This document shows positions 1 through 64,000 of a DNA stretch of 64,000 nt, piece after piece. Origin of the DNA: Argyresthia goedartella (taxonomy: Eukaryota > Arthropoda > Insecta > Lepidoptera > Argyresthiidae); contig OX463829.1 of NCBI GenBank assembly GCA_949825045.1, forward strand, positions 19,810,715-19,874,714. Direction: 5' to 3'. Every line of letters begins with the position of its first letter. The stretch's first letter is position 1. Below the pieces are notes generated by a model. It searched no databases. It was not told where the DNA came from and worked only from the letters and a program-made list of their open reading frames with translations. The translations under genes and the position numbers were made by a program.

Positions 1-154
1 CATAATGTAGGATTTAAACTTTTCTTTTGAATAACTCCAAAATTACTTTAGGTATGACATTGTAGTCATTATTATTTTTACACATAAAAATAGATCCACA
101 CAAGTTTCGTCAATGTCAATGGTTTTAGTTGTCCATTTGTAGCTAATATATCAA
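1..154. other. Unassigned left edge
   Basis: AT-rich sequence before the first recognisable retrotransposon reading frame. I see no gene or repeat here. Similarity to the LINE begins around base 155, so this is probably the flank of a 5'-truncated insertion. Confidence 0.4.
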
Positions 155-2328
155 TGATTCTGTGCAAATAGCAGAACATTATCATGATGATGAGAATCTT
201 TTAATTTTCAAACGCCTCCGTAATCGTTGCACTCGCCTGTGTCGTGATTCTAAACGCCGTCATATCTACGAATGTATCGAGAGCTATACTCCAGCACAGG
301 TCTGGAAGTTCCTGAAGACCCTTGGTGTTGGTAAGTCACAGGAATTGGCAGCCGGAAATGTCGATCTCCGGGGTCTCAATAGTTTCTTTGCAACTCCCCC
401 TGTCGCGATGGACCCCCTCGTCAAGGATGCAACCCTTCGTAACCTACGGTCCAAGGCAACATCCCTCACCTCAGCATTTAATTTCATCCCTGTCGGAATC
501 GGCGCAGTAAGGAGGGCAATACTAGCAATCTCGTCGAAGGCCATAGGTGAGGACAATATATGTTCGCAGATGATAACAACTATCATTGATGTACTGTTAC
601 CTCTCATCACCCACATAATTAATGTGTCGCTTAACCAATGTTGCTACCCCAGCTAGTGGAAATTGGCACTTGTGATTCCCCTCCCCAAAACGTCTAATCC
701 CGCCTTCTTTAAAGATATCCGTCCCATTTCTATTCTGCCTATCCTCTCCAAAGTCCTGGAACCAATTGTCCACTCCCAACTCTCCTCCTACCTTTCCTCA
801 AAAATGTTACTGAATCCCCACCAATCAGGTTTCAGGCCGGGTCACAGCACTGCTCAAAGTCACTGACGACATTCAATTAGCTATGGATCAAAAGCAGCTT
901 ACGGTCCTTACACTGCTTGATTTCAGTAGCGCCTTTAACTGCGTCGATTTCGATATACTAGTCGAAATTTTAAAGTCACTTAATGTCTCCTCGCACTTTG
1001 CTCGCTGGTTTGACTCCTACCTGAGAGACCGCCAGCAACGCATTAAGTCTGAGGAGATCTCAACGGACTGGTGTGATCTCTCCGCAGGTGTTCCGCAGGG
1101 AGGCATCCTTTCTCCTCTCCTCTTCTCGGTATTCATTAACTCCATCTCTGACGTTCTTACCTCTTCTTATCATCTGTACGCAGATGACCTTCAAATATAT
1201 CGGCACTTCTCTCCGTGTGATGTGAATCTGACAGTAGAGGCGTTGAATGCTGATCTCGATAACATCAGGAAATGGGCTACCTCTTATGGTCTGCTTGTCA
1301 ACCCGGGAAAATCGCAGGCCATGATTTTGGGCACTCGTCACTCTCATAACCTAGTTCAGAAAATGCCTGTCGACCCTATAGTGTATGATGGTAACATAAT
1401 TTCATACAACGAGAAGGCCAAGAATCTTGGGGTTGTATTTGATAAATTTTTGTCCTGGTCGCCCCATGTTTGTGAGGTCAGCAGACGAGTCTTTGCGTCA
1501 TTTCACTCCCAACGGAGATTGCAGCACTTCCTGCCACAGCAGACTAAAATCACCCTTGCCCAGTCCCTCCTACTACCTTTAATCGACTATGCAGATGTTT
1601 GCTGGATCGGTGCGAACGAAGAACAACTGAACAAACTCGAACGACTTCAAAACCTCGGGATTCGGTTTGTCTTCGGGCTGCGCAAGTATGACCATGTCTC
1701 ACAGTATCGCAAGGAGTTGGGGTGGCTTCCGATCCGCCTTCGTCGTGATATGCACGTTCTCTCCTATCTGTTCAACATTTTGCGAAATCCCCGCTACCCC
1801 TCATATCTTCGAGAACGTTTCGAGTTTATTTCCTCCAGGCATAGCAACCGGAGATCCCACACGATGTCTCTTCTCTCTACTCCTCGGCATAACACTGCCG
1901 CTTACAAACACTCGTTTAGGTTAACGGCGATCCGACTGTGGCACGCACTTCCCTGCGCTATTAGAGATAGTCCCTCAATTTTCACTTTCAAGACAAGATT
2001 GAAAGAGCATTTCCTTTCTCTTTCGTGATAGGTACTTTTATATATGTATATATAAGTAGTATATATTTGATATATATAAAAAAATTTGCTGTTGTATTTT
2101 ATTTAGTATATATCATTTATTACATTATTATGTTTTAGTTGTAAACAATTAGATGTGTACAGTTTTATTGCGCACTAGGACTCTCCTGTTGCACAATTTT
2201 TCCTGTCCTACCTAGGTTTGCTGGTAGAAATCTCTCTTTAGAGATAAGCTCGCCTTTGCTCATAAAATGTTTTGTTACCTTACTATTAAGATTTCTGTGC
2301 AATAAAGAATATGAATATGAATATGAAT
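155..2328 (+). mobile_element. 5'-truncated Jockey/CR1-group LINE (element 1)
   Basis: A non-LTR retrotransposon fragment: the end of the linker upstream of reverse transcriptase, the complete reverse-transcriptase region, the C-terminal thumb-like region, a short 3'UTR and a microsatellite tail of GAATAT units (about 2306-2328). The endonuclease part is missing, as expected of 5' truncation during target-primed reverse transcription. The 3'UTR carries the hairpin ATCTCTCTTTAGAGAT at 2230-2245, also found in other LINE tails of this window (6.4, 8.9, 20.6, 30.8 kb). Clade placement as CR1-like is inferred from the YADD box, the C-terminal RLWHALP-type motif and the microsatellite tail. Confidence 0.85.
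162..2028 (+). pseudogene. Broken reverse-transcriptase ORF of LINE element 1
   Basis: Three consecutive pieces of one protein. The first (162-656) ends at an in-frame TAG at 654-656 and continues in the same frame to 866, where a small indel near 850-866 shifts the frame; the rest runs 883-2028 (about 381 codons). Visible reverse-transcriptase motifs include RPISILP near 720, the LLDFSSAFN motif A near 912-940, GVPQGGILSP near 1087 and the catalytic YADD near 1179. The C-terminal end carries RLWHALPCAIRDSPS near 1945-1980, typical of CR1/Jockey-group elements. With a stop, a frameshift and no endonuclease, the copy cannot encode a working enzyme. Confidence 0.85.
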
Positions 2329-3350
2329 TATCAAAGCAATCGCTCTCCACTTACTTGATGAGGAAACTAAAACTAATTAGCGATTTCGTAACAGCGATTT
2401 TGTCTAAAAAAATGAACAGAACTGAGCGTACAAATTTGCTAAAATAACTAGTTTTATCAGTAATCTGATGTGTTTATAATATGAGTTTAAAACAAAAAAA
2501 AATGGCCATAATTGTAAACTGAGTTGTATGGCGAATTCAAAATGGGGTGACTTTTTTCATCCAATCACTACATCGTTTTCGCCATATAATAACGTAGGTA
2601 TTACATTTTTAAAGACTACTACCTACCAGTACTCCTTACCAGTTGCTATAAGAGTGGGTCTGAGTCCAGACAAAAGTGACTCTTGTACAGAGACGCTCCA
2701 CTACTTAGCAATATATTTTTGTTCCAAACTTTTTGTGAAACTATTTACCATAATGGAAAGCCGATAAAACAAGAAAGTTTTTTACCTTATTATACCTACA
2801 CATTTTTTTGACGCAATTTATGGCAAGTTTTGGAAAAATAAAAATAAAGTTAAAAACCTTAAATACTCGAAACCCCTTAATTTTCAGATATGTTTAAATT
2901 AGCTAAAAATGTACTTTACTTGAATCCCTGATTTTATATGTATCAAATAACTAATCACCGTGTATTGGTTATCCATCGCACAACAAATCCTGTGTGTTTA
3001 GACACAATTAACAGATTTTTATCGTGCGTGTCTCAATACAACTCCATATAAAAAACCTTTAAAAAATCACGTTTCACGACCTCGTGATCTCTTGTTAACA
3101 ATAAACAAAACTCGTATCGAAATAAAGGTCATTTTGATTATGTAACACTTTAAGATTCTTTGTAAGTATACCTATATGACTGTCAGTTACGGAATTTGGA
3201 TATGGCATTAATATTCAGTTGCATGTGTGTCTATTAGATCGAAGTCTTGCTTAATATAGTTCCTCGGTAAGCTATTAAAACTCAAATCTAACAACCTGTT
3301 CCATTACTGCAACAATTGAAATATAAAGGAAAATATGATGACTATTATAT
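2329..3350. other. No gene seen
   Basis: AT-rich sequence with scattered stops in all frames. No repeat, RNA gene or convincing exon is visible. Confidence 0.4.
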
Positions 3351-3713
3351 TGGGTGCTTACCTATGAATGAATTGGCGAAAATTTCTTACAGATCCAGGC
3401 GCTCATAATTTGTGGATTTCAATAGCTATTTCCAATAATTGGTTTATTTTTGAAAAGTTGGTTTCAAGGTTTTTTCTACTATTTAAAACAAAAACAGTTT
3501 GATAACTAAAATATAATCTTGAAAATCAGTTCGTCCTAAATGTCATCCACTTTAACGATTCTCTGTCTCACCACTCGCACCACTGTCTCATTCATACACA
3601 CATTATAAAATTAGGATTTGTCATTGCTTAAAAAAATGCAAAAATGTTTGTACTTAAAATTTAGTTCTCTTAGATTTCTCTATCAAAAACGCTGATTCAT
3701 AAGTAAGCACCTA
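3351..3713. mobile_element. MITE 1, 363 bp, with terminal inverted repeats
   Basis: The left end reads TGGGTGCTTACCTATGAAT and the right end, reverse complemented, TAGGTGCTTACTTATGAAT: 17 of 19 positions match. ATAT lies on both sides (3347-3350 and 3714-3717), a possible target-site duplication, although in AT-rich DNA this could be chance. There is no transposase frame inside, so it is non-autonomous. Confidence 0.65.
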
Positions 3714-4229
3714 ATATTTGTTTATCAGATAACTAAGCAACACTGACACATCCGAAGCACATACCCGGCGGCGTCACGCTGAATATGTCGCTATTTGTAA
3801 ACTATGATTTGCATGCATGAGCGATAGACGTAGCGGGATCTGTATTAGTGACATTCAACATTCTTCGACGTATTCTCTAATAGTAGGTAGTAGAGGCGAC
3901 GTCCTCGTCGCATGAAATCTCCTGATTTCATGAGTTACACGAGCGCGTCAGATTAAGATATCGGAGATACCTTACACCTTGTCAAGTTTCTCCACCAGAT
4001 CTAAAACCCCCATTTACTGTGCTTTTTGGAAGGAGTCTTTTGCCCTTGTAAGGGATGCTTGTTATTACACTACACCTAATTAGGTGCCTACTTCCACAGA
4101 ATACATCCTACTTCAGTCATGGAGTGAACTCTGAAGCGATCGGACGCCACGCCATGCCACCTCTACTTTCGAAACGATAAACATAGCCATTGCTATGACT
4201 CTAGTACAAACTACAGTCAACAATAAAGA
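3714..4229. other. No gene; small palindromes
   Basis: No coding potential seen. A short hairpin lies at 3911-3932 (CATGAAATC, 4-base loop, GATTTCATG), beside a weaker GCGAC/GTCGC hairpin near 3896-3911. Around 3941 a CGAGCGCGTCAGATTAAG stretch resembles the start of the tandem repeat at 4842. Confidence 0.4.
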
Positions 4230-4657
4230 AAAACCGGCCAAGTGCGAGTGGGACTCGCGCACGAAGGGTTCCGTACCACCGTTCAATGGAAGCGATGGTG
4301 TTGAGTGAATAGTTTGGATTTTACACAGCAAAATATTGTTTAAAAAGTTATTGGTGCGGTTACTTTCACACTCCATGTACGTAACCAGGTGCATCCATAA
4401 GTTTGTATGTGGTATTGAAAGAATTGTTGTATGGGAGCCCCCTTAAATATTTCTTTTATCCTGTTTTTTAGTATTTGTTGTTATAGCGGCAACAGAAGTA
4501 CATAATCTATGAAAATTTCAACTCTCTAGCTAGCTAGGTTCTTGAGATACAGCCTGGTGACAGACGGACGGACGGACAGCGAAGTCTTAGTCCTTAGTCC
4601 TTTCTTTTTTAGGGTCCCGTTTGGAACCCTTCGGGTACGGAACCCTAAAAAAGAAAG
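4230..4657 (+). repeat. Dispersed repeat P, copy 1 (complete-looking)
   Basis: Starts with CGGCCAAGTGCGAGTGGGAC, has an internal ACGGACGGACGGACAGCG block and ends in GGGTACGGAACCCTAAAAAA. The same sequence recurs at 37181-37587 (minus), in two pieces at 32212-33097 (plus) and as an inner fragment at 48537-48635. Its 3' end forms a hairpin (arms 4600-4619 and 4638-4657, one mismatch). I recognise the type as a widespread lepidopteran repeat, probably a non-LTR-derived 3' region, but cannot name the family from sequence alone. Confidence 0.7.
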
Positions 4658-4841
4658 AGAAGAAGGATAAAGGTTCGCTCTTTCGCCCTTAAAAGTGAAA
4701 CTTATTCCCTTATGCTTATTTCATTGGTCTCTCTCTTCCAAAAGGGTCCTTCAAATAGTCAGTATAATACCCCTTTTAGCTTTCCATCTAGGGCCCTGCG
4801 GTTACGGCAACGAAAACTAAGTCTACACAAGTGGGATTTAA
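4658..4841. other. No gene seen
   Basis: Short spacer between two repeats without a recognisable feature. Confidence 0.3.
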
Positions 4842-5131
4842 TCGTGCGCGTCAGAATAAGCTAGGTTATCTTGAGATAAAAACAAACATGCTGATATTTT
4901 TTTAAATATACACTTTATTTAAATAACTTCGCTTGGTAAATTGAAAAAGCTCGGTTTACCTTAGACATTCCATAGAAATATAGGGTTTGTTCGTGCGCGT
5001 CAGAATAAGCTAGATTATCTTGAGATAAAAACATGCTGATATTTTTTGAAATATACACTATATTTAAATAAATTTTGCTTTGTAAATTGCAAAAGCTCGG
5101 GTTACCTTATACATTCCATAGAAATATACAA
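4842..5131 (+). repeat. Tandem duplication, about 149-bp unit, two copies
   Basis: Both units begin TCGTGCGCGTCAGAATAAGC (4842 and 4991) and end in ACATTCCATAGAAATATA. They differ by scattered substitutions and small indels (roughly 90 % alike by eye), so the duplication is not very recent. The GCGCGTCAGAATAAG start suggests a duplicated MITE-like unit. Confidence 0.75.
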
Positions 5132-5546
5132 TGTCAAAATTAGTGATTGCTCAATTTCTGTGATAGTATACACAATATTGTTAACATTTATTTACAAGTT
5201 GGAGGTATTAACTGTACGGTTGGTGCAGTTGGAGGTATTAAATGCACCGGTCGTTGTGTGAAGTAAAATTATATTTTCTAGTTTCAGTTATGTAAATGAG
5301 ATACCTACTCAGCACACGATAGCAGTGCGGAGATTCTACTCTGTTCAAATATTTCACTACTCATTGCGTTTGCGATGCCTGCGATGGATTTTTTATTCGT
5401 TTTGCAGCACTATTGATTCTAGGTGCCCAGCGAGAAAATGGGTTTTTCTTTGAATGAAAGCGTACAGACTGCTTTATAAAGTCGTCTTGAAATATGTACC
5501 TTCCTGAACGTTCACTTAAATTAAGTTTCAAAATAAATAGACATAT
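5132..5546. other. No gene seen
   Basis: AT-rich spacer. GGTGCAGTTGGAGGTATTAA and a close variant occur as a small direct repeat near 5198-5240. Nothing else stands out. Confidence 0.35.
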
Positions 5547-5902
5547 GTCACCGGAAGATAGTCAAAACTGTTAGTTGATAAACTAACGCGGTAGTTGATC
5601 AACTATCGACAGATAGTAATCCAGACCAGGGTTTAGAATTTAGAACCTAACACGAAAACTAGGCTTCGCTGCGCTCGCCTCCTCTAGTCTTCACCTAAGC
5701 TATCGCTCGCAGTGTTTGTCCTGATATTTCGTTTGCAATTCAAGTTTAAACCAGTTTACTATTTCACTGTTTTAACCGTTAGTTGATCAACTAACGCGTC
5801 ATATAGAAAGCAGTACGGTGTACGATCTGTCGATAAATGACCAACTTACGAGAAAAAAAACGTTAGTTTATCATCTAACGGTTTTGACTATCTTACGGTG
5901 AC
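5547..5902. mobile_element. MITE 2, 356 bp, with ~42-bp terminal inverted repeats
   Basis: The left end GTCACCGGAAGATAGTCAAA continues to GATAAACTAACG; the reverse complement of the right end starts GTCACCGTAAGATAGTCAAA and matches over about 39 of 42 positions. Inside lie further palindromes (GTTAGTTGATCAACTAAC near 5780). The middle (about 5643-5745) is a core CCTAACACGAA...GGCTTCGCTGCGCTCGCC...CACCTAAGCTA shared with family X and MITE 3. No transposase frame and no clear target duplication are present. Confidence 0.75.
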
Positions 5903-6326
5903 ACTTACAATATCTCTGATAAATTAGCTGTGTAAGGACAAAAAATATATAAAAATTATATAACTTTTTGACTTCACTATAAATTCAATAAAAAACGTAA
6001 CTTTCATTATGCACGCGAGGGACAGTAGAAAGTAAACACCTGTCAAATTAATCAGCATATAATTGCGGCTCCAATTTCAATGTCACGAGACGCATTGAAA
6101 TGCATGAAAGAATGTGATGTAAGTTTTACATGAATGTATGAATGTACACTATCATAGACTGAACCAGTTAGTATACTATATAGTCTCACAATCGCCAAGT
6201 TTCAGTAGCCACATACAGGAAAACATCAACAGAATAGCTTTTAACTTCATTAATATATGTCTATGCATTCCATTACATTACGATCCATTATGAATTCATA
6301 TTTCATTCCTTTGTTGTGCGTACAGC

Positions 6327-6848
6327 TGTCGTAACCATATCGTAGAATTGATTATATAATTATTATTATATCCTTAATTGCATAAAACAACAGTAAAAAC
6401 AATTGACGCAGTGGGAAATAAAATATACTAAGGCGGGCTTATTCCTAAAAGAAATCTCGTCCAGCCCACCAGTAAGTAGGTATGAGCAGTGAAATAATGC
6501 GGGTTCAGCTAATAACAAAAGATAAATATTAAACTGCACATCAAAAATATCATATATCATGAAAAACTTTCATAGAACGTAGAAATATTTTATAGTATAG
6601 GTGAGGGCTAAGGGGGCGAGCGCAGCGAAGTACCAATAGTCTTCGTGTTAGTTCGACATGTTTAACACAAAAATCACCAAGTAAAATACTGACTACAAAT
6701 GCTTTTAAAACGACAAGTTTTCGTGAAAGTCAACCATTTCTGATCATTTCATTAAATAATTGACTATATCATAAAATGGTTCGCCATTTCATGAATCCTT
6801 GGTTAGCTAATTCATGAAATGGTAAAATTCTACGATATAGCTACGACA
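6327..6848. mobile_element. MITE 3, 522 bp, with inverted repeats and shared core
   Basis: The left end TGTCGTAACCATATCGTAGA and the reverse complement of the right end TGTCGTAGCTATATCGTAGA match at 18 of 20 positions. CAGC occurs on both sides (6323-6326 and 6849-6852). The segment 6596-6665, read on the minus strand, is the same CTAACACGAAG...CTTCGCTGCGCTCGCCCCCTT core found in MITE 2 and family X. Short ATTTCATGAA-type repeats sit near the right end. A LINE 3'-end fragment is nested inside. Confidence 0.65.
6421..6475 (-). repeat. LINE 3'-end fragment nested in MITE 3
   Basis: GGCGGGCTTATTCCTAAAAG and the AAATCTCGTCCAGCCCACCAG following it match, on the minus strand, the 3'UTR hairpin region of LINE element 1 (2215-2257). 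The loop and one stem arm have diverged, and only this piece remains. Confidence 0.45.
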
Positions 6849-7639
6849 CAGCGAGCGCATAGTACCAGCGACCTTTTCGAACTTTGTTATCAAGCAAGAA
6901 GGTACAAAATCGCGGCCCATTCTGTATGGCCCCACAGATGAAGGGTTAACAACGGTAAAGTTAGAGATATTGACAGACATATTTTTACGTTCTCAGCGCT
7001 GCGGTGTAGAGACCGGCCATTTTATTAGTTCTCCATTTTATGTGCCGAGTCTGGTTTCATTAACTTCTTGAATACCACCGGCGTTAGCTAACGCCATATT
7101 TCCGCTATAGGTTTTAAATTTTATATAATATATATAAGGTTCAAAATCGCGACCCGTCCCAACTACCCTCGGTTGTTGAGAGGTTAAGTAGGCTCAACAA
7201 CTAGCTATTAGTTGTGCCAAGAGGTAATTAAAAATCAATGTTTTATGTACCGTCAGCAACGTAGTAGGTAATGAAAATTCCTATTTTTATGGACCTTTGT
7301 AGAATTTATGTAATCTGATTTGCTGTGCCGCAGTTTACACATGACCTAAGATATTAAAAATAATTTAACTGGCGCATTTTGTTTGTGAAAGGGCTAAAAA
7401 GGCCAGCTGCATCGGATTTACAAGGCAATGAACTGTGAGTTATACGAAACGTGGGTGAACGGAACTTCGTATAAAAAAAGATCGTATAATCTTCTTTTTT
7501 ATGTGGTGTTGAACCTTTCGTTGAACCTGGTTATGATGCATCTTGATTTTGAACCTCTCAGTGGCATCACAGTGGCATCACCAGGGCTTACGGTTATAAT
7601 GTCATTAAATACACTTTAAAAAAAAAAACCTGTGATGGT
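6849..7639. other. No gene seen
   Basis: The phrase AAAATCGCGRCCC occurs twice (near 6906 and 7145), and an A-rich run lies at 7617-7628, possibly the tail of an old insertion. No convincing exon is present. Confidence 0.35.
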
Positions 7640-8324
7640 AAAGTTCACAAAAAAACAAGATTGGAAGAAGCTCTAAGACTGTTCTAAACGGGACTATGGA
7701 AGGGTTAACAAACAGACAGTGGACACTGTAAAACTCTGGCAAAGGCCCTCGAAGAGGTTCGTGAAAGCACTATGGGACAAACCCATGACCAACCGCATAA
7801 AAAAGCCTTCCTATTTAATAAAAAAATATGAATTCTCGGAAGAGCTACAGAGCTGACGCCAAACTTGGAGTCAAAAAAATAACAGTATACAGCGACGGCT
7901 TAAAAAATATTGTCACACAGGGGGGAATCTACTCACCAGAACTGAACATAAAACATTCCCTATAAGCTTGGGAGAGGATACAACAGTGTTTTAAGCAGAC
8001 ACTCCCAGTCTCCTGCATGGAACAGTAAACTTAGTAGGGAGCGTAAAAGGGAGTGAAATTGTTTTTAAAACAGACAGTGCATCTCTACTTTGCGTGTTAC
8101 GAAAATCACTGACAAAATCAAAATTCTTATAAACTTCAATGTCACGAGATGCTCAATAGACTGGGAAATAATAATAAAGTCAAATTGCAGTGGGTAATAG
8201 GTCACCATAAAGGGAAACTGTGAGGGGCACAAACTTGCCAAAACAGGTGCAAGAAGAGGTGATTGAAGAACCCTCCACCTTCCTCGCTCCTATCAGCTGA
8301 AACAATACGGATAAAATTCAAAGC

Positions 8325-8373
8325 GTCCACCCTGCCCGCCCATCATAATGAATAATGGGCGGGCAGGGTGGAC
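8325..8373. repeat. Perfect 19-bp inverted repeat (hairpin)
   Basis: Arm GTCCACCCTGCCCGCCCAT at 8325-8343, an 11-base spacer, and its exact reverse complement at 8355-8373. It lies inside a decayed coding region, so it is more likely a templated inverted duplication than a functional hairpin. Confidence 0.85.
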
Positions 8374-8516
8374 TCTAAGAACACCAAATTATGTCATAAC
8401 AGATACAACCATAAATTCACGGATTACCTGATGAGACTGTCCTGATAACAGGCTACTGTACTCTTAACAGACACTTGAAAATTACAGGTGCAACAGATAG
8501 CTGGGTTCCAAACATT

Positions 8517-8546
8517 CCAAACATCCCCTATGCAGGGGATGTTTGG
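8517..8546. repeat. Perfect 12-bp inverted repeat (hairpin)
   Basis: CCAAACATCCCC at 8517-8528, loop TATGCA, then the exact complement at 8535-8546. It lies in the same decayed LINE as the 8325 hairpin. Confidence 0.8.
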
Positions 8547-8819
8547 AAGTGGATGGGACACTGGAGCACATGCTGCTTGTACGCCCGTTCACCATAGAGA
8601 CCAGGATGGCAATCCTGGGAGAAACATCGTCAACCGCAGACCTCCTCGAACATCCAGGCCTCCTCCTCCAGCTCGAGCAGGAGTTAGGATGGCTGAATTA
8701 GAAGAGTGTGTGCAGGGGACATACACATCACTTTAACAAGAGGAGGAAAAAGAAAATTATGCAGAATGTGTATAACTTTATCAAAATACTGTACCCCGCC
8801 GAAGTTCTTTGTCCAAACA

Positions 8820-9275
8820 AGATTTTCATAAAAATAGTGTGCAAAGGCGGGCTTATCTCTAGTAAGAGATCTCTTTCAGCAAACCAGGATAAAATGGGAA
8901 AGGTTATTTGCTGAGCAGCGGTAGATCTATGTGTACAACAATTTAACGAAATAAACGAGTACTTTCATACATGTTATTAATAAAATAAATTATATAATTA
9001 CTACGATATTAAACTAAATACTTATAATATACTACTACTATATTCTATACTAATAAATACTTATATGTATACTACCTATAATTTTAAACAAAGATGCTTT
9101 TTCACACGACTTTTAAATATGAGTAGGACTGTCCCTGAGGGTGCAGTGGAGTGCATTCCGCAACCGAATGACCCGGGAACTAAACCCGTGCTCATAGGAC
9201 GCGGTGTTTTGCTGTGAGGTTGCTGTGAGCATGGAAACTGCGTGAGTTTTCAGAGGTCTGCTGGAAGAATGGAAT
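8820..9275 (-). pseudogene. Minus-strand LINE 3' end (C-terminal ORF piece plus 3'UTR)
   Basis: Read on the minus strand, 9270 to about 9105 translates as TSQQNTASYEHGFSSRVIRL and LRNALHCTLRDSPT, the same C-terminal block as NTAAYKHSFRLTAIRLWHAL in LINE element 1. Farther along (8895-8845) is the conserved 3'UTR hairpin AGATCTCTTACTAGAGATAAG followed by CCCGCCTTTG. Only the last ~60 codons and the tail survive. The right edge at 9275 abuts an LTR fragment. Confidence 0.7.
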
Positions 9276-9398
9276 TACATAAGACATAGTGCGTGATGAA
9301 TATAAATATACCTTATCTGTGACGGTCGTCAACTTATCTTAACATTACGTGGAAATAGATATTTCCGCATATCTGTGGCGGGCGTATGTGCCGGCACA
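9276..9398 (-). mobile_element. LTR fragment (left, minus-strand element)
   Basis: On the minus strand this starts TGTGCCGGCACATACG, the same start as the LTR ending at 12666, and continues with the shared CATCACGCACTATGTCTTAT stretch. It carries a ~55-bp extra segment relative to the right copy, flanked by TCTGTGACGGTCG/TCTGTGGCGGGCG. It is cut off at 9276, where the LINE remnant begins. Confidence 0.55.
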
Positions 9399-9417
9399 GA
9401 TACTCCCCCCTTTAGGG
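9399..9417 (-). other. Polypurine tract next to the LTR
   Basis: The minus strand reads CTAAAGGGGGGAGTATC immediately before the LTR start at 9398. A purine run abutting the 3' LTR is the plus-strand priming site of LTR retrotransposons, which fixes this element on the minus strand. Confidence 0.55.
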
Positions 9418-10086
9418 AAAAAAATAAATGAATGTACTTATAACAATGGATAAAATCTAAGTTAGATACCATAACAAACTTATATCAACTGCAATAATAA
9501 CTAATAGTATTTTAATAAACATAAATCAGATAGTAATAGCGCATACTTCAACTTAATCTAAAGGTAAATCTTACACGAATTAGAAAAATAAAGGAACTAC
9601 AGTTGTGTGAATTCTACATAAGTTTAAAGAATTACTTAATATTTACCTACAGGCAAGTCTTGTGTCTGGCCGCAAACTACATAAAATAAACTAAAAACTA
9701 GAAAACAGAAAAACAATAGGAAAATGGGGCTTCGCGGTTAGTAAACTAACCTAACCTATAACTGGAAAAGATCCGCAGGAGAGTCGCCTGATGCTGCAGC
9801 CGCCCATGTTTTTCAGGAATCGATGAGCCAATTTACAACGCACGTCGTTGAACTTGTAATCACTGTTTGTTTATAATTGCGACCGTACCTACACAAGGAT
9901 AATTGTGCTGAATCAGCGTCAGCATTAAATCTGTAACCTTGGCTGTAGGCAGTCAATGATCTCGTACGTCATATGTACGTGCATGCTCTTCACTCTTGAG
10001 TGAATATTAAGTTGTCGATTGATGAAATTTGTGTGCCTAAAAACCTTGGGATTTGGCAACATAGGGCACATCTTGTACACCAATCG
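9418..10086. other. Probable remnant of LTR-element interior, no frame left
   Basis: AT-rich between the polypurine tract and the TA microsatellite. I see no gag, protease, polymerase or integrase motif. TAACCTAACCTATAAC near 9745 also occurs near 36575 and 36700. Confidence 0.35.
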
Positions 10087-10088
10087 TT

Positions 10089-10147
<59 letters not shown>

Positions 10148-10153
10148 CTCTCT
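10087..10153. repeat. TA microsatellite with CT end
   Basis: About 27 TA units with one TG interruption, ending in a short run of CT. It lies immediately before the 5'-truncated LINE copy A. Confidence 0.9.
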
Positions 10154-10176
10154 CTTCAGTGATTTGATTATTCTTC

Positions 10177-12105
10177 GTGCGATGTAGAGATATCTTATAT
10201 GACCTTTATGAACAAAAAACCTATAACTTTGATCGAAAATTTCATGACTACGTTAAAAAATATTCCAAAACTTTCAAGTTGGTTTGTAGAACTGCAAAAA
10301 CTTTACACATTAATAGAAAAATTCAAAATTCAAATAATAGAATGAAAACTGTTTGGCAAATAATAAACCGCGAAACTGGCAAAGTTATACCAAGGGACAA
10401 TGATTTCTGCCTAAAGATAGGTGATGATGTTGTTAAATCCAGCGCTGATGTTGCTCGAGCTTTTGAAACATTCTTCACCAATGTACCCTTACTCACAACA
10501 GACCGTCTAAATTCATCTCCATATGAAGCAGAGACTTTATTAAAAAATAACACTAGCGCCAGTAATGTATATTTAAAATTTCATCATGTATATCCCCAGG
10601 ACATTGTCAAAACGTTTAAATTACTTAACTTAAAAAATACGGAAGACCTGTGGGGTATATCAATCAGAGTCATTGGTTCAGTAATTCTAGTTATAGCCCC
10701 ACACTTAGCTTATATATTCAATAAATGTGTTGACGATGGGGCTTTCCCAGACCTCATAAAACACAGTAAACTGATACCTCTGTTCAAGTCGGGAGATAAG
10801 GGTGATCCTTCAAATTTCAGACCAATATCTGTTCTTCCAACACTAAGTAAAATATTTGAAAAGATTATACTCAATCAAATGCTCTCACACTTCAACCGTA
10901 CAAAACAACTCCACGCCAAACAATACGGTTTCACTAGGGGTAAATCGACTACGGATGCAGGTATTACCCTTATCTCTCATATTTATTCTGCATGGGAGGC
11001 CGCACAGGACGCTATCGGAGTTTGTTGCGACCTGTCGAAGGCGTTTGATTGTGTTGATCATAATACGCTATTAATTAAATTAAATCATTACGGAGTTAGA
11101 AATAAAGCGTTGGATCTACTAAGATCACACCTAAGCAATAGAATTCAAAAGGCAGAAGTTAACGGCGTAAAATCTGATGGATCGGGTGTTAAAATGGGCG
11201 TTCCACAAGGTTCCATATTGGGCCCTTTCTTATTCCTGGTATATATTAATGATCTGCCTTTCATGGTGGAGAAATTAACTGAAATAGTGTTGTTTGCTGA
11301 TGATACTTCACTGGTCTTCAAAATTGAAAGACAAAAAGGAGAATTTGATGATGTTAATGGTGTATTGTCTTTAACCTTGAATTGGTTCACAGTTAATAAT
11401 TTAAACGCTGGTAAAACCAAGTGTATCAAATTCTCACTTCCAAATGTCAGGCAAGTTGAGACCAGTTTAGTGTTAGACAACAGCACGTTAGCAAAGTTTC
11501 TTGGAATATCCATTGATAGCAAATTGCAGTGGGGACCCCACATAGATAAATTGGCTGGTAAATTAAGTTCTGTGGCTTACGCTGTTAGGAACATCAGACA
11601 AAGCACGGATGTGGCTACATCTAGGCTAGTATATTTTAGTTACTTTCATAGTGTGATGTCCTATGGTATCTTGTTGTGGGGGAAAGCAGCGGATATTCAA
11701 ACTATTTTTATTTTACAGAAAAGAGCTATTCGAGCAATTTATAATTTAAAACGAACAGACTCCTTAAGAGAGCTTTTTAAAGAAATTGACATACTAACAG
11801 TAGCTAGTCAATTTATTTTCGAAAATATAATGTATGTACGCAAGAACCTTACAACATTTTCCAAACTTAGCGATAGCTGTAATGTTAACCTAAGAAATAA
11901 TCACAGAGTATGTGCGCCCCGTTTTAGACTCGCGAAGGTTAGCAATTCTTTTAAGGGTCAGTGCATTCTCTACTACAATAAGATACCTCTGGAGATTTTG
12001 AAATTGCCATTTGAGCAATTTAAAAAGCATGTTAAAGCGACTTTGTCGAAAAAGGGATATTACAATGTTCAAGATTACTTAAATGACAGGACTGTATGGG
12101 GTTAA
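10177..12105 (+). CDS. Reverse transcriptase of LINE copy A (uninterrupted, truncated start)
   Basis: About 642 codons open without interruption; the frame has no genuine start because the 5' part (endonuclease) is missing. From about residue 200 the polymerase motifs follow in order: FRPISVLP (~210), CDLSKAFDCVDH (~285, motif A), GVPQGSILGP (~342, motif B), FADDTSL (~372, catalytic motif C). The C-terminal region ends in DRTVWG, identical to copy B. Relative to B it lacks two codons in a NNLLLNAGK stretch. All visible catalytic residues are kept, so the copy is young, but without an endonuclease or promoter it is unlikely to move by itself. Confidence 0.85.
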   Translation: MRCRDILYDLYEQKTYNFDRKFHDYVKKYSKTFKLVCRTAKTLHINRKIQNSNNRMKTVWQIINRETGKVIPRDNDFCLKIGDDVVKSSADVARAFETFFTNVPLLTTDRLNSSPYEAETLLKNNTSASNVYLKFHHVYPQDIVKTFKLLNLKNTEDLWGISIRVIGSVILVIAPHLAYIFNKCVDDGAFPDLIKHSKLIPLFKSGDKGDPSNFRPISVLPTLSKIFEKIILNQMLSHFNRTKQLHAKQYGFTRGKSTTDAGITLISHIYSAWEAAQDAIGVCCDLSKAFDCVDHNTLLIKLNHYGVRNKALDLLRSHLSNRIQKAEVNGVKSDGSGVKMGVPQGSILGPFLFLVYINDLPFMVEKLTEIVLFADDTSLVFKIERQKGEFDDVNGVLSLTLNWFTVNNLNAGKTKCIKFSLPNVRQVETSLVLDNSTLAKFLGISIDSKLQWGPHIDKLAGKLSSVAYAVRNIRQSTDVATSRLVYFSYFHSVMSYGILLWGKAADIQTIFILQKRAIRAIYNLKRTDSLRELFKEIDILTVASQFIFENIMYVRKNLTTFSKLSDSCNVNLRNNHRVCAPRFRLAKVSNSFKGQCILYYNKIPLEILKLPFEQFKKHVKATLSKKGYYNVQDYLNDRTVWG

Positions 12106-12165
12106 TCTGGCTCAACACAGACCTTGCTGTTAATAGGTTTGTAATTATTTATTCCTGCTAATTGG
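10184..12165 (+). mobile_element. Jockey/CR1-group LINE, copy A (5' truncated, RT intact)
   Basis: Matches copy B (14200-16200) almost base for base from TATCTTATATGACC onward. It lacks the endonuclease region and also the last ~230 bases of the 3'UTR and tail present in copy B: similarity stops after TTTATTCCTGCT at about 12165, where LTR-leader sequence begins. Either a deletion joined it to the LTR element or it was cut by a later rearrangement. Confidence 0.85.
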
Positions 12166-12449
12166 CTGATTATCGGTTCATTATTCTTGCGGTATCTTGA
12201 GTTCGATGCGGGAAATCTTCAGTTGAAATCTTTTGGCTTCTGGTCCGTCATGGCTTGCTTGATGTCGTCTTAGTTTGGGTGGGGTCTTGATTATGGAGTT
12301 CTGCAGCGTGGTTTGAAATAGGACGAGTTCTTGGACGAAGTGCTTCTTGCTTGCACTTCTAAGGTGGCAGCACACGGAGTTTTCTTCGCGGCTGGGTCCA
12401 TGCTGCTATTACCGAAGGTTGCTGATGTTCAGAAGTCGGGACACCACTT
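12166..12449 (-). mobile_element. Leader of minus-strand LTR element with candidate primer site
   Basis: On the minus strand, two bases after a likely LTR end (CTCTGGCA at 12450), TGGTGTCCCGACTTC (12429-12445) has the TGG start expected of a tRNA primer-binding site. It is followed by a short open stretch (12181-12375, minus) that I cannot assign to gag. The superfamily is unclear: short LTRs would suit copia, but BEL is possible. Confidence 0.4.
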
Positions 12450-12666
12450 TGCCAGAGGCAATTATAAGGAGAGCGACATCTTCGGGAGTAAAGTAAAAGG
12501 CTTGAGGTGCGCGCAAATACTAGACTAGACTTTACTAGACTAATTTTATTATAGGAAATCCTAGCTTATATACTAGGTTGGTACATGTTATTAATGACGT
12601 ACATAAGACATAGTGCGTGATGAATATAAACATACCTTATCTGTGACGGTCGTATGTGCCGGCACA
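12450..12666 (-). mobile_element. LTR, about 217 bp (right copy, minus strand)
   Basis: Starts TGTGCCGGCACATACG at 12666 and ends CTCTGGCA at 12450 on the minus strand, so it has TG...CA ends. It contains TATATAAG near 12570 and an AATAAA-like signal (ATAATAAAAT) downstream. Its first 67 bases match the fragment at 9276-9398. The two together bracket LINE copy A. Confidence 0.5.
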
Positions 12667-12904
12667 ATGTTAAAGTAAAAATTTCCTAATTCATTAAGTC
12701 AATACTCTCCATATTCATATTTATAAACCTTATGAGCCGCGAATACATTAAACAAATAATAACTCATAAAACATATTTGTCAACAGTACCAATGTTGAAC
12801 AAAGATGAATTGCTAGTAACAATAAATAATATTCGCTCCGTGGTCTAGTTGTCTAGACCATGTACCGATGATATAAATATGGACATTCTAGGTAATGGAA
12901 AACA
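12667..12904. other. No gene seen
   Basis: AT-rich flank to the right of the LTR without a recognisable feature. Confidence 0.35.
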
Positions 12905-13040
12905 TCTATCATTACTCCATGGGTGCGGTGATGGGCTAGCCCCCTGTCGGGCAAAAGTGGAGTATTGAATAACTTGCGAAAACTGAGCAGAAATCTACCA
13001 CCCCGTATCGGAAAAGGCGTCACGCTATCTTATGTTAATA
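12905..13040 (+). repeat. Dispersed repeat C, copy 1
   Basis: Blocks GCGGTGATGGGCTAGCCCCC, GAGTATTGAATAACTTGCG and CCACCCCGTATCGGAAAAGG occur in this order also at 23.77, 24.98, 36.02 and 60.17 kb (plus) and 21.3 and 52.6 kb (minus). Probably a SINE or LINE 3' end; no coding content. Confidence 0.65.
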
Positions 13041-13190
13041 CTTAAACAGCAATAAACTTAAACACAACAATGTTCCATTAATCATGTCCTGCATGAACAG
13101 TAACAGAGGTAATGCTGTTAAAGATTTACAAGGATCGGTTTGCAAACGGCTCAAATTGAAAATTGCGGAAAAGTGGCTGTTACACTAACA

Positions 13191-13262
13191 TCATCATCTT
13201 CATCATCAGCCTGTCAGTAGACCCACTGTTGGGTATAGGCCATCTCCTACGCAGCCTTTATA
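13191..13262 (+). repeat. CATCATCAGCC-type dispersed repeat fragment
   Basis: CATCATCTTCATCATCAGCC followed by CCACTGTTGGGTATAGGCC resembles a very common lepidopteran dispersed repeat, known to me from many moth genomes. A shorter relative lies near 55184-55220. Confidence 0.5.
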
Positions 13263-13369
13263 CTTTAGGTAAATCTAAACATAAATTTGATTGAGCAGCT
13301 TTGATTTTAACACGTTGAGAACGTACACAGAACCCACTCGGACCAAAACGTTCGTAGAGACCAAACGGA

Positions 13370-14870
13370 TTCAGACACCGATGTTATCTGTATTACAGAA
13401 CACTGGTTAAAGGAAAATATGATGTCTTTTAACATAAATAATTACAAAATTGTCAGTTGTTACAATAGAAAGACTGCTGATAGAGGTGGTTCTTTAATCT
13501 TAGTAAAAAATAATATTAAGGTGAAACAACGGAAAGATATTCTTGCACTTACTGTAGAAAGACAAATAGAGGTATCCTGTGTTGAGTTGGATAGCCATAT
13601 TATTATTTGTGTCTACAGACCTCCGAGAGATGAAAACGGCCATGGCAATTTTGAAATGTTCGAGAAAATTATGGAGGATGCCCTCATTAAACTTTGTAAT
13701 AGCAGAAAAAAGTTAATTATTTGTGGCGATTTTAATGTAGATTTGCTTGTAGATACAACATTGAAACAACGATTAATAACTCTGTTCAAATCATTTAATT
13801 TATGTCATATATTTCTAGAGCCAACTAGAATTACACTTACCAGCCAAACTTACTTAGATAACGTTTTTTGTTACTGTGCATTCACATGTAAAAATGTAAT
13901 TAACTGCTTACCCTCAGATCACAGTGGTCAACCAGTTTCATTCCCAATTGCCAGTAAAAATAGGACTGATCCATCATTTTATAGGCCTATTACATCCCAT
14001 AGACTAGAGACGTATATGAAAAAGTTAGATATAAATTTGCCAGTACCGGATTTTGATGAACAGAACCCAAACAAAATCTACTCAGACTTCTTCAACATTA
14101 TTCAGACAGAATTCAATAAAGTTTTTAAATTAAAGAAAGTCAGTGACTACAACGGTAAATCTAAATTTAATGACTGGGCAACATTTGGAATTCGTAAAAG
14201 TAGAGTTATCTTATATGACCTTTATGAACAAAAAACCTATAACTTTGATCGAAAATTTCATGACTATGTTAAAAAATATTCCAAAACTTTCAAGTTGGTT
14301 TGTAGAACTGCAAAAACTTTACACATTAATAGAAAAATTCAAAATTCAAATAATAGAATGAAAACAGTTTGGCAAATAATAAACCGCGAAACTGGCAAAG
14401 TTATACCAAGGGACAATGATTTCTGCCTAAAGATAGGTGATGATGTTGTTAAATCCAGCGCTGATGTTGCTCGAGCTTTTGAAACATTCTTCACCAATGT
14501 ACCCTTACTCACTACAGACCGTCTAAATTCATCTCCATATGAAGCAGAGACTTTATTAAAAAATAACACTCGGGTCACTAATGTATATTTAAAATTTCAT
14601 CATGTATATCCCCAGGACATTGTCAAAACGTTTAAATTACTTAACTTAAAAAATACGGAAGACCTGTGGGGTATATCAGTCAAAGTCATTGGATCAGTAA
14701 TTCTAGTTATAGCCCCACACTTAGCTTATATATTCAATAAATGTGTTGACGATAGGGCTTTCCCAGTCCTCATGAAACACAGTAAACTGATACTTTTGTT
14801 CAAGTCGGGAGATAAGGGTGATCCTTCAAATTTCAGACCAATATCTGTTCTTCCATATTTTATTACTTAG
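13370..14870 (+). pseudogene. Endonuclease and N-terminal RT half of LINE copy B
   Basis: Open frame from at least 13345 (DSDTDVICITEHWLKEN) through 14870. Endonuclease motifs are visible: VYRPPRD near 13618, ICGDFNVDLL near 13718 and LPSDHSGQPV near 13909, corresponding to the GDFN and SDH active-site boxes of exonuclease-endonuclease-phosphatase folds. It then enters the RT N-terminal region and stops just after FRPISVLP, where a short templated insertion (14855-14876) breaks the frame. The first EN motif (near the true start) is missing through 5' truncation. Confidence 0.8.
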
Positions 14871-14891
14871 TGTTGGCACTAAGTAAAATAT
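14855..14891. repeat. Inverted duplication that breaks LINE copy B
   Basis: Arm ATATTTTATTACTTAGTG (14855-14872), loop TTGG, arm CACTAAGTAAAATAT (14877-14891); apart from a 3-base insertion the arms are exact complements. Copy A has only the second arm here. The first arm thus looks copied from the second in reverse, a replication template switch. Confidence 0.8.
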
Positions 14892-16147
14892 TTGAAAAGA
14901 TTATACTCAATCAAATGCTCTCACACTTCAACCGTATAAAACAACTCCACGCCAAACAATACGGTTTCACTAGGGGTAAATCGACTACGGATGCAGGTAT
15001 TACCCTTATATCTCATATTTATTCTGCATGGGAGGCCGCACAGGATGCTATCGGAGTTTTTTGCGACCTGTCGAAGGCGTTTGATTGTGTTGATCATAAT
15101 ACGCTATTAATTAAATTAAACCATTATGGAGTTAGAAATAAAGCGTTGGATCTACTAAGATCATACCTAAGCAATAGAATTCAAAAGGCAGAAGTTAACG
15201 GCGTAAAATCTGATGGATCGGGTGTTAAAATTGGCGTTCCACAAGGTTCCATATTAGGCCCTTTCTTATTCCTGGTATATATTAATGATCTGCCTTCCAT
15301 GGTGGAGAAATTAACTGACATAGTGTTGTTTGCTGATGATACTTCAATGGTCTTCAAAATTGAAAGACAAAAAGGAGATTTTGATGATGTTAATGGTGTG
15401 TTGTCTTTAACCTTGAATTGGTTCACAGTTAATAATTTATTGTTAAACGCTGGTAAAACCAAGTGTATCAAATTCTCACTTCCAAATGTCAGGCAAGTTG
15501 AGACCAGTTTAGTGTTAGACAACAGCACGTTAGCAATGTTTCTTGGAATATCCATTGATAGCAAATTGCAGTGGGGACCCCACATAGATAAATTGGCTGG
15601 TAAATTAAGTTCTGTGGCTTACGCTGTTAGGAACATCAGACAAAGCACGGATGTGGCTACATCTAGGCTAGTATATTTTAGTTACTTTCATAGTGTGATG
15701 TCCTATGGTATCTTGTTGTGGGGGAAAGCAGCGGATATTCAAACTATTTTTATTTTACAGAAAAGAGCTATTCGAGCAATTTATAATTTAAAACGAACAG
15801 ACTCCTTAAGAGAGCTTTTTAAAGAAATTGACATACTAACAGTAGCTAGTCAATTTATTTTCGAAAATATAATGTATGTACGCAAGAACCTTACAACATT
15901 TTCCAAACTTAGCGATAGCTGTAATGTTAACCTAAGAAATAATCACAGACTATGTGCGCCCCGTTTTAGACTCGCGAAGGTTAGCAATTCTTTTAAGGGT
16001 CAGTGCATTCTCTACTACAATAAGATACCTCTGGAGATTTTGAAATTGCCATTTGAGCAATTTAAAAAGCATGTTAAAGCGACTTTGTCGAAAAAGGGAT
16101 ATTACAATGTTCAAGATTACTTAAATGACAGGACTGTATGGGGTTAA
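14870..16147 (+). pseudogene. Catalytic RT half of LINE copy B
   Basis: Continues the interrupted protein for about 425 codons with LSKIFEKIILNQMLSHF at the start, CDLSKAFDCVDH near 15062, GVPQGSILGP near 15235 and FADDTSM near 15329, ending in NDRTVWG as in copy A. It carries no further stop. The copy was therefore intact until one insertion, consistent with a recent arrival. Confidence 0.8.
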
Positions 16148-16551
16148 TCTGGCTCAACACAGACCTTGCTGTTAATAGGTTTGTAATTATTTATTCCTGC
16201 TTATTAATCATAACAATTAAATTTTTCATATTTGTATTAGTTAAGAGCACAACCTATTTTTAAAAGAGATCTAAAAATCAATCTGTGGGAGTTTCTACGC
16301 CCTTCTTCTCCCACAGTGGTCCAATGTAGAGAAGAGGCAAAAAATGACGTTTGCTAAGTATATGTAAATATCTACAGTAATAAAGTACTTTGACTATTGA
16401 CTATTCTATAATAAAATGTAAGGAAACGTGTTTCCGAGAGGACGCACTGGCCTCGAACTAAAGGACTGCCCGTGTTTCCAAAAAGAAACACGCGGCCTCA
16501 AAAGGTGATACTTCCTGTTTCCTAAAGGATTCCTGGCGCTCAACGTGTTAA

Positions 16552-17578
16552 TATCACAGTTTAGAATTAGATATTCGGGGCGATAATGTAAACCTTCTGT
16601 CACTTAATTATTTTTGATCCTACCTGGCCCCTTCTTCAATAACTCAAATTTACGTCAAACCCAACGCAGTTAGTGTCAAATTGGCATTTATAGGTTGTAG
16701 GAAAATTTAGATTTAAGATGTTATATAATAAGGTTAATATTTGTGCCATCATTTGAAACACTGTAAATAATATAAATTCTAGTTACAAACAATGATGAAC
16801 AAATAAACATTTTTGTATTTGTTGCTATTTGTATTTTGGAAAACTGTCAAATTTCCACATTTTTCGCTCGATTTTAGTGACAAGATACAAAAATTAAGCA
16901 ATTCTAGTGTAAAAAAATCTTCTCCAAAATTGATTCGAAATCAGAACAAAACAGCAATCGCCAATACATCGCATCGTGGTCTATTTGAGTGAAAATCTCA
17001 AGGGCATTTAGTTCGCGGCGTGGCTGAAAGTGTGACACGTTTTTTATGGTTTAGCCCTTAGACGAATTAGCCATAATTCTCCGTGACTGTGTTAAGTCAT
17101 TTGGAATAAATAATGGAAAATAAAATACTTAGCGACTTTTTTTTGTTGGTGCGTCCAGAAAGCGGTTAGATGGATATTTTTGACACTCACAGTAAAGTTG
17201 CACAATAAATTAAAGACCAAAACTTCACAATTCTATTACGCATTAGTAGTGCTATCCAATGATAGTTATGATATTTAGCACCCAACATGTAGTTGAAAAA
17301 GTGCGTCCGAATGGATATTTTCTCCCTAACTATTGGGCAACATATTTGTCAAAAGCTATACATATAGCAACACTAGTTTCATTGCTACCAACTTAACGGC
17401 GAAGGGAAAAGTTAGCTGAAATGCATTATATGCATCCACCCAAGTGACTGAGGTCCAGATCGATCATTTTTTTAGGAATAGTCAATGAAATTCTTACATT
17501 TAGGTAGCTATTGAAAGCCACAATGTTGCGTACATAGCAAATAGATAGTAAAATTTCGTTATTACTGTAGATATTATA
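16552..17578. other. No gene seen
   Basis: AT-rich and without long frames. CCAACTTAACGGCGAAGGGAA near 17389 recurs in similar form near 42433 (CCAACTTAACGGGGCGAAGG), so part is an unnamed repeat. Confidence 0.35.
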
Positions 17579-17971
17579 GGCTTTTGTTTAAACGATCACC
17601 AAAAACACACCTATTTTACTACCAATAAATTCGAAACGATCGCCAGAATTAGTAAACGACCACCAAATTGTGTTTGGATAAATGATCACCAAGCTTCTTT
17701 TTATGTTTTGTGTACTTTAGTTTATGTTTTAAGTATTTTTTGTTGTTATTACATGTTCAACCTAACACGAAGGATAAAAGGGGCTTCGCTTCGCTCACCC
17801 CCTTACCCCCTACCGTTCATCTAAGCTACCGCAGTATTTGTCCTAATATTTTTTGCAACTTTTGGTAATCATTTACCCATTTTGGGTAGCATTTAACCAT
17901 TTTGGGTAGCATTTACCCATTTTGAGTAGAAATACATTATTTTGGTGATCATTGATTGGTGATTTGTTGCC
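17579..17971 (+). mobile_element. MITE family X, copy 1 (9-bp target duplication)
   Basis: Ends GGCTTTTGTTTAAACGATCACC and, reverse complemented on the right, GGCAACAAATC...GATCACCAAAAT: imperfect inverted ends. GATATTATA flanks both sides exactly (17570-17578 and 17972-17980). The core at 17750-17870 (AACCTAACACGAAGGAT... CTTCGCTTCGCTCACCCCC... CTAAGCTACCGCAGTATTTG) is shared with copies 2-4 and with MITEs 2 and 3. Unlike the other copies it has three ~20-bp units of the ACCCATTTTGGGTAGCATTT type (17868-17930). Confidence 0.9.
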
Positions 17972-17980
17972 GATATTATA

Positions 17981-18536
17981 TATTACTTAGTAAACGTGAT
18001 TTTGGCCTATTCTCTACATCGGATATAATTCGACAATCTGTATATATCTGTAATTCCAAACAGTTTTGTATAGTTTTCTTAGGTGTAGGCTCCTTCCCGA
18101 TATTATACACAGATAAATTTTGCCACACCAAAAAAAAGCCCTAACCAAAACAGATTTCGCTAATACAGCTGATTGTTTCCGATCAGCTGGCGGCCGCTCG
18201 ATATCCACTCCTGCGCATAGTGCAATGACCCCGCACATTTCCCACCACCCACGGTGAATGTGGCTCGTCAACGCGCGAAATTGCGCTTATTTTTTATTTT
18301 CAATCGTTGACTTCACAGCTGATTTGCCGCGTTAACGCGTTTATGGCCATCACGCCATCTTAGTGATGGACGTGGGATTGAAAAAAATGTCTGAAAGAAT
18401 CTGAAAAATATTTTCATGTCACAATACTTACAACGCTAACAGGCATCACCTCAAAATTACCTAATATGTAATGATAGCCATGAGCCGCACACTAGACCAA
18501 CCTTGACGTGGGGGTCTCATTAGAATATTGTTGCAT
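17981..18536. other. No gene seen
   Basis: Contains a slightly GC-richer patch (about 18160-18260) with CAGCTGATTG...GATCAGCTGGCGGCCGC, but no splice-bounded frame or repeat that I can identify. Confidence 0.35.
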
Positions 18537-18544
18537 TAAACATT

Positions 18545-18655
18545 AAGGGCCTTACCACAAAAAAATAAAATACTGCTCAACACTTGTTTAAAAACAAAAG
18601 TGTATGGGATTTGTTTTGAGGTTAAACGCTGTTTAAGATTTTTATGGTAACACGG
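18545..18655 (-). mobile_element. Small MITE family M, copy 1 (8-bp target duplication)
   Basis: A 111-bp element with ends AAGGGCCTTACCACAAAAAA and (right end reverse complemented) CCGTGTTACCATAAAAAT. TAAACATT lies exactly on both sides (18537-18544, 18656-18663), an 8-bp duplication as made by hAT transposases. GGATTTGTTTTGAGGTTAAA and the other inner blocks recur in copies 2 and 3. Confidence 0.8.
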
Positions 18656-18671
18656 TAAACATTTTAAACAT

Positions 18672-18768
18672 TTAGAAACAGGCACAAACTTTGCTTCTGG
18701 CCCCAGATTAGGAAATCCTGTGATTGCTTGATTCAATACATTTGAATCATGCAATCACAATAATCTCT
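18672..18768 (-). repeat. SINE-like family A, truncated copy with hairpin
   Basis: GCTTCTGGCCCCAGATTAGG and AATCCTGTG match the 3' end of family A (consensus CTTCTGGCCCCACACTAGGATACCCTGTG, seen in parts elsewhere). The sequence then enters a hairpin (GATTGCTTGATTCAA ... TTGAATCATGCAATC, 18721-18755) in place of the rest of the element. Confidence 0.55.
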
Positions 18769-19178
18769 ACCTAATTTGTTAAATTCAGGTTTTAGATCCA
18801 ATCCCCAGAATAGGCATGTGTCCCCAGCAAGATATATTTCCGCAATGATACTGGTCAATGAGTGAAAATTAGGTTAAATGTAGGCGTGGGAAATAACACT
18901 ACAATTGATTTAAATAAAATCACCTATCTAAATCCAATGAAGTACACAAAAGACAGTAATTGCGGTACTTTGGATTCTAAGAATGCTAGGCTCTCCTTTT
19001 CTAATCTCACAGGAATCGATCAATCTGGAGACTGCCGTTAGTCTCTTCTTGCTTTGAGCTAAGCTTCCAGTCCATTCCTTGTATAGGAATAGCTCGGCAC
19101 TGCTTGTTCAAACTGCATTCCTCGGAAGACAACCACTCGGCCACGTTCGATGCAAGCAAGACAAGCAAGACCGAAGAC
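18769..19178. other. No gene seen; possible upstream of exon candidate
   Basis: No repeat recognised. The right part grows GC-richer towards 19100. Confidence 0.3.
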
Positions 19179-19424
19179 GCTTGCTTGGTAGAGTCAGTAC
19201 GAAAGTGGCAGCACCGTGCTTCAGTCGTCCTCGCGATTGGATAGACGCGTTCGCGCGCTCACAACATTCGAAATTCAAACTCGAAAGAAAAGTTTTGTTT
19301 TTAAATCAGTCACCGAAGTGGCCAGTGCAGTGTTTACACAACTTTGGAATTCAGTTTCGCATTGTGTACGTGCCCCAGAACTGGATATCTAACGTCCGTC
19401 CGTTGGACTGGATTTGTTGATTGG
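19179..19424 (+). other. Candidate non-coding first exon with splice donor
   Basis: A locally GC- and CpG-richer stretch (TAGACGCGTTCGCGCGCTCA near 19241) followed by AT-balanced sequence ending in a strong donor, GG|GTAAGTAGA at 19424/19425. TCAGT initiator-like sequences lie near 19221, 19309 and 19353. A frame of about 113 codons crosses the region (19079-19420), but resembles nothing I know. It could be the 5'UTR exon of a gene whose coding exons lie far away. The donor alone is weak evidence. Confidence 0.3.
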
Positions 19425-19691
19425 GTAAGTAGATACTCACATTCGTACTTGTATAATATGTTTTCCATTTTCCACTATAGGTGTTTGAAACTGGTTTGAC
19501 AAGATTGACTAACTATTTTCTCTTTATTGACTAACCGTATTCAAGTAACTGATAGCGATAGATAATGATAAATCAAAACTTTCTAAGCTGGCCATTTGAT
19601 GGCTGTAGTATATAATGTGGTAATTATGAGATTTGATTTGGCGAAACTTCGTTCTTAGTACTTGTGATCGGTTATAGTATTCAGATAGATA

Positions 19692-19835
19692 TACTTCTGT
19701 GGCGTAGCGGTTGTGAGAGGTCCCCGGTTCGATCCCCGGCTGGAGGTAATGAAAAAACCGCAGGTCTTGGATGTTTATACCTATGTGTGTCACGTCGCTG
19801 TTTCTGATTCCCACGATATATGTATGAGCCTGTAT
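19692..19835 (+). mobile_element. SINE-like family A, plus-strand copy
   Basis: tRNA-like head with A box TGGCGTAGCGG (19700-19710) and B box GGTTCGATCC (19726-19735), then CCGGCTGG, the body GGTCTTGGATGTTTATACC, and GTCACGTCGCTGTTTCTG. The pol III boxes place the promoter at the left. The end of the element (CACAGGGTATCC...GGGGCCAGAAG in other copies) has decayed. Confidence 0.7.
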
Positions 19836-20351
19836 GTAAATGTTTACGTTTTCTGTTATGTTTATAATATTGTTGTATCTAGGTAATCAGTACAAAAACG
19901 TAAATGGAACTTAAATAGTTTGAAATACCTAACGGAAATATGACACGTATGACCGATTTACTCATCTTTACAGTTACACGCTAATGATGTTTGCAAACTC
20001 AGGCTAGAGTGTGTGTTGATTTAGCGACAAACGTGACTAAAAGACCTAAAAATAAGTAAATATGTAAATATCTACACACATACATCTAACAAACTCAAAA
20101 AACATAATTCATTAATAAATTTAATTAAATTGTACACTTAACCCCTAATATTTTAAAACTGAATCTTATCCGCGGTCGGAGTTCGTTAGTATAACTCCCA
20201 AATTTCCTTTCCCAGGCAACAAGTATCAGCTACAAATTCATGTTTATTAATTTAAAAATGCTAATCCGCTAGTAATTGAAAATAACTTATAAACTAAGTA
20301 TTTTTTTTTATTATTTACTATATTTACTACTACACTAGCTTCTTATCATTT
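19836..20351. other. No gene seen
   Basis: AT-rich spacer without a recognised feature. Confidence 0.3.
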
Positions 20352-20459
20352 TATGATCCGACTGTACCTTGTGACCTCTCATTGAGGATAACGGGCAGAT
20401 TATTGTATGATCCGACTGTACCTTGTGACCTCTCATTGAGGATAACGGGCAGATTATTT
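20352..20459 (+). repeat. Tandem duplication, 54-bp unit, two copies
   Basis: TATGATCCGACTGTACCTTG starts at 20352 and again at 20406. The units are identical as far as GGGCAGATTATT. It lies just upstream of a LINE 3' end, so the unit may be part of that element. Confidence 0.85.
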
Positions 20460-20469
20460 TTTGTGTGTG

Positions 20470-20625
20470 GAGCACATCGGGAAGTTTTCTTGGAGCATTT
20501 CCCTCTGTATGTAAGTAGTCAGATTTTACCACTAGCCATGGCCAACCCTCCCATCCGACTGGTCTAGACGATATCTCTAGTTAGAGACAAGCTCGCCTTT
20601 GTACACTTATTTTATATTAAGAGGT
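20470..20625 (+). repeat. LINE 3' end with conserved hairpin
   Basis: GATATCTCTAGTTAGAGACAAG followed by CTCGCCTTTGTACA (about 20570-20603) is the 3'UTR hairpin seen in LINE element 1. Upstream coding sequence is too decayed to recognise. Confidence 0.55.
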
Positions 20626-21265
20626 TGCCTGCATGTTTTAACAAGCTCCTTGAACATCAACTTTAAGTGTCATATTTCGCCACACTCTGCCCCAGAGGCA
20701 TAATCAACTATCCAGTAATATTTCGCCACACTCTGCCACAATCCGCCATCCGTTTTATTGAATAGACAAGTTAATCTGAATATCATAGTAAAGGCAGTGT
20801 CTGTCTGTCTGTTGGCCGACCGATGCAGCTGACAAGGCAATAAAAACTGTCAACGGAAGCAATTTCACCGCGCGGCACGCTTACGAGTAAAAAGTGACAA
20901 ATAATAAAACCGTTTAATATTTGACATACTGTGGAAAGGTTTTGGTACAAATTCACCATTTACATCTCCGGAAAAAATATATGTTATGAAGACATTCCCT
21001 GTTCCGACAAGGTTTTCGGGGTTTAAAACGTAAGGCCACGCCCAATTGTTGAAGATTTGCAGCCCGTTTGCTCCTCTTATCTAACATAATACGTTTAAAA
21101 AAAATGGTTATCTATCATTAAGGTGGGCTTATGCACCTCTTCCAATCCGTTTGGGAAAGGAACTTGACGTATTTTGATTGATTTATCTAAGATGTATTTG
21201 TATGATGGCGCCGCCGAGACACAAGCTGGGCAACAATCTGAGTAGATTGGTTTAGTCATACAAAG
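20626..21265. other. No gene; short internal duplication
   Basis: ATATTTCGCCACACTCTGCC occurs at 20672 and 20718 (46-bp period). Otherwise AT-rich and non-coding. Confidence 0.45.
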
Positions 21266-21287
21266 CACACACACACACACACACAAA
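21266..21287. repeat. CA microsatellite
   Basis: Eleven CA units. Confidence 0.95.
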
Positions 21288-21289
21288 TA

Positions 21290-21430
21290 CACACCCATGC
21301 ATACGGGGTGGCAGAGGTACCGATTAACAGCCATAATTGATCCAACCCTTGCGTGGGAATAACTATTAAATTTATCAGAATGTCATAAAGCATCGACCTC
21401 CGCATATTTGTATGTGTTACCGGCAAAATA
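21290..21430 (-). repeat. Dispersed repeat C, minus-strand copy
   Basis: GCATACGGGGTGGCAGAGG is the complement of the CCTCTGCCACCCCGTATGG block of the other copies. The rest is strongly diverged. Confidence 0.5.
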
Positions 21431-21756
21431 TGAAATCTAGGTATTGAATGCAATGCCTAGGCAATGTATAGAATGCCGGGCCTCCTTAGGCAATGTGTGA
21501 AATATTATTTCAAAATTTCCCTGAAAAAAATATGTATTTCGTGTGCTATTCAGAATTTTCTGTCCTTAGTATCCGATATACCGTACATTGCGTATTATGA
21601 TTTATGCGCTGTATAGATTGCATATGAAACGCGTGAAATACGTAACTTTTCATGAATTTACTATCAATTTTAAACATTTCATTCATTGCCTAGGCTTTAT
21701 ATACATAGAAGGATTCCATAAAAATCCGGTGACATAACATAACATGATATTTATAC

Positions 21757-22032
21757 ACAGGCACATACATTGATTCTGACCCCACACTGGGATACCCTGT
21801 GTTGTGGGAACCAGAATCAGCAACTTCACCAACATGTAAATATCCAAGACCTGAATTTTAATATTACATTGTTTCCTTTAAATATTGTTATTTTAAAAGT
21901 TGATTATATAATAATTTGATGTTATTTAAATAATTGAAAAAGGGTTCTTTTTCTTCCTCCCCAGCCGGGATTCGAACACGGAACCTCTCGCTCAGGAAGC
22001 ACAGTCTCGCCCACAACACCACAGAGGTCGAC
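21757..22032 (-). mobile_element. SINE-like family A, minus-strand copy with long insert
   Basis: Minus-strand B box GTTCGAATCCC (21967-21977), and the family's 3' end GATTCTGACCCCACACTGGG at left. Between the body (CCAAGACCTG, ~21841-21850) and the head (CCCCAGCCGGG, ~21959) lie about 110 AT-rich bases absent from other copies, probably an insertion. Confidence 0.7.
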
Positions 22033-23180
22033 ACATATGCACAAACGTACTAAAAACATTTGTACACATACAATTATTCACGGCATGCCATATTAAAATT
22101 GCTACTTAATAAATTTGGTGTTACGCAGCAGATTACCCAACATTATTATTTCATCATCCAAGAATCCAACGCGGTATGATTAAAGCAAATTTTGGTGTAA
22201 TCTTAGTTTTTGATGGGCATTAGAGTCACCGTATAAAATACATCAACGGGATTAGCAACACAATAAATACAATATAGGTGACTTTATATACTGTTTCCAC
22301 AGACTTGTATATGCGCTTGAACAGGTCTCCACTTTATTTGTGCCGCAACTGGTTTTTGGCTCAATAGAAAGTATGTAGTGAGAGTAGGAGACGTTACTTA
22401 TTGAACGTAAATTGCCAAAAAAATCTAAAAATAATATATTTTAACCCGACTACTCATAATAATAAAAAATAATAGTAGTTAATGTGACTTCCAAAATGAG
22501 AGGCTTTAATATACGAGTGTTTCATAATTACAACACACGAGTATTTGAATGCCTAATTATATACATACATACACTGCTTTATCATATTATTCATAAGCTC
22601 TCTATGATTGTTAATTTATAGTTATATTTAAAATGTAACTTCTGATAAGTTCGATTTTAAAATTAGTTTGGCAATTAGCGAAGCGGCCAATTTGCATGGG
22701 TATACTATACTTAGTATTGCTTTAAGATAAAGTTATTTAGCGCCCACAGACCAGGTTTTTTATGTTCCTGGTTGGGCTTTACCTACTAACATAATTATAA
22801 TGCAAATATATATAAGTGGTGATATTTTAGGCTTCAGTAATTCCAACTATAAATATAGCTTTCGAAACCTTCCTCTTTCAGACCACAAAGGTCTTTTAAA
22901 TAAAGGTCGCACATCTTTAGCACCAATAAACAACCATTATACTACCAGTTTGTAAATGGCAAAAGTTCATCTAAGCATCGTCCCACATCTCTACACAAAA
23001 CAAGATTTACCGCTACGTAACTGAGTGTAGTCTTTTTAGTTTTATTATAGCGAGTTTAAAATGTTCACTGGCATCTAAAAATTATACCTACATGACTATA
23101 ACAGCAGGCAAGATGCTTCCTTGCTTTCGTTTTCAACTATATCATGTCGAATAGACAACACGCTTATTAAAACATTAAAC
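22033..23180. other. No gene; one palindromic repeat relative
   Basis: GAGGCTTTAATATACGAGTG (22500) and ACGAGTATTTGAATGCCTAA (22537) form an imperfect inverted repeat resembling the GAGGGCATTAAAACTC...GAGTTTTAATGCCTAATTAT arms of family D. No gene is visible in the rest. Confidence 0.4.
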
Positions 23181-23295
23181 GTGTTACCACCAAAAATATT
23201 AAACGGCGTTTAACCTAAAACAAACGTCAAATCCCATAAATACATGTTTTTAAACAAGTGTTGAACAGTAATTTATTTTTTTGTGGTAAGGCCCT
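23181..23295 (+). mobile_element. Small MITE family M, copy 2
   Basis: Starts GTGTTACCACCAAAAATATT and ends TTTTTTTGTGGTAAGGCCC. Its interior matches copy 1 in reverse orientation (TTAAACGGCGTTTAACC, CAAATCCCATA, TTTAAACAAGTGTTGAACAG). No exact target duplication is visible. Confidence 0.7.
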
Positions 23296-23330
23296 AAAAT
23301 ACCATATCTTTGTACCAAAAATCGCGGGTT

Positions 23331-24539
23331 CAAACTGACAGGCGCGAAAACGGACCTACAGCCTACAGCGGAAGTGACGTAATAATTGATGTCAGTAAGG
23401 GACAGAGCTATGCGACAATCTCCTCCTTTTTTCGCAAAGAAAAGGAAATTGAGACAGATGCACCCTTCGATTTATAAACAAGTGCCGTTTAACGTCAGTT
23501 ATTATTTTATTTGATTTAGCAGTATATTTTGATAAAAATCACTGCTAAATCAAATAAAAACGTGCAAAAGAGGAGCATTTTATGTTTTTAGGTCTCAAAA
23601 TATTCCTTAATCTGATAAAATCCAACCGAAGCTTCTCTGTTACGACAACATGCTCTTATAACACGTAATCGGTGTCAGATGGTAAGAAAAAGTTATGTGT
23701 GCTACATTTTCACTTAACAAATAAAGACAAATAAATCACGTTCTGTCGAATGGGCAAAGCGTAACCTTCACAGCTGCGGCGATGGGCCTGCCCCCTGTCA
23801 CGCATAATAGGGTATTGAATAACTAGCTAAGCGTGGGCACAATTGGTATCTGCCACCCCGTATGGGAATAGGCGTAACGCTATGTTTGCATATGTGTGTG
23901 TGTATGTGGTGGCCACTCAGGTAACGTGAGACATTGAGCTTCAAAGGCCACGTTTTCAGGCACCTTTTTAGGCACCCATGCAATTGGGTAGAAGATAACT
24001 TCTTCCTCTTCTCTTAAGTAACTTGTATGTCCCCACCGAGGGGCAAATGCCTAATTGACTGTTAAAATCAAATATCCCAAGCATTAGATTAATTCTTTTT
24101 TGCTGCAGCCGGCATGCTATTTCCTTCTCGAACCCAAGGAATCTAGTCAGCTCTATTAGTTAGTAAGTATGTTGTACTCCTACGGCTTAAATAAGTAGTT
24201 ACCAAAGGAAACTCTATCATTTCCTCCACGCCAGGCACGCGGAAGGTACGGTCAACTATAACATACTACTACCATCGTGGTCATTATGACGTACGAAATA
24301 AGAATGCTTCAAAAGGTCTACCTTGACCAATAGTACTGAATGAATGTGAAGATTGCCAAGCGTTCCGTTCGGGTAATGCATTTCCGTCTTAGCCATAAAG
24401 TAACGCAACTTGGCTCGACTGCAATGTTTTTATACGACTATCTATTACCTACTCTGTTTCTTGACACCTGTTCACCTAGCCATCCCCGAACAGTGTTGCT
24501 ATCTTACAGAATAGACAGTGCAAAAGAGTAGATCTATGA
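23331..24539 (+). repeat. 1,209-bp direct tandem duplication, unit 1
   Basis: Identical to 24540-25748 except for the single difference I noticed (A at 24343, C at 25552). It contains a copy of dispersed repeat C (23770-23885) and a perfect hairpin (23505-23523 with 23541-23559). There is no gene in it; short frames of about 60 codons are copied with it. Confidence 0.95.
23505..23559. repeat. Perfect 19-bp hairpin, repeated in both tandem units
   Basis: TTTTATTTGATTTAGCAGT (23505-23523) and its exact complement (23541-23559), 17-base loop. Its twin is at 24714-24768. Confidence 0.85.
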
Positions 24540-25748
24540 CAAACTGACAGGCGCGAAAACGGACCTACAGCCTACAGCGGAAGTGACGTAATAATTGATG
24601 TCAGTAAGGGACAGAGCTATGCGACAATCTCCTCCTTTTTTCGCAAAGAAAAGGAAATTGAGACAGATGCACCCTTCGATTTATAAACAAGTGCCGTTTA
24701 ACGTCAGTTATTATTTTATTTGATTTAGCAGTATATTTTGATAAAAATCACTGCTAAATCAAATAAAAACGTGCAAAAGAGGAGCATTTTATGTTTTTAG
24801 GTCTCAAAATATTCCTTAATCTGATAAAATCCAACCGAAGCTTCTCTGTTACGACAACATGCTCTTATAACACGTAATCGGTGTCAGATGGTAAGAAAAA
24901 GTTATGTGTGCTACATTTTCACTTAACAAATAAAGACAAATAAATCACGTTCTGTCGAATGGGCAAAGCGTAACCTTCACAGCTGCGGCGATGGGCCTGC
25001 CCCCTGTCACGCATAATAGGGTATTGAATAACTAGCTAAGCGTGGGCACAATTGGTATCTGCCACCCCGTATGGGAATAGGCGTAACGCTATGTTTGCAT
25101 ATGTGTGTGTGTATGTGGTGGCCACTCAGGTAACGTGAGACATTGAGCTTCAAAGGCCACGTTTTCAGGCACCTTTTTAGGCACCCATGCAATTGGGTAG
25201 AAGATAACTTCTTCCTCTTCTCTTAAGTAACTTGTATGTCCCCACCGAGGGGCAAATGCCTAATTGACTGTTAAAATCAAATATCCCAAGCATTAGATTA
25301 ATTCTTTTTTGCTGCAGCCGGCATGCTATTTCCTTCTCGAACCCAAGGAATCTAGTCAGCTCTATTAGTTAGTAAGTATGTTGTACTCCTACGGCTTAAA
25401 TAAGTAGTTACCAAAGGAAACTCTATCATTTCCTCCACGCCAGGCACGCGGAAGGTACGGTCAACTATAACATACTACTACCATCGTGGTCATTATGACG
25501 TACGAAATAAGAATGCTTCAAAAGGTCTACCTTGACCAATAGTACTGAATGCATGTGAAGATTGCCAAGCGTTCCGTTCGGGTAATGCATTTCCGTCTTA
25601 GCCATAAAGTAACGCAACTTGGCTCGACTGCAATGTTTTTATACGACTATCTATTACCTACTCTGTTTCTTGACACCTGTTCACCTAGCCATCCCCGAAC
25701 AGTGTTGCTATCTTACAGAATAGACAGTGCAAAAGAGTAGATCTATGA
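24540..25748 (+). repeat. 1,209-bp direct tandem duplication, unit 2
   Basis: Second unit, beginning CAAACTGACAGGCGCGAAAA exactly where the first ends (GTAGATCTATGAC). Near-identity means either a very recent duplication or an assembly artefact in which two haplotypes were laid end to end. Confidence 0.95.
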
Positions 25749-26039
25749 CCAAGCTGAACTCACGACAAAGTAAGATCCTGAACCTCACATTATTCGATCC
25801 AACAGCAATAGGAACATATTTGCGCTTCAGTTATGTTGTAAATGCAAAACACAGAATGGAATACCGACACGGCTTTCCTGCTCGATATGGCGATACCGGC
25901 AAAAACAATATTCAGTCTCATTCGTGCACACATGTAATTTAGCATATGCGATGAAAATAAAAGCTGTTAAGCATCGCATTTGAGTTGCAGAAACATAAAT
26001 ATTGGCTTTTTTTATAGTTAGTATCTGTGAGTCGTCTCC
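25749..26039. other. No gene seen
   Basis: Unremarkable sequence between the tandem duplication and a SINE copy. Confidence 0.3.
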
Positions 26040-26222
26040 ACATTAACATACAGGCACATACATTGCTTCTGGCCCCACACTACGATACCCTGTGAACCAG
26101 AAACAGCAACGTCACACACATATAAACATCCAAGACCTGTTTTTTTTACCCCCAGCCGGGGTTCGAACCCGGGACCTCTCGCATGGTGGGCAGAGCCACA
26201 ATTACTGCGTCACAGAGATCTT
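26040..26222 (-). mobile_element. SINE-like family A, well-preserved minus copy
   Basis: Minus-strand head with B box GGGTTCGAACC (26159-26170) and degraded A-box region near 26205-26220; body AACATCCAAGACCTG; 3' end CTTCTGGCCCCACACTACG. It is one of the most complete copies and useful as a consensus guide. Confidence 0.75.
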
Positions 26223-27553
26223 CTCAAAAGATAAAAATATGTTTAATTGTTATTCAAGAGTTTCTTGATAGATATTTAGATTTCACCTGCTCACCGCTTT
26301 CAACTAATCGTATAGTTAAACCGGTGCTAGAGTCCTAAGATCCATTTTGCAGTGAAAATTCAGCATTCGTTCGTCTAGTATTGACTATCCAAGAATAAGA
26401 AAACATTCTACGTGCTCCGTCACAGACCTCGCCACAGTCATCATCATAAAGCAAATTACCACCATTCCATATGTTATTGAATATTTCTCGTGAAAACCGG
26501 AGCTCATCAACATTTTCAAACGTATCCGCCGCCATCATCATTTATCTATCGGAATCGTTTCATCTGATACTTCAAGCACCATTAAATCTGCTCACTATTT
26601 CCACAGGCCTAATTATCTTGTCTAATTTCCTGGCGGCATCAGTTCGGTGTAACGGAATTCTTTTCAATAGATTCTTTCACGAGTTTCATGACTTTCAGGT
26701 GGTTTCTAATGAAGTCATGCGGAATCGCGGTTTTCGCATGCGTTTTGTGAATTGTGATAGATTTTTTCGATCATAATAATCTTAAGGTCGGTTTTATTAA
26801 AAACAAAATAATTCTTAAATAACGTCCAAATAAAAACATATGGAAATATTTTTAAGCGTAGGCCATTATAACTTACGATCAAACGACATGTTCTGTGTTT
26901 TTTTATTATCTAGTTAAATTGCAGATATTAATAGTATCGAGTATGTAGTAGTGTATGCTACATGTGTTTATACTACTGGTAAAGTAAGCTAAAAATACAG
27001 TTTTGCGGCAAAATATGTACATCAATGATGTTTTTTTTATAAATTTATTCAGGCACTAGAAATGAGAATCAGCGGAGTTCTACCAAAACTTGGTGTTCTA
27101 CTACCAATATGAAGTTATGTATAAGCAAAGTTTCAGCGGTGTAAATTTTATTCCTCCAATTTTTCCTGGCTATTGGAAGAATCTCATCAATACCACGATA
27201 GGATGCTCTCGATGACTTATAGACTAGTTTTTTAATGTGTTAACGATGTTATTTACTCTAGTTGCTAAATCTATATCAATGACACGCTTGTTAAGCTTAT
27301 TAAATCAAGTGGGCAGGGTTCATTATAATAAAAGTGTAAATAAAACATTTTGAACCGGTTTTAATTGTACTGATATCACCGTGTATGTTGACCTCCGTAT
27401 TAAAATACGAGTCAGCAGCAAGGTACACATACAGGGTTTTTGTTTTTCAAAAGTCAATTTATTCATAAATTTATAAATGTAGCATAATAAGACACGGTCA
27501 TTATTGCAACTTAAATAAACTTAAAAAAATATCTAACAGGTTGGAACACCTTC
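26223..27553. other. No assigned gene; small unassigned frames
   Basis: A minus-strand frame (26335-26541) of 68 codons and a plus-strand frame (26471-26776) overlap; neither resembles a family I know nor has clear splice sites. The remainder is AT-rich. Confidence 0.3.
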
Positions 27554-27563
27554 CTAAGACTTA

Positions 27564-27613
27564 TATAGATTTAAATTACTTATACAAACTGTAATAAGTA
27601 ATTTAAATCTATA
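27564..27613. repeat. Perfect 20-bp inverted repeat
   Basis: TATAGATTTAAATTACTTAT (27564-27583), ten-base loop, exact complement at 27594-27613. Confidence 0.85.
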
Positions 27614-27709
27614 CTAAGCGTGTTTCCTATAACATACAACAATAAATTGTTTCCTATACGATCTTTGATATGATAAGTCACATTTATTACAAATAGGGTG
27701 ATATTTAAT

Positions 27710-28048
27710 GGCAACAAATATAATGATCACCAAAATATTTTTTCTACCCAAAATGGATAAATGAACACCAAAAGTTGCAAAAAATATCAGGGCAAAATAC
27801 TGCGGTAGCTTAGGTGAAGGGTAGAGGGGGTGAGCGAAGCGAAGCCCCCTTTATCTTTCGTGTTAGGTTGAACATGTAAGAACATAAAAAAATACTTAAA
27901 ATATAAACTTAAGACACAAAACATAAAAAGAAGTTCGGTGATCATTTATCCAAACACAATTTGGTGGACATTTATCCATTCTGGCAGTCATTTCGAATTT
28001 ATTGGTAGTAAAATAGGTGCTTTTTTGGTAATCGTTTAAAATTAAGCC
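27710..28048 (-). mobile_element. MITE family X, copy 2 (9-bp target duplication)
   Basis: Orientation opposite to copy 1: starts GGCAACAAATATAATGATCA and ends GTTTAAAATTAAGCC. ATATTTAAT flanks both sides exactly (27701-27709 and 28049-28057). The shared core is complete. 339 bp, no coding capacity. Confidence 0.9.
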
Positions 28049-28481
28049 ATATTTAATTAGCTGACCATATTTTGGGGAATGATAGTGTCCAAGATTATGA
28101 TAAACTTTCCCCAAGAAATGTATGGCCGCAAACTATTTCAAGCCTCCCATAGAAACTTGTTATCAGCTTATCGGGTCAATGTACTGAACATTTCTTCCAT
28201 TTGCTACCGTATGGTTCTTGGGGAAAGTTGTTCCTATCGATAGGTATCTACTATCATTCCATAGAATATGGTCACGAATGAATGAAATATTTCTGTGTCC
28301 AAAATCGAGCAACACGTTGGACGTTCTTTGCAGAATCGGTACAATTTCAAGAACGAATTCTTTAGCGTTAATTAACTACCAAGGTGGTTTAACTTCATAA
28401 CTCTACCACGATTTACCGGTCATTTTGCAGTTTTATTATCATATAACATTTTAAATGTACTGCCTTGATATATGTACCTGC
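28049..28481. other. No gene seen
   Basis: GGGGAAAGTTGTTCC (28216) and a minus-strand relative GGGAATGATAGTG...ACTTTCCCC (28076-28115) give a loose inverted repeat, possibly the edges of another MITE. No gene. Confidence 0.3.
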
Positions 28482-28724
28482 AATGGGGTATGGGGTTAAT
28501 CTAGCTCAAAACAGTCCTTGATGTTAATAATTTTGTAATTATGTATTCCTGCTTATTAATTATAGTAATTAATATTGTAATATTTGTATTACTTAAGCAC
28601 AAGCAATTTTTAAAAGAGATTTTAAAATCAATCTGTGGGAGTTTTTACACCCTTCTTCTCCCACAATGGTCCAATGTAGAGAAGCGGCAAAAAATTACGT
28701 TTGCTAATTATATGTAAATATCTA
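28482..28724 (+). repeat. Orphan 3' end of LINE family A/B/C
   Basis: From TATGGGGTTAATCTAGCTCA to ATATGTAAATATCTA this matches the last codons (VWG stop) and 3'UTR of copy B (16135-16375). The insertion is severely 5' truncated and the TTTGAC tail is lost. Confidence 0.8.
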
Positions 28725-28834
28725 ACCTCAAGGGGTGGCTGAGGCAAAGTTGTGGCATAGTTTAGCTTGTATTTTATTTCTTTTTTTTTTTGTACTTACA
28801 GGAAATTTTCTCTTGTTTATGATATTAGAAAACC
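28725..28834. other. Repeat C-like scrap
   Basis: CAAGGGGTGGCTGAGGCAAAG resembles the CCACCCC...GAGGC block of repeat C. Too short for a firm call. Confidence 0.25.
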
Positions 28835-29014
28835 ACACGCTTCTGGCCCCACACTAGGATATCCTGTGTCGTGGGAACCAGAAACAGCGACGTCACACAC
28901 ATAAACATCCAAGACCTGGGGATTCTTTTTTTTTCTCTACCCCCAGCCGGGCCAGGAACCCGGGACCTCTCGCATGGTAGGCAGAGCCATAACCGCTGCG
29001 CCACAGAGGTTGTC
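28835..29014 (-). mobile_element. SINE-like family A, minus copy
   Basis: CTTCTGGCCCCACACTAGGA at left, body ACATCCAAGACCTGG, head CCCCCAGCCGGG...ACCCGGGACCTCTCGCATGG and CCGCTGCGCCACAGAGGT. The B box has lost its TTCGA core (GCCAGGAACC), so transcription would be impaired. Confidence 0.7.
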
Positions 29015-30769
29015 ACTAAGTATGGTATATATCCATAATTCAGCTCTCCTATTCAACACATTCATTCAACAGCTATAAGACATGAAGGTTTCCTCAATTT
29101 TTTTCCATCACCAACGTCCGTTTAATGTGTGTAAGGTAAACCATAACACAAGTAAGATAAAATAAAATAAGTGAAAACCTACTCAGCTATCTTCACATTG
29201 TTGTCGCTAATCGTCAAAACGTTTAACGTTAACAGTTTTAACACCTAGTGCAACGCGTCTGACCCAAAAAGGAATGTACTTGGACAGGCCCAAAGCGGTC
29301 GCCCGACGATTGGTCGTGCCTTGCTTCACAATAGAGTACGTGCCAGTCCCTTAACTACACGAGTGTTCAAATAACTACTCTTCAGTACTGCAAAGTACCA
29401 TCACTAACAGTTTTGCAACACTTACTCAAGTATGGAAAAGTGTCTTGTAAATTGCGTAGGTGTAAAATAATGGCTGTATGTGGAGCAGCGTTTCGTAAAT
29501 TGCATAAAGCTCAAGATTTACATTGGAGGTATTGTAAGAGCCAAAGGTCATGGTAGTTCAGAGCAAAAACATTGTCGTTCACTATGTGAATGAACTCCCA
29601 AAGTTGACTCATCGTTGTGTGAAACAGATCACTTACAAGATACCAAACAATATCAAGGCCAGTTCATTCCCATATCAAGTCACTGGCCGGCTACAAACTT
29701 GTTGGCAGAAATGCTGAAGGAAAAAGAAAAAGAACTTGTTTCGAAAAAGGAACAAAAGTTGAAGAGAAAGAAAGCGGAAACGCTGTGTTTATATTTATAG
29801 AGAGCTGTCCAGTGCCGTGCTATCGAGACGTGATATCATTACAGCAAATACGTGACCAAGTACCTTATGATTTGTGTACCAGCCTTCTTGTTCGACCATT
29901 ACTCTCTAGTCTAGAGCCTATCAGGTATTTAGGTAAATGGGGCAGCATTGTTTCGAATCTGCTGAGTATTATCACCATGATTGTCTATTTCAAATTTCCC
30001 GGGATTTCGATTGATTTCCTAACAGATTATTCAACACGGAGGCGAAGTTAGCACCTGTGACCGGAGATTTTACGCTGATGCACAAGTTACGTCATTACTA
30101 GTGGTAAAAGTGTAGACTTGGTGAGGTAGGGATGCATATCTAGTTAACTTGGCTTCCGTGGGTGACATGCTACGTACACCTTGTGATACTGATGATAGAC
30201 TGAGCAGGTAATGGTAGTCAGTTGAGTTCATTATGATGTCAACTTATCTGTGAGTTAGGTTAGACGGCAGGCTTTGGAGAATTTCCGTCAGTATCTGAGA
30301 GGATTCCAACTTTTACTTTGGTTTTACCTTGGTAATAGTTTATATAGACAGTAAGTAGGCTTCTGCCAGTCCATTTTGGAAAGGCAAATGCCTTTAAAAA
30401 ATGGACATTTACTTTTATATTTTTTCTTCTCTTCTTCAATTTATTATTGGTTTACCAGTCGAATAGGAACTTTCAATGTAAGTGTTACGAGTCGTTTTCT
30501 AAACCTACTTAGACCATCACGAAAACCCAAACGACCTGTTTCTAGAACTCTAACAAGGAAATCAACTTGGAACGCCTAACTAAGTGGGCAAGAAAAAGTA
30601 TGTAGGTACGTAATAAAATTCGTAATTGCTTTACTATCCGTATAAAGCTGTCAGGCCTAATAGGTAAGTATTTGAGTGCTGATTCGATGCAATATTATCT
30701 ATACATAAATTCAAATTAGCTTAAACAATAATTTAATAAATAAACACACAATACATCATGGATCAGCCA
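29015..30769. other. No assigned gene; decayed coding-like stretch
   Basis: GAAGGTTTCCTC...TTTTCCATCACC near 29080-29112 matches a widespread repeat also at 52745-52780. Around 29590-30050 two frames (61 and 88 codons, one with a lysine/glutamate-rich LKEKEKELVSKKEQKLKRKK segment) lie close together and could be the remains of a transposon or gene. I cannot assign them. Confidence 0.3.
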
Positions 30770-30870
30770 TTCTTCAACTCTCTGGCCGATGGCAGATATA
30801 CATGCCCTGGTTTGCTGGAAGAAATCTCTTTTTAGAGATAAGCTTGCCTTTGTATATGCATTTTCTTGTA
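30770..30870 (+). repeat. LINE 3' end with conserved hairpin
   Basis: CTGGTTTGCTGGAAGAAATC, TCTTTTTAGAGATAAGCTTG and CCTTTGTATATGC (30810-30862) match the 3'UTR of LINE element 1 closely. Confidence 0.65.
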
Positions 30871-30894
30871 AAATATGAATTAGGAATTATGTGT

Positions 30895-31110
30895 GAGCCA
30901 GATATGATCGTCCATGCGGTCTGCCCATATTCTCAGGAGGCTGCCAGAACCCCCCCTCAGCCTTGAGGTCGTAGAGGCTATTCTGTAGCACTCCTGCGCA
31001 AACATTGTTGATGCGCTTCAGAATTGGGACAGCTTCATCAGCACCCTGAAAACATTTGTATGCTGGACACGAAGGGCATATCTACGTATAGCTGCCCCAT
31101 AGGGTGGAGG
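30895..31110 (-). pseudogene. Decayed LINE C-terminal coding remnant
   Basis: On the minus strand about 31070-30900 translates as HTNVFRVLMKLSQF-stop-SASTMFAQE, matching the conserved YNNxFRvLmkLPRFCSASxMFA block of a Jockey-type LINE known from moths. It is interrupted by stops and lies head-to-tail against the plus-strand tail at 30870. Confidence 0.55.
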
Positions 31111-31889
31111 TGTAAAAGTGGCCATTTCTTTGCGGCTTTTGCGATGCGCACCAGGTTTCTGTTTTTATGTCATTTTGTTCTAAGTTTAATGACCATATTT
31201 ATTTTATTTTGCATGAATGGATACGAGCACCGACGAAAACATCAGCAATATTATATAAAGACTGTCTTTCTATACGTGTTCAACCAACGGTGACCTAGTG
31301 CATTGCAACAAACGTGTTTGTACTCAAGGCAACTTCATCCACATTATTCAAACGTTGGGTCAAGCTGACAGCCAATTAAAATTTGATTGCTTAATCTATT
31401 TATTTTCTTTGATTAACTAACATTATACTTAATAATTGGTTTTAAATAGTGTTACCAGAAGCTCAATATAAGTATTATTTCGAGTTTTATGAAACTTTAG
31501 TCAGTTTAATTACGTCCGACGGAGCAAAACACTTTATACACAGAGGTCTCAGGCTTTTCTTCCCTACAATTATGGCTGAACAAAAAATCTCTATAAAAAC
31601 TGATCTCCATGTCAATAGGCACACAAAAACTATAGCGTAGAACCAGCTCTGTATGAAGACATTGAAAAAGGAAGCATTGGTATTCAGCTAGAACTAGCCG
31701 TGGTTAGTACGTGTCGTCTATTCAAACTGTACGTGACGAGATTCTATAGATTCAGGCAGGAAACTCTGTGATTAATTGACAATGAATAAAATGTAAGATT
31801 TAGCTGTTACATTACTTGTGGCATATCTGATTTTACAGAGTACCAAATTCAAAGTCTTAATTAATAATAATAAATAAATATATATTAGA
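31111..31889. other. No assigned gene
   Basis: A 63-codon plus-strand frame (31449-31640; EAQYKYYFEFYETLVSLITS at its start) is preceded by TTTTAAATAG, a weak acceptor-like site. I do not recognise it; it may be chance. Confidence 0.25.
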
Positions 31890-32102
31890 GGCTTATTATA
31901 ACAAGGTTTGTGTTATGGGTACTTGACGACGATATATGTAATAGAGATAAATACTTACGTAAATATATGGAAAATATCCAAGACTAAGAAACAAATATTC
32001 ATGCTCATCACACAAATATTGCTGCCCTTACCGGAATTCGAACCCAGGACCGTCAGCTTTGTAGGCAGGGTCACTACCCGCTAGGCTAAACCGGTTGTCA
32101 AT
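31890..32102 (-). mobile_element. SINE-like family B, minus copy
   Basis: Minus-strand head with A box TTAGCCTAGCGGGTAGTGAC and B box GGTTCGAATTCC (about 32033-32100). The body has CAATATTTGTGTGATGAGCA and the end TACCCATAACACAAACC. The family is shared with 55631-55865. Confidence 0.7.
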
Positions 32103-32211
32103 ATTCAATTACTTGACGTAGAAGGATTTAGTTCTGCTAATTGTATCAACTGCCACCCAATTTACCCATTTCGTAAGTGTACCCAAAAACTCCAAAATGT
32201 GAATATGTAAA

Positions 32212-33097
32212 AAAAGTCGGCCAAGTGCGTGTTGGACTTCGCGCATTTTGGGTTCCGTACCAAATGTAGAATATAAGCCTAAAAATGAGGAAAATTCAAA
32301 GAAAAAACTGATTCACAAATTTTGATATTTGTTGGTAAATACATATAGGTACATAATGATACATTATCAACAAATTTTAAAGTCAATGGGAAGTTAAACA
32401 TATCTTCGGTACAAAATTTTGTAAAAATAACTGCTTTTGGTGGCTTCTCATTCTTTTGTTTTCCAAAATACAAAAAAAAATACAGTATTTATCTCTGTTT
32501 AATACAGTATAATAAAAAAAAGTATTTAACGATATCCCACTTGATGGGGTAGGTCAAAATGCTTTTTTCGCCACTCCTAAAAATATGGTAAAAACTCGTT
32601 TCGTATCTGGAAAACTACACATAATGGTCATTATGTGTAGTTTTTCTACATATATAATAACATTCAAATTTCGAACGCCGACGCCCACCCGCGTGCCGTC
32701 CCTTTTGTCTGTGAAGTTGGTACTGACATTCAAATTTCGAACGCCGACGCCCGTCTGCATGAAGTTGGTACTAAAGAACAAGCTAAACAATTGCAGAACC
32801 ACAATGCCGGTCAAACATGCGGTTCCTGAACACATCAAAGAGAGCTTATGATATGTGTGTAGATAAACTAGTGTATGTAACTGTACATAATTAGGCATTA
32901 TGCAGCAGTCACATAAACTACTATTAATAATATTTTTTGACAATTTGTATGGCTTTGGGTCAACAAGATGTTTAAACTGTGAAAATTTGACATTTAGCCG
33001 TTCGGCTGTAAACCATGTGTGACAGACGACGGACGGACGCCGCACGTGAGTAACAGCATGAGGGCTCCGACTGGTCCCTTCGGGTATGGAACCCTAG
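32212..33097 (+). repeat. Dispersed repeat P, copy 2, split by a family D insertion
   Basis: Left part AGTCGGCCAAGTGCGTGTTG...GGGTTCCGTACC (32212-32265) and right part GACAGACGACGGACGGACG...CCCTTCGGGTATGGAACCCT (33018-33097) are the two ends of repeat P. The family D element at 32582-32925 lies between them, so it most likely inserted here. Confidence 0.6.
32582..32925 (-). mobile_element. Family D element, minus copy
   Basis: Minus-strand order of blocks: AATAGTAGTTTATGTGACTG, CCTAATTATGTACAGTTACA, TAGTTTATCTACACACATAT, GACCGGCATTGTGG, GGGCGTCGGCGTTCGAAATT (present twice), and CAGATACGAAACGAG. The palindromic GAGGGCATTAAAACTC arm region is deleted here. It is also a nested insertion inside repeat P. 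Confidence 0.7.
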
Positions 33098-33565
33098 GCT
33101 TATTAAGAAATATCGTATCGTATCGTATATACCTTATTGCACATTTAAATTCCCTTAACAAGCTTATAGAAAAGACATTTACAGAGGCAAGCTTAAATGT
33201 CATCAAGTCCATATCCTAAGCAATGACAATAGTAATTGATATGAATCTGCTGACACTGTTGGAGCAGCTGAGCCCGAAGATAATCTCCTCAGCTATAATC
33301 ATAAAATAATAGAGGTAGATAAGTTTACTTACCTGGATGGATACTGTCATGCATGACATCATTACATCACCTGCCAGTGGTATCAAGCCTGGCAAGCTAA
33401 GGAAGACACGTCATCCTCTGGTCACCTTGACTCGCCTAGTCCGTTCAAGGTCAGATTCATAGCCAGCCATAATGTTGTATTACATCGTCGATATTTAGTG
33501 GTTTGAGAAGCAGTAACTCATCTTCGTGTGGAGGCAGTAGGCTCGTTTACTTACGAGAGAGCTTT
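33098..33565. other. No gene seen
   Basis: Contains a TATCG short tandem stretch (33112-33126). No other feature. Confidence 0.3.
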
Positions 33566-33741
33566 GGTAAAGACCTCTGTGGCGTCGCGGTCCGAGACTT
33601 TGCCTCCCAAGCGCAAGGTCCTGGGTTCGAATCCCAGCTGGGGATGACGAAAATAAAATATACAATAGTCTTCTAGTGTGGGCCAGAAGCAATGTATTTG
33701 CCTGTTTATAACTGTTTGTGTTTGAATCTTTGCTGTGCAAT
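33566..33741 (+). mobile_element. SINE-like family A, plus copy
   Basis: A box TGGCGTCGCGG (33580-33590), B box GGTTCGAATCCC (33623-33634), CAGCTGGGG, and the 3' end TCTAGTGTGGGCCAGAAGCA. The standard body between them is shortened. It abuts LINE copy C directly. Confidence 0.7.
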
Positions 33742-36012
33742 TATTTCTGCCTAAAGATAAAGTGATGATGTTGTTAAATCCAACCATTCTTCACCAATGT
33801 ACCCTTATTCACGACAGGGCATCAACTAAATTCATCACCATATCAAGCAGAGACTTTGTTAAAAAACAACACTAGCGTCAGATGTATATTTAAAATTTAA
33901 TCATGTGTATCCCCAGGACATTCTCAATATGTTTAGATTACTTTACTTAAAAAATACCGAAGTCCTGTGGTGTACATCAGTCAAAGTCATTTGTTCAGTA
34001 ATTCTAGTTATAGCCCTACACTAAGCTTATATATTCAATAAATGTGTTGGCGATGGAGCTTGCTCAAACCTCATGAAACACAGCAAACTGATACCTCTGT
34101 TCAAGTCGGGAGACAAGGGTGATCCTTCAAATTTCAGACCAATATCTGTTCTTCCAGCACTAAGTAAAATATTTGAAAAGATTATACTCGATCAAGCTCT
34201 CACACTTCAGCGTACAAAACAATTCCACGCCAAACAATACGGTATCACTAGGGGTAAATCGACTACGGGTGCAAATATTACCCTTATATCTTATATTTAT
34301 TCTGCATGGAAGGCCGCAAAGGTTGCTATTGGAGTTCGAAGGCATTTTGATTGCGTTGATGATACGCTACTAATGAAATTTAAACTAGTAAGATCATACT
34401 TAAGCAATAGAATTCAAAAAGCACAAGTCAACGGGTTTAATGTGATGGATCGGGTGTAAAAATTGGCCTTCCACAATGTTCCATATTAGGCCCTTACTTA
34501 TTCCTGGTTTATATTAAAGATTTAACTTTCATGGTGGAGAAATTGACTGACATAGTGTTGTTTGCTGATGATACTTCACTGGTCTTCAAAATTAAAAGAC
34601 AAAAAGAAGATTTTGATGATGTTATTAGTGTATTGTCTTTTACCTTGAATTGGTTCACAGTTAATAATTTATTGTTAAGTAAGTTGAGTTTAAGTATATC
34701 AAATTCTCACTTCCTAATGTCAGGCAAGATGAGACCAGTTTAGTGTTAGACAGCAACACGTTATAACTAGTCAATGATGCGAGGTTTCTTTAAATAACCA
34801 TTGATAGCTAATTGCAGTGGGGACCCCACATAGATATATTAGCTGGTAATTTAAGTTCTGCGGCTTACGCTGTTAGGAACATTATACAATACACGGATGT
34901 GGCTTCACCTAGGCTAGTATATTTTAGATAATTTCATAGTCATCATCATCATGTCTTTTGAACTCGTCAGTAAAGCATTCTCGATAGGAACTTGTATCTG
35001 TATAGGCTGGACATGTAGTTTATAGAATTCTGCCTTGCCGCAACACAGTTTCTACTAGCGCGGAGGGTAGCGGACTATATTCTGCTGGTTCTATTACCTT
35101 TGTAAAGTACACACCATTTTTATGGGATATCCACAATATCACATTGTTTACTTAGTTTATAGTTCTAAACATAACTTTAGGTATGTGGTATGGTTAATAA
35201 TATAGCTATGAATTACTATAAAGTTAAATATATTAGTACCAATTTGTAAGTACCTACTTTGTAACCAGCATCTTCCACGATCTCTTAATAAACATTTCAT
35301 TTCATTTCATTTCATTTCATTTCATTTTGGTATCTTGTTGTGGTGGAAAGCAGCGGATATTCAAACAATTTTTATTTTACAGAAAAGAGCTACGCCAGCA
35401 AGTTATAATTTAAAACGAACAGACTTCTTAAGAGAGCTTTTTAAAGAAATTGACATGCTAACTGTAGCTAGTCAATTTATTTTCGAAAATATAATGTATG
35501 TAAGAACCTTACAACATTTTCCAAACTTAGCGATAGCTGTAATGTTAACCTAAGAAATAATCACAGACTAGTTGCGCCCCGGTTTAGACTCGTGAAGGTT
35601 AGCAATTATTTCAAGGGTCAGTGCATTCTCTATAACAATAAGATACTTCTGGCGATTTTGAAATTGCCATTTGAGCAATTTAAAAAGCAAGTTAAAGCGA
35701 CTTTGTCGAAAAAGGGATATTACAATGTTCAAGATTACCTAAATGACGGTACTGTATGGGGTTAATCTAGCTCAACACAGACCTTGCTGTTATATTGTAA
35801 TTATTTATTCCTGCTTATTAATCATAATAATAAAAAAAAACATATTTGTAATAGTTAAGCACAACCTATTTTTAAAAGAGATCTAAAAATCAATCTGTGG
35901 GAGTTTCTATGCCCTTCTTCTCCCACAGTGGTCCAATGTAGAGAAGAGGCAAAAATTACGTTTGCTAAGTATATGTAAATATCTACAGTAATAAAGTACT
36001 TTGACTTTGACT
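33742..36012 (+). pseudogene. LINE copy C (heavily decayed relative of copies A and B)
   Basis: Starts at TTATTTCTGCCTAAAGATA (copy A position about 10403) and runs to the 3' tail CTTTGACTTTGACTTTATC at 36012. Many deletions and frameshifts; recognisable pieces are FRPISVLPALSKIFEKIILD (34135), LTDIVLFADDTSLVFKIKRQ (34543) and LKRTDFLRELFKEIDMLTVA (35410). The middle is interrupted by another LINE's tail (34940-35330). It is clearly older than copies A and B, showing that the family has been active over a long period. Confidence 0.85.
34940..35330 (+). mobile_element. Nested LINE 3' end with ATTTC tail
   Basis: Insertion between the homologues of copy B's TTTCATAG (15690) and GGTATCTTGTTG (15708). 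It ends in AATAAACATTTCATTTC and about six ATTTC units (35297-35327). A second tail of the same type lies at 49560-49707. No coding part is retained. Confidence 0.7.
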
Positions 36013-36014
36013 TT

Positions 36015-36107
36015 ATCAGTTTGCAGTATTGAATAACTGGGCAAACGTGGGCAGTTGTGCCTCTTCCACCCTGTATCGAAAAATGCGTGACGCTATGTTA
36101 TGTTTAT
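36015..36107 (+). repeat. Dispersed repeat C, plus copy
   Basis: GCAGTATTGAATAACTGGGC, CCTCTTCCACCCTGTATCG and GCGTGACGCTATGTTATG match the right half of the other C copies. Confidence 0.6.
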
Positions 36108-36412
36108 AAATAACAATATCACAATGCATTTAAACGTTTCTCAACCCAATCGTATCGATATTAAATCAATATAGCAATAGCTACAGATCGGAGCAAGCAA
36201 TAACAAACAAGCATTTGTAATCGCGCTCGTTTGTAAGTTGTAAGCCCATTCACAATTATCACTCGATCATGCATGACCGACTCAATAATGGCCGATGATA
36301 AACTGTATCCGTAGATTGCAATTGTGGTAGGTAAAGGAGTAATATATTATGGGTAGTATTTAAACGAGTGACTGTAAATTAAAGTTTTAAGTGTCAAAAA
36401 TAATATTTTTAG
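36108..36412. other. No gene seen
   Basis: AT-rich spacer. Confidence 0.3.
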
Positions 36413-36812
36413 TTATTGTATTACTAAGTGAGCGACTGACTGCGAGTGAGGAGAAATCAACAAAACAGAAACTTACAAACATTAATTTGAGTTACTTACT
36501 TAAAATAAAAAATGAGAAGCTTTTCTTTGCATACGCTGCGCTCTTGTCCGGGATTGCTTCTTCTAAGTCATAACCTAACCTATAACCCAATTGAAATTTA
36601 GCCACAATAACCTACTCTGGCCAATTTTATTTTTTCTTTGAATACGCTCCGCTCCGCTCCTCTCCGCTACGCTCCGGGGTTGCTTCTTTTAAGTTCTAAC
36701 CTAACCTATAATCCAATTTAAATTTAGCCACAATTACCTATCTAGCCAATATTGGCTTTCTGTTTTCCATTATTGAAGTTGCCCTCTCTGTATTTCTAGT
36801 CGCTCACTGTAA
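36413..36812. mobile_element. Possible MITE with internal direct repeat
   Basis: AAGTGAGCGACT near 36426 and AGTCGCTCACT near 36800 form a short inverted pair. Inside, TTTCTTTGNATACGCTNCGCTC...GGGNTTGCTTCTT...AACCTAACCTATAANCCAATT occurs twice (36520 and 36638), about 118 bp apart, the second with an expanded CCGCTCCGCTCCTCTCCGCT. Boundaries and type are uncertain. Confidence 0.4.
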
Positions 36813-37056
36813 TTTGGTCGCACGGTTAGAATTTTAATATTTGAAATGCCCACTTTTTGAAAGCTCGTTCTGAATATTATTATTATCAGAAAAAAATGCT
36901 CAATTTAGTTTTTTTTCCGCTCATTTCAAGTATTTCGGCCACTTTCGGCTATTCATGGCCATTCGCTCAGTGATCATTCGCTTAATTCGTTTTTTATTCG
37001 ATCGTTTTATAATTCCCTATATATTATCAGCGCAGCAAACTACTTTTAAATGTTTT
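36813..37056. other. No gene; short CATTCGCT-like repeats
   Basis: Near 36925-36990 variants of TTTCGGC/CATTCGCTCA recur at short spacing. No gene. Confidence 0.3.
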
Positions 37057-37175
37057 TCTGTGGCCCCACACTAGGATACCATCTATCCATCTATCTATGA
37101 TGTGATTAGAATCAGAAACAGCGACAAAGGACTTGCTAGATGGATCTCGCAAGACCTTTGTCGCTGTTTCTGAAT
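37057..37175 (-). repeat. SINE family A fragment converted into a hairpin
   Basis: GTGGCCCCACACTAGGATAC (family A 3' end) leads into ATCAGAAACAGCGACAAAGG; arms 37110-37136 and 37149-37175 are inverted copies of each other (25 of 27 match) with a 12-base loop. Part of the SINE appears duplicated in reverse. Confidence 0.7.
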
Positions 37176-37180
37176 CTGTT

Positions 37181-37587
37181 CTTAGGGTTCCGTACCCGAA
37201 GGGTGCCAAATGGGACCCTATTATTAAGCCTCTTGTCCATCCGTCCGTCCATCTGTCACCAGGCTGTATCTCATGAACCGTGATAGTTAGACATCGAAGA
37301 AAATTTAATTTTCACAGATGATGTATTTCTGTTGCCGCTATAACACCAAATCCTAAAAAGCAGACTACAATATATTTGAGGAGGCTCCCATAGAACAATT
37401 ATTTCAATAGCACATACAAACTTATGAATGTACCTGGTTACGTACATGTAGTGTGAAAGTAGCTGCACCAATAACTTTGTAAACAACATTTTGCTATGTA
37501 AAATCCAAACTTTTCACACCACACCATCCCTACCATTGTACGGTGGTACGGAACCCTTCGTGCGTGAGTTAGACTCGCACTTGACCG
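37181..37587 (-). repeat. Dispersed repeat P, copy 3 (minus)
   Basis: Left TAGGGTTCCGTACCCGAAGG, GTCCATCCGTCCGTCCATCTG, CACCAGGCTGTATCTCATGA; right GTGGTACGGAACCCTTCGTG and CGCACTTGACCG. It is close to complete compared with copy 1. Confidence 0.75.
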
Positions 37588-37641
37588 TTTTTTTTTTCGA
37601 ATCGAGGAAAGGTCCGAACCTATTTATTTTAATTATGTAAG

Positions 37642-38003
37642 GTGAATATATGAGTACCTATGTATCCAGCGAGCCCTGCTGGACTTCGTACCGTTTATTT
37701 CGTTCTTCATTACAGGTAGGTACTAAAAACGTACTGCATGAGGGTTTCTGATCGTGCCTCTAAGCGCGCAACCCACCGCCCCCTCCCTTCCGTTCACGCA
37801 CTGCGGTGGAAACCTCAATTTTCTATTTCAACACTTACCTACCACAAATCCCATGGGTTTATTAATAGATTTGAATTGGTATATGACGGCACATACTCTT
37901 ATATATCACTAGTTGAATATGATCATTGGAGATTCAACAGATAAATTTACAAACAGAGGAAAAAAATACTTTTTCTGAATTACCTGGATGGTTTCTTAGA
38001 GAT
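37642..38003 (+). repeat. Direct duplication, unit 1 (short version)
   Basis: Starts GAGTACCTATGTATCCAGCG (37645) and ends GGTTTCTTAGAGATAT. It lacks the ~385-base block present in unit 2 between AACAC and TTACCTACCACAAATCC. Confidence 0.85.
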
Positions 38004-38740
38004 ATGAGTACCTATGTATCCAGCGAGCCCTGCTGGACTTCGTACCGTTTATTTCGTTCTTCATTACAGGTAGGCACTAAAAACGTACTGCATGAGGGTT
38101 TCTGATCGTGCCTCTAAGCGCGCAACCCACCGCCCCCTCCCTTCCGTTCACGCACTGCGGTGGAAACCTCAATTTTCCATTTGAACACTTTATTTGCGGT
38201 CTGAGCGTCGTGCTCGCACTAACAGCTGCCTGTCCATTTCCTTATTATGCGGTGTTCTCAGCAACCAGTGGCATTAACCAGATTTAATATCTCTTGCTTA
38301 TTTAAACACACACAATTGTTTCTCTGCCAACCCGCATGGGACAGGGGGTGTTGCTGTTATCATGCTACCTACCGCATGAAGTTCACAAAACGTTACCATG
38401 TCAAGGCTTCATTGACTACCTGAATGAGAGACAATAATTTAGAACACAATCAGTACAGTGGGTGCCACCTACTAAAATGCCAACCTTAATGTATCCATTG
38501 TGTAAGAGTGCGAAGCCATTGGCATCATAATTGCGACCTCGATGTGGTATTTATAATTACAAGCAAGTAAGCGTTACCTACCACAAATCCCATGGGTTTA
38601 TTAATAGATTTGAATTGGTATATGACGGCACATACTCTTATATAGTTGAATATGATCATTGGAGATTCAACAGATAAATTTACAAACAGAGGAAAAAAGT
38701 ACTTTTTCTGAATTTCCTGGATGGTTTCTTAGAGATATAA
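38004..38740 (+). repeat. Direct duplication, unit 2 (with 385-base extra block)
   Basis: Repeats unit 1 in the same order, with a few single-base changes, but carries the extra block 38190-38575 in the middle. That block has no transposon ends, so a deletion from unit 1 after duplication is the simpler explanation. Non-coding. Confidence 0.85.
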
Positions 38741-39412
38741 CTGGTTTATTAAAATTGAGGATCAAGACTCGACAAAAAATCGTTTTGATACCGTTGCGAA
38801 TATTTCTGTACCAGTAAAACATGCAATATAATTTGCATATTTTGTTTACTATCAGACACGTAATTGGTTTTGTTGTGGGTGTATCTTATAAAGCTCTGAG
38901 CTTTCTAAGCTATAAAGAGAAATCGTTTCTGATGCATATTAAGGAAAGGAAGTACAATATTGATCGCCCACGCTACTTTTATCTTTAAATTATACTGTTT
39001 ATAGTAGTGTTGAAGACGCTGAAGGTAGCCTTGTATTCGTCTATATATAGTATATCGTCAATAACATCAAACATGCTAAACAGCTTGATAACGTAATGGA
39101 AATCATTACGATTTGCTGATGACTTGCTCATCGTCATTGTTATTGAATTAACATCTAAATAATAAATAATCTACATCTTCAATAGTCTTATTTGTTAATA
39201 CGATTGGGATGTCAATCAATCGAAATAAGCAAACAATTTATCACCTTTGCTATTCAAATTGAATAGTTTGTCTTAATTAGTCAGTAGTTTTAAGTGGAAT
39301 TTTGGAAAGTGACTCGTTGAACATTTTTCAGCAGCTCAAAATATTGATCCATCGAAATTTGTATACCCACATTAAATTTCCTTCGCTTTGATAGTGTCGT
39401 ATACCAGCACAC
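38741..39412. other. No gene seen
   Basis: AT-rich; nothing recognised. Confidence 0.35.
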
Positions 39413-39580
39413 AATAGTAGTTTATGTGACTGATACATAATGGAGGGCATTAAAACTCTAGAGTGGGTTTATGAAACGAGCCGAAGGCGAGTTGCATAAT
39501 AATATCACTCGAGAGTTTTAATGCCTAATTATATACGGTTTTGGACTCAGTAACGAGGGTTTATGATACGTGTGTAGATA
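39413..39580 (+). mobile_element. Family D element, internally deleted copy
   Basis: AATAGTAGTTTATGTGACTG, then the palindromic GAGGGCATTAAAACTCTAGA...GAGTTTTAATGCCTAATTAT block, then directly the right end GAGGGTTTATGATACGTGTG. About 285 inner bases are missing relative to the next copy. Confidence 0.75.
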
Positions 39581-40037
39581 ATAGTAGTTTATGTGACTGA
39601 TACATAATGGAGGGCATTAAAACTCGAGAGTGGGTTTATGAAACGAGCCGAAGGCGGGTATCATTATAATATCAATCGAGAGTTTTAATGCCTAATTATG
39701 TACAGTTATATACACTAGTTTATCTACACACATATCAGAAGCTCTTTCTGATGTGTTCAGGAATCGCTTGTTCGACCGGCATTGTGGCATTGATCATTAT
39801 TCTGCAATTGTTTAGCTTGTTCAGTAGTACCAAATTTACAGAAAAACATGGGGCGGGCGTCGGCGTTCGTGAATGTCATAATATGTAAAATATTGATAAA
39901 TTATGGTCATACATAATGGTATCAATATTCAGATAAGAAATGAGTTTTTATCAAGTAGTATATCATTATGCTGGTCGTAACGTGCGGTTTTTGGACGTGG
40001 TAAAGAGGGTTTATGATACGTGTGTAGATAAATGTGG
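39581..40037 (+). mobile_element. Family D element, full-length-looking copy
   Basis: About 455 bases: ATAGTAGTTTATGTGACTGA ... GAGGGCATTAAAACTCGAGA ... CTAGTTTATCTACACACATA ... GACCGGCATTGTGGC ... GGGCGGGCGTCGGCGTTCG ... AACGTGCGGTTTTTGGACGT ... ATACGTGTGTAGATAAA. It is joined end to end with the preceding copy. No protein; transposon class unknown. Confidence 0.75.
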
Positions 40038-40289
40038 TTATTATAATAAAATAGACAACGTTATTGCCACGCTCTACTCGGGGGTGATTATTTATTAGCC
40101 ACTGAAGCAAAAAAATACATATAAAAAAAGCTATCGCTACTGCGCTAGCAACATCGGGCACTCGGCGCGCGGCGCGGGCGCGCTTGGTGTACCAGCCGGG
40201 CGAGTCCGTACGTTGCGGTTATTTCACGACAAATTGAACACAGCCATTTGTAAATCAAAACATGCGAGGGAAAACAAAACATTTAGTTA
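40038..40289. other. AT-to-GC transition, GC-rich patch
   Basis: 40148-40215 is strongly GC- and CpG-rich (CACTCGGCGCGCGGCGCGGG), unusual for this region, and precedes the TATA-like site at 40297. Confidence 0.4.
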
Positions 40290-40296
40290 CAAGCGA

Positions 40297-40330
40297 TATA
40301 TAAACTATCGCCCCTGAGTCGCGCGTAAAT
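40297..40330 (+). promoter_or_regulatory. Candidate TATA-box promoter
   Basis: TATATAAA at 40297-40304, followed after about 20 bases by CCTGAGTCGCGCG, a plausible start region, downstream of a CpG-rich patch. Core-promoter motifs are short, so this is only suggestive. Confidence 0.25.
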
Positions 40331-40352
40331 TAACAAAACAACACCCTATCCT

Positions 40353-40679
40353 TTGGCAAGAGGCCTCATTTGCGAAGGGCGGCGCGACAGTATTGAAACG
40401 CATGTCTTCACATTGAAGTTGGACAGAACCATAAACATTAAAGAACTGAATTCGATTGAAAATTACTTTAATACTGGGAGGCAGTTGCTCACGTCCGAAG
40501 GAGATGCTTGGTACCTGCAGCCCTTCACGTCCCCTCGGGTAGTGCTAAGGAGCAACAATTCAACACTAAAGTTTCCAGGTTCTCGAAAGAGAACCTGTCC
40601 ATTTACAGTGAAACCTATAAAAACACGTGACTTTGCCGAAATTAATCTAGTTGTTAGACCGCCATTAATTAAGAAATAA
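40353..40679 (+). other. 108-codon open frame without methionine
   Basis: An unbroken frame with varied amino-acid composition (THVFTLKLDRTINIKELNSI, then DAWYLQPFTSPRVVLRSNNS) ends at a stop at 40677-40679. It contains no ATG, so it could only be translated as an internal or terminal exon; TATCCTTTGGCAAG|AGG at 40360 is a possible acceptor. I do not recognise the family. It may be a relic or chance. Confidence 0.25.
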
Positions 40680-41819
40680 TAATACTTTAATACTATTTGA
40701 AGAAAAAAATGTATCTAACATAAGTAAATGTGCGTGTAAGACCAAGTACCAAACTGGAAACGACATTCCATAGTCATACAGTGCCGACATGTTTCGAATG
40801 TGTGTCAAGAACTACGTGATATGCTGCGCAGGAGTGGTGGACGCTTACCTAAACAACTATACGAATCTTAACTACCAACTCACGAATAGCTTGTGGGCAT
40901 ATTCTGTAAGTCTTTTGATGGTGTTTGGATGATAAATGGAAATATAATCTTTAAGACATTTATAATCTTTTATTAATCGGATCGCTCCAATCGTTGTATT
41001 CACTTCTCTACGCCGGTCTCATTCAAGTAAACTAAATAAGAAAATAAACTAAGAAAAGGTGTACCTAAGCCAGATTTTTAACAAAGAAGTGTAAAACTAT
41101 TTATGATTATCTCAACTGTATAGTATATGCATGCTTATTAGTAATAAATAGTTTAAAAAGCGGACGTTCTCATAGCTTCTTAAGTAAGACGTTGCTGATC
41201 TTTATTCTAAGCAAATTATATGGTGCTCCTGTTGCAATTACTTCGTTAGTAGGTCGGGGCTGGTCGGTCACCTCATTTACTTGGGCTTCTATCATGCTGC
41301 CAGCTTTATAGCAAAGCAAAGCAAGCGAGCAAGAAAGTTGTAAAGGGTCATTTTGATAGGTCATGAAAATTTGTGTTTTGTATTTTAAATTTCTGTTTAG
41401 ATTTAACTTTTATTCACCAGGCGGTGGACTCACGACACTTGACAGCAAAGCTAAACAAGCAAGCAAGCAATCAAGCAAGCAAGCTTTTTACTACAAAGAT
41501 ACAAAGGATTGTTTTGTGCGGCTATAAATAAATGTATTCAGTTTTGGCTTTAAATTGGCGATGCTAAAAAAAGGACTACTTTTTATTTTTATTAATGAAA
41601 TTTTATGCTATTTTAAGAAACTAATTTGAATTTTTCGAGTAATGGATGTGTATTTTTTTTTAAATAACACCTCTCGTGACGTCAATTGTTCACAGATTTT
41701 AAACGGCTGCACTTGAGGCTGGTGAGGAGAGGAAATAAGCGTAGCCCATTAATGTCCCCACCGAGGGGCACAGTAGTTTACCCGGAAACGAATAATATTA
41801 AGCCATATTCCACCACGTT
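40680..41819. other. No gene; AGCAAGC-type low-complexity patches
   Basis: AAGCAAAGCAAGCGAGCAAG (about 41313-41335) and CAAGCAAGCAAGCAATCAAG (about 41455-41483) are simple repeats. The rest is AT-rich. Confidence 0.4.
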
Positions 41820-42245
41820 GGCACAGTGCGGGTTGGTGTAGGGGTTTTACGACCACTACCACGTAGCGATAGAAGCCGGGACCTACAGCTTAATAAGACC
41901 TACAGCTAAATAATGACCGATTTCGGTCACGGCGACCGCTTGATGAGCTTTGAACTCGCTCGTGTGCTCGCATGTGGCTTGTAGCCAATCTTCCTTGTGA
42001 AGATCCTCGCGCATAGCGGGCATGTGACCACACACCATTAATACAATTATACTGAGTTAGCGCAGGTGGTCGGGCTTTTAACTCATCGCGCTTGGTGTCC
42101 AGCTCGGCGCGGGTGGATTTCAAAGTCACGGACTTTGGTTTTAACCATAGCCCTCCACTCGGGTCTGAGGGCGGCTTGCTTCTCCCACTGGGAAGACTCT
42201 ATGCCGCACCTCTTCATGTGCCGTGGACGTCCGATAATGTACTTT
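41820..42245 (-). pseudogene. Decayed LINE C-terminus with zinc-finger-like end
   Basis: Minus strand: RPRHMKRCGIESSQWEKQAA and LRPEWRAMVKTKVRDFE (about 42230-42120), then, after a frameshift, RAELDTKRDELKARPP and a remnant of a CxxC...H...H motif ending in TSHMRAHER (about 42110-41940). This arrangement matches the C-terminal tail of LINEs whose last segment is a C2H2-like finger. The flanking AGAAGCCGGGACC near 41871 is also typical of lepidopteran LINE 3'UTRs. Confidence 0.55.
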
Positions 42246-42261
42246 GGATAAATTTATTATC

Positions 42262-42332
42262 TCATTGATATATGGTCAGGATTCGAACCTGCACCTCCTG
42301 TGTGAAACCCATTAGACCACGGAACCGTACCA
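42262..42332 (-). pseudogene. tRNA-like fragment
   Basis: Minus strand reads GGTTCCGTGGTCTAATGGGT ... AGGTTCGAATCCTGACC, with usable A- and B-box-like sequences and a T-arm. Acceptor ends do not pair convincingly, so I take it as a SINE head or tRNA pseudogene rather than a gene. Confidence 0.4.
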
Positions 42333-42786
42333 AAAAACTATAATAACAATTTATTTTTATTTTTTTATCTTCCGACTGATATCGCATTATCGACTGACAG
42401 GACAACTGTTGACATTTTCCAGTTTCACAGGACTGCCAACTTAACGGGGCGAAGGGAATTTGAACATAAACTATGCTGTAGAAGACAATTGAAGGACATT
42501 ATGTTTTTTACGGATATTTCTGCAATCCTGTAATATCATTGATGGGAATAACAGAATTTATCGAAATGGTTTTTGAGTTTCTTTGTTTTTTTCACATGGC
42601 CAATTGCTGTATACTAGTGGCTATTCGTCGCTAGGCGATGGACTCACGACTAACGCCACGACATGACCCTTCCCATGCTATGCACCGCTCTCTGTGTGGC
42701 AGAATCGTATCTTTAACACCCATCTTTAACATATTTACTTACGTACCGCTACAGCACGAAATTGAGATGCGTTCAATCAACTATGC
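42333..42786. other. No gene seen
   Basis: Contains CTGCCAACTTAACGGGGCGA near 42435, shared with 17389. Nothing else recognised. Confidence 0.3.
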
Positions 42787-43087
42787 CTTAAGCTAGCTTC
42801 CCACGGCGCGTGATTCTGCGGATTATCGCTCACGGCCGACGACTACGGAAAGCGCCGCACCGCACACAAAGCTCTTCCAACGGTGCGTTTCAGTCTCTGT
42901 GGGTCTTGAGATTCGAAGCTATCTTGTTAAGATCTCAGCACGAGCTCGCACCGCACCTTTGAAGATACCGACTCTCCGCGGATCGGACGCATCGTGACGG
43001 GCGTGTCTGCGCTACCACGAACGATACTCAGGTGCAGGCTGGTTGCGTCCGTCGGCAATATCACGCACCGTGGGGAGCCACCTTTAG
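42787..43087. mobile_element. MITE 5, 301 bp, GC-rich, imperfect inverted ends
   Basis: Left end CTTAAGCTAGCTTCCCACGG continues CGCGTGAT; the right end reverse complemented begins CTAAAGGTGGCTCCCCACGG and continues TGCGTGAT. The arms match over about 22 of 28 positions. The interior is CpG-rich, unlike its surroundings, and non-coding. Confidence 0.55.
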
Positions 43088-44887
43088 ACCACTACGGTGT
43101 TACCAAATGACTTGACACTTTTTAGGAATTATGTAGGTACTTTGCTGACTTTGATCTCTTGTGTTCATGGGAAATAATTAAATTCCAATTGATCAACATG
43201 CTAGTAATAGTACTCATTGGTACTAGTTATGTGTAGGAGTGATTTAAAGTTGTTAAACTGCCACCAGATTGTAACGAATATATTAATGCCAAAGGAATGT
43301 TGTGACAAAAAACTAAAGCTATGAATAATCGACTCAGGTGTACCTACTCAGCCATTACATACACAGTACAAATCGGTTGTTGACCTTACAAACCAATCCA
43401 AGCCGTCTTATATGCCTACTTCCCAAAACATAATCGTGAAATATTCGCTCGTCTGGTTATTTCGGTAGATTGTAGACATACGACTAGAGAAGATAAATTT
43501 TGATTATTTTTTATTGTAATAGCCAGCCACGAAAATAACAACAAGTAGTTAGTAGTCCTCGTAGTAAAAGCAGCCCTCGGAGAAGACTGGCGTTGAAATG
43601 TGAGGCGGCTCACCCAAAAGAAGACCCACGACCACTCGGTCAAGTGTGATACGACTAAGAAGAAGTAGTCCTTCGGCAATTCACAGTCTGAAGGAAAGGA
43701 AGGTGTTCAAGTCAGGTCATGTATTTATCGAACAACTATAGACCAGGCAAAAAAAGTGCTACCATACAGCAACTATAAGAAAGTTGATAAGATAATTGTG
43801 GCGGTACATATTATGTGCTCGGTCAGCGGATCCCAATTATAGTAAACTGACAATTACACGGTATAGTGAATTCGAGTGCGGTTGGTAGGACTAGGAAAGC
43901 GTGAACGCCACTACAGGTCTAGATAAGCTATACCCCTTGGGCTTGAACTGTTCTTTCATTGACTTATGGACTAAAGTAGTACTGCAGTGGTTAGCTTGCC
44001 TCGTGCAAAGCTTAGCGTATGAGGTTACGGTCGGTCGTGAGAGCTGAAGATTATAGGCTCTAGAGGGGTTTATAGTGCCTGTACTGAATTTCTAGCGTAG
44101 CTGTTTCACGTTGATACAGATGATACAAATAAGATTCGACACAAAGGCGAAGCCTGGTAAGATTTCAACAAAAGAAACAATGCCTAAACCACAGAATACT
44201 TAAACCGTCGAAAAACTAACATCTAGAAGAACAGGTTTAATATTGTAAGATAAGTTTTCTGAAACTTTCATCTCAACGCAAACATAACGAGTAATACAGA
44301 TTCATATAAACAGAAGAATCAGTGAATTTCATTGTCGACTTGATTTCTTTTACATCAATAAATCACTTTGATAACATAATAATCGGGTTTGCCTCCTAAA
44401 GATAACGTTGAACTTAATTGTACACAACACCTCGGCATCCCATCAAACAATGTAGCCGATTTGGCCACATTCTTCATTTCCCCACTCACGCATCACGTAT
44501 CCTAGGACAATCACCTCAATCCAAGGTCATTGATCTGCCAACTGGTTCTGGAAAGGTGGCCATTTGAATACGTTAAGTACTATGGTAAAATGGTAATGTC
44601 GTATCTTCATGGTACATTGGTTTTAGAGATAAGTGCTTCTATTAGATATTGAAGCATAGACTCGGTTTATTATTTCAACCCGAGAAATAATACACCATTC
44701 ATTTTTCTCAGGGTTGAGTTCCTTTTGCAATTCATTAATATTACTTCTAGTGAATATTCAATATATATTTTATAGTAGGTTCCTTTACAGTTACATATCA
44801 GTGGATACCGTGCCGATTCTGATTGTGTCACTTTGTCTCATCTGTCACTCCAAACTATCTGTTACTGAAACAGCAATAATAATAAAG
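43088..44887. other. No gene seen
   Basis: About 1.8 kb of mixed-composition sequence without a recognised repeat or exon. Short frames below 90 codons are consistent with chance. Confidence 0.4.
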
Positions 44888-45219
44888 GGCAACAAATATA
44901 ATGATCATCAAAATATTTTTCTCCTACCCAAAATGGATAAATGAACACCAAAAGTTGCAAAAAATATTAGGGCAAAATACTGCGGTAGCTTAGGTGAAGG
45001 GTAAAGGGGGTGAGCGAAGCGAAGCCCCCTTTATCCTTCGTGTTACGTTGAACATGTAAGAACAACAAAAAATACTTAAAACATAAACTTAAGTACAAAA
45101 AACATAAAAAGGAGTTTGGTGATCATTTATCCAAACACAATTTGGTCCATTCTGGCAGTCATTTTGAATTTATTGGTAGTAAAATAAGTACGCTTTTGGT
45201 AATCGTTTAAACATAAGCC
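44888..45219 (-). mobile_element. MITE family X, copy 3 (9-bp target duplication)
   Basis: Starts GGCAACAAATATAATGATCA and ends GTTTAAACATAAGCC. ATAATAAAG flanks both sides exactly (44879-44887 and 45220-45228). Full core present. Confidence 0.9.
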
Positions 45220-45228
45220 ATAATAAAG

Positions 45229-45602
45229 TTAGGGGTATTTATTAGCTAATCGAACTTTACACGTAATAAATAATTGTTACTGTCAGTACGAGTACTATTT
45301 GTGTATTTGTTTTTGTATTTATCAATCTAGAAAACTTCCAACGTGCTTGCGCCAAGCCCAGTAAATCTTTAATATTTAATAAATAATTATTTAAGTGTAT
45401 ATTTCTTCAACTGGTGAACTAACTAGCCAAAGTACTTAAGGTCAAAGTTTATCTGACTTTCTCATACATTCACATTCTCCCCATCGAAGCCTCCTTAAGG
45501 CTGTCACCTGTCAGTGAGAGCTGCTTAGTAGTTACATCACTACATAGAAACTTACACAGATTCTTAAACTTTACAAACGTCTAATCAATCACTTTAATGT
45601 TT

Positions 45603-45606
<4 letters not shown>
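45229..45606. other. No gene seen
   Basis: AT-rich spacer. Confidence 0.3.

Positions 45607-45649
<43 letters not shown>
45607..45649. repeat. AT microsatellite
   Basis: About 21 uninterrupted AT units abutting a SINE fragment. Confidence 0.95.
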
Positions 45650-45650
<1 letters not shown>

Positions 45651-45765
45651 CTTTTGGCCCCACACTATTATATCCTGTGTCGTGGAAACCAGAACAGCGA
45701 CGCCACAAAAATGTAAACATCCAAGACTTGGGTTTTTTTCCTACTTCCCCTGCCGGATTACGGGT
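45650..45765 (-). repeat. SINE-like family A, partial minus copy
   Basis: GCTTTTGGCCCCACACTATT, CCTGTGTCGTGGAAACCAGA and ACATCCAAGACTTGGG match the family body and 3' end. The head is damaged (CCTGCCGGATTACGGGTCC). Confidence 0.65.
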
Positions 45766-45796
45766 CCTAATGATTTTCTCTGCAATAAAAGATCTT

Positions 45797-45940
45797 CCGT
45801 ATTACCACCAAAAATATTAAACAGCGTTTAATCTCAAAACAAACGTCAAATCCCATACGTTTTTGTTTTTAAACCACTTGTTTAAAAACAAAACAGTACA
45901 CAGTTGAACAGTAGTTTAATTTTTTGTGGTAAGGCCCCTT
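45797..45940 (+). mobile_element. Small MITE family M, copy 3
   Basis: CCGTATTACCACCAAAAATA at left, TTTTTTGTGGTAAGGCCCCTT at right. The interior matches copies 1 and 2 but has extra TTTTTGTTTTTAAACC / GTTTAAAAACAAAACAG sequence, itself a small hairpin. Confidence 0.7.
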
Positions 45941-46049
45941 AAGTCTATGTCTTTGTACCAGTACCAGGTTTGCCTAGTGCGAAGATTGATGATAAACAAA
46001 ATAATAAGTTTTTCTTAAGAACTTTATTCATCAAATCATTAGGACCCTT

Positions 46050-46180
46050 AATCCGGCCGGGGAAGAAGAAAATATCCCCAGGTCTTGGATGTTTACATGT
46101 TTGTGGCGTCGCTATTTCTGGTTTCCATGACACAGGGTATCATAGTGTAGGGCCAGAAGTAATGTATGTACAAAAAACAT
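46050..46180 (+). repeat. SINE-like family A, partial plus copy
   Basis: CCCCAGGTCTTGGATGTTTA, TGTGGCGTCGCTATTTCTGG and GGGCCAGAAGTAATGTATGT are the family body and end. The head is reduced to ATCCGGCCGGGG. It is opposite in orientation to the fragment at 45650. Confidence 0.65.
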
Positions 46181-46611
46181 AAAATTTTTTGAATAGTCGC
46201 TTGTAAAGTTATGTAAGATAGTCATATAATTGTTCTATTTGTTTATTTATATCATTATATATTTTAAAGTATTTGTCGGGTTTTAGTATCGAGAACGATA
46301 ATAAGAGATGACGCTCAATTTTTGTGCTATGGAACCACGTGATGTAGAAACTTATGAAAACTTAAGTTCAAGTCCGAAATCATGTCAGATCTCAGTGTTG
46401 AGAGTGTTTTAATAAAAGCATAGAAACATTAAAACCCGAACTCGCACTCCCATTGCGTTAATAATGAGAACTTATGCATTGAAAAATAAGTCATCCATCT
46501 AAGTCTATTATTTCATATTTAGCTAGATTACATTTCAGCCACCTAACGAATGTATAGAAATATCAAACAATCCATAGGTATAACTTTCTTTTACAACGGC
46601 CAAGGCATATT
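46181..46611. other. No gene seen
   Basis: AT-rich spacer. Confidence 0.3.
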
Positions 46612-46684
46612 TGCGTTTGCTAAGTATATGTAAATATCTACAGTAATAAAGTACTTTGACTACTGACTATTGACTATTTTTGAC
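46612..46684 (+). repeat. Very short 3' end of LINE family A/B/C
   Basis: GCGTTTGCTAAGTATATGTA, AATATCTACAGTAATAAAGT and a TTTGACTACTGACTATTGAC tail match copy B 16349-16405. Only the last ~70 bases were inserted. Confidence 0.8.
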
Positions 46685-47275
46685 TCAATTGAATATCAGG
46701 ATTATCTTCTTTTAAGTTATTTAGATTAAGTTCTTTAGAACTTGGTTGGTTGGTACCCATTTAGATCTCGATCATTTTTGACGTAGAGGGCTACTTAATC
46801 GAACTTAGAACATCATGATAAATGTCATGTATATACCCATCTGTGTCACATATCCATTCACAGTATCGCACAGTCATGTGCATTAGGCATTCGGGTTCGG
46901 TCGCGACCGGTCCTAAACTTTCGACTTTCACTCGCGACGCCACGCATCGGCGCACGCGCACCTACCAACAGATCATTAGCCTATCAATCCTAAACGGTAT
47001 GTGTGACACCAGTTTATGTGGCTTTGCAACATTTTGACGTATCGAAATAAAAGTAAACGGGTCGACCTGCACCGAGAGCTATCCTAAAGCTCACATGACA
47101 GGCCCACAAACATCCATAGCCAACCTAGGGGAGGCATTTATATAACGAACGTAAAAAAATATTGATATTACAGTTTTTTAGTTTTGTAATCGGAAACAAC
47201 AGCCTCAAGTACAACTTTTCAAAAACTGTCAACAAGCGTGACGTCACAGGTGTTTTATTTAAAAAAAAAAACAAA
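46685..47275. other. No gene seen
   Basis: One slightly GC-rich patch (46890-46970, GCGACGCCACGCATCGGCGC) without exon signals. Confidence 0.3.
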
Positions 47276-47276
47276 A

Positions 47277-47422
47277 ATCCGATTTCTGAATTGAGAATTT
47301 CCTCCGATTTCTGAATTGAGAATTTCACTTATCAAGTATCGTTCTGTATCTGCAGATGTCAAAAAAAACGGTACATAACGATACGGTATCAACTCCAGTG
47401 AATTTCTCAATTCAGAAACCGG
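47277..47422. repeat. Direct and inverted copies of a 23-bp motif
   Basis: TCCGATTTCTGAATTGAGAATTTC occurs twice in tandem (47278 and 47303), and its inverse GAATTTCTCAATTCAGAAACCGG lies at 47400. These may be damaged inverted ends of a MITE. Confidence 0.6.
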
Positions 47423-48094
47423 CGCGGCGCTTAGACATCATTACTGGAAATATTCAAATTAGTTTCTTAAAATAGCCTAAAATTTCATACGACAAAATAA
47501 AAACTAGTACGCACAGTAGTACGTATATTTTTTGGCATGGCCAATTGTAAATCAGGATAATTTATAGTCACACACGAGAGCGCTACGCACGTCCAGTTTA
47601 GCGGTAAAGGTCAAACCAAAAGGATAGAGAATTTGCGGGTAGATAGCTAAAATATTGGGTATATGAGGTGTATAGGTAAAAGTATCGTTAAGTCGTCTAC
47701 TGTAAGACGACGTAAGGTATAACGATTTATCAAATGGCAAATATGGTTCCCAAGTCTTCGTTAATTATCCTTACTCTTAATTAATTGACCGAGCGAGCGA
47801 AGCAAGCGAAGCGTCTCCGTTTAAGGATTGGACAAAAATTATTTCGTATGTCCGGATGTGTGTCCTGATGTTATCCTCTACAGGCCGCATTTCTCAACTG
47901 ATTCTCGTGAATTTTTGTGAGCAGGCTCGATATATATATTTTTTTGTCGATACAGTTTTTGGAAATTTTCAAAATGGCGGAGATTTGGGGGCTTGTAATT
48001 ACAATGCAAACAGCTTGACTGATTTTAACAAATGAGGTGGATTTGGATTTTTAGAGACTGATAGTAACAGGCTATATAATTTTAGTGAAAACTC

Positions 48095-48095
<1 letters not shown>
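47423..48095. other. Dispersed-repeat-like sequence, no gene
   Basis: GACCGAGCGAGCGAAGCAAG (47786) with the downstream GTATGTCCGGATG...GTGAATTTTTGTGAGCAGG resembles a common insect LINE 3' region. It could not be assigned further. Confidence 0.35.
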
Positions 48096-48127
<32 letters not shown>

Positions 48128-48129
48128 TA
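48096..48129. repeat. AAT microsatellite
   Basis: About eleven AAT units. Confidence 0.95.
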
Positions 48130-48536
48130 TTGTCTCATAAAGAAGTACAAATAGTTACAATGGTGCTTTTTAATGTAGGCTAGATTAAATTGCTAAAAAA
48201 ATACATTGTAGCATCTGTCGCTGAGCTAGGCGTAAGACCTGTATTTCAGCAAAACAGCGCCCAAATTCAGTGTTTTAAACAAAAATAAAAATTCTAGCTT
48301 CTGATTATGTAGTTTAGATGACTATTTTTTATGATTAGTTAAATCTAGATATAAATGTAAGTAAAAACTTATTTAGTTAAACAGATTATGTTAATTTAGT
48401 AGGTTACACAAATCAAATGAAAAATGAAGAAGTATTGTGTAGTGTTTACTCCTCTGTGTGTTTAAATGTGGTGTTTGTATGTGTGTGAGAGGGTGTGTTT
48501 ATTTAGGTTTTGTAGGATAGGTTGGGTTAAAGACCG
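48130..48536. other. No gene seen
   Basis: AT-rich, with a TGTGTG-rich patch near 48455-48500. Confidence 0.3.
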
Positions 48537-48635
48537 CAAAATATAGTTTACAAAGTTATTGCTGCGGCTACTTTCATACTCCATGTACTTAACCAGGTCC
48601 ATTCAAAGTTTGTATGTGTAATTAAAAGAAAGTGT
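48537..48635 (+). repeat. Dispersed repeat P, inner fragment (copy 4)
   Basis: ACAAAGTTATTGCTGCGGCT, ACTTTCATACTCCATGTACT and AACCAGGTCCATTCAAAGTT match copy 1 at 4344-4405. Confidence 0.65.
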
Positions 48636-49311
48636 CACCCGCGAGGTCTTCAGCTCACAGAGCCACTAGAGATGTTTGTACTATGAATAATAGAAGATTC
48701 GCACTTAAGGCGATATCTCGTCCGTGCAAGGGTCCCCGTTACTCCAGGCGGAAAGACACGTAGTGTGAGAGGGACGGAATCGGGAAAAAATGTAAAAACG
48801 TAGCGTTAAACCACAGTTTTTTTTTTAAATAAACTACGCTATTTTGTTATAAAGTTTTTAAGGAGATTTTGCGAATACATAATATCGACATTTTGAACGC
48901 AGTTCCACAATGAAATTAGTTAGGATTTCAGAATTACAGGAAAAAATTAATTTATTTAGAGGTGTTTTCGTAACCTTGTGATATAATATTTATATACCTG
49001 CCTACATGACTACGTACCCTGCCTATGTTATGCCTCAGCTACACTATGCTCCTCACGCAGCCCATCACTCTGCTCGCGCAGACGCGATGTTGCCCTCTTT
49101 TTCTGTGACTCGCACCAATGACGTGCATGACGTGCGGCATGACGAGTAACGTAGCCACACTACGTCCCTGCCTCCTTACCTCGTTACTTCACATGCCACT
49201 CGACGAGTGTGTGGCAGGGGGGCTAGATATACCAATTGCTTGACACTGCATCTATAAATCTTACACCTTATCAATAAATGCTAGAAAATAAGTTATGGCA
49301 AAATTTGCAGA
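48636..49311. other. No gene seen; GC-richer patches
   Basis: 48640-48780 and 49020-49220 are richer in GC (ACGTGCATGACGTGCGGCAT near 49109) without exon boundaries. Confidence 0.3.
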
Positions 49312-49312
49312 C

Positions 49313-49371
49313 TACTGCGTGTTTTTTTAAATTGCTGCGTGTTTGTCGATTACCAAACACGCAGTAGTAGC
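49313..49371. repeat. Hairpin with nested repeat
   Basis: CTACTGCGTGTTT (49313) and AAACACGCAGTAG (about 49353) are exact complements; between them GCTGCGTGTTTG repeats the first arm directly. Confidence 0.6.
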
Positions 49372-49559
49372 TTATATGCCACTTATGTGGCCTTCATTTA
49401 TTTTCTAACATTTTTTGTCAAGGTATACATGTATTTGTTTTGGTTCTAGACTAAAAGTAAGTCAGTAATTTCCATTTTACATGCAAGGCCGGTCGCCATA
49501 TTGTTATTATCCATATATTAACTTATCCTATAACACAGGGGAAACCCTACCATAGGGAG

Positions 49560-49707
49560 TTAAAGTCACTCTGACACTGTTATAACGTTTTTAACGTATG
49601 TATAACAAGTGAACTGTAATCACTCTTTAGAACACAAATAAACTATTTCATTTCATTTCATTTCATTTCATTTCATTTCATTTCATTTCATTTCATTTCA
49701 TTTCATT
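49560..49707 (+). repeat. LINE 3' end with ATTTC tail
   Basis: GTATAACAAGTGAACTGTAA, ACACAAATAAACT and then about 12 ATTTC units (49644-49707). The tail type equals that of the insertion at 34940-35330. Confidence 0.65.
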
Positions 49708-50514
49708 AGTTTGGAACTGATTAATTACCTTAATTTGATTTAGTTATCCATTATTCATGCATTGGCTGTTTAACCGTTATCCGTTTTTTCAGCACTATCC
49801 TGACTGTGGCAAAACTTGTGCAAACTGCACTGTCAAAGTTGTCTCACGGATTATGGTTTCTACTTTAAATTTTCAGTTTTAAAGAGTTACGTAACATGCT
49901 TAATTGCAAACACAACACTGCGAAAGATTTAATTGTTAACATTCAACAATTAAGAACATAGAAGTGCTAATAACAGCTCTAATTGCCACTTAAAATATAT
50001 TATACATTTGACAAGGATATATTAATTTAGTTTTCAAGTGTGAAAGTGCAATTGGATAGGCGTGCAAACCATTTGTATGTAACGCCTATTTACGATGTGT
50101 GTTTACAGATTTCTACCGTTATACAATGGCAATGTAGGTTATATATTGCGTATTTTTACGTTCTTTTAACCGCAAAAAACAGCTTTTCACCACAACATAA
50201 TAATATAATTTGTGTGATGTGTATTTTATTCGTAGGGATATTCGTTTATTGAAAATATTTTATTTAACTCTTACAATACCTTAGATACCCATGCGCAATG
50301 GTCCCACGTAAGTAATGGGTTGTTTAAGCAAGTAGTAGTTGCCACCGCAAGATCGTGTGAAAAAGGCCAGCCCATACAAACTGAACACCCCCCGAATCCA
50401 TAAAGACCTCATTATCCGTTGCACCCCCATCGCCAATAGCCATTTAGACGTCTCCTCATAATCTACCTAACGTGCATCCACACTGAGTTTTTGAGTTTAA
50501 TACATACTACAACC
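49708..50514. other. No gene seen
   Basis: AT-rich. A 70-codon plus-strand frame (50040-50252) resembles nothing known to me. Confidence 0.3.
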
Positions 50515-50660
50515 GCTCCATTTCCCCCCCTTAGGGGCTGAATTTCCCCAAATCTCTTCTTAGTTCTGCCCTTCGCTATAAGGAACACCGGTAGAAAGTT
50601 TCATTGTCTATAGGATCAGCGGTTTCGGCTGCGCGTTGATATATCAGTCAGAGAGTACGT
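50515..50660 (+). repeat. Dispersed repeat E, copy 1 (LINE 3'-end type)
   Basis: CCATTTCCCCCCCTTAGGGG, AAATCTCTTCTTAGTTCTG and GGCTGCGCGTTGATATATCA. The CCCC-AGGGG, ATCCCTTCTTAG and GGCTGTGCGTTG...GTCAGTCAG order recurs at 57955 and 58785. Confidence 0.6.
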
Positions 50661-50935
50661 CAACACTTTGAAATTTGTAAGTATTGATCCCAGTATCAAA
50701 TCACATAACTCACACAAAAAAAAAACAAGTTCCTTCCTAATTAAGGTTTTAATATAACCAAACAGCTACTAATCGTATTGCAGCTACTTAGTTGCGAAAT
50801 CGCTTACCTAGCGTGCCTTTATAATGAATATATCCGCATGACGAAACTCAGCTGGGCTGGTGCAATACTCCGCATACTTAGTAGATTCCTACGTATTTAA
50901 TCTACATTTAGATACGGCAATAAATATATTGATCA

Positions 50936-51261
50936 CCAAAATATTTTTTTCTTACCCAAAATGGGTAAATGATTACCAAAAGTTGCGGGAAATATCAGGG
51001 CAAAATACTGCGGTATAGCTTAGGTGAAGGGAAAATGGAGGTGAGCGAAGCGAAGCCCCCTTTATCCTTCGTGTTAGGTTGAACATGTAAGAACAACAAA
51101 AAATACTTAAAACATAAACTTAAGTACGCAAAACATAAAAAGATGTTTGGTGATCATTTATCCAAACACAATTTGGGGTTTATTTACTAATTCTGGCAGT
51201 CATTTCGAATTTATTGGTAGTAAATTTTCGTTTTTTTTTTGTAATCGTTTAAACACAAGTC
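50936..51261 (-). mobile_element. MITE family X, copy 4 (9-bp target duplication, 8/9)
   Basis: Starts GGCAATAAATATATTGATCA and ends GTTTAAACACAAGTC. Flanks TTTAGATAC (50927-50935) and TTTGGATAC (51262-51270) differ at one base. Full core with small indels; the most diverged of the four copies. Confidence 0.85.
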
Positions 51262-51270
51262 TTTGGATAC

Positions 51271-52620
51271 TAGGAGAATATAATTAGATCCATATCAACA
51301 ACATTTCGCACTTTTAAGCCCTATATAAGATTACGAGAAGAAGTTAATAAAAAACTCGTTCATTTGATATTTTAAAGTTAAATCCACATCCACTGCATAG
51401 TTATACCGAAATTATTCCAAAATAGTAATTATTCCAAAAATATAGTCTGGGAAATTTGTACATTAGCGATGAGGAACTCATATGAAAGCAAAAAAAATCA
51501 TCACAACCGCAAATAATACATGCGGCTTATTCTACCAAAGAGAGTGCCACATTTTTATTCAGTCACCTTTATTCTGTGGTCGTCCTGAGCCAATTCTTAC
51601 TGACGGCCTGTGCTATTTGTGTGACCTACACCTACTATGACCACAAGATACCCTGTTCCTTGTCAAATACAATTTTAAACAAGTGTCGTTCTTCAAAGCC
51701 ACCAAAAAGTGTTAAGCAACCCACCTAAACAACGAATCATTGTAAATGCAAACTACCGTAGTGAGCATTGAGGTACATAGCAGAAACAAAGACTACAGTT
51801 AGAGTTATTCGAACGGTCTCTGTCTGCTTCACTGGCGAGGCTTCTGGTAATAATTGCACATAATAATTTCTACTGACCAATAACAAGTCTTTCTGTAGTT
51901 TTTTTACGGAAAAAACAACAGTAGCACAGACGAACTTTCATTATTATTATTTGTGACAATTAATGTGCTATTTTAAAGTTATTCTTCCACTATTTGTATA
52001 CTTCGTTATAAATAATTTCACACTTAATTCTGTCTCAGAGATCCGTGATTCCCATGACTCCTGCTGGGATTTTAACAGCCAGCACAAGCCTTTCGCCAGC
52101 AATCTTGGAAGACGTCTGTCAAGCACGGCAAGACCTCGAAGTACAAAATGACGTATGAGCGGAACATTAAGACGCTCGTTATCAAGTTGAGTGTTCTGTA
52201 AGACTGTTATTCAATAAGACTTTTCCACGTTCCCAAATAGAACCCTGTGTGAAGTGAAGCAACGCAGTCGTTATAACCGGCTAACAAGCCGTGAACACTA
52301 TGGCATAACTACTCGTATCGAGACATCGATAATGACGGCGAGTCACAAACAAACGGCTATTCTCTGGTAAACAATAAAACAATGATAGGCGGAGAGCAAA
52401 TATTCACACAAAGGCGTATGACAGTAAACAAAAGGTGCATTTCCTTATGATTAATGAAGATAGATAAACATAATCATTCCCTTGTATAACAACTGGATAA
52501 AACTTTGCCTCTACGGATGCGTTTACCTTTACGGATTTGAATTTATAAAAATGAACCAGCGAGGACATAAGATATACACTTTGCAACATAATCATCAGTA
52601 TCATATCAAAACAAAACATA
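51271..52620. other. No assigned gene
   Basis: A 62-codon plus-strand frame (51963-52151) lies in a less AT-rich stretch (52040-52150), but I find no family resemblance or clear splice sites. Confidence 0.3.
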
Positions 52621-52621
52621 A

Positions 52622-52850
52622 ACATAGCGTCACTCCTTTTCCCATACGGGGTGGCAGAGACACAATTGTGTCCAAGTTAAGCCAATGATTCAATACTCCA
52701 TTTTTCGTGATAGGAGGCAAGCCCGTCGCGCCAGCTATGAAGATTGAAGGTTTCCTTACGATGTTTTCCATCACCGTTACTTTAAGATACATTACTTATC
52801 TTATATCTCCTGTGAGAAGCAAGTGTGAAACCACTAGACCAGGAGCTATT
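52622..52850 (-). repeat. Dispersed repeat C, minus copy plus adjoining 3' region
   Basis: AACATAGCGTCACTCCTTTT, CCCATACGGGGTGGCAGAG and TGATTCAATACTCC are the complement of repeat C. It continues with TTGAAGGTTTCCTTACGATG and TTTTCCATCACCG, a widespread sequence also near 29080, and a short tRNA-like ACCACTAGACCAGGAG end. Confidence 0.6.
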
Positions 52851-53125
52851 ATATATATATATAATAAAACAGTAGAACCGATGTGTCTGTACATTGAAGA
52901 TAAGTAACAAAAAATAAAAGGGAATCACTAAAGAGCAGGCATAGAACACCAATCAGCAATTTTTTGAATTATTTTCTGTCTGTCTGTCTGTTCGTTCGCA
53001 GAGAACGTCAATTGAACTATTATACCGATTTTCATGCGGTTTTCACAGGTACCTAGAACATAATTAGCAACCAAGTTTAGGCTTTTTTCATTAAATCAAT
53101 AGTACGTTGTTTTTTATTGTCATTT
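52851..53125. other. Fragment of a TCTGTCTG-type repeat
   Basis: CTGTCTGTCTGTCTGTTCGT (52976) and CCGATTTTCATGCGGTTTTC (53025) are typical of a dispersed lepidopteran repeat. No gene. Confidence 0.4.
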
Positions 53126-53573
53126 ATAGTAGTTTATGTGACTGCTACATAATGGAGGGAAATAATATCACTAGAGAGTTTTAATGCCTAATTATGTACA
53201 GTTACATACACTAGTTTATCTACACACTTATCATAAGCTAGCTCTCTTTGATGTGTTCAGAAACCGCATGTTTGACCGGCATTGTGGCTCTGCAGTTGTT
53301 TAGCTTGTTTTGTAGTACCAACATCACGCAGGCGGGCGTCGGCGTTCGAAATTTGAATGTCAGTACCAACTTCACAGACAAACTAGGGGGGCAAGCAGGC
53401 GGGCGTCGGCTTTCGAAATTTGAATGTCATAATATGTAGAAAAATTACACATGGTCATAATGTGTAATTTTTCAGATAAGAAATGAGTTTTTACCAAGTA
53501 GTTTAACATTATGCTGATCGTAACGTGCGGTTTTTGTTAGCAGTAAAGAGGGTTTATGATACGTGTGTAGATA
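53126..53573 (+). mobile_element. Family D element, plus copy
   Basis: ATAGTAGTTTATGTGACTGC at left and ATACGTGTGTAGATAAAAG at right. GCGGGCGTCGGCGTTCGAAA and GGGCGTCGGCTTTCGAAATT are tandem variants, as in the copy at 32.6 kb. The left palindromic arm is mostly deleted. Confidence 0.75.
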
Positions 53574-53629
53574 AAAGATGTTATCTGTACCCTCCATTGG
53601 CACGACTGCTGTTGGACAAATAAACGAAA

Positions 53630-53815
53630 CGAACAGCTATTAACTCATTCTGGCGTGGAGAACATGAGCGTTGCGGAGAAAAGGACGGGGGTTTAGGGGG
53701 GTAGGGCCACCCCTAGTGAAACAGAAGCTGCTGGCCACATAGACAATCTGGAGATATAAACCCTTTCTGGCGTCGCGGACGTAATCAGTTCCGTATCGGG
53801 GCAGTTTGGAGTACC
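53630..53815. repeat. G-rich minisatellite-like repeat, block 1
   Basis: CTGGCGTGGAGAACATGAGC followed by GGAGAAAAGGACGGGGGTTT and GGGGGGTAGGG, then CTGGCGTCGCGGACGTAATC. These are degenerate units also present in block 2, 1.1 kb away. The G runs could form quadruplexes. Confidence 0.55.
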
Positions 53816-54484
53816 GTGCCACTAATTGCTAAAATAACATCCCACCTCCCTTCGACTGGTAACGAGTACGGCTGGGTTTAGTAGTGCCTATAGAAAGTTT
53901 TGCTACAGCAGAAGGCTGACGAAACGGCACGCAACTAATATATTTGTTAGAATCTACCTGTTACATTTGCTTTTTTTAATTCGAATTATATTATTAAGTG
54001 TATTACTATGATTAATTCCCTTTCATTTATTCATTATTTATGAGCTACGTTCTTTTTGGTGGATTAGAATCCTATGCACTTCTACATACTGCCCTCTCCT
54101 TGACGTCCTGATACATTTTCAATAAAATGTTACTGATTTTATGTATTATCTTATCACTGAAATCACATTTAATACAATTGTTATCATTTTATAGTTACAT
54201 TTTCCCATAAATTTATCTAAATAATATATATACATTTAATACATTTAATGCTATAATTTTAATACAATTAAATTGAATTTATTTGATTAAAATCATCATA
54301 TTTTACATAGAAAAATGTGTACTTGAGCATACCGTTGTCTCGGCCGTTCTGGCTCTGGCAGAATAAGGCACAGATTCGCCTGTCACACTGCTGAGTCGGG
54401 GCCACTTCATTGCAGCGCGGTACAGTCACAATACCACGTAGTGATCTTTACCGTACCCCAATGTTTGCTTCTGTAAAAGTACAT
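53816..54484. other. No gene seen
   Basis: AT-rich spacer between the two G-rich blocks. Confidence 0.3.
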
Positions 54485-54542
54485 ACAGCACTTAAATAAA
54501 ATAATCAATAGATAATTATTGATTGTTTTATTGAAGTGCTGT
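54485..54542. repeat. 26-bp hairpin
   Basis: Arms 54485-54510 (starting ACAGCACTTAAATAAA) and 54517-54542 (ending TTGAAGTGCTGT) pair at 24 of 26 positions, with a six-base loop. Confidence 0.8.
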
Positions 54543-54714
54543 GTTATTTTGTTTCTATTGTAATTTTTTATTTATTTTTAGTTATACTTATGTGTTTGTT
54601 TATGTATGTACTATGTCAATGCATAAATTAATTTATCTATCTATCTATTAGTACCGAGTAAAATAAGAAACGGCATTTAAACAGTAACATCGATTGCTGC
54701 GGGAAAAAAAGATG

Positions 54715-55030
54715 TATCGGAGCTTTTAGACCTTTCTTCCGTGGTTAACATAAACGGCAAAAGAAAAGACGAAGGGTTTGTGGGCGGAGCTCCCCCTCCC
54801 CCCATTGAAATGGAAAAATTAACCCTTCTGGCGTCATGAGAGTAATCAGTAAGGAGTAAAGAACGGCAGACCCCCAAAGGCATTAAAAAAGAAACAACTA
54901 TTGCTCCCAGCCAAATAGAGAAATTGGAGCTGTTTCCGACGTAATGAACATAAGCGGCACGAAGAAAAGGACGTGGGGTTGGGGGGGGGGGGGGGGCAGA
55001 GCCCACTCATTGGCACAGACACAATAGACG
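54715..55030. repeat. G-rich minisatellite-like repeat, block 2
   Basis: At least three degenerate units: CGTGGTTAACATAAACGGCA...GGGTTTGTGGGCGGAGC; CTGGCGTCATGAGAGTAATC; GACGTAATGAACATAAGCGG...GGACGTGGGGTTGGGG with 17 consecutive G at 54979-54995, then CAGAGCCCACTCATTGGCAC. The unit is about 80-100 bp. Confidence 0.6.
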
Positions 55031-55630
55031 AATTGGTGCTGTCAAACAAGTTCCAGGGTCAGACTCTTGTGGCTGCTGGAATAGACTTTATGTCTTATCG
55101 ACTTTCCACGGCCAATCATGTGTATGATGCTTGCAAGCAGAAAAGCAAGACAATGTGTTGTTTATGGAAGTTCTTTTATCGGCCTCGTCATTGACATCAT
55201 ACTCAACCCACTGTTGGGCTTAAGTGCAAAACTATGTATCTTTTGCAACAGACGCCGATTACTTTCTAATTTTACAACATGTGGAATAGATAGATCACGT
55301 AAAACTATTTCAAATACTTTTCTGTATATGTAAAACTTTGCAAAATCGTAGGTAGGCCACTATTTTCCGCGATAATAAACCCCTGCAATTTTATAACATA
55401 GTTACCCTACCTCAATGACTATAACTTTTTTCCTCCCACCATTATTGATAATGATAACGGATATGTCTTTGATACGTTTTTCTCACGTTTTTTTAGTTCG
55501 CACGTGTTTCTCATGTGATGATAAAGATCCAGCGATAATCAAACAACGTTTTTGTTATCATCATTGATTAGTGGTCTGTTTGATTTATTACTTGTTTCCC
55601 ATATGTTATTATATATTTATATATTGACGA
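55031..55630. other. No gene; repeat scrap
   Basis: GTCATTGACATCATACTCAA and CCCACTGTTGGGCTTAAG (55186-55222) are a shortened CATCATCAGCC-type repeat. Confidence 0.35.
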
Positions 55631-55865
55631 CACGAATGGCCGAGTCGGCAGTGACCCTGCCTACGAAGGGTCCCGGGTTCGAGTCCCGGTGGGGGCAAAT
55701 ATTTGTTTGATGAGAACGGATTTTTGAACCTTAGTTATAGTTGTTTATATATCTAAGTATAATGTTTATCTATATAAGTATGTGTATCGTTGTCTAGTAC
55801 CCAAGATACAGGGAATCCTAGTTTGGGGCTAGATCAATGTGTGTAAATAGTGCCCAAGGTATAAT
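55631..55865 (+). mobile_element. SINE-like family B, plus copy with perfect pol III boxes
   Basis: A box TGGCCGAGTCGG (55637-55648) and B box GGTTCGAGTCC (55677-55687) match the pol III consensus; head ends CCGGTGGGGGCA. Body CAAATATTTGTTTGATGAG, TTGTCTAGTACCCAAGATAC, end GGGGCTAGATCAATGTG. Cloverleaf pairing is incomplete, so it is a SINE head rather than a tRNA gene. Confidence 0.7.
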
Positions 55866-55890
55866 ACCTTGTGGCAGCACACCTTATAAA

Positions 55891-55930
55891 GTGTATGAGA
55901 TATAAATGATAACATTTATATCTTATACAC
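55891..55930. repeat. 18-bp hairpin
   Basis: GTGTATGAGATATAAATG (55891-55908), ATAA loop, CATTTATATCTTATACAC (55913-55930), one mismatch. Confidence 0.8.
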
Positions 55931-56073
55931 TCAGTACTAAGTGAATTAAAATAAAACTAAATTCAAAATAGACGCTTTGGCTCCCAATAATAGTATGATA
56001 TTATTGGAAGGGTATCTATCCGGGAAATACTTAAACGAATTAGTGGATATATACGCGCGTATATATGTGGGTA

Positions 56074-56862
56074 TACCTAGTCGGTCCTTAAGTTCTGTCA
56101 CAAGGTTTTTGATAGATAAAACTCAGCAATAAACTTTTTCTTATTCGTATTATACATGATTAAAAAGCTTATTTTATACGAATCAAATTGCTATACAATA
56201 CATTTTGTACGATTATCGCAATATGACAAAAAACCTCATAACTTGAGACAATCGCGAACCCAAAACACGCCGCAACTGACAAAAATACCACTTACCACAA
56301 ATTTAATAAAAAAACAGTGTTCCAAATAACCAACAAGGTTTTTTTTATTTATTCTGAAACCTCGATTTTAGACCATGCTTAACAACTAGCATTTGATTTT
56401 CTGTTAGCTTTCAGTTCCAACTGCTCCCAAAGAGAACTTTACGTACTTTTACGTTTTCAGAAAAACGTATAAAAATGATCTTGTGGGCAACAAGTACACT
56501 ACGTAAAATGTGAATATAAAAATTAGTTTTACCCAGACTTAGTTATCTTATGCTTCAAAATGAAGGTAACGGGTTCAGGGAGGTTTCTGACTAAAATCTC
56601 ACGTAAGTTTGAAAGGTTTTAAGTCATGGAAAAAAGATAAAGTGAATCACGTCCGTATTTTTGATTGGGTAAAAAAGTGCAAAATCTCTGAAGAAACTAG
56701 CATTTGTGTAATATGGCTTTAAGCATTTAAATCCATTAATCGTTCAAATTTATCAGTATTTAATGAGCTATCAAACTATATATAGTATTAAATAAAATAA
56801 GACTTGGTATTATTTACTATGCGGCAAAATATTTGTGACAGAACTTATGGACCGACTAGGTA
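56074..56862. mobile_element. Mariner-type MITE, 789 bp, TA target site
   Basis: Left end TACCTAGTCGGTCCTTAAGT continuing TCTGTCACAA; right end reverse complemented TACCTAGTCGGTCCATAAGT continuing TCTGTCACAA, so 29 of 30 positions match. TA lies on both sides (56072-56073, 56863-56864). The GTCGGTCCATAAGTTCTGTC type of end is known from mariner/Tc1 relatives. No transposase frame remains inside. Confidence 0.85.
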
Positions 56863-56864
56863 TA

Positions 56865-57954
56865 TCAAACGCGGCAGGCAATAAGACAATCTAGACTATA
56901 TAGATAGATCAAAGCTAATCCAACAATTTCTTTATTATATTTAAAACGTTGGCAGATACTTAAAACACAAATAAAGTAAGACAATGAAAACACAGTTTGC
57001 GGTCTGTTTCCAATGTACCATTTTCTCTCAACATTATTTAATTGCTAAACGAGGTGCGTCAAACTGCAATAAATAATCAACTAGTTGATTGTTTTCTCCA
57101 TATCTTTGAAACTGTAGTCATTACTCTCTGAGCCACTAGTGCACAACATACGATACGATGGAAAGATACCTGATTTCCATTCGGTTCAGTAAAACTATAG
57201 ATCAAACTGTGCTGATTTATTAGAATAGTGTGTGAGCTAGGAATAATGTACCTATAGATATCTAGAAAATTGGACAGACATTATTACGTATAGAGTAAAG
57301 AGTGTCCAATTTTCCAACCGGAAGTTCCGATTAAGCCTTACCTACCATAGGATTTTAATAATTAAGCCATACCTATGTACTTAGGGTTATGATAGTTGAA
57401 TATTTTGTAAATAAATCCATAACCCCAACTAGGTTCGCTTCACTTCAGTTTAAGTATCAATTAAAATACAGGTTGAAATTGGAATACTTCTCATATTCGC
57501 AATTACACGCATGAAACTGGTTATATTCAGGTTTCACGAAAAGAAATCATTTATTTTCAACTTTTCCTGGCGTGCCGCTGTCAAAAAAAACAACTCGACG
57601 GTACGATGCAGATCGATCGCAGATAGAGTAATAATTGGACACTGAAACATTCCTGGTAATTGGGAGTGACCATCGCGTTTTCGTGTTACTAGAATGTTCG
57701 ACCCAATGAGGATCATCCATCACTAGTATAAAAGCAAACGATCCAGTCGGTTAAATACGCAAGAATATGGGTACATTCATGCATAATGATTGTAAAGTGC
57801 AGTTATTCCTAGATTTATTTGTCGGTCTCTAAGCAGGCTTTGATTATTGCCGAAAGCATACGAATTATTGCTACTGAGAATCTTTTAGCAGCTCATTTAA
57901 AAAGGCAAGTTGAAGTTAAAAATCAATCAAAATAAGCTTTTTATTTTTGATTCA
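56865..57954. other. No gene; one short hairpin
   Basis: AAAATTGGACA (near 57266) and TGTCCAATTTT (near 57303) are an 11-bp inverted pair around 25 bases. Otherwise AT-rich. Confidence 0.4.
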
Positions 57955-58100
57955 TGCAAACTTCACCCCCATTTCCTCCCTGTGGGGAGGAGTTTCGTCA
58001 AATCCCTTCTTAGTAAATAAAATAAAACATAATGCTATATTAGGTCCACCGATTTAGCCCTTAAATTCATAGGGTATCAAATCTCATACATAATGTTAAC
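57955..58100 (+). repeat. Dispersed repeat E, copy 2
   Basis: CCCCCATTTCCTCCCTGTGG, AAATCCCTTCTTAGTAAAT and GGTCCACCGATTTAGCCCTT. It is less complete than copy 3. Confidence 0.5.
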
Positions 58101-58784
58101 CACGCGCAACGTCTTAACAAAATAAATGTGTTCTTCACTTCTTTAACTTTGGACTGTATACTCTTTTATATTAATATGAAAAAATATTGAAATGGTCCAA
58201 AAATTTACCTAAAAGAGAGAGAAAAAGAAAACCTAAATTATCCTATTTTGTTAACCCTTTCACTTCTCAGCTGTCTAGAAAAGAAAATAATAATAATAAT
58301 AATAATTATGGCAAATGTAATGTTGTTCCCTCACAAATGCCCATAATAGAATCATCAGTACTCTAGGTGACGTCTGTCAATTACAGGACTGGAAAGTCCT
58401 TACGTGAGCCTACAATCGCTTTAAAATATATTTTTAAATATTAGTTCAAAATAAATGAAACCATCTTTTGAATGAAATATTTTTTATATTTTAATCAAAA
58501 ACCAAAAAATATATTTTATAGGTTTTAGGGGTTTCGAATACTATCAGTATTTTCGGTTGAAATGTTTAAACAAAAAAACTAATAAAGCAAGATTCTTGTT
58601 ATAATTTTTAGTATGTAGTAGAAATATATTTCTTCAAGACATATTTTTTTATCAAAAAAGGAAACATCATGCCTTTAATGGTGCCTGTGCGTTGTCTGTT
58701 AGTCACTCAAATAGTTTTCTGCTATTTCCCTCCATTAGAAGGTTGAGATGTGAAAAAAACCCTTGATAACTGTTGTCTTGCCAC
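58101..58784. other. No gene; AAT microsatellite
   Basis: AAT units at about 58284-58306. The remainder is AT-rich and non-coding. Confidence 0.4.
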
Positions 58785-58985
58785 CTGCAAACTTTCAGTT
58801 TCATAAGTCAAGCAGTTTTTGATGTTCATACAAACTGTAACCCCCCCCCCCCCCTCAAAGGGGATTTAGCCAAATCCCTTCTTAGTGCTACCCTACGCTA
58901 CACAAGGAACCCCTGTACAACGTTTCATGATTATATGTCCACCGGTTTAGGCTGTGCGTTGTCTGTCAGTCAGTCAGTCGAATAG
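58785..58985 (+). repeat. Dispersed repeat E, copy 3
   Basis: A C run (58842-58855), AAAGGGGATTTAGCCAAATC, CCTTCTTAGTGCTACCCTAC, GTTTAGGCTGTGCGTTGTC and GTCAGTCAGTCAGTC at the right end. Best-preserved of the three copies. Confidence 0.6.
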
Positions 58986-60164
58986 CGTATAATTAAGTAT
59001 AAAAGCTATTCATGTTATACCCTGAACAGTAAGCATGTAGGTTGATTGTAGAGATTGACACATTGCTTCTTATTACTATAACAAGATATAAGTTGCAAAA
59101 AGTGCAGTAATAATTGCATCGATGCCATCAATCTTTATCAGTGGAACAGCTCATAAAATCATCCGAGTGAGCAAAGTTGGTCATCAGATTAACAAGCTAT
59201 CCTCTGCGAGATACTTTATTGAATAAATAATGCAATACGAATGCTTGCACAACTTATTAAAGGCTTTTTTATTTCATGCCTTGGTATTTGTCTTCGGAGT
59301 CATCCGAAAAAGATTTGCCCTCGCCGGAGCCTCAATAGAGATATTCCTACTAAATTCAATACACTATTACAACTTACAAAATATAGGTCTGTAGGTAGAT
59401 GTTACATGTATGTAAATAATTATTTATAAATTATTATTAACGTTCAACATTACAAGGAAGAAAATTGAGGCATATATCCGTGTGTGTGCAAATATGAACC
59501 CAGTGAAACATAATTCACGTCCATTGTTTGTTGATAATTGAGACTTTGGCATCGAAACAATGATGCCGGCGATCTGAAGCCATTTTGTGGTAGGCATACT
59601 TAGCTTGTTTATATACATAGCGCTTGTAATGTAGCTGGCTTTATATGCATGTAAGTAGATAGACTCAACTTACTCGATACGTAAATCTCTTGAACTTATA
59701 TAATAGCTAATAATGCAAAAATATTGCACCTACTGACATATGGTTTAGGCAAGAACCATTCACGGCAAGAACCATTTACACTCGATTCTACAGGATGTAA
59801 TTAAGGTGTAGATTATGGAATCCTAGCCTTTGCCATGTGTACCTCAAAATACACGGTATTATAATCTACGTATCTAAGAATATACCAAAGTGTGGGAACA
59901 AATCTGTTAAGTTCGTGGCGGTCATTGTCGACACATTGTTCAGTAAACTCCAAGCGAGGTAAGACAATAACAATCACAGACATCAGAACGTAATGGCAAA
60001 AACGTGTTCGCACCGACGACGCTACAACGTGTATAGCCCGATATTTTGTGTACCTAGCTAGCTAAGTGTTTCTCATTAGACTGCTACAATTGCGTGCTGA
60101 TGGGACATCATGTGGTATAGGTTGTGTTGTCATATATAAGTAAGAAAATCTCAATACTTGTTCC
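58986..60164. other. No gene seen
   Basis: AT-rich. GGCAAGAACCATTCACGGCAAGAACCATTTAC near 59749-59780 is a 16-bp tandem pair. No convincing exon. Confidence 0.35.
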
Positions 60165-60292
60165 GGCGATACGCTAGCCCCGGCCCAGCCCTGTCACGCA
60201 AAATGGGGTATTTTTACTTACTCGCTAAACGTAGGTTGGCAGGCCTGAGCCTCTGCCACCCCGAATGAGATAAGGCGTGACGCAGTGTTTGT
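60165..60292 (+). repeat. Dispersed repeat C, plus copy
   Basis: GGCGATACGCTAGCCCCGGC, CCTGTCACGCAAAATGGGGT and CTCTGCCACCCCGAATGAGA match the other C copies in order. Confidence 0.65.
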
Positions 60293-60589
60293 TTTTTTGT
60301 TCCCATATAACCTTACCTAACCTAACCAAATAAAAAAATAGTTTTAAGTACCTACCTGAATTACTACCTGTGTCCCGTAAATAATGGATATCCTCGGAGC
60401 TATTGATTTAAACAAATTTCACCATGAAACTGATTTGATCAGAGCAACTTTATTATTGATATCTCCATTATGGGCTGGGCGGTCAGGAAAAAAAAATGCT
60501 CTGATCCAATCGGGATCATAGCAAAAGTTGTTCAGAATGATAAGGTAAATCCCAGATAGGATATTGAGGCTATATTATTGATATTGTAA
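60293..60589. other. No gene seen
   Basis: Contains TAACCTTACCTAACCTAACC (60308). Probably the distal upstream region of the dehydrogenase exon. Confidence 0.3.
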
Positions 60590-60757
60590 TAATTGTATTG
60601 GTTAATCAGAACAATTTTTTAAATAATATTCAATGCCAATCTATGGGAATTTCTTTGCTCTTCTTCTCCTACAGTGGTCCAATGTAGAGAGGAGTCAAAA
60701 AGACGTTTGCTAAGTATATGTAAATATCTACAGTAACAAAAAATTTTAAGTTTGAGT
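60590..60757 (+). repeat. 3' end of LINE family A/B/C upstream of the dehydrogenase gene
   Basis: GGTTAATCAGAACAATTTTT, CTTCTTCTCCTACAGTGGTC, CAATGTAGAGAGGAGTCAAA and GTATATGTAAATATCTACAG match copy B's 3'UTR with moderate divergence. It ends about 50 bases before the exon's acceptor, so it lies in an upstream intron or UTR. Confidence 0.75.
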
Positions 60758-60813
60758 TTGTAGGTGACGATGCACCGCCATTACAACAGCCAACCTCTTT
60801 GCCGCAGGAGTAA

Positions 60814-60822
60814 ATGGGCTAA
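60814..60822 (+). promoter_or_regulatory. Minimal upstream ORF (ATG GGC TAA)
   Basis: A two-codon frame that ends three bases before the main ATG at 60826. If the acceptor at 60806-60807 is used, this small frame is in the mature leader and could dampen translation. This is read directly from sequence; any effect is inference. Confidence 0.4.
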
Positions 60823-60825
60823 CCC

Positions 60826-60996
60826 ATGGAGCCGCTAACGTGGCTGTCCCTGGGGCTGCAGCTCGCGGCGCTCTGCTCGATCGTGGGCGCGCTGTTGCTG
60901 TACCTGCTGCGCAAGGTGCGCGTGGCTGAGGTGCGCCCGCTCGAGTCCGCCAAGACTGTGCTCGTGACCAGCGTCGACACTGCGCTGGGCTTGCAG
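60826..60996 (+). CDS. Short-chain dehydrogenase/reductase, first coding exon
   Basis: 57 codons from ATG 60826 to CAG, followed by donor GTGACT. A plausible acceptor (CTCTTTGCCGCAG, ending 60807) lies just upstream, so an untranslated exon probably precedes. Residues 6-28 (WLSLGLQLAALCSIVGALLL...) form a hydrophobic membrane anchor followed by basic RKVR. Residues 43-57 (KTVLVTSVDTALGLQ) align with the first beta strand and glycine loop of classical SDRs such as the retinol dehydrogenase / 17-beta-HSD2 / BDH1 branch, where the loop is usually TGCDSGFG; here two of three glycines are replaced (Ser49, Ala53). The substrate cannot be deduced. Relatives in this branch include the ecdysteroid-pathway protein Shroud, but I have no sequence basis to call it that. 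The GC-rich codons contrast with the flanks. The 3' part of this exon is repeated in the following intron. Confidence 0.8.
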
Positions 60997-62040
60997 GTGA
61001 CTCTATACTAGCAGACTATACTATAGCAAGCTTCTTAAAGCATACAGTAACTTCTCCGCTCGGGTTAGTTGGGTTATAGGCAGGTGCTTCGTAGAGTAAG
61101 CGTCGTAATTAAAACAGCTATGGAGTCCGCCAAGACTGTGCTCGTGACCAGCGTCGACACTGCGCTGGGCTTGCAGGTGACTCTATACTAGCAGACTATA
61201 CTACAGCAAGCTTCTTAAAGCATACAGTAACTTCTCCGCTCGGGTTAGTTGGGTTATAGGCAGGTGCTTCGTAGAGTAACCATCGTAATTAAAACAGCTA
61301 TGGAGTCCGCCAAGACTGTGCTCGTGACCAGCGTCGACACTGCGCTGGGCTTGCAGGTGACTCTATACTAGCAGACTATACTACAGCAAGCTTCTTAAAG
61401 CATACAGTAACTTCTCCGCTCGGGTTAGTTGGGTTATAGGCAGGTGCTTCGTAGAGTAACCATCGTAATTAAAACAGCTATGGAGTCCGCCAAGACTGTG
61501 CTCGTGACCAGCGTCGACACTGCGCTGGGCTTGCAGGTGACTCTATACTAGCAGACTATACTACAGCAAGCTTCTTAAAGCATACAGTAACTTCTCCGCT
61601 CGGGTTAGTTGGGTTATAGGCAGGTGCTTCGTAGAGTAAGCGTCGTAATTAAAACAGCTATGGAGTCCGCCAAGACTGTGCTCGTGACCAGCGTCGACAC
61701 TGCGCTGGGCTTGCAGGTGACTCTATACTAGCAGACTATACTATAGCACGCTTCTTAAAGCATACAGTAACTTCTCCGCTCGGGTTAGTTGGGTTATAGG
61801 CAGGTGCTTCGTAGAGTAAGCGTCGTAATTAAAACAGCTATGGAGTCCGCCAAGACTGTGCTCGTGACCAGCGTCGACACTGCGCTGGGCTTGCAGGTGA
61901 CTCTATACTAGCAGGCTATACTATAGCACACTTCTTAAAGCATAAAGTTCTCTCTAAAGTTCTGGAAACTTCTCCGCTCGAGTTACTTGGGTTATAAGCA
62001 GGTGCTTCGTAGAGTAAGCATCGTAATTAAAACAGCTATG
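60943..62040 (+). repeat. 180-bp tandem array made from exon 1 and its donor
   Basis: Unit starts at GAGTCCGCCAAGACTGTGCT: 60943 (the real exon), 61123, 61303, 61483, 61663 and 61843 (last unit ~198 bp with an insertion). Units are nearly identical; single-base variants include AAGCGTCG/AACCATCG and GCAAGCTT/GCACGCTT. Each intronic unit has an ATG in frame (61120, 61300, 61480, 61660, 61840) preceded by AATTAAAACAGCT, then 57 coding-like bases ending TTGCAG|GTGACT with the donor retained. Degenerate units continue to 62392. Confidence 0.95.
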
Positions 62041-62392
62041 GAGTCCGCTTTGACTGTGCTCGGACAACTCGCTGAGCTTGCTGGTAAGTCCATAGACTGT
62101 ATTCGTGACCATTGTAGACACCGCGCTGGGCATGCAGGTGAGACCATAGAGTGCTCATGCATAACTAGTGTGAACGGCCACGAATACAGCCTATGATCTC
62201 ACCTGCAAGACCAGCGACCCCGCTGGTCTTGCAGGTGAGATCATAGGCTGTATTCGTGACTAGTGTGGCATGACTAGTGTGGACACCCCGCTGGTCTTGC
62301 AGGTGAGATCATAGGCTGTATTCGTGACTAGTGTGGCATGACTAGTGTGGACACTGCGCTGGGCTTGCAGGAGACTATAGTCTAAATAAACC
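62041..62392 (+). repeat. Rearranged, degenerate end of the exon-1 array
   Basis: Repeated pieces of GACACYSCGCTGGKCTTGCAG followed by GTGAGATCATAGGCTGTATT occur here with a ~66-bp sub-period (62218 and 62284), plus TAGTGTGGCATGACTAGTGT. Donor-like CAGGTGAGA sequences recur. One unit is inverted, forming the palindrome at 62179-62258. The last unit reads TTGCAGGAGACT, with the GT donor lost. Confidence 0.85.
62179..62258. repeat. Perfect 38-bp inverted repeat in intron 1
   Basis: Arm 62179-62216 (beginning CACGAATACAGCCTATGATC) and its exact complement 62221-62258, with loop ACCC. The arms are copies of the exon-end/donor sequence in opposite orientations. Confidence 0.95.
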
Positions 62393-62397
62393 TAGCA

Positions 62398-62455
62398 TCA
62401 CGCCTTTTTGCTCACGGCGCGCCCAGAGGCCAGGGCGTGGCAGAGGCACAGTTGA
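62398..62455 (-). repeat. Repeat C-like scrap
   Basis: CATCACGCCTTTTTGCTCAC and AGGGCGTGGCAGAGGCACAG resemble the right end of repeat C on the minus strand. Short and diverged. Confidence 0.35.
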
Positions 62456-62675
62456 CACTAACTATTACCCCGAGAGAAGTGATAGTTTGCAATTTTACTT
62501 GCTAAGTTAGGTGCGATAAAAAGATGCGTATTGTCACCGAAAGGCCTAGCCCTACTTGAGAAAAAGTCATCAAATTGCGAGTCCAATCACGAAAATTACA
62601 CTCTACCTATATATACTTGGATAGGTCTATCCAACAATAGTGCGCTTCAGTATGGTACAAAAAAGTTACTAAAAT

Positions 62676-62850
62676 TTGGCCGATTTTACCAACGATCCCT
62701 ATCTTTTAGGGGACACTTTATTTATTTCAGGGGCCACCGAACGGTTGTTTCGATTTGCCCTAAGTGTAAGGGTCATCTAGGCCCCGAAACATTCGCTAGA
62801 CAGCTAAGAAAAATAGTTAAGTGTTCCTTAACTGTTGGTGAAATCGGCCG
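62676..62850. mobile_element. MITE-like element in intron 1
   Basis: GGCCGATTTTACCAAC (62678-62693) and GTTGGTGAAATCGGCC (62834-62849) are inverted copies with one mismatch. GGGGACACTT...AAGTGTTCC sequences lie inside. A 111-codon frame spans it by chance. Confidence 0.5.
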
Positions 62851-62933
62851 ACACGTGAATATTTAAAACCACAATTCGTTCACATCCTGTCGAGAACTTG
62901 CAATAACCAGTCTATTCTACCTACCTCCCCCAG

Positions 62934-63162
62934 ATCGCTACATATCTCAGCTCGCGCGGCTGGCGCGTCCTGGCGGGCTGCCGGCCGGGCGGGCTCGGCG
63001 CTCGGCTCGCTTCGTCCTGGCTGGCGGCGCACTCGGGCGGAGGGGCGGGGGCGGAGGCGGTGGTGCCGCGGCTAGCCACGCTGGAGCTCGACGTCGCGAG
63101 AGAGGATCTGCTGGAGGAAGCTGCGAGGGCGACCGCGCAGCACCTGCCCGCTGGGGAGCATG
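62934..63162 (+). CDS. Short-chain dehydrogenase/reductase, second coding exon
   Basis: After acceptor CTACCTCCCCCAG (62933), 229 bases stay in frame with exon 1 (phase 0) and end with phase 1 before donor GTGGGT (63163). Translation begins IATYLSSRGWRVLAGCRPGG and later reads VVPRLATLELDVAREDLLEE, the SDR pattern of helix A, second beta strand with an Arg that could bind NADP phosphate, and the LDV adenine-ring Asp loop. The exon is about 75 % GC, with Ala/Gly/Arg-rich codons, sharply unlike the AT-rich surroundings. The NAG and YxxxK catalytic motifs must lie in downstream exons. An antisense proline/serine-rich frame here is only the GC shadow. Confidence 0.8.
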
Positions 63163-64000
63163 GTGGGTTCTGCTGAACATGTTGACGTAATGCGCACATT
63201 CGGTTAATCCCAATGCTATTGAGAACCAAGAGCTATTGAGCTATATATACGATAATTATGCCCCAAGGTATGACTCCGAACTCGGCAGCACACAGCGCAG
63301 CACTCTAGTAACCGTACAATAATGTACCGTACTCCGTACATTTGTAGTCTATCGCAGCGACAGAGTGACATTTCTCGGCATCAAAGCAGCAGCATCAATG
63401 CAGCAGCAGCATTGCTGCGCAGCAATTACTCAAGACCGGGGGGGGACGTGACGTGACCCCCCGGGTTGACGCCGCGGGCTAGAGCTAAGTCCTCGACCCC
63501 GAAACGCAATGGTTCTCGCGCGGAGCACTCCAACGACTACAGTGGTCTGCGCAGCAATGTCGTTCTGTCGCCGCGACAGACCTTGTGACGTTGGTGCATT
63601 GCTGCGGCAGCACTGCTGTGTTCTGCCAAATATCGAAATATACGGGGTTACGCCGATTAAGTTTAGGAACCTATACTGATCCGCAAAATTACCATGGACG
63701 TCTTAAAACAAGTCTTAGTATTGCAATGGAAATGGTTAAATGATGTTCTTGTTTTGAATCTAATATGAATCGCTTTAGGGTTGTGATTGATAACCCCCAG
63801 GCAGGTGTAATCTATGAAGGACGGGAGTGGCTAGCAAAGAACTTATAATGCGCTTGTTGAAGAACATTTATATGTCTGTGAGGTATCTAATCTGTGTATG
63901 GGGCCAGAAGTAATGTATCTAGTGGAGAGGCACGATATGTGAGCAAAAAGCATCCGCAGTTTTATCGTTCTCATTGATGTTTATAGCATTTCATCTATCA
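63163..64000 (+). other. Start of the next intron; GCTGC-rich patch
   Basis: No further exon found. GCAGCAGCATTGCTGCGCAG and related GCAGCAATG/GCATTGCTGC motifs recur between 63388 and 63620. GACCGGGGGGGGACGTGACG with CACCCCCCGGG nearby forms a short G/C hairpin (63435-63465). Confidence 0.4.
63893..63925 (+). repeat. SINE-like family A, 3'-end scrap
   Basis: GTATGGGGCCAGAAGTAATG and TATCTAGT match the last bases of family A. Confidence 0.5.

Follow-up and report, generated by a model that had tools for sequence, protein, structure and literature searches.

Near the end of the 64,000-nucleotide stretch of Argyresthia goedartella DNA analysed here (the window), the last coding bases of the first exon of an SDR-like gene, together with their splice donor, have been copied over and over into the intron that follows. 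We think it probable that this array is a boundary minisatellite at the exon-1 5' splice site, duplicated repeatedly and spliced out from the first donor, with nine decoy donors carried along inside the intron. It has the look of a commonplace repeat expansion, still young, at the edge of an exon, and not of a row of working alternative first exons; nothing found so far makes it a new system of gene regulation. An older episode would have brought copies of the exon end into intron 1 at a spacing of 54-68 bp, which have since decayed and become partly inverted; a younger episode would have expanded or homogenised a 180-bp set by unequal exchange, conversion or replication slippage. Splicing most likely runs from 60996 to 62934, so that the whole array would be removed with intron 1, and the array would reduce splicing accuracy modestly at most, since what its copies add are decoys whose scores match or exceed that of the true donor.

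The host gene and its relatives

The host gene is intact: a six-exon model on GT/AG sites runs without an early stop and aligns to the relative P0001. Its downstream exons were placed by tblastn with three relatives in 40 kb of sequence downstream and joined by whichever set of GT/AG sites gave the best alignment to P0001. Positions beyond the window keep its numbering, and a slash marks a splice junction throughout.

60826-60996, forward strand: coding part of exon 1, from the ATG at 60826 to the coding end at 60996, 57 codons (N-terminal anchor and start of the SDR-like domain); donor CAG/GTGACT
62934-63162, forward strand: exon 2; acceptor CCTACCTCCCCCAG/ATC, the best-scoring of the gene's five
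65442-65515, 69677-69776, 71542-71773 and from 77482, forward strand: downstream exons, from tblastn and alignment

Intron 1 is 1,937 nt long (60997-62933), and a run of 60 N lies inside intron 2 (64106-64165). The predicted exons 1 and 2 are confirmed by alignment with 27 of 37 relatives, and the string GLQIATYL spans their join in 26 of the 27 aligned, P0037 reading GLQVALRL. These relatives come from a protein search in which 7,995 candidates were scored and at least 37 passed at E <= 0.001. An organism is named for 30 of the 37 listed and seven are without a name; 29 of the named ones are butterflies or moths, and the weakest is a stick insect. The SDR-like protein is conserved across the named lepidopteran relatives.

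The earlier note had called the product a dehydrogenase and the copied codons a Rossmann start, and both labels prove weak. SDR signatures are YxxxK and TGxxxGxG. Here the glycine motif reads TSVDTALG, with Ser at its second position in 27 of 28 rows and Cys in one. In the catalytic columns, located via the stick-insect row of the alignment, the aligned relatives have no Tyr in the 27 rows with a letter at the Tyr position, and no Lys in the 26 rows with a letter at the Lys position, where all have Arg. With TSxxxALG where TGxxxGxG is expected, the protein may be a non-catalytic member or pseudo-enzyme. Against Pfam adh_short, P0001 scores 23.9 bits, just below the cut-off of 26.6, and P0004 28.2, just above it; the two-exon fragment returned no Pfam family, and in the PDB DHRS9 is the sole sequence at E <= 0.001 (E = 0.00082), with no single stretch passing.

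The N-terminal anchor region is found in 36 of the 37 listed relatives (41 to 53 residues ahead of the motif). The sole one without it, P0036, begins MLPDKAKTVLVTS..., near the residue where products of the array would start; its source is a contig of 1,875 bases, and it may be 5'-incomplete.

The window, part of a 30.9-Mb contig, also carries LINE-type retrotransposon copies with reverse-transcriptase-like frames, named from their translations, at 10184-12163, 14200-16205 and 33738-36012, the first two of them 97% identical. A fragment at 60577-60759, which ends about 70 bp ahead of the exon-1 ATG, is about 80-82% like 16228-16384, 28568-28724 and 35842-36014, near LINE ends. Searches of the window found no tRNAs, and no Rfam families at gathering score.

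Young and old copies of the exon end

Tandem Repeats Finder places the array at 60943-62062, with a period of 180, 6.1 copies and a score of 1952. Each unit joins the last 54 coding bases of exon 1 and their donor to 126 intronic bases. Behind the young units, on the same side, lie older copies in various states of decay.

60943-61122, forward strand: unit 1 (exon 1 end, donor, 126 intronic bases)
61123-61302, forward strand: unit 2, ATG 61120, donor after 61176; 3 differences from unit 1
61303-61482, forward strand: unit 3, ATG 61300, donor after 61356; identical to unit 2
61483-61662, forward strand: unit 4, ATG 61480, donor after 61536; 1 difference from unit 1
61663-61842, forward strand: unit 5, ATG 61660, donor after 61716; 1 difference from unit 1
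61843-62040, forward strand: unit 6, 198 bp, ATG 61840, donor after 61896; exonic 54 bp unchanged
62041-62095, forward strand: decayed partial copy, ATG 62038, donor CTG/GTAAGT after 62083
62096-62143, forward strand: old exon-end copy, donor CAG/GTGAGA after 62137; 37 of 46 probe matches over 62098-62143
62179-62216 and 62221-62258, unstranded: perfect 38-nt inverted pair of exon-end copies with a 4-nt spacer; contains donor 62234
62217-62371, forward strand: 68-bp tandem repeat of old exon-end copies, donors CAG/GTGAGA after 62234 and 62302

The repeat search and the comparison of units thus bear out the earlier claim of a tandem array of exon end and donor within the next intron. The proposed composition stands as to the 180 bp, the 54 coding bases and the donor, and needs correcting in its intronic part, which is 126 bp and not about 120. 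Likewise, the near-identity asserted for five further units holds for units 2-5 and fails for unit 6, whose intronic part differs from that of unit 5 by 7 substitutions and an 18-bp insertion. The five 180-bp units (60943-61842) are 98-100% identical, as recent expansion or homogenisation would have it: only 4 of 180 columns vary (82, 87, 158 and 160), none in the exonic 54, and the mean pairwise difference is 1.2%.

The six units comprise five distinct sequences, in the order A, B, B, C, D, E. One variant is common to units 2-4 and another to units 5-6, and unit 1 is a single difference away from unit 4 and from unit 5 but three away from the adjoining unit 2. Such a mosaic speaks more for exchange or conversion than for copies added one step at a time. 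Across all six units none of the 54 exonic columns varies, against 10 of the 126 intronic ones (Fisher p = 0.034; 0.32 without unit 6), a possible sign that the copied exon part is constrained, though one that exchange breakpoints would explain equally well. We count this invariance, along with the lack of an anchor in P0036, against the minisatellite reading; selection on the copied codons is not claimed, as p = 0.034 depends on counting unit 6. Counted in its favour is a second tandem duplication in the window, at 23331-25757 (about 1.2 kb, 99.75% identity), a head-to-tail arrangement that could be a recent tandem duplication or an assembly duplicate. A mobile element or genome-wide satellite was rejected, since searches of the 89-contig, 1.1-Gb assembly with the unit (at least six matches) and with 62041-62400 (at least two) matched the array locus only.

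The older copies are recognisable by their matches to the end of exon 1. The older exon-end copies stand at 62096-62137, 62271-62302 and 62339-62370, decayed copies extend to 62371, and the last old copy (to 62370) reads CAGGAGACT, with no GT at that point. In the partial copy at 62041-62095, 46 bases separate ATG from donor (counted by eye), out of frame with exon 2. Nine ungapped copies match a 46-base exon-end probe at 31 to 46 of 46 positions, and three decayed ones among the ungapped keep 37, 35 and 31; the best of 20 shuffles of the probe reached 27 of 46 on the forward strand of the window. Used as probes on the forward strand of 60001-77700, the ends of exons 2-5 gave best matches of 26, 23, 25 and 25 of 46, and so no copies, and five acceptor probes gave a best of 24. 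Because the decayed copies rise above the shuffled level and the other exon ends are uncopied, this sequence comparison shows two or more rounds of copying of the exon-1 end, differing in their spacing.

As RNA, the inverted pair (62179-62258) folds at -76.6 kcal/mol and the stretch 62060-62380 at -160.7 kcal/mol (z = -9.8), a strength that is expected given its inverted repeats. An intron antisense to the splice donor was considered and rejected: the inverted arm can pair with the exon-1 donor region at -33.5 kcal/mol, as against -76.6 and -78.0 with its neighbours. Nor do we claim the older copies as coding fossils. Ten of the 14 differences that separate three of them from the exon fall at codon position 3 (32-base stretch), but the copies share ancestry, and third positions make up only 4 of 8 distinct differing sites.

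Donor choice and the alternatives

Splice sites were scored with generic, rounded weights that are not fitted to Lepidoptera. On this scale the exon-1 donor scores 4.8, the top of the gene's five donors; its copies in the five young units score the same, and four older copies reach 6.7 to 6.9. Intron 1 has nine GT sites that equal or exceed the exon-1 donor, and every one of them belongs to a copy of the exon end: eight are ungapped or within the 68-bp repeat, and one (62083) is in the gapped partial copy. Of the 926 GTs in all five introns, 11 attain that score. When an exon-1 transcript is carried through any of the eight downstream donors tested, the predicted outcome is a truncated product of 61 residues ending QVTLY, which should favour splicing from the first donor. 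We regard the exon-end copies as credible decoy donors and as weakly credible acceptor-donor points.

If the gene is spliced as we infer, the array offers a natural test of donor choice: one and the same 5' splice site occurs six times at 180-nt intervals, preceded each time by an unchanged run of 54 bases and followed by 126 that are almost alike (unit 6 departs further), and only the first would give the full protein from an exon-1 transcript. The array also illustrates a route by which introns can grow, the duplication of an exon edge.

An unlikely alternative, and the strongest of those weighed, is that the array is transparent to splicing: its CAG/GT copies would act as acceptor and donor at once, and intron 1 would be removed partly in 180-nt steps, in the manner of recursive splicing. 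Since the donor GT directly follows an AG, a copy used first as acceptor and then as donor would contribute nothing to the mRNA. Units 1-6 all read TTGCAG/GTGACT at 180-nt spacing, and with a score of 2.1 the unit's AG ranks in the top 5.4% of 875 intronic AGs (copies included) and beats one of the five real acceptors (5.7, -0.4, 3.3, 4.5 and 2.9), its 9 pyrimidines of 16 falling inside their range of 7 to 13. The older copies at 62235 and 62303 do better still, scoring 4.5 each, in the top 1.1%, with donors that outscore the true donor. Against this, exon 2 has a true acceptor far better than the unit's AG (13 of 16 pyrimidines; a score of 5.7, as opposed to 2.1), the old copy at 62138 scores just 0.9, and the weights behind all these figures are generic and not fitted to Lepidoptera. 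Recursive sites in flies, moreover, are described from very long introns with segments nearly all above 1 kb (PMC6110457), as against 180 nt in the 1.9-kb intron here. Were splicing transparent after all, the array would be free to grow, because every full unit has CAG/GT and the mRNA can stay unchanged. The intron would gain whole 180-nt steps at little cost, each adding another acceptor-donor point. Splicing would now pass most often through the two older copies at 62235 and 62303, which outscore the young ones both as acceptors and as donors.

We give still less weight to an assembly artefact that inflated or collapsed the copy number. The identity of units 2 and 3 speaks for it, but assembly error is unlikely to explain everything, given five distinct sequences among six units; against it, too, are the decayed older copies adjoining on the same side and the restriction of matches to one locus in the 89-contig assembly (counts being lower bounds).

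Least probable of all, and in our judgement very improbable, is the reading put forward in the earlier note, by which transcription starts within the units and turns them into alternative first exons for anchor-less proteins beginning MESAKTVLVTS... The observation behind it is sound, as all five full intronic units (2-6) have an in-frame ATG and a donor compatible with exon 2. A junction ATG precedes each of them, as well as the partial copy, at the positions listed above; in units 2-6 the ATG and 18 codons join exon 2 (62934) in frame as MESAKTVLVTSVDTALGLQ/IATYL, and a unit ATG read without splicing gives 23 residues. In its context, GCTATGG, the ATG is flanked by a G at both -3 and +4, in line with the start-context rule, an uncontrolled scan of unit 2 turns up loose patterns resembling an initiator (YYANWYY, twice) and a downstream element (RGWYV, four times), and P0036, one relative in 37, begins near the same residue. 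Yet the anchor region is kept in the other 36, and the ATG recurs in every copy because it sits at the duplication junction and the unit was copied, which leaves the claim of alternative first exons unsupported. The partial copy at 62041 retains its ATG but loses the frame to its donor. TCAGT, TCAKTY and TATAWA are absent from unit 2 (the one unit scanned, a weak test), which is uninformative as the 626 bp upstream of exon 1 have neither TCAGT nor TCAKTY. Arrays of alternative first exons are of the UGT1A/protocadherin type; the present one is like them in the start codon and in-frame donor of units 2-6 and unlike them in that no diverse products would arise, the exonic parts being identical. 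Cassette or mutually exclusive exons were rejected: the AG before the ATG (AAAACAG/CTATGG) shifts the frame to a stop (unit 2 tested), and as an acceptor it scores -3.2 at 61118 and -2.0 at 61298, below all five real ones.

Relation to known boundary repeats

Read from its sequence, the array is an exon-intron boundary minisatellite of a known kind, in which the tandem unit holds exon end, donor and intron start. Titles and abstract openings from the literature on Lepidoptera and related terms made no similar insect case evident. The closest described case, going by the reports cited, is the 31-bp VNTR of human CBS, c.1444_1467+7(16_21), at exon 13/intron 13 (PMC2630376; PMC5188458). The notation covers the last 24 coding and 7 intronic bases, so on that reading a donor should follow with each copy, and the tandem copies there, as here, carry single-base differences. 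Copy number of the CBS VNTR varies, and more repeats have been reported together with lower enzyme activity (PMC2630376; PMC5188458). It differs in having a 31-bp unit in 16-21 copies at a later exon, whereas here the unit is 180 bp, in six copies, at the first coding exon and with ATGs at the junctions.

Boundary minisatellites are also described from human segmental duplications, where internal tandem repeats at exon-intron boundaries account for 27 intron modifications and can form novel introns in duplicated genes (PMC2812944). The likeness lies in the boundary repeats themselves; there they change splicing, and the reported units are of about 30 bp, four on average, identified by comparison of paralogs with RNA support (PMC2812944). 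The ratchet points of recursive splicing in flies, reported from very long introns and as more conserved than control AGGT motifs (PMC8605326; PMC6110457), juxtapose acceptor and donor around AG/GT, as the copies here may do. Those introns are long, whereas the copies here are identical, 180 nt apart and candidate sites only, and by the length criterion for recursive sites (segments mostly above 1 kb, PMC6110457) an intron of 1,937 nt with segments of 180 nt is too short. Finally, tandem duplication of an AGGT-containing segment is an established model of intron gain (the Rogers model; cases in PMC4974935), described for two fission yeast genes in which the intron spans tandem 24-bp units, four of them in one case and two in the other (PMC4974935). 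The two situations have in common tandem copies of a segment with AG/GT; but where that model makes a new intron within an exon, here an existing intron has been lengthened from its 5' edge.
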